IMG/VR virus record: IMGVR_UViG_3300020463_000137
Coordinates: 1 to 23,470 of that record
DNA length: 23,470 bases
Direction: 5' to 3' (one strand)
Origin: a virus
The position numbers and the translations under genes are program-made. Positions 1-23,470 of this stretch are shown here, piece after piece (positions within the stretch are counted from its first letter, which is position 1; each line of letters begins with the position of its first letter). The notes beneath the pieces were generated by a model, which saw only the letters and a list, made by a program, of their open reading frames with translations, did no database searches and was not told the origin of the DNA.

Positions 1-1255
1 TTGTTCTTAATCCTAATTGAGATTGTTTACCACTAAAACCTGTACCTGCAATCTGACCAGAACGACCTCTTTGATTTACCATAATCATATTGTCATATTC
101 TAAATCAAATTGTAAAGTATCTGCAACTTGTCCACCAATATCATTTACCTCTACTAATACCTCTGCCATATTATAACTCTTTGCAATCTTATGAATGATT
201 TGTGGAAACAACATAGGTCTTATTTCATTGTTACGATATTTACCTACAACTTTATATGGTATGCGTGTTGCGTCTGTTACAACAAAAGCAGAATAATCAT
301 TTACGGTACCTCTTGCAACATCAACTGTAATTACATAACGGTGCCCTTTTTGTGGCATTTCGTATATATCTAGTCCTGCGTTTTGTTGTATAGGTGTAAT
401 GTGTGATAATGTTCTCAACTTTGCACTATTAATAAGAGTATCAACACTACCTAAAAACTCACATTCAAACTCCGTTCTAAATTGTTGTTCACTTGTATTC
501 TTTATTGTTTCTTGTTTCCATTTTTCATCTCTACCTGGTACCTCTGACCAATGCACTTCTATTGGTTTATAACTATTTCTTTCATGTTGAGCATCATTCC
601 ATAATTTATAAAACATGTTCATACCATGTGGCGTAGATACGATCATAACTTTAGAACTTTTACCAGATGAGATTGTAGGATAAACTGAACTAAAAAATTG
701 TTCCGCAATATTATTTGGTACATAAGCAAACTCGTCTAAAAATATTACATTGTAAGAACCACCACGCACGGCACTTGATGATGTTGCAGCCGCAAGTATC
801 TTACTACCATTTTCTAATTCTAAACTACCTTTGTTCCAATTGATAACACCTTGTTGTAAAAATTTTGGTAAGTTTTCATATGCAAGTTGTAAACGACCTA
901 ACAAGTCTCTTGCCACTGCAGCCTTGTTTGCAAGTATGGCAATATTTACATTTGGATTAAAGATTGCATAATGTAATAAGTATGCAATAATTGTAGTTGA
1001 CTTACCAGTCTGTCTTGGTAATTTACAAATTGTAAAACGATTATTATGAAATGTATCGACCATTTCTTTTTGAAAGTTATACATTTTAAATGGTTGTAAA
1101 CCATGATCAAGTGTTACAATCTTTAGATAGGTAGTAATAAAATAAATTGGGTTATCTTGGCACCTAATAAATTCTTCTACTTGTTTTTTAGTGTACCTAG
1201 TCTTTTGGTTTGCAGCCTTAAGATTGGGGTTACCAAGATATGTTTTATTTTCCAT
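1..1255 (-). CDS. 17: Terminase large subunit, gp17 (3' end cut by window edge)
   Basis: This is the DNA-packaging motor: an ATPase joined to a nuclease that cuts concatemeric phage DNA and pumps it into the prohead at the portal. The frame is open from an ATG at 1255 to the left edge, about 418 codons; T4 gp17 has 610, so roughly the last third is missing. Visible are a Walker A-type loop RQTGKST (residues 81-87), a Walker B VIFLDEFAY with D174-E175, a coupling STPHG motif further on, and the start of the RNase H-like nuclease with VDVARG, where D312 is the likely first catalytic aspartate. The ATG overlaps the end of gp16 by 11 bases, as expected for coupled translation. The frame is intact, with no intron or split in the visible part. 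Identification is from motifs plus the 13-14-15-16-17 gene order. Confidence 0.96.
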   Translation of the reverse strand, partial: MENKTYLGNPNLKAANQKTRYTKKQVEEFIRCQDNPIYFITTYLKIVTLDHGLQPFKMYNFQKEMVDTFHNNRFTICKLPRQTGKSTTIIAYLLHYAIFNPNVNIAILANKAAVARDLLGRLQLAYENLPKFLQQGVINWNKGSLELENGSKILAAATSSSAVRGGSYNVIFLDEFAYVPNNIAEQFFSSVYPTISSGKSSKVMIVSTPHGMNMFYKLWNDAQHERNSYKPIEVHWSEVPGRDEKWKQETIKNTSEQQFRTEFECEFLGSVDTLINSAKLRTLSHITPIQQNAGLDIYEMPQKGHRYVITVDVARGTVNDYSAFVVTDATRIPYKVVGKYRNNEIRPMLFPQIIHKIAKSYNMAEVLVEVNDIGGQVADTLQFDLEYDNMIMVNQRGRSGQIAGTGFSGKQSQLGLRT

Positions 1256-1646
1256 TCTTCTTTATCAACTTTTGTAATTCTGCTGTTGACCCTACAAATA
1301 AATTATTCTCAACTTTATTAGGTACTTTCTTTGTTTCTTCACCTAACTTTTTCATCTTCTCTTGTAACTCTAAAAGTTTTTCTGTTACTTCACCAACATT
1401 CTTAATTAGTTGCCCTGCTACTTCGTATGTTCGTGGGTGCTCAGTTTCTTTTGCAAGAGTGAGAATACCATCTATTGCGTCTTGCCCTCTTTCAACTAGA
1501 CTATACAAATTTTCTCTACTGTATTTGTAGTCGCTTGTAATATCTTCGTTTTCTTTAGGCCTAGGTATTACTGGTTTACTTTCCTCAACTTCAACTTTAG
1601 GTGTTATATCTAAAATTTCGTTGAGTTTATCCTCAACTTTTTTCAT
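1245..1646 (-). CDS. 16: Terminase small subunit, gp16
   Basis: The small terminase subunit recognises phage DNA and stimulates the gp17 ATPase. The product has 133 residues (T4 gp16 has 164) and is acidic and lysine-rich, almost wholly helical by composition. The family hallmark is the central segment RGQDAIDGILTLAKETEHPR followed by EVAGQLIKNV (about residues 53-85), matching the AYDGL..LVKASEHPRA region of T4 gp16. After it comes a coiled-coil-like LLELQEKMKKL stretch, then a polar tail. The start codon shares one base with the stop of gp15 (TAATG), and the end overlaps the gp17 start by 11 bases, so it sits in a tightly coupled packaging unit. Confidence 0.9.
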   Translation of the reverse strand: MKKVEDKLNEILDITPKVEVEESKPVIPRPKENEDITSDYKYSRENLYSLVERGQDAIDGILTLAKETEHPRTYEVAGQLIKNVGEVTEKLLELQEKMKKLGEETKKVPNKVENNLFVGSTAELQKLIKKNGK

Positions 1647-2464
1647 TAGTTATCTTTATCTGTACCAGAAGCAGGATCGTATTCATCAGCGTCTTGGAAG
1701 AAAGAGTGTGTTTCATTGAATCCAAAATTATCGTCAGCATCTGCTGTTGTTGGATTAGGTGTAACAACAATTCTTTGTTCTCTTTTTGCCACATTGACAT
1801 TTGTATCTGTATATTGATCCACTTGTACTCTCTTAATAATTTTAGAACTTGTTACAGGTCCGTATAGATACATCTTTGCTGTAAAGTTTAGAGTGTACAT
1901 AATAACTCGTCTTTCAGTAAAGTTACCATCGTAAGTATCTTCATATGATACATCATTTAAAACGATTGGTACATCACGCACTATTTCCATTGTTGGTAAT
2001 ACATTCAAACTAATTGTATAGTCTGGTTGAAACATTGGTAATATTTGTTCAACAATTTGTAATGCGTCTTCACTATTTTTTGCCATTGCAAATAAACTGA
2101 AACCTACATTGTATGGCACAGGCATATAACTATGTTGTAATGACTTACTATCTGCCCCTTTTACTTTTCTGAACTTTTGTATTCTATTTAATTTTCTTGG
2201 TGCGTCATATGTAAGTGTAGTCATTTCAAAACCTATACGAGGTAAAGTCAACGCCGTTGTCTTACCATCATCTGAGGTTCTAGCACTATCTTGTTCTAGT
2301 CTTACTAGAAATTTTTGTTTTGGGCCATATGCTAATGGCACTTTCATTTTTTGTATTACTTTACCAGTTGAGTTTTTACGATAAACATACATATCGTTAA
2401 ACAGCGTACCAAACGCAACGACCGTCTTTCTTATCAACTCATGGTATTGGGCATCCTTAAACAT
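1646..2464 (-). CDS. 15: Tail completion and sheath stabilizer protein, gp15
   Basis: In T4, gp15 forms a hexameric ring that caps the finished tail tube and sheath and makes the tail side of the head-tail joint. The product is 272 residues, the same length as T4 gp15. The N-terminus (FKDAQYHELIRKTVVAFGTL) and the internal LPRIGFEMTTLTYDAPRKL segment are typical of the family in marine T4-like phages. Its start codon overlaps the gp14 stop by one base (TAATG) and its stop overlaps the gp16 start in the same way, so the three are probably translated by ribosomes passing from one cistron to the next. The C-terminal ~30 residues are acidic and low in complexity. Confidence 0.93.
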   Translation of the reverse strand: MFKDAQYHELIRKTVVAFGTLFNDMYVYRKNSTGKVIQKMKVPLAYGPKQKFLVRLEQDSARTSDDGKTTALTLPRIGFEMTTLTYDAPRKLNRIQKFRKVKGADSKSLQHSYMPVPYNVGFSLFAMAKNSEDALQIVEQILPMFQPDYTISLNVLPTMEIVRDVPIVLNDVSYEDTYDGNFTERRVIMYTLNFTAKMYLYGPVTSSKIIKRVQVDQYTDTNVNVAKREQRIVVTPNPTTADADDNFGFNETHSFFQDADEYDPASGTDKDN

Positions 2465-3333
2465 TATTTACTCCTTGGGTCTCCAAATGGGTTATTTTCA
2501 GAAAAGTCGAATATATCATTATTAGGATCAAAGTCATCTAATCCTGCGGCAGCGTCAAAGGCTTTGTTATCAGCGTCTGTGCTTTCTGTCGCCAAGTTAT
2601 CTGTTAATGCGTCTTCTAGTATTATATATTCGTTATAATCTGGATCATCTTCGTATAAGATATTATCACCATCTGTTTCGTCTACTAGGAACTCACCTGC
2701 TTCTGTCAATACTGCTTCTATATCACCTGAAATATTTTCAGTTAGTAGTGAACCTGAACTTGTTGTACCACTCTCTAAAGTTATTTGATTTTCTAGGACA
2801 TCCATAGTAACTTGGTCAAGTTTGTTATCTATTTCTGCTAATCCAGTTTCAACACTTTCTGAAGCGTAATCCCATGTAGAACATTTTAATTTGAATATTG
2901 GCAAGTCTGATATTTGATACATTGGGTCCTCGTCCTCAACGAAATCAATCTGCCAAAACTTTTTGAATAAAGGCATGTATATAACATCACCTTCTCTTGG
3001 TCTATTAAATGTAAGTGTGTTTGATGGTTGGTCAACTAATAATTCAAATGTTCGTCTTGCAACGACATAAGTTATTTCGTCTTTCATGTCCAACCCAAAC
3101 TTACCAATCAAGTCGCCTTGACCAGCAAAACCATTTACTTCTTCGACATACATTTCAATCATGTATTCGTCAGTAAACTTATCTGTGGTATTACCTAGTA
3201 TACCATCTTCAAATAGATTTTCTCTAGGCATGTAATGAACATCATGCCCATAAATCTTTAATTGTTCGATTATTAAATCTTCGTATAGATTTTTTTCTGA
3301 ACGAGTACCTTGTGAAAAATATGTACTTCGCAT
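2464..3333 (-). CDS. 14: Neck protein, gp14
   Basis: gp14 and gp13 form the neck that closes the filled head and accepts the tail. The product has 289 residues against 256 in T4. The N-terminus (YFSQGTRSEKNLYEDLIIEQ, then YGHDVHYMPRE) is the family signature. A strongly acidic, threonine- and glycine-rich segment lies at about residues 175-265, before a C-terminal NPFGDP ending. This segment probably accounts for the extra length. It contains LVDETDGDNILYE (216-228), a motif that recurs in the giant protein at 16437-22433. The start lies one base past the gp13 stop, and the stop overlaps the gp15 start. Confidence 0.92.
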   Translation of the reverse strand: MRSTYFSQGTRSEKNLYEDLIIEQLKIYGHDVHYMPRENLFEDGILGNTTDKFTDEYMIEMYVEEVNGFAGQGDLIGKFGLDMKDEITYVVARRTFELLVDQPSNTLTFNRPREGDVIYMPLFKKFWQIDFVEDEDPMYQISDLPIFKLKCSTWDYASESVETGLAEIDNKLDQVTMDVLENQITLESGTTSSGSLLTENISGDIEAVLTEAGEFLVDETDGDNILYEDDPDYNEYIILEDALTDNLATESTDADNKAFDAAAGLDDFDPNNDIFDFSENNPFGDPRSK

Positions 3334-3334
3334 T

Positions 3335-4162
3335 TTAACCCATCATGTAATTGGGTGGTAACTCGTAACTTAATTGTATCTGTTCTTCTAATTTGTTTAT
3401 TTCTTCTTGCGCTTGTGAATAGATTTGTTCACCATTCATTTGAACACCACCTAACATAGCGACACCTTGAAACTTACTTAAATTAGTACCCCATTGTTTT
3501 TTGATTAATTGTATTAGGTATTTCTTTAAAAAGATATCATCAAATATATCTGTAAATGTTGATGGATCTAGTTTTCTATAACATTCGATAATAATAAAAT
3601 CACCAGCGTCAACATCATTTGACCAGTCCATATCTATGTATAGTCTATTCTTATGTTGATTAAATCTGATTGGTCTTTCACCTACAAGAATATGGTCTAA
3701 CATATCTAAATGTCTTAAGGTCATATCGTAGTGAATAATTGATGTAGATGAAAAATCGTATAAGTCGTTTAGTCTTAATTGATATCTTACATCAAACAAA
3801 TTTAGATTTGCTTTATCTGTAAAATCAAATAGTCTTGTAACTGAAACAACACTAGATGGCATTGGTATATAGTTTTTGCCTTCTACGAAACTGGCAGTAA
3901 CTGTACTGTCTGCCGTATCTGTTACTGTGGATAATGTCTCATTAGTTTTTGCCCTAGTTATATCGTCTGCTGTAACTTGATATTTTAAATACATTCTCTC
4001 AACACCATCATAGTGATATTGAGCAAAGTATTGTAACGCCTCGTCAATACGGTCCTCTACCTGATCATCTTCTACATTTATTTCGATTACAGGTTTACCT
4101 AATGCTCGAAGGCAATATTGTTTAAGGGTCTCTCTAGTCGTTATTGGGTTATTTTGTGCCAT
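3335..4162 (-). CDS. 13: Neck protein, gp13
   Basis: This is the partner of gp14 in the neck, acting at the head-tail vertex after packaging. The product has 275 residues (T4 gp13: 309). The family match rests on the N-terminal block with VIEINVEDDQVEDRIDEALQ followed by a YFAQYHYDGVER stretch, which is highly typical of marine T4-like gp13. The start is supported by AAGGA nine bases upstream. An exact late-promoter octamer at 4182-4189 lies 19 bases ahead of the ATG, making gp13 the first gene of a 13-14-15-16-17 late unit. A hairpin could mask this Shine-Dalgarno in RNA that reads through from the upstream fibre genes. Confidence 0.93.
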   Translation of the reverse strand: MAQNNPITTRETLKQYCLRALGKPVIEINVEDDQVEDRIDEALQYFAQYHYDGVERMYLKYQVTADDITRAKTNETLSTVTDTADSTVTASFVEGKNYIPMPSSVVSVTRLFDFTDKANLNLFDVRYQLRLNDLYDFSSTSIIHYDMTLRHLDMLDHILVGERPIRFNQHKNRLYIDMDWSNDVDAGDFIIIECYRKLDPSTFTDIFDDIFLKKYLIQLIKKQWGTNLSKFQGVAMLGGVQMNGEQIYSQAQEEINKLEEQIQLSYELPPNYMMG

Positions 4163-4169
4163 ATTATAG

Positions 4170-4193
4170 TCCTTATGAGACTATTTATAAGGA
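4170..4193 (-). promoter_or_regulatory. Hairpin enclosing the gp13 late promoter and Shine-Dalgarno
   Basis: Minus-strand TCCTTAT (4193-4187) pairs with ATAAGGA (4176-4170) across a 10-base loop. The 3' arm contains the gp13 ribosome site. RNA started at the local promoter (predicted +1 at 4176) lacks the 5' arm, whereas read-through RNA from the fibre genes would fold it. Confidence 0.6.
4182..4189 (-). promoter_or_regulatory. T4-type late promoter for gp13-gp17
   Basis: Exact TATAAATA octamer in the 38-base gap before gp13. With T4 geometry the transcript starts at A4176, giving a 14-base leader that holds AAGGA. Confidence 0.8.
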
Positions 4194-4200
4194 AAATAAC

Positions 4201-7200
4201 TTAATATCTTACAACTACTCTATCGCCTGAAGCAGGTGCCGCGTCTAGGGTTAATGTAGTACCAGAAATTGTAAAGTCCTCAGTAGGTTCTTGTACAACC
4301 CCGTTGATTGTTACCAAGAATTGGTTTACATTATATCCTGAAGCAATTGTAACAGTTGTGGTAGATCCATCACCAGCTAGTGTTGCTTTGTTGGCACCAG
4401 AAGACACTTTAAAAGTTTCGTTTGGTATGCTAACTGTTCTATCTGCTGTAGGGTCTATTACAGTAAGAGTTGTTTCAAAACTGTTTGCTGTACTACCTTC
4501 AAATACAACATTACCACCTAGATTTATGCCTGCATTGAAAGTTGTTTCCCCTGCCGCACTACCATCTATTGTTACGAAAGTTGTATCCGCACTACCGTCA
4601 GTACCTTTGAAGATAATATCTGTGTCATTACCTTGAGCGTCTATTGTAATATTACCAGAAGTTGTGGTTACATTTACAGCCGCGTCCCCAGCAGTAAAGT
4701 CATCATATGCTAATGATATACCACCTTGCATGTAGGTCTTAACAGTTGTAACATTGGTCATACGCATTGTACCACCATCGTTAATTAAGATACCATCACC
4801 ATCTGCTAATGCAGTTGTGCCTCTACTTGTACCACCGTCAATTAAATTAATCTCTGCAGGTGTAGCACTAATTTGATCTGTACTTGCAGCCGCAAAAGGT
4901 TGTAATGTACCACCTATGTTCGCAAGATTAATTGTTCTATCTGCTGTTGGGTCAACAACACCTAATGTTGTTTCAAAACTATCTGCCGTAGAACCTTCAA
5001 ATATGAAACTACCAGTTGTAGTAGTATTACCAGTAATCGCTGGTGTAGCAATTGTAGGACTTGTTAAAGTTTTATTTGTTAATGTTACCGTATTATCAGT
5101 ACCAACAAGAGTTGTAGTATCTGCAGGTAATGTGATTGTTATGTTACCAGAAAAGTCTGAATGGGCAGGTGCCGTTAATGCCGCATAGTGGGCATTTGAA
5201 CTTTCACAATACATTCTAATAGCAGATTGAGCACCATCGTTTTTAAGGTCAATCAAACCAGTAGTAAAAGTTATTCTATCGTTACCACCAAGTCTAAAGT
5301 CTATTTGGTCATCAGCACTTGCAGTAATTGATGTATCAGCGTCAGCGTCTAATATTAACTCACTGCCGTTCATGTCTATATTACCAGCAATTAATATTGA
5401 TGATCCTGAAAGTACATTGAAAGTATTGGCAGTAAATGTGAAATCGTCAGCGTTTGCAATCTTAATATCAATCTGATCGTCTGTACTTGCATGAATAGAA
5501 GTATCAGCGTCTTCGTCTAATATTAATTCACTACCATTTAAATCAAAAGATTTTAATTGTAATGCAACTGTACCACTATCGTTAGGTAAGTTGATTGTTC
5601 TATCTGCTGTTGGATCAACTACATTTAAAGTTGTTTCAAAAGAGTCCGCAGTAGAACCCTCAAATATTACACCACCAGTTAACTCAACATTTGAGAATGC
5701 CGCAGCCCCACCACCGGTTACATCTGTTAGAAATGCAACGGTACCAGAACCGTTTTGAAATGTAATTGTTCTATCTGCTGTTGGGTCAACAACCGCAAGA
5801 GTTGTTTCAAAACTGTTTGCAGTAGCACCTTCAAATACAACTGAACCAGTTGTTGTAATTGTATCTGATTGTAAAGTACCAGCAAAAACTACATTTGCAC
5901 CTGAGAAAGTTGCCGCAGTAGTTGTGCCAGATTTTATAATTAAGTTGCTTGAATTGTTTGTTAATGAAGCGAATTGTGAACCACCATCTAATAATAGTAC
6001 ATCACCGCCATCAGCGTCAACTTTAATATCTCCAGGTGCGTCAAGTGTAACATCTGTAGCACCGTTAAGTACAAAATCTAAAGATGTAGTGCCACCTGTT
6101 TTCAATGTGATATTATTACCAGCAGCGTCTAAATTAATGTCAGTTGCCGCGTCTAATGTAATAGTAGAACCTGAATCAATTTCTGTAATTACAGGTGTTG
6201 TTAAAGTTTTATTTGTTAAAGTATCAGTTGTATCTCTACCAACTAACTGTGTGGTTGCGTTTGGTATTGTAACTGTTCTATCTGCTGTTGGATCTTCTAC
6301 TGTTAAAGTTGTTTCAAAACTATCTGCTGTAGAACCCTCAAAAGTAAATGAGTTTGTTACATCAATAGTTGAGGAATCAATTGTAGTAGTTGAACCAGAA
6401 ACTGTTAAGTTACCTGCAATGGTAACATTTGCACCAGACATTGTGATTGCAGTAGTAGGTGTAGAACCTGATTGGATTCTTAAATTACCACCGTTGTTAT
6501 TCAATGCACCAAATGTAGTGCCACCATCTTTTAATGTAATGTCTGCCCCATCAGCGTCTAAAATAATGTCAGTAGCGGCGTCTAAAGTTATAGAACCAGT
6601 ACTATCTATTTCAGCGATAACAGGAGTTGTTAATGTCTTGTTTGTTAATGTGTCAGTAGTATCTCTACCAACAAGAGTTGTTGTTGCGTCTTGTATAGTT
6701 ACTGTGCGATCAGCAGTTGGATCTGCAACCGCAATAGTAGTTTCAAAACTGTCTGCTGTATTACCTTCAAATATTAACGGACTTGCATTACTAAAGATAC
6801 CTTGTGTTGCCGTTACTGTACTTGATGAAGTGATTGCACCAGAAGCCAATGTACCTGCAAAAGTTACATTTGATCCTGAAAAAGTTGCCGCGGTAGAAGC
6901 GGAAGATGATGATTTAATAATTAACTCACCACCAGATTGTGTAAATCTACCAAATTCTGTTCCGTCGTCTTTTAAGACGATATCTGCTCCACCAGCGTCT
7001 AAATTAATATCCGTTGTTGCGTCTAATGTGATAGTAGATCCACTATCTATTTCTGCAATAACTGGTGTTGTTAAAGTTTTATTTGTTAAAGTTTGAGTAG
7101 CACTATCAGAAACTAACGCAAAACCACCTGCCGTAGAACCATCATGGATTCTGATAGTATCTAGTGTGGTATCTACACTAATCTCACCTACAGCACCTGT

Positions 7201-7254
7201 AAAACTGTTATTTTGAGAGGTAGTACCTCTTCTAAATTGTAGTTGCGTTGGCAT
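4201..7254 (-). CDS. Modular tail fibre protein with Mtd-like N-terminal domain
   Basis: This 1017-residue fibre-like protein probably acts in host attachment. The N-terminus (about residues 1-50, LQFRRGTTSQNNSFTGAVGE then RIHDGSTAGGF) resembles the head-proximal domain of the Bordetella phage tropism determinant Mtd. The body is a chain of beta-rich modules: four TLTNKTL units, four LDA..ADI.LKD..T units and six FEGxTAxSFETT...DPTADRT units. Near residues 625-718 lies a block ending in SNAHYAALTAPAH and LVG that recurs in the 441-residue fibre. The last 73 residues (NVNQFLVTINGV...GDRVVVRY) are also shared with that protein. AGGAGA sits 8 bases ahead of the ATG and an exact late promoter 31 bases ahead. 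No transmembrane segment, enzymatic domain or collagen repeat is visible. Its exact place on the tail is not known. Confidence 0.85.
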   Translation of the reverse strand: MPTQLQFRRGTTSQNNSFTGAVGEISVDTTLDTIRIHDGSTAGGFALVSDSATQTLTNKTLTTPVIAEIDSGSTITLDATTDINLDAGGADIVLKDDGTEFGRFTQSGGELIIKSSSSASTAATFSGSNVTFAGTLASGAITSSSTVTATQGIFSNASPLIFEGNTADSFETTIAVADPTADRTVTIQDATTTLVGRDTTDTLTNKTLTTPVIAEIDSTGSITLDAATDIILDADGADITLKDGGTTFGALNNNGGNLRIQSGSTPTTAITMSGANVTIAGNLTVSGSTTTIDSSTIDVTNSFTFEGSTADSFETTLTVEDPTADRTVTIPNATTQLVGRDTTDTLTNKTLTTPVITEIDSGSTITLDAATDINLDAAGNNITLKTGGTTSLDFVLNGATDVTLDAPGDIKVDADGGDVLLLDGGSQFASLTNNSSNLIIKSGTTTAATFSGANVVFAGTLQSDTITTTGSVVFEGATANSFETTLAVVDPTADRTITFQNGSGTVAFLTDVTGGGAAAFSNVELTGGVIFEGSTADSFETTLNVVDPTADRTINLPNDSGTVALQLKSFDLNGSELILDEDADTSIHASTDDQIDIKIANADDFTFTANTFNVLSGSSILIAGNIDMNGSELILDADADTSITASADDQIDFRLGGNDRITFTTGLIDLKNDGAQSAIRMYCESSNAHYAALTAPAHSDFSGNITITLPADTTTLVGTDNTVTLTNKTLTSPTIATPAITGNTTTTGSFIFEGSTADSFETTLGVVDPTADRTINLANIGGTLQPFAAASTDQISATPAEINLIDGGTSRGTTALADGDGILINDGGTMRMTNVTTVKTYMQGGISLAYDDFTAGDAAVNVTTTSGNITIDAQGNDTDIIFKGTDGSADTTFVTIDGSAAGETTFNAGINLGGNVVFEGSTANSFETTLTVIDPTADRTVSIPNETFKVSSGANKATLAGDGSTTTVTIASGYNVNQFLVTINGVVQEPTEDFTISGTTLTLDAAPASGDRVVVRY
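4204..4422 (-). repeat. Shared C-terminal fibre tip, copy in the 1017-residue protein
   Basis: Encodes the last 73 residues, from NETFKVSS to GDRVVVRY. It matches the copy at 14897-15115 at 63 of 73 residues with no gaps. Confidence 0.9.
5101..5379 (-). repeat. Shared 93-codon fibre block, copy in the 1017-residue protein
   Basis: Runs from IDMNGSEL through CESSNAHYAALTAPAH to TTLVG. It aligns without gaps to 15281-15559 at 68 of 93 residues. The central CESSNAHYAALTAPAH is identical. Confidence 0.88.
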
Positions 7255-7285
7255 TTGTTGTCTCTCCTATTATCTAATCTCTATC

Positions 7286-7293
7286 TATTTATA
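7286..7293 (-). promoter_or_regulatory. T4-type late promoter for the 1017-residue fibre gene
   Basis: Exact TATAAATA octamer 31 bases ahead of the ATG at 7254, in the 47-base gap after the 642-residue gene. The predicted start is A7280, with a 26-base leader carrying AGGAGA. Confidence 0.8.
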
Positions 7294-7301
7294 ACATTTT
7301 T

Positions 7302-9230
7302 CTATGCGACACTACCTAAATCTACCGTAACACTTGAACCTTTAGGATTCATCATATCGTAAGATGTGCCTGTGATAACACCAAAAGCGTCTGTAATACT
7401 TTCAAATGGACTTTCACCACCTGCCAAGTCAGCGTTACCACTTGCCGCAGGGTGAATAGTCGTTGTAGAATTATCAAAGAATACATCTGTGGTTGTTGCG
7501 ATAGTGCCTGTACTTGTTGGTAAAGTTAAAGTGATATCAGCACTTGGATTACCTGGTGCAAGTGTAGTCTCAAAACTATCCGCACTTGATCCTTCAAATA
7601 TTAAGTTTGTTGAAATAGTACCATTAAAGGCAACAGTATCAGTTGCCGCGTCTCCTAGTGTGATTGTACCACCATTAAATGTTGTTGTACCAGTAACTGT
7701 TAAGTTACCTGCCACCGTGGTATTTGCACCACTCATTGTCATATTGGTAGTAGATGAACTACCAGATTTTATTTGTAATTCACCACTATTGTTTGTAAAT
7801 CTACCGTATTCAGTACCACCGTCTTTGAGTATTACATCAGCACCGTCAGCGTCTATGTTTACATCACCTGCACTATCTAAAGTTATAGATGAACCAGTAA
7901 TATTTGTAATGACTGGATTTGTTAAAGTCTTATTTGTTAATGTGTCCGTAGTATCTTTACCTACTAAAGTGTCAGTTGCGTTAGGTAATGATATTGTCCT
8001 ATCTGCTGTTGGGTCTACTACCGTTAATGTAGTTTCAAAACTATCTGCTGTAGAACCCTCAAAGATAACATTACCAGTTGTGGTAGTGTTACCTGTAATT
8101 GCAGGTGTTGTTAATGCAGGACTTGTTAATGTCTTGTTTGTTAAAGTATCAGTTGTTGCTTTACCAACTAATGTATCACTACCAGAACTTGGTAAAGTTA
8201 ATGTGATATCAGCAGATGGGTTACCTGGTGTAAGTGTAGTTTCAAAACTATCGTCTGTACTACCTTCAAAAACAAGATTACCTGTAATTGTACCACCAAA
8301 TGCAACAGTATCACTTGCACTATCACCTAATGTAATTGTAGAACCGTTGGCAGTTGCGTCTCCTGTTACTGTTAAATTACCTGCGATAGTAGTATTCGCA
8401 CCTGACATTGTAAGGTTTGTTGTTGCACTACTACCTGATTTGATTTGTAATTCACCAGAGTTGTTTGTAAATCTACCAAACTCTGTCCCTGCGTCTTTTA
8501 AAATTATATCTGCCCCATCAGCGTCTAATGTAATGTCGCCTGCGGAATCTAATGTGATTGTACTACCATCTATTTCTGTTATAATAGGTGTAGTTAATGT
8601 TTTGTTTGTAAGTGTTTGTGTACTTGCAAGACCTACCAAAGTATCTGAGGCACTTGCAGGTAGTGTTATTGTAATATCTGAACTTGGATTACCTGGTGTT
8701 AATGTTGTTTCAAAACTATCAGCACTTGATCCTTCAAATACTAAACTGCCTTGAATTGTACCACCAAATGTAACTGTATCACCAGCAGCGTCCCCTAAAG
8801 TAATATTACCATCACCTTCAGTTGTACCGGTAACAGTTAAGTTACCTGCAATAGTAACATTCGCACCACTCATAGTCATGGCGGTTGTTGTACTTGATGA
8901 TGACTTAATAACTAATTGACCACCTGAGTTTGTAAATCTACCAAACTCTGTTCCTGCGTCTTTTAAAATAATATCAGCACCGTCAGCGTCTAATACTATG
9001 TCTGCCGCACTATCTAATGTAATGTCGCCAGAAGCAGTTGAAAATCCACTACCAAATTCTATGGCATTACCTGCCGCATTTACTTTTAAGACTTGACCAG
9101 CACTGCCTAATGATGATAACCCTGTACCACCATGTACATGTCCTACTGTTTCGCCTGATTGAAATTCTGCAAGTCCCGTGGCATTACCACTACTATCAAA
9201 GACCGTACGAATTGGAACTTTATCTGTCAT
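7302..9230 (-). CDS. Modular tail fibre protein, 642 residues
   Basis: This is a second repeat-built fibre protein. The N-terminus (VPIRTVFDSSGNATGLAEFQ, then GGTGLSSLGSAGQVLKVN by residue 50) is a type seen in marine phage fibre proteins and differs from its neighbours. The body carries three LDADGADI.LKD units, three TLTNKTL units and four FEG units, three of the variant ending PGNPSxDIT and one DPTADRT. The C-terminus (GESPFESITDAFGVITGTSY...VDLGSVA) is unique in the window and is probably the tip or an assembly domain. It begins only 23 bases after the upstream 1171-residue gene. The only Shine-Dalgarno-like sequence (AAAAGGA) is 13 bases from the ATG, farther than usual, and the late-promoter octamer lies between them. 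Promoter-derived RNA may therefore be leaderless. Confidence 0.84.
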   Translation of the reverse strand: MTDKVPIRTVFDSSGNATGLAEFQSGETVGHVHGGTGLSSLGSAGQVLKVNAAGNAIEFGSGFSTASGDITLDSAADIVLDADGADIILKDAGTEFGRFTNSGGQLVIKSSSSTTTAMTMSGANVTIAGNLTVTGTTEGDGNITLGDAAGDTVTFGGTIQGSLVFEGSSADSFETTLTPGNPSSDITITLPASASDTLVGLASTQTLTNKTLTTPIITEIDGSTITLDSAGDITLDADGADIILKDAGTEFGRFTNNSGELQIKSGSSATTNLTMSGANTTIAGNLTVTGDATANGSTITLGDSASDTVAFGGTITGNLVFEGSTDDSFETTLTPGNPSADITLTLPSSGSDTLVGKATTDTLTNKTLTSPALTTPAITGNTTTTGNVIFEGSTADSFETTLTVVDPTADRTISLPNATDTLVGKDTTDTLTNKTLTNPVITNITGSSITLDSAGDVNIDADGADVILKDGGTEYGRFTNNSGELQIKSGSSSTTNMTMSGANTTVAGNLTVTGTTTFNGGTITLGDAATDTVAFNGTISTNLIFEGSSADSFETTLAPGNPSADITLTLPTSTGTIATTTDVFFDNSTTTIHPAASGNADLAGGESPFESITDAFGVITGTSYDMMNPKGSSVTVDLGSVA

Positions 9231-9235
9231 GTTAC

Positions 9236-9243
9236 TATTTATA
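9236..9243 (-). promoter_or_regulatory. T4-type late promoter abutting the 642-residue fibre ATG
   Basis: Exact TATAAATA octamer only five bases before the ATG at 9230. The sixth base after it, the T4-type +1, is the A of the ATG, so the transcript would be leaderless. Confidence 0.7.
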
Positions 9244-9253
9244 TCCTTTTACT

Positions 9254-12200
9254 TTAAAACAGGAATATTACCTCTTCCTGTGCGGTCAATGCTGAACCGT
9301 CTTGTTTAGTGAAGGCTCTAAACACATAGTTAAGATTACCTGAAGCCGCAAACTGAAAGTTTACATTGGCAGTATTTAAATTACCTTTCTTAAAAAATGG
9401 CACAACTCTTATCGCTTTACCTGTACTTTCTTGGGCCTTTGCGATTGCAACTGTACCAACTTTAGAACCTTCTGGCAAAGTTGCACCTGCCGCAGATATG
9501 GCAATACTACCAGAACTATCTGAACTAATTGTTGCACCACCTAAGTCAATCGTACTTGCACTTACAAATAATGTTCGCCATCTTAAACTATCAGAACCAA
9601 GATCGTATGTATCATTTGCCGCAGGTAAAATATGTGAGTTAACTCTTGCATTGAAAACAACTGTATCTGAGGTTGCGTCTCCTAAAGTAACATTACCAGT
9701 AGTTGCAAGTGTAGTGAATGAACCTGCTGCCCCACCACCTGTTACATCAGTTAAGAATGCCAGAGTACCACTACCATCTTGTAGTGTGATTGTTCTATCT
9801 GCTGTTGGATTTGTAACTGTTAATGTAGTTTCAAAACTGTTCGAACTACTACCTTCAAAAACAATTGAACTATCAGATAAATTTAAACCTGATATTGTAG
9901 GACTTGTTAATGTCTTATTTGTTAAAGTGTCAGTAGTTGCACGACCAACAAGTGTGTCTGTAGCATTTGGTAATGTAAGTGTTCTATCCGCAGTTGGGTC
10001 TGTAACTTGTAATACAGTTTCAAAACTGTCTGCTGTGCTACCTTCAAAAGTTAATGTGCCACCTACTGTTAAGTTTGTAATACTTGGACTTGCGTCTAGG
10101 GCAATAGCAATATTATTATCACTTACAGTTGTTGTAATATTACTACCACCTTCAAAGTTTAGTGTATCTGTCGCCAAAGAAACAGTATCGTTTGATCCAC
10201 TATCTGCACCAACAGTAAGTGCCGTAGTAATACTGGCAGTTGAAAGAGATGTTACAAGTCCTTTTGCATTAGCAGTTATAACTGGTATAGCAGTTGAACT
10301 ACCTGTGGCACTTGTATCTGAATTTACAGTTGCAAGAGTAACCGCACCACTTGATGATACGGTAGCGTCCCCACTAAACATACCATGAGTTATAACAGTA
10401 CCAGTTGCATTTGGTAAAGTGATTGTTCTATCTGCTGTTGGGTCTGTTACTGCTAGAGTTGTTTCAAAAGAGTCCGCAGTAGAACCTTCAAATATAATTT
10501 CATTAATATTTGGACTTGTTAAAGTTTTATTTGTAAGTGTCTCTGATCCTGTCAATGAAACAAAACTATCACCTTGTAATCCTGCATTGAACTCACCAAG
10601 AGTACCAGTAAATGTTCCTAAGTCATCAAGGTCTATGTGTAGCGTATTGGCATTACTATTAATTGTTTTGTTTGTTAATGTATCAGTTGTTGCCTTACCA
10701 ACAAGTGTATCACTAGCACTTGACGGAAGCGTTAGTGTAATATCACTTGACGGATTGCCTGGTGTTAAGGTTGTTTCAAAACTATCGTCAGTAGAACCTT
10801 CGAAGACTAGAGAGCCTGTAATGGTACCAGATAATGCGATTGTATCAGTTGCGGCATTACCAAGTGTGATTGTACTACCTTGTGTTGATGATGTACCAAC
10901 AACTGTTAAGTTACCTTCTACTTGTACATTTGCACCTGACATTGTAAGAGCGGCACTAGAACTTGAACTTGATTTAATAACAAGTTGCCCACTTGAATTA
11001 CTAAATCGACCAAACTCTGTTCCGTCATCTTTTAAAATTATATCTTGTTCACCTGCGTCCAATATAATGTCAGTAGCCGCGTCTAATGTAATACTACTAT
11101 TACTATCAATCTCAGCAATTACAGGTGTTGTTAAAGTTTTATTTGTAAGTGTATCAGTTGTATCTTGTCCTACTAAAGTTGTAGTTGCGTTTGGTAATGA
11201 TACCGTTCTATCTGCCGTTGGATCTACTGTGGTTAAAGTTGTTTCAAAACTATCCGCACTTGATCCTTCAAATACTAAAGCATTCTGTACTTCTATTGTA
11301 GAACTATCAACCGTAGTAGTAGAACCTTGTACAGTAAGATTACCTGCTACTGTAACATTACCTGCGGCAGTTACATTTGCACCACTAAATGTTAATGCAG
11401 TTGTAGTGCCAGATTTTAAAATTAAATTACCAGATGAGTTTGTTGCACTACCAAAAGTTGAACCATCATCTTTGAAAAATATATCTCCGCCACCTGCGTC
11501 TAATGTAATGTCTTGTACAGCGTCTAACTCAATACCACCTGTACCAACTATCTCAGCAATTGTAGGTGATGTAAGTTGTTTGTTTGTTAAAGTTTCACTA
11601 CCAGTAAGAGAAACAAAACTATCACCTTGTAATGCAGTATTGAACTCACCAAGTGTGCCTGATAAAGTATTACTATCTAAATCTATACTTTTATTTGTAA
11701 GTGTTTCACTACCTGTTAAAGAAGCGAAACTATCACCTTGTAGTCCTGCGTTAAACTCTGCCAGTGTACCAGTGAATGTACCTAAATCATCTAAATCAAT
11801 ATGTAAGGTATTTGCATTACTATTGATTGTTTTATTTGTAAGTGTTTGTGTTGACGCTAAACCAACTAAAGTATCTGAAGCACTTGATGGTAAAGTTAAA
11901 GTTATATCTGAACTTGGATTACCAGGTGTTAATGTTGTTTCGAAACTATCGTCAGTAGAACCCTCAAAAGTTAAACTACCTGTAATCGTACCACCAAAAG
12001 CAATAGTGTCAGTTGCGGCGTCTCCTAATGTTAAAGTGCCACCATTAAATGTTGTTGTGCCTGTTACTGTAAGATTACCATCTACTGTAGCGTTACCTTC
12101 CATGGTAACAGCAGAACCAGACATTGTAATTGCGGCAGTAGATGAACTACCAGATTTAATTACTAACTCGCCAGATGTATTTGTAAATCGACCAAATTCT

Positions 12201-12769
12201 GTTCCATCATCTTTTAAAATTATATCTGCTCCACCAGCATCAAAAGTTAAATCTGCTGAACTATCTAATGTAATACCTGCACCAGTAATATTTGTAATGA
12301 CTGGACTTGTTAATGTTTTATTTGTAAGTGTTTCTGAACCTGTTAGTGAAACAAAACTATCACCTTGTAGTGCGGTATTAAATTCTGCTAATGTGCCTGA
12401 TAAAGTATTACTATCTAAATCTATTGACTTGTTTGTAAATGTAATTGTGCCAGAGGCGTCTTGTGTATCAATATATGCCTTAAGACTTTCACCAGAATGT
12501 ATTGATGTAGATGAAGCACCTGCAAGTGTATCACTATCAATAGGTGTTGCACCAACAAAGTTACCACCTTCAGATTGTATCTGAATAAAAGTACCTGTTA
12601 CGGTAGAATTAATTGTTGTATCTGTTAGTGAAGCAAGAGTAGTAACATTGGTAACGGCACCACCTGCCGCAGGCACTTCAACTGAAACCTGTTGTGGACC
12701 AGCAGAATTAGTCGAAGTAATCTTCGCTTTTTTCTTGTTTGAATTTGATACTCTACCCTTTAATGCCAT
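9254..12769 (-). CDS. Modular tail fibre protein, 1171 residues
   Basis: This is the longest repeat-built fibre in the array. The N-terminus is basic (KGRVSNSNKKKAKITST). Next is an ASLTDTTIN stretch and repeated IDLDSNTLSGTLAEFNTALQ / GDSFVSLTGSETLTNK units, a module absent from the other fibres. Eight TLTNK units, three LDAG..DI..KDDGT units and six FEG units follow; two FEG units are of the PGNPSSDIT variant. The C-terminal part has YDLGSDSLRWRTLF (about residue 1055), a common motif ahead of fibre tips, then a unique ~110-residue end rich in lysine and aromatics. The start is backed by AGGGG about six bases upstream and an exact late promoter 19 bases upstream. It probably forms a trimeric beta-structured fibre, inferred from the repeat type. 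Confidence 0.84.
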   Translation of the reverse strand: MALKGRVSNSNKKKAKITSTNSAGPQQVSVEVPAAGGAVTNVTTLASLTDTTINSTVTGTFIQIQSEGGNFVGATPIDSDTLAGASSTSIHSGESLKAYIDTQDASGTITFTNKSIDLDSNTLSGTLAEFNTALQGDSFVSLTGSETLTNKTLTSPVITNITGAGITLDSSADLTFDAGGADIILKDDGTEFGRFTNTSGELVIKSGSSSTAAITMSGSAVTMEGNATVDGNLTVTGTTTFNGGTLTLGDAATDTIAFGGTITGSLTFEGSTDDSFETTLTPGNPSSDITLTLPSSASDTLVGLASTQTLTNKTINSNANTLHIDLDDLGTFTGTLAEFNAGLQGDSFASLTGSETLTNKSIDLDSNTLSGTLGEFNTALQGDSFVSLTGSETLTNKQLTSPTIAEIVGTGGIELDAVQDITLDAGGGDIFFKDDGSTFGSATNSSGNLILKSGTTTALTFSGANVTAAGNVTVAGNLTVQGSTTTVDSSTIEVQNALVFEGSSADSFETTLTTVDPTADRTVSLPNATTTLVGQDTTDTLTNKTLTTPVIAEIDSNSSITLDAATDIILDAGEQDIILKDDGTEFGRFSNSSGQLVIKSSSSSSAALTMSGANVQVEGNLTVVGTSSTQGSTITLGNAATDTIALSGTITGSLVFEGSTDDSFETTLTPGNPSSDITLTLPSSASDTLVGKATTDTLTNKTINSNANTLHIDLDDLGTFTGTLGEFNAGLQGDSFVSLTGSETLTNKTLTSPNINEIIFEGSTADSFETTLAVTDPTADRTITLPNATGTVITHGMFSGDATVSSSGAVTLATVNSDTSATGSSTAIPVITANAKGLVTSLSTASITTALTVGADSGSNDTVSLATDTLNFEGGSNITTTVSDNNIAIALDASPSITNLTVGGTLTFEGSTADSFETVLQVTDPTADRTLTLPNATDTLVGRATTDTLTNKTLTSPTISGLNLSDSSIVFEGSSSNSFETTLTVTNPTADRTITLQDGSGTLAFLTDVTGGGAAGSFTTLATTGNVTLGDATSDTVVFNARVNSHILPAANDTYDLGSDSLRWRTLFVSASTIDLGGATISSDSSGSIAISAAGATLPEGSKVGTVAIAKAQESTGKAIRVVPFFKKGNLNTANVNFQFAASGNLNYVFRAFTKQDGSALTAQEEVIFLF

Positions 12770-12788
12770 ACAACCCCTAGTATAACAC

Positions 12789-12796
12789 TATTTATA
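12789..12796 (-). promoter_or_regulatory. T4-type late promoter for the 1171-residue fibre gene
   Basis: Exact TATAAATA octamer 19 bases ahead of the ATG at 12769. The predicted +1 is A12783, with a 14-base leader containing AGGGG. Confidence 0.8.
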
Positions 12797-12801
12797 TAGA
12801 T

Positions 12802-13143
12802 TTATCTGGTAGCGTTTGGACTAACTGTTACAATTCCTTGTATTACACGGGTAATTGAACTATCTGAGGTTTTTGTTAATTCTACATCATACACATATCT
12901 ACCTTCTTCTAATGCGGCAGTTTGTGTAGGCGTAAGTGAGATAGTAATTTCGCCTGTTGTTCTATCGTCTGCAAAGGCAACAGTAAAAGTGGCACTAGCA
13001 CTTGATGAACTATAAGACTTTCTTATTTGAGACGCACCAGTATGACCAGTTGTATCAAATAGGGAATCATCATCATTGAATACCGTAATGGTACTTGTAA
13101 ATGTTGCCCCTTGATCTATGAGTAAGTTTGCTATTGCAGCCAT
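12802..13143 (-). CDS. Small beta-rich structural protein, 113 residues
   Basis: I recognise this as a type common in marine T4-like phages, but not with an assigned function. The sequence is short and strand-forming: IANLLIDQGATFTSTITVF, a TGHTGASQIRKSYSSS segment, then LEEGRYVYDVEL and a terminal IQGIVTVSP. It reads as a single beta-sandwich, loosely similar to small baseplate or fibre-attached domains (BppU N-terminal-like), which is speculative. It has no signal peptide and no membrane segment. It begins six bases after the 71-residue gene and lacks a clear Shine-Dalgarno. A near-match late octamer inside a perfect 6-bp inverted repeat lies directly ahead of the ATG. It stands just before the three long fibres, so a virion role is likely. 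Confidence 0.8.
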   Translation of the reverse strand: MAAIANLLIDQGATFTSTITVFNDDDSLFDTTGHTGASQIRKSYSSSSASATFTVAFADDRTTGEITISLTPTQTAALEEGRYVYDVELTKTSDSSITRVIQGIVTVSPNATR

Positions 13144-13163
13144 AAAGACTATTTATCGTCTTT
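13144..13163 (-). repeat. Inverted repeat whose loop is a late-promoter-like octamer
   Basis: Minus-strand AAAGAC (13163-13158) and GTCTTT (13149-13144) are perfect complements around an 8-base loop, GATAAATA. The 3' arm touches the ATG of the 113-residue gene. Confidence 0.6.
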
Positions 13164-13364
13164 TGGTTCTTCTTTCGCTGTATCTACTGTTATTTCTTTT
13201 GGTATAGTAGTTTCGTAATATTTCAACAATACATCTATCTTTTCTATTTCTAGTTGATGTTTTAATTTAGATTGTTGTAATATCTGATATTGTTCCGCAT
13301 GTAATTTACCTTTTGGCGACAATGCGTCCATATCTATTGTATCAACTTTTTTTTCTTCAGCCAT
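13149..13364 (-). CDS. Small coiled-coil protein, 71 residues
   Basis: Function unknown. The protein is charged and helical: an acidic N-terminus (AEEKKVDTIDMDALSPKG), a central heptad-like helix LHAEQYQILQQSKLKHQLEI continuing to about residue 50, and an acidic tail ending in EEPKDDK. It could be a small chaperone or adaptor for fibre assembly, inferred only from size and position. The start overlaps the end of the oxygenase gene by eight bases, with GAGGAG inside that gene as its ribosome site, which supports real translation and coupling. Its last codons (DDK-stop) coincide with the candidate late-promoter octamer GATAAATA for the next gene. Confidence 0.72.
   Translation of the reverse strand: MAEEKKVDTIDMDALSPKGKLHAEQYQILQQSKLKHQLEIEKIDVLLKYYETTIPKEITVDTAKEEPKDDK
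13150..13157 (-). promoter_or_regulatory. Candidate variant late promoter for the 113-residue gene
   Basis: GATAAATA, one mismatch from the octamer, overlaps the final DDK-stop codons of the 71-residue gene and ends six bases before the ATG at 13143. It is exactly the loop of a perfect 6-bp inverted repeat. Initiation by T4 spacing would fall at or one base before the ATG. The mismatch makes this less certain. Confidence 0.35.
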
Positions 13365-14067
13365 TATCTTGCTCCTCTAATTTTTTTTCTCTTGCTTTGA
13401 TCATCTTATCATCTACCACATTAGATGGTGATCCTTGTTTTGTTGGGTCAAACTCGACATCATCATTAGGCATGCCAAACAATCTATTTAAATCTAGTAT
13501 GCCAGGACCTACATAACAGTTATCTCTTATTAACCATCTTACAGATAATCTAGCAATATTTGGTTTTGTAAATGCTTGACCTCTGTGCATATCAGTACAT
13601 GGAAAACAAACTACTCTACCATGTTTAAATGGCACAGTTACATTTTGTGTTTCATTTATAAAATGACCACCAATATCTTCACCATGTAAATCTTCGTCTG
13701 CCAACATCATTATATACGACCAGTCATCTGGGTGTACACTATCTGTATGGTCTGTGCCTTCCATGCCCATAAATTGTATGTTAGTGGAAATCAATCGTAA
13801 TACAGGTAATTGTTTCATTCGCGCCGCAATTTGATATACTGGGTCTAATAATTGATTTGCTAATTCGTAGTTTGCTTGATCGTAATGTATGACACTTAAA
13901 TTGTGTCTTTCAAATAATGTGCTACCCATTAATTTATGATTGCCTTTATGACCATAAGGCCATGTATGACGACCTGCAATATTATTTGATTTACAATTTG
14001 ATTCGATTATTTTTTGTGATAGTTGCCTTAAATATAAGTCATCAAATATATCGTCAAAATATTTCAT
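13357..14067 (-). CDS. 2-oxoglutarate/Fe(II)-dependent oxygenase
   Basis: This 236-residue protein resembles the prolyl-4-hydroxylase-like dioxygenases often carried by marine myoviruses. Such enzymes couple 2-oxoglutarate decarboxylation to hydroxylation using Fe(II). The metal site is readable: HTD at residues 107-109, followed by a SYIMML strand, a GGHF motif (133-136), the distal histidine H161 in DMHRGQ, and R173 twelve residues later (ARLSVRW) to bind 2-oxoglutarate. All key residues are present, so the enzyme is probably active. The C-terminal ~45 residues are polar and beyond the core fold. AAAGGA lies six bases ahead of the ATG. It is embedded between virion genes and followed by an overlapping 71-residue gene. 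The substrate is unknown; a virion protein is a reasonable guess given the context. Confidence 0.85.
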   Translation of the reverse strand: MKYFDDIFDDLYLRQLSQKIIESNCKSNNIAGRHTWPYGHKGNHKLMGSTLFERHNLSVIHYDQANYELANQLLDPVYQIAARMKQLPVLRLISTNIQFMGMEGTDHTDSVHPDDWSYIMMLADEDLHGEDIGGHFINETQNVTVPFKHGRVVCFPCTDMHRGQAFTKPNIARLSVRWLIRDNCYVGPGILDLNRLFGMPNDDVEFDPTKQGSPSNVVDDKMIKAREKKLEEQDNG

Positions 14068-14082
14068 AATAATCCTTTCAGT

Positions 14083-14098
14083 GTGTTCTATTGAACAC
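14083..14098 (-). repeat. Inverted repeat between the 243-residue gene and the oxygenase gene
   Basis: Perfect 6-bp stem GTGTTC/GAACAC with a 4-base loop, in the 42-base gap. It is not followed by a U-run in either direction, so it is not a clear terminator. It leaves the AAAGGA ribosome site of the oxygenase gene exposed just downstream. Confidence 0.5.
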
Positions 14099-14101
14099 TA
14101 A

Positions 14102-14109
14102 TACTTATA
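14102..14109 (-). promoter_or_regulatory. Candidate variant late promoter for the oxygenase gene
   Basis: TATAAGTA, one mismatch from the late octamer, directly follows the stop of the 243-residue gene and lies 34 bases before the oxygenase ATG. The sixth base position after it is 14096, inside the adjacent inverted repeat. T4 late octamers are highly conserved, so a weak or inactive site is possible. Confidence 0.35.
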
Positions 14110-14841
14110 TTACTTAATAAAAGTAACTGTTTGGGAATTCACTTGGAAAGCAGGTGATTGTGCGTTACCATTTTGTGAAGTACCATACTGTAACTGTATT
14201 GATGGTGAGTTAGAGTTGGTAGTGTAATGACCAAAGAAAGTATTTGTACTATTTGAAGCAGCAGATGATTGACCACTAAAAGTTGTTGGTAAAGATCCAC
14301 CACCTAACCCGTAAGGGCCAGTTGAACTTGATGAGGTTCTACTTAATTGGTTAAGTGAAATGTTAGAAGAAGTATAAGAGTAGTTGTATGAACCAATATG
14401 GTTACCTGCTCTTAATTGACCAAATGTCCATGCAAAGTTAAACAACCCACTACCAGTTGGTATAGGTGAAACAGAAGCAGTTGATGAACTTGATTGTCCG
14501 TGACCACCTGTGTTTAATGTAACATTACCTGGAGATACAGTTGAAATAGTAAGTCCGCCAGCAGTACCAAATTCTAATGCGGTACCACCGTCATTAACTT
14601 TAATTGCCTGTCCACCAGTACCCAATGATGTAAGTCCAGTACCACCTTTTGATACAGATAATGTACCTAATCTTGCTTCAGCAAGAATACCTGATCCAAT
14701 ATTTGCCGCGTTTGTTGTATCTGTAGTTGCACTCGCAGCCAAACCTGTTAGTTTTGAATCGTCAATAGCCGCAGATGCATTGACATCAGCATCTAATATT
14801 GTTCCATCAGTAATCTGATTTGACTTAATTCTAGTAACCAT
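14110..14841 (-). CDS. Fibre-like structural protein, 243 residues
   Basis: This is probably a short tail fibre or fibre-tip protein. The N-terminal ~95 residues follow a pattern common in phage fibres: IKSNQITDGTILDADVNASA, then SKGGTGLTSLGTGGQAIKVN and TALEFG. The GGTG..SLG..GQ..KVN block is shared with the 642-residue fibre. Unlike its neighbours it has no FEG or TLTNK modules. The C-terminal half is serine-, asparagine- and glycine-rich with little charge (YNYSYTSSNISLNQLS, LQYGTSQNGN) and ends in VTFIK, resembling a receptor-contacting tip. AGGAG lies 8 bases ahead of the ATG, and an exact late promoter predicts a 15-base leader. The tip role is inference from composition. Confidence 0.78.
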   Translation of the reverse strand: MVTRIKSNQITDGTILDADVNASAAIDDSKLTGLAASATTDTTNAANIGSGILAEARLGTLSVSKGGTGLTSLGTGGQAIKVNDGGTALEFGTAGGLTISTVSPGNVTLNTGGHGQSSSSTASVSPIPTGSGLFNFAWTFGQLRAGNHIGSYNYSYTSSNISLNQLSRTSSSSTGPYGLGGGSLPTTFSGQSSAASNSTNTFFGHYTTNSNSPSIQLQYGTSQNGNAQSPAFQVNSQTVTFIK

Positions 14842-14859
14842 CTTTTACTCTCCTATATT

Positions 14860-14880
14860 AGTATTTATACAAAAAATACT
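14860..14880 (-). repeat. AT-rich inverted repeat overlapping a late promoter
   Basis: Minus-strand AGTATTT (14880-14874) pairs with AAATACT (14866-14860) across a 7-base loop. The octamer TATAAATA spans the loop and the 3' arm. It begins 13 bases after the 441-residue fibre stop. The loop is T-rich, but no T-tract follows, so it is not a canonical terminator. Confidence 0.5.
14862..14869 (-). promoter_or_regulatory. T4-type late promoter for the 243-residue gene
   Basis: Exact TATAAATA octamer in the 52-base gap, 20 bases ahead of the ATG at 14841. The predicted +1 is A14856, with a 15-base leader that includes AGGAG. Confidence 0.8.
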
Positions 14881-14893
14881 TTCAAATTAAAAT

Positions 14894-16219
14894 TTAATAT
14901 CTTACTACTACTCTATCCCCACTGGCAGGTGCCGCGTCTAGTGTAATAGTCGTCCCTGAATATGTAAAGTCCTCTGTAGGTTCTTGGTCTACCCCATTGA
15001 TCGTTACAAAGAACTGATTAACATTGTAACCACTACCTACCGTAATAGTTGTAGTTGATCCATCTCCAGCAAGCGCTGCCTTATTTGCATATGAATTAAC
15101 TTTAAATGTCTCGTTAGGTAATGTAATTGTTCTATCCGCAGTTGGATTTACTACTGTTATCGTAGTTTCAAAACTATCAGCACTACTACCTTCAAATACA
15201 ATTGAACTATCTGTTAATGATAAACCTGAAACAAGTGGTGATGTTAAAGTTTTGTTTGTTAATGTATCAGTTGTTGCCTTACCAACAAGTGTATCAGTTG
15301 CCGCAGGTAATGTAACTGTAATATTACCACCAAAATCTGCGTGAGCAGGAGCAGTCAGAGCAGCGTAATGTGCGTTAGAACTTTCACAATATAATCTTAC
15401 AGCAGATTGAGAACCACTGTTCTTAACCTCTATCAAACCTGTTGTAAATATAATATCAGTATCACCAATTAATTTAAAATTTATAGTATCGTCTGAATTT
15501 GCATGTATAGAGGTATCGCCATCAGCGTCTAAAACTAATTCTGTTCCGTTCATATCAATTGACGCTTCTTGTAATGCTACCGTACCTGTTGCGTTTGGTA
15601 AAGTAATTGTTCTATCTGCTGTTGGATCTGTTACTGCTAAAGTTGTTTCAAAACTATTGTCAGTAGCACCTTCATAGACTAAACTACCACTACTACCTAT
15701 TGTGATTGAACCAGAAAGAGAACCACTAAATGAACCACCGTTGATTGTAGGTGATGTTAAAGTTTTATTTGTTAGTGTTTCAGTTGCCGTAATTAAAGAT
15801 ACAGTACCAGTTGCATTTGGTAATGTGATTGTTCTATCTGCTGTTGGATCTGTAACAGCGATTGTAGTTTCAAAACTGTTTGCAGTAGCACCTTCAAAAG
15901 TAATTGTTGGTGAAACTAATGTTTGATCAGTAAATAAGTTTGCCGCAGTTATTGCTCTTAATTGTCCAGTACCTGTATCAACCATAATGAACTCGTCATT
16001 ACTTGCCGGGCCTGCATTTAAGTTTGTTTGTGCGGTAATTGTTGAAGCAGAAAATCCAGCAACCTCTGCCTCTAACTCGTTCATCGCCGCAACCAAGTTA
16101 CTCGCACTAATAGAAGAACTTAATTGTGCGATATCACCAAAGTCCGTCGCTGATAAAGTGTTAAAGGTAGTCCTTAACTGTTCTATCGTTGCGTCTGCTG
16201 CTACTTGTCTTGCTGCCAT
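14894..16219 (-). CDS. Modular tail fibre protein, 441 residues
   Basis: This shorter fibre uses the same modules as the long ones. The N-terminus (RQVAADATIEQLRTTFNTLS, about residues 1-60) looks helical and serves as a distinct anchor. Then follow three FEG units, two TLTNKTL units and a 93-residue block containing YCESSNAHYAALTAPAH. The last 73 residues are the same tip found in the 1017-residue fibre: 63 of 73 residues match without gaps. It therefore looks like a short relative of the C-terminal half of that fibre on a different N-terminal anchor. The start lies inside the last 19 bases of the 78-residue gene, with AAAAGGA 11 bases ahead, and an exact late-promoter octamer lies 55 bases upstream within that gene. 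Confidence 0.83.
   Translation of the reverse strand: MAARQVAADATIEQLRTTFNTLSATDFGDIAQLSSSISASNLVAAMNELEAEVAGFSASTITAQTNLNAGPASNDEFIMVDTGTGQLRAITAANLFTDQTLVSPTITFEGATANSFETTIAVTDPTADRTITLPNATGTVSLITATETLTNKTLTSPTINGGSFSGSLSGSITIGSSGSLVYEGATDNSFETTLAVTDPTADRTITLPNATGTVALQEASIDMNGTELVLDADGDTSIHANSDDTINFKLIGDTDIIFTTGLIEVKNSGSQSAVRLYCESSNAHYAALTAPAHADFGGNITVTLPAATDTLVGKATTDTLTNKTLTSPLVSGLSLTDSSIVFEGSSADSFETTITVVNPTADRTITLPNETFKVNSYANKAALAGDGSTTTITVGSGYNVNQFFVTINGVDQEPTEDFTYSGTTITLDAAPASGDRVVVRY
14897..15115 (-). repeat. Shared C-terminal fibre tip, copy in the 441-residue protein
   Basis: Encodes the last 73 residues, from NETFKVNS to GDRVVVRY, paired with 4204-4422. Both copies include the NVNQF.VTINGV and QEPTEDFT segments. 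Confidence 0.9.
15281..15559 (-). repeat. Shared 93-codon fibre block, copy in the 441-residue protein
   Basis: Runs from IDMNGTEL through CESSNAHYAALTAPAH to TDTLVG, paired with 5101-5379. The upstream and downstream modules differ between the two proteins. Confidence 0.88.
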
Positions 16220-16437
16220 TTACTTACCATTCCTTTTAAAATTTCTTTTATTTCAAACATTTCTGCTTTTAATTTATTTATATCTCTCACAGCATTTCTC
16301 AAATCGTTTTGACTTGCTCTTGCCTCATTTATTCTTTGTACATGTACAGCGTAGGCACTTCTATCAGTATTGATAATAGCACCAGATCGTGTGTCTCTTA
16401 CGATTGTTCTATGACCTTCTACTTTTAGAATACTCAT
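16201..16437 (-). CDS. Small coiled-coil protein, 78 residues
   Basis: A 78-residue protein of unknown function, of a kind seen after the giant DUF4815-like gene in marine T4-like phages. The N-terminal half (ILKVEGHRTIVRDTRSGAII) looks beta-stranded. The second half is a helix, VRDINKLKAEMFEIKEILKG, with heptad spacing. It could link the large upstream structural protein to the fibres, which is inference from position alone. Its ATG shares one base with the stop of the 1998-residue gene (TAATG) and its end overlaps the 441-residue fibre start by 19 bases. It also hosts the late promoter of that fibre gene. Confidence 0.8.
   Translation of the reverse strand: MSILKVEGHRTIVRDTRSGAIINTDRSAYAVHVQRINEARASQNDLRNAVRDINKLKAEMFEIKEILKGMVSKWQQDK
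16275..16282 (-). promoter_or_regulatory. T4-type late promoter inside the 78-residue gene
   Basis: Exact TATAAATA octamer within coding sequence, 55 bases ahead of the 441-residue fibre ATG at 16219. The predicted +1 is A16269 and the leader 50 bases. It is the only exact copy that is intragenic, so chance occurrence in AT-rich coding DNA is somewhat more likely. Confidence 0.6.
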
Positions 16438-19400
16438 TATACTGCCAATGCAATCCCTCTCATATCTGTTATTCTTGGTGGATATGCAGGGTTTGTACCT
16501 TTCATTACAATCTTAATTTTAAAAGATGTAAATTCATTTATACTATTTTCATTGAACTCATAATCAAAGAAATCTGATTTGAAATTATCTGAATAAGGTG
16601 ATTGACTTCTACCTTCAGCAGATATTGCCACATTTGCTTGTGTCATTTGTACATAAGGTATATCTTTCATTTCTCTATCATCATCTATACCTTTTACTTT
16701 TCTAAACACTTCGATTGAAGATGTTGGGAAAACACTTGCCGCAATTCTTAAATCTAATGCTGTAGATGGATTATCTAAACTTATTTCTCTAGTTACATAT
16801 TTTGCACCTGCACTACCACCAGTTGGATCTGTTTCTGCAACGAATCCAGTTGTGTTACCAGATGTTGGACTATCTAGTCTGTTATGTATTGCATATAAAC
16901 TTGTTCTACTTAAATCTATAACAGGACTTACATTTGCATTTGTTGATGACAATGTGATATTATAGAATAATGATTTAACACTTGACAAATGAGTTGTTTC
17001 GTTTATAGTTGATAATACTGCCTTTGCACTTGTAAAGTAGAAGTTATCATTTGGTACAATACTTGTAAATGAACTGTCTGTACTATATGCTGTTTCACTA
17101 CCATGTACTGATTGAGTAGATGTAGTTTTGATACTATGAACTGAGGTAGTATCTGGGAAGTTTAACATACCAATCTTAGGCATTACACTTTCAAATGCTC
17201 TATCTTGTGTTGCTACTACTGCCGTGCCACCTACACTACCAGTTGATGTTGCAGGATCACCACTTAATGTAATAGTGTATGAATCCTCAGTAACATTACC
17301 AATATCGTGTGTGCCATTAATTACACTACCTTGAATACCATTAAAGTCAGTTGTTGCGCCAAGACCAGAAATTGTAACTTTACTTGGTTTACTATCTGTC
17401 ATGCCATGATGTTTATGATTGATCTTAATTATATTAGGGTTACCACCAAACGCACTACCACTACCAGAAGTAGAGTTTGTTTCGATTGGATTGTTTTCTA
17501 ATGTCTTACTTGCCAAAGCGTCATTTGTCATTTCAAAAGTACCAGTAGTATCAGTTGTAAAGTCTGCTTTGTGTAAAGTCATTTTCAAATCTTCCATTTG
17601 ATCATCTGTCCATAGTGTTGCATTTTGTGATCTGAATAATGAACCAAATAAAGGTTGTGTAGTAACTCGTCTAGTGCCACCAACATCAGTATCACCTAAT
17701 CTACTTACCCACGCTTTATATTTTTGACTATCTGGTTTTAGAACAATCGCATATTCTTTACCACCTTGTAAATATACAGGTGATGGGAATGTTACAGTAG
17801 TTGCTGTTGCAGCCGTTGATGATGTATTTACATCTGCTGCCGCAACTGTAACCTCAGAGAATGGTAAAATTCTTTGACCAGGTCTGCTTTCAATTGTTTC
17901 AACTAGATATACTTTGATTGGTATTGTACTATCTTTTTCTTCAAAGAATAAATCTACTTTGGTTAAGAATATACCTTCTATGTTTTCTACTTTGAATGAT
18001 TGTGCTAATGGGTCTGGATTATTTGGTGGTCCTTGTTCAATATTAATACCAGCATTTATTCTATCTACTGTTCTTCTTACTTCGTTTTCTGTAACAGTGG
18101 TAGAACGAATAATTGGCACTCTAGTGGATTCAATTGTTTCTTGTTTTGTCATTTGCAAACCACGAGCAGTAAATTTGCCATCAGCAAAAGTATCAACATC
18201 ATCATCTATTTTACTATTAGTAGTTGAACTTGTCAATCTGAATATTCTATCACCTGTTCTAAATCTGTTAGCGTCAGTATTTGGTAATGCAAAAGTACCT
18301 GATATAGTACCAACACTACTTGTAATTAGATTACCACCTGCAACCCCACCGTCTGGCGTTACAAAAGTTGATATATTTACATTGTCAAAGAATGGGAAAA
18401 CTTTAGTATTAGGTTTCATTCTTGTTGCTGTAAATGAAATTGTTTGAGAACGAATAAATGGTATGAAAGATATGTCAACTATCTTATCACCAAATGATTG
18501 TCTTTGTATATTTGAACCTGCAATCTCTCTGGTAATACCTGTTCTTGTTCTACTTGTAACTGTGCCACTTACACTTGCACTAGCAGTTATGTTACCTTGG
18601 TTAGTTGAACTACCTTGCGACCATTGACCTGACCAGTTAGTCTGCCAGTTATTCCAAACTGTACCTAAACTATTTGTACCACCTGCAAGAGCGGTCATTG
18701 TGTCAAATAAATTATTATCGTTTACAATTAAGTCTGGTCTTCTTTCTGTTTCGTACCACTCATCTAAATCTGGTGTTAATGCAATATCACCTTGATATTG
18801 AAATACCAAGAATGGATTACAGTTTACACTTTTAGTTGCATATGGGTTTTTGATAAACTCACTTGATGTATATGGTAGTGTAATTAAATCACCAGTCTTT
18901 TGATAACCTAAAGTTGTTCTCTCAGCGTCAGTATCATTTGCCGCTTTCTCAATTAACTTAACTTGATCTGTGTGGTGTTCTGGTCTTAATTCACCTTCGC
19001 TCATATCTACTGAACATCTATACTCAGCAGAAAGAACATCACCAATATTATGACCTTTAAAACTATCTACAATAATACCATTTTTAAATCTATCAAGTCC
19101 AGTTGCCGCGTCTTGTATTTGTGTATTGATCGCTTGTTGTTCTAATAAACTTAATTGTGTATAGTATTCTATATTTTTAATTCTTTGTTCTAACTTACCA
19201 ATGTCTCTCATTGTGTAGCGTCTATTATCTACTGTGGTAATTTTTACATCACTTGTATTGAAAGTAAATGCTGGCAAGTTTAAGTAGTATAATGCCATAG
19301 CGTCATCAAATGGTTCTGGTCTTTGTGGATCTATTGCAGGCGTACCTTTTGCCTGTTTGAATAAACCATCTTTAGTAATGAAGATACCATCTATTCTACT

Positions 19401-22400
19401 TAAATGAAACTCAAAGTCTAGTGTTGCGTCTGAACCAGGTTTAGGTATATCAACTGCTGATGAACCACCACCTGTATAATTTTTTGCACCAATACTATCT
19501 ACTGCACCAAACCCTATAACGCCACTATCATTAGCAACCATTGGTCTAAAGTCTAATGCGTCTCTTAATTCTATCTTACCTTTTGTTGGACTATCAAAAG
19601 ATGGTATTGCGTCATAATCAACAACACCTGAATAACTATCAACTGAAAAATAATCACCACTACCATGTGTAAAGTGTGAGAATGTAATTAATAATCTACC
19701 AGTAGGTGTTTGTGCACCATCTTTTCTTACAATACGACCTATGTCGTAGTAACTATCTCTTTGTCCATTATCTAATGTAAATCTGTCTGTGATATCAGTA
19801 TGACTTGTTGTCGCTGCCGTACTGAAATCTGGTGCCATAAAGACACTCGTTAATGCGAAGATATCACCCTTACTTAAACTAATTGTTTTTTCTTCACAAT
19901 TTGCTTGAGTTGATATCGCTGTTGTCGCACCTGTTACTAATGCTTTTGATTTTTCGTTTGCAATACTTCTTGTTATAGTTGCAATTAATTTTACTTTTGC
20001 CGTAGCAAAGTTAGCACCTAAGTCAACTTGTATTTGTCTACCAGATGGACTACCAGTTAGTGTGAACTTACTATCACCTTCATGGTTATTACCAGAAAGA
20101 GAAACGATATCACCAACCGCACCATCACTTGACCCTGCGGTCATTATTGATAGTGTATAATCTGCTTCGCTGTGTGCGTTAAATGTTTCATTTGCACCAG
20201 CACTAAATGTTGCCTGACCAGATGATGATAAAGTCTCAACGAATTGTCTTCTTACTTTATGACTTGTATCTGTAATACCTGCATTGTCAGTTGTCTTTAA
20301 TGTCTTAATAACATTTTCTGGCAATCTATAAACAAGTGAAGTAGTATCAATGTTTTGTAACTTTGTTCTTCTTCTTTGTGTACTTGCTGATGTTACTGTG
20401 CCAGAAATACTTTCTGTAATGCTTGCTTCTGTGTTATTTACAATTGCACTAATAAATCTACTAAACTGTGTACCACTATCATTTTCTAAAATGATGTTAT
20501 CACCAATTTTTAATTCAGTATTAAACTTTGTATTTTTACCAGTAATAGATGTTGAGTTATTTGCAATATCAATAGAACCAGATAATGTAATATTACTTTC
20601 ATCACCTTCAGATTGTGAAGATGTTAAAACTGTATCTGCCGTAAATGTTGGCGACCCTGCCATACCCAAAGATTTAACTTGAGCAAATTCGAATTGTCTT
20701 TCTGTAGGTCTTTCTGGTGAAGCGGCAACAGTTGTACCACTATTTGTTGAAGTACCACCGGTTACAGTTTCTGCGGCACTAAAGTTACCAGATACATTAC
20801 TTAATACAACCGTTGTTAATACAGATTGTTCAAGTATAATATCATCACCGTCTGTTTCATCAACAAGATTGAATCCATCTTCCGTAATTATTTGGTCTGG
20901 GTCAGTTGATGTTGTTGCCGTTATTGCCTCAACGATACCACTTGCACCACTTGTGCCACCTGTTATAGTTTCACCAGTAGAGAATGCTACTGAACTTGTT
21001 ACACCTAAATGTGTGAACATGTCAATATTAAATAAACCTAGTTTGTAAATTGATGTAGTGTTTGTTGCTAATGATCCTGCAGTGCCAGAAACATATTCAA
21101 AGAAACGAGGTTTTGCTCTACCAATTTGTTGTACATCAACATTTGTTGTAGTGTTTAATGTACCTCTTGTAACATTCTTATCTTTGAAAAGTGATAACTC
21201 TTTGAATGCTTCTGTCTCACCTGATACAGTACCAATGTCTGGCGAACCATGTATGTTTGTTACATCAACATGATTACCTATATCTAATCTTGTAGTAGAG
21301 TTTTGTATTGTATCAAACTCTCTTGCTTTTTCTATTGTAACAAATTTTTGTGAAGTTGTATCTACTTCGAAACCTTTTACATATGCTTTACCTGGTGATA
21401 ACCCAATCGCTAATCTTGCTTCTGAAACAGTTGATGTTAACCCATCATGTAAAGATGAACTATCTGCGGCAAAGATACCACGATTACTACCTGATAGTTG
21501 ATGTTCTCTAACATCTATATCAAATGGTTGTATTACATAATCACCACTTTCATCTGCTGTTCTTCTTGCTAAGGTTTCTTCAAGTATATTGTAGTCTGTT
21601 CTCTTAACAATACTTTCTGTATCACCATTCTTTACTCTTAATAATTCTACAAAGTTTGTATCGTCAGTTGCCGTAGTTGTTTTCTTTGTAAGTGATAAAG
21701 CAACTTTAAATCTATGTGCCCCTGGAGCATTGATATTAGAACTACCAGTTGCATTATCATTTAAACTTGTATCATCTTCTGGTGTAACAAAACTTTCTGT
21801 TACTGTAAATCCAACTCTAAAAGATGGCGTGTTTGAATATGGTTCTAGTATTAATGTTTCTTCACTATTAGAAACAAAGAAACCATTTACAAAATATACA
21901 CCTGCTTGCACATTTACTGAACTTGCAAAACCTAAAGCATTAGAACTTGTAGGTAATGAAGTACCAGATGTACCAACAACTGCCGTAGCACTCGCACTAC
22001 TAAAAGTAAAGTTTAATGTTTCACCTTCAGTAAATCTTTTTGTTGTATTATCTGTGCCAGACTTTTTGTATATTACATAAATGGTTGCAGCCGCGGTAGA
22101 ACTTGCCTCTGAACTATTTACTACCTCTGCCTCTATACCTGATGTTGCACCAGTTACAGTAAGACCTACCATATTGGATGCGGTAGATGTAGAATGACTT
22201 GCTAGTTTTACATATTCGTATTTTGTGTTAAGTGTAACCTCACCAGGTATAACCATCGCACCTTCTTTAAATACATGTTCACCAAATCTTTCAACTTGGT
22301 TTTGTAGTATAGTTTGAAGTTGGGTTAATTCTCTTGCCTGAACAGCGAAAGCAGGTCTGAATAATACTCTATGAAAATTTTTACTTTCTGAAAAGTCATC

Positions 22401-22433
22401 ATAGTAAGGTGAGACATTAAAGTTTGTTGCCAT
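16437..22433 (-). CDS. Giant DUF4815-like baseplate/tail structural protein
   Basis: This 1998-residue virion protein sits between gp8 and the fibres, where T4 keeps gp9 and gp10. The N-terminus (VSPYYDDFSESKNFHRVLFR followed by AVQARELTQLQTILQNQ, residues 7-46) is the hallmark of a domain I recall as DUF4815. Further landmarks are TSGAxG-type modules near residues 93, 488 and 555, an LVDETDGDDIILE motif at 523-535, a conserved coiled coil around 1070-1110 (RRYTMRDIGKLEQRIKN), and a DPLAQSF motif near 1475. The C-terminus (ITDMRGIALAV) is also typical. It plausibly connects the baseplate wedge to the fibres; that role is inferred from position. AGGAG six bases before the ATG supports the start. 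No late promoter lies between gp8 and this gene, so the two are probably cotranscribed. Confidence 0.85.
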   Translation of the reverse strand: MATNFNVSPYYDDFSESKNFHRVLFRPAFAVQARELTQLQTILQNQVERFGEHVFKEGAMVIPGEVTLNTKYEYVKLASHSTSTASNMVGLTVTGATSGIEAEVVNSSEASSTAAATIYVIYKKSGTDNTTKRFTEGETLNFTFSSASATAVVGTSGTSLPTSSNALGFASSVNVQAGVYFVNGFFVSNSEETLILEPYSNTPSFRVGFTVTESFVTPEDDTSLNDNATGSSNINAPGAHRFKVALSLTKKTTTATDDTNFVELLRVKNGDTESIVKRTDYNILEETLARRTADESGDYVIQPFDIDVREHQLSGSNRGIFAADSSSLHDGLTSTVSEARLAIGLSPGKAYVKGFEVDTTSQKFVTIEKAREFDTIQNSTTRLDIGNHVDVTNIHGSPDIGTVSGETEAFKELSLFKDKNVTRGTLNTTTNVDVQQIGRAKPRFFEYVSGTAGSLATNTTSIYKLGLFNIDMFTHLGVTSSVAFSTGETITGGTSGASGIVEAITATTSTDPDQIITEDGFNLVDETDGDDIILEQSVLTTVVLSNVSGNFSAAETVTGGTSTNSGTTVAASPERPTERQFEFAQVKSLGMAGSPTFTADTVLTSSQSEGDESNITLSGSIDIANNSTSITGKNTKFNTELKIGDNIILENDSGTQFSRFISAIVNNTEASITESISGTVTSASTQRRRTKLQNIDTTSLVYRLPENVIKTLKTTDNAGITDTSHKVRRQFVETLSSSGQATFSAGANETFNAHSEADYTLSIMTAGSSDGAVGDIVSLSGNNHEGDSKFTLTGSPSGRQIQVDLGANFATAKVKLIATITRSIANEKSKALVTGATTAISTQANCEEKTISLSKGDIFALTSVFMAPDFSTAATTSHTDITDRFTLDNGQRDSYYDIGRIVRKDGAQTPTGRLLITFSHFTHGSGDYFSVDSYSGVVDYDAIPSFDSPTKGKIELRDALDFRPMVANDSGVIGFGAVDSIGAKNYTGGGSSAVDIPKPGSDATLDFEFHLSRIDGIFITKDGLFKQAKGTPAIDPQRPEPFDDAMALYYLNLPAFTFNTSDVKITTVDNRRYTMRDIGKLEQRIKNIEYYTQLSLLEQQAINTQIQDAATGLDRFKNGIIVDSFKGHNIGDVLSAEYRCSVDMSEGELRPEHHTDQVKLIEKAANDTDAERTTLGYQKTGDLITLPYTSSEFIKNPYATKSVNCNPFLVFQYQGDIALTPDLDEWYETERRPDLIVNDNNLFDTMTALAGGTNSLGTVWNNWQTNWSGQWSQGSSTNQGNITASASVSGTVTSRTRTGITREIAGSNIQRQSFGDKIVDISFIPFIRSQTISFTATRMKPNTKVFPFFDNVNISTFVTPDGGVAGGNLITSSVGTISGTFALPNTDANRFRTGDRIFRLTSSTTNSKIDDDVDTFADGKFTARGLQMTKQETIESTRVPIIRSTTVTENEVRRTVDRINAGINIEQGPPNNPDPLAQSFKVENIEGIFLTKVDLFFEEKDSTIPIKVYLVETIESRPGQRILPFSEVTVAAADVNTSSTAATATTVTFPSPVYLQGGKEYAIVLKPDSQKYKAWVSRLGDTDVGGTRRVTTQPLFGSLFRSQNATLWTDDQMEDLKMTLHKADFTTDTTGTFEMTNDALASKTLENNPIETNSTSGSGSAFGGNPNIIKINHKHHGMTDSKPSKVTISGLGATTDFNGIQGSVINGTHDIGNVTEDSYTITLSGDPATSTGSVGGTAVVATQDRAFESVMPKIGMLNFPDTTSVHSIKTTSTQSVHGSETAYSTDSSFTSIVPNDNFYFTSAKAVLSTINETTHLSSVKSLFYNITLSSTNANVSPVIDLSRTSLYAIHNRLDSPTSGNTTGFVAETDPTGGSAGAKYVTREISLDNPSTALDLRIAASVFPTSSIEVFRKVKGIDDDREMKDIPYVQMTQANVAISAEGRSQSPYSDNFKSDFFDYEFNENSINEFTSFKIKIVMKGTNPAYPPRITDMRGIALAV

Positions 22434-22442
22434 CTATCTCTC

Positions 22443-23470
22443 CTAAAACTCTACGATTAACTTTACATTCTCCGTTTGGTCTGATGCCCTGGTAATAGGT
22501 TTTCTATTTTCTATATAAAGAATATCACCAGTATCAGCAGTTAATTCAGGAGTTGTATCATGTGAACTTGGTGTACCTGTTGCACTTGAAGTAGCACCAG
22601 TAACAGTATTCGTACTAGAGAATGCTGTTAAGTTGCCATTACTATCTACACCTTGGTTAGTAAACTGAGGTTGTATGTATCTTAAAACTTTTGTTGTAGA
22701 ATTGAAATCAACAACGAACCCTACCGCACCAGATGTAGCCTGTGTAATCTTCTCATCTGCCTGGAATGATCCTGGTGTGCCACTAAATGTTATTGACTTT
22801 GTGCCGTCTAGTGTTGTTGCCGTTGCTGTTGATCCAGTTGTACTATCAGTTGGATTTCTTAACAATGCAATTCTTCTAAAATCGTTTGTAGTGTTAAAGT
22901 CTCCTGATCCATCTCCTTGTGTAAAGTCAACATTCATCATTACAAAGAAACCGCCTAACTCAGCAATTGCATCTGAACCGTGTCCGCCTGGTGGTGAGAT
23001 TATGAAATCTATATCAGCGCCTGATACATTACCTATATCACTTGCTTTCACACTTGCATATGTGTAACCACTACCTGCGGTTGTTATCGTAACACTTGTT
23101 ACAGCATTTGAACCAACAACTACTGTACACTTACCACTTGATCCATCACCACGAATATCAACATTTGTATATGTTCCGTTAGAACCACCACTACCACCGG
23201 CAGTTACTTTAACATGTTCGATTGCACCAGCAGTTGTAGAAATATCTGAAGCATTAGTTGATACATGTATAAAGTCAGTTGACATAAAGTTTGCCTGTTC
23301 ACTTGCAGTAAGTGAATACATGTATTTCCATTTGTAACTATCAGCCGTACTGAATACGGAAGTTGTTTTGTTACCTGTTGGTTCAGTTGTTGATGCTGCC
23401 CCTCCGTTATTGTCTATTACCTTATAAACATCAAAGGTACTATTCATTACATAAATTAATCCATCTAATA
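22443..23470 (-). CDS. 8: Baseplate wedge protein, gp8 (5' end cut by window edge)
   Basis: gp8 is a baseplate wedge subunit; in T4 it is a 334-residue dimeric protein joining gp10, gp7 and gp6. At least 341 codons are present and the frame is still open at the right edge, so the ATG at 23447 is internal (LDGLIYV is encoded just before it). Recognisable pieces are MNSTFDVYKVIDNNGGAAST followed by KWKYMYSL, and the C-terminal ILYIENRKPITRASDQTENV. Between them lies an insert with GGSGGSNGTYTNV, TAGSGYTYASV and an ITQATSGAVGFVV module, making it longer than T4 gp8. It ends 9 bases before the next gene. Family assignment rests on these motifs and gene order. Confidence 0.9.
   Translation of the reverse strand, partial: LDGLIYVMNSTFDVYKVIDNNGGAASTTEPTGNKTTSVFSTADSYKWKYMYSLTASEQANFMSTDFIHVSTNASDISTTAGAIEHVKVTAGGSGGSNGTYTNVDIRGDGSSGKCTVVVGSNAVTSVTITTAGSGYTYASVKASDIGNVSGADIDFIISPPGGHGSDAIAELGGFFVMMNVDFTQGDGSGDFNTTNDFRRIALLRNPTDSTTGSTATATTLDGTKSITFSGTPGSFQADEKITQATSGAVGFVVDFNSTTKVLRYIQPQFTNQGVDSNGNLTAFSSTNTVTGATSSATGTPSSHDTTPELTADTGDILYIENRKPITRASDQTENVKLIVEF

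Follow-up and report, generated by a model that had tools for sequence, protein, structure and literature searches.

A candidate late promoter six nucleotides before a start codon in a T4-like phage fragment may belong to a large class predicted to give leaderless mRNAs

Introduction

What is the function of the octamer GATAAATA at positions 13150-13157 of a 23,470-nucleotide stretch of viral DNA (IMG/VR record IMGVR_UViG_3300020463_000137, positions 1 to 23,470; hereafter the window), where it fills the loop of a perfect inverted repeat, overlaps the end of one gene and stands six nucleotides before the ATG of the next? A preliminary description of the window took it for a candidate late-promoter octamer and suggested that late promoters lying within inverted repeats may be a recurrent architecture of this phage. 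Late-promoter prediction has been unsuccessful in pelagimyophages according to the excerpts of PMC7029224 consulted here. We analyzed the marked site together with its orthologues and with late octamers in related phages, T4-like controls and IMG/VR loci.

Results

The window, a 23-kb fragment, derives from a T4-like phage akin to Pelagibacter phage HTVC008M, its nearest named relative, with which its gp13 is 91% identical. The annotation of HTVC008M includes a late sigma transcription factor; HTVC008M also encodes the ribosomal protein bS21, which is present in seven of the nine records checked. The late genes of the window (neck, tail sheath stabilizer, small terminase, baseplate wedge) lie on the minus strand, and all six copies of the T4-type octamer TATAAATA, as well as the single GATAAATA, which differs from it by one base at the first position, are on this coding strand. 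Four of the TATAAATA copies are predicted late promoters of leadered genes, namely gp13 (octamer at 4182-4189, 19 nt before the ATG, with the Shine-Dalgarno (SD) sequence AAGGA), a 1017-aa gene (7286-7293; 31 nt; SD AGGAG), a 1171-aa gene (12789-12796; 19 nt) and a 243-aa gene (14862-14869; 20 nt; SD AGGAG). Another copy, at 9236-9243, is separated by exactly 5 nt from the ATG (9230) of a 642-aa tail-fibre-like gene (TATAAATA-GTAAC-ATG, with octamer and spacer at 9231-9243) and is predicted to be the second promoter of leaderless type in the window; the homologue of this gene keeps the 5-nt spacing in seven of eight clade records, and AAAGGA is found immediately 5' of the octamer in several of them. 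A further TATAAATA, at 16275-16282, lies within a 78-aa gene and 55 nt upstream of the following one, and is also found in the related record G002 and in HTVC008M, a recurrence that the coding of a conserved R-D-I-N stretch could possibly explain by itself. The behavior of these octamers is that expected of T4-type late promoters, in agreement with their earlier reading as late-promoter sites, and GATAAATA is a credible variant.

At the marked site, the inverted repeat AAAGAC-GATAAATA-GTCTTT is exact on the minus strand (13163-13144), with the octamer as its loop, and its 3' arm GTCTTT (13149-13144) abuts the ATG of a 113-aa gene at 13143, all as first described. The 113-aa gene (12802-13143, minus strand) matches PHROG 1084 / 3304 (L-shaped tail fibre assembly). 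It was said to have no clear SD, and indeed the 6-nt spacer between octamer and ATG, which is GTCTTT itself (13144-13149), contains none. The 5' arm AAAGAC (13158-13163) consists of codons of an upstream 71-aa gene (13149-13364, minus strand) for which searches of PHROGs and Pfam returned no match. The statement that the octamer doubles as the last codons and stop of this gene holds for the last two codons, GAT AAA, and only in part for the stop TAG: the octamer covers TA, and the G is the first base of the 3' arm. The stop is located 5 nt upstream of the AUG of the 113-aa gene. A 236-aa protein encoded at 13357-14067 matches PHROG 274, labelled DNA endonuclease V (E=4.9e-12), and has no match in Pfam.

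A short distance between octamer and start codon is common in related phages. Across 282 unique NATAAATA sites from ten pelagi- and methylophage records (the eight clade records plus Mosig and Melnitz, duplicates removed), an ATG opening an ORF is found 5 nt after the octamer at 40 sites and 6 nt after it at 6 sites, against a background of 1.5 per distance; the Poisson probability of the 5-nt count is 3e-42, with the qualification that duplicates were removed by sequence key and that the records are related, such that the sites are not all independent. In the eight records, whose gene models follow a simple ORF rule, 29 of 181 coding-strand sites have an ATG at 5 nt and 7 have one at 6 nt, against 0-3 at other distances below 18 nt and a second peak at 18-19 nt (8 and 13). 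Of the 235 sites in the T4-like controls T4, KVP40, Syn9, S-PM2 and P-TIM40, by comparison, one has an ATG at 5 nt and none has it at 6 nt. Control words matched in composition and free of overlap with the motif gave no 5-nt peak on the coding strand (AAATATA, 1/214; AATATAA, 0/200), while three control words carry signals of their own (AATAAAT, 5/123 at 5 nt; ATATAAA, 4/241 at 5 nt and 8 at 6 nt; TAAATAA, 9/130 at 3 nt) that we take to be caused by their overlap with the motif when shifted. The 5-nt class is also present in 80 contigs fetched by gp13 rather than by pattern (12 of 242 sites, with 0-3 at other distances from 0 to 16). Among the matches listed from IMG/VR, the ATG opens an ORF of at least 60 aa at 115 of the 117 unique sites with 5-nt spacing, and for spacings of 6 and 7 nt the figures are 71 of 97 and 51 of 100; these loci were picked for GT after the octamer and for ATGGC, and their fractions rather than their totals are used. 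The IMG/VR loci are mixed with unselected loci in the fold z-scores, octamer-spanning pairing and first-base and sixth-base counts given below; the 282-site spacing, leadered A-frequency and base-before-ATG counts were made without them.

All nine five-nt ATGs of HTVC008M (starts at 6280, 7562, 19456, 31132 and 49760 among them) are annotated CDS starts, including those of the baseplate tail tube cap, a baseplate wedge subunit, the DNA end protector and a putative tape measure. When ten 5-nt frames were compared with PHROGs, two matched portal, one tail tube, one the head-tail adaptor gp13, one the DNA end protector, one tail proteins and one a virion structural protein, and three were unmatched. 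Counting six codon types as openers of the frame at 5 nt gave 41 ATG, 2 ATT, 1 CTG, 1 ATA and no GTG or TTG, a weak argument because 56 of the 59 annotated HTVC008M starts checked are ATG anyway (the other 3 are GTG). When proteins are grouped simply by shared words, the 5/6-nt class falls into 25 families, across whose members the spacing is held while the first base of the octamer and the spacer vary; the DNA end protector family, for instance, has 5 nt in HTVC008M, G003, Mosig and the methylophage Melnitz, and 6 nt in G001. Late genes with octamers come in two classes, NATAAATA followed after 5 nt (less often 6) by the ATG, and octamer followed by an SD-containing leader, with the ATG about 18 nt or further away. 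Members of one gene family swap between them: gp13 has 19 nt and an SD in the window, while its spacing is 5 nt in both G003 and G006, and HTVC008M and G004 have 8 nt. The gp13 leader of the window (4140-4200) has a strong fold (-12.2 kcal/mol; 0 of 200 shuffles as good).

Where transcription would begin can be estimated from T4, whose late octamer has its first base numbered -13 (PMC2988020, in the part consulted) and whose +1 is therefore the sixth base after the octamer. Leadered promoters of the phages studied here have A at this base in 81% (n=86) and 83% (n=112) of cases and a purine in 91% and 89%, A at this position being the sharpest preference after the octamer. With a spacing of 5 nt, +1 would therefore fall on the A of the ATG. 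The base preceding the ATG is a pyrimidine at 46 of 49 five-nt and 9 of 10 six-nt sites, compared to 93 of 193 leadered ones. At six-nt sites the sixth base itself is a pyrimidine in 78 of 96 cases versus 44 of 297 at leadered sites (Fisher 5e-33, among the matches listed), as expected if initiation shifts by one base to the A of the ATG. The marked site, where the sixth base after the octamer is T and the seventh is the A of the ATG start codon (GTCTT T ATG), seems to fit this six-nt pattern; its predicted transcription start would be at 13143 on the minus strand, placing the octamer at -14 to -7. G as first octamer base is found at 49 of 238 five-nt-spaced sites among the matches listed. From spacing and base preferences, we infer that the 5/6-nt class gives leaderless mRNAs.

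Conservation around the marked site is pronounced in close relatives and takes other forms further away. A 29-nt block (13139-13167, minus strand) is invariant in 13 of 13 close relatives, counting the window itself and several near-identical contigs, and GATAAATA stands 6 nt before the ATG in 12 of 12. Lineages that keep the block nevertheless diverge by as much as 50% at third codon positions of the 113-aa gene; 36 of 96 codons for conserved residues are identical, and five identical in a row would be expected by chance in about 0.7% of cases. The invariance of the block points to a constraint on the nucleotides such as a promoter would give, and does not single out pairing. As GATAAATAG also encodes D-K-stop, coding constraint could account for part of its conservation. 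Seventy-three of 80 orthologue loci were compared, leaving aside five matches from residue 6, one from residue 2 and locus L031, which has less than 40 nt upstream. The hairpin is found in 12, all 91-99% identical, and is missing from the remaining 61. Thirteen loci (71-81% identity) have instead TATAAATA, an SD and 18-19 nt between octamer and ATG; four (56-62% identity) have GATAAATA 5 nt before the ATG with other spacers and no hairpin; ten have an octamer 52-55 nt upstream; and 34, with no octamer within 75 nt upstream, presumably rely on read-through.

In RNA, the 20-mer folds with -4.8 kcal/mol, equalled by 0 of 200 shuffles, and its 71-nt context with -11.7 kcal/mol, 8 of 200 shuffles being as stable. 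The minimum free energy (MFE) fold extends the helix by CCA/UGG past a bulged A, such that the U and G of the AUG are predicted to be paired. The limits of this extended helix, CCAAAAGAC / GUCUUU-(A)-UGG (13140-13166, minus strand), which could form in read-through RNA only, are the same as those of the 29-nt block, and the invariance of the block means that the stem displays no covariation. A reading of the hairpin as a terminator was dropped, the stem having no trailing T run, as was one as a gene-43-type operator, the adjacent genes being structural.

The two other inverted repeats on which the recurrent architecture was based do exist (TCCTTAT/ATAAGGA at about 4170-4193 and AGTATTT/AAATACT at about 14860-14880), and neither is kept beyond 4 bp in G002. 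The proposed design was examined through perfect Watson-Crick stems, MFE against shuffles and partition-function pairing across the octamer. Stems of at least 6 bp, including or flanking the octamer, occur at 14 of the 97 unique promoter-like octamers of the eight clade records, and shuffling of the flanks predicts 13.7; this phage and its relatives thus show no enrichment of inverted repeats around octamers over shuffles, and the recurrence suspected in the preliminary description is not borne out. The octamer lies wholly in the loop at 3 sites versus 1.0 expected (p=0.09), two of the three being the marked site and its orthologue. For the six sites of the window, with octamers kept and flanks shuffled, one octamer-in-loop 6-bp stem has p=0.076 and any stem of at least 6 bp, found at 3 of 6, has p=0.092. 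Helices spanning the octamer are at chance level among the matches listed, with 11 of 238 five-nt and 5 of 105 six-nt sites in the top 5% of shuffles; the corresponding counts, also among the matches listed, are 3 of 36 at 18 nt and 4 of 47 at 19 nt. Compared to upstream-shuffled flanks, mean MFE z-scores (SE) among the matches listed are -0.26 (0.09) at 5 nt, -0.16 (0.12) at 6 nt, -0.69 (0.17) at 7 nt, -0.18 (0.22) at 8 nt, -0.28 (0.22) at 18 nt and -0.26 (0.20) at 19 nt, a slight excess of upstream structure of any kind. The inverted repeat at the marked site is most likely incidental.

The 7-nt class has an excess of octamer-spanning helices (11 of 69 in the top 5%, mostly IMG/VR loci L406-L525, among the matches listed), and T4 itself has more stems than expected (at least 6 bp at 15 of 30 sites versus a null of 6.7). 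On the minus strand of Mosig (MT647606), at about 93009, a five-nt site has an inverted repeat that takes in the AUG, with 11-bp arms TGTTGCATACA / TGTATGCAACA. The predicted promoter of a 147-aa gene in G001, G002 and G007 (G002 oriented 7672), GGTAACTT-GATAAATA-GTTATC-ATGG, is a second six-nt site with, by eye, a G-U-containing stem around the octamer, variants of which in L530 and L587 may covary.

SAR11 host genomes (0.79 Mb, reached via the phage bS21 protein) have no comparable peak in TATAAT-to-ATG spacing, and thus give no indication that the host is geared to leaderless messages. SD-like motifs before long ORFs are rare in the SAR11 host (96 of 639).

Discussion

Sequence, spacing, conservation and base preferences at 13150-13157 lead us to propose that GATAAATA is probably a T4-type late promoter of a large class, starting transcription at the A of the ATG or at most one base away from it and giving a leaderless mRNA for the 113-aa protein, and that the inverted repeat around it is most likely incidental. 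GATAAATA would act as a gp55-dependent late promoter of a pelagibacter-type myophage, used by the phage-modified RNA polymerase; the resulting late message would be translated from its 5'-terminal AUG without an SD. With the octamer doubling as C-terminus and stop of the 71-aa gene, the 113-aa gene may also be expressed by read-through and translational coupling. The hairpin would form in read-through RNA only and could hide the AUG there. The spacing of 6 rather than 5 nt and a first base other than T speak against this candidate promoter, as do the coding role of GATAAATAG, the 34 orthologue loci with no octamer nearby and the lack of a comparable spacing peak in SAR11 genomes.

Other readings of the locus need to be considered. 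The hairpin may be an RNA switch of the kind described for T4 e, soc, 49 and I-TevI, in which pairing of CCAAAAGAC with GUCUUU(A)UGG around the loop hides the AUG in read-through RNA while late-promoter RNA, which lacks the 5' arm, is translated. The T4 precedent (PMC3014915, as far as the text consulted goes), the predicted pairing of the U and G of the AUG and the coincidence of the helix with a block invariant in 13 of 13 close relatives all speak for such a switch, which is moreover compatible with a leaderless promoter. We nevertheless think it rather unlikely: the invariance of the block leaves no covariation, the hairpin is missing at the 61 more distant loci, including the four that keep GATAAATA at 5 nt, helices spanning the octamer do not exceed chance in either the 5-nt or the 6-nt class among the matches listed, and ribosomes completing the 71-aa gene would open the helix. 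Alternatively, there may be no promoter at the site, in which case GATAAATAG would be just the D-K-stop terminus of the 71-aa gene, and read-through and translational coupling would account for expression of the 113-aa gene, as its position inside the upstream coding end and the 34 of 73 orthologue loci without an octamer within 75 nt would allow. That, too, seems improbable given the exact 5/6-nt spacing in close and distant relatives despite different spacers, the frequency of GATAAATA in the 5-nt class (49 of 238, among the matches listed) and a nucleotide identity above that of synonymous sites of the next gene, where 36 of 96 conserved-residue codons are identical.

A fixed distance to the AUG would also fit a ribosome site, and the octamer might be a translational element, an AU-rich patch bound by the ribosome. 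This is very hard to reconcile with the occurrence of the same octamer 14 to 45 nt before leadered genes, where the predicted +1 is A, as in late promoters of T4. The recurrent architecture of late promoters within inverted repeats, for its part, draws on the stems at 3 of 6 sites of the window (p=0.092), the excess seen at 7-nt spacing (top 5% of shuffles at 11 of 69 sites, among the matches listed) and that in T4 (15 of 30 sites versus 6.7), but 14 of 97 sites against 13.7 expected in the phage's own clade, chance levels in the 5- and 6-nt classes among the matches listed and the fact that G002 does not keep the window's other two repeats make it highly improbable. The recurring feature is the spacing of 5-6 nt, which the preliminary description had missed, and not the inverted repeat; its idea is corrected in this sense.

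Beyond the promoter reading that we favor, a broader scheme can be imagined for Pelagibacter and related marine T4-like phages, in which one late sigma factor serves two late modes, one with SD leaders and the other, at 5-6 nt, leaderless and used by many virion genes. Phage bS21 would tune ribosomes toward leaderless messages late in infection, and the hairpin would shut the AUG in read-through RNA such that only late-promoter transcripts are translated. We regard this combination as distinctly unlikely.

The sharp NATAAATA-5-ATG rule supplies late-promoter candidates in pelagimyophages and marks start codons. If confirmed, it would mean that in the T4-like phages of SAR11 and OM43 in the ocean the messages of core virion proteins (portal, tail tube, gp13, DNA end protector, baseplate) are leaderless, and that late transcription is tied directly to SD-independent translation in phages that have their own bS21 and infect SD-poor hosts. 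We found no report of leaderless late mRNAs in T4-like phages in the main texts of the open PMC literature; in PMC9004378, on T4-like phages, the word 'leaderless' occurs once, in a gene-finder reference.

The predicted promoters share with the gp55/gp33/gp45-dependent TATAAATA promoters of T4 an octamer about one helical turn before the predicted start, its location on the coding strand, the association with late structural genes and a late sigma factor, the latter annotated in HTVC008M. They differ from them in the relaxed first base of the octamer and in that a large class places the predicted +1 on the AUG, whereas in T4 and the four other T4-like controls the octamers keep a good distance upstream from their leadered genes, a single site of 235 being at 5 nt. 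A relaxed first base is shared with the NATAAATA late motif of cyanophages S-PM2 and Syn9 (PMC2984593, in the part consulted), in contrast to the 5-nt class, which is missing in Syn9 and P-TIM40 (0 sites) and represented by one site in S-PM2. In T4 e, soc, 49 and I-TevI, according to the part of PMC3014915 consulted, the late promoter sequence lies within a hairpin and read-through RNA hides the start site. The marked site resembles them in that its promoter sequence is inside a hairpin and read-through RNA could hide the AUG; unlike them, its predicted promoter leaves no leader, its hairpin is limited to one small clade and selection on pairing is without statistical support. Leaderless mRNAs of bacteria and some phages start with AUG, have no SD and have their 5' end at the AUG. 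The messages predicted here have the same AUG start and lack of SD, and a start point that spacing and base preferences place at the AUG; what would set them apart is that a phage promoter of late-sigma type is predicted to drive many structural genes in this way.
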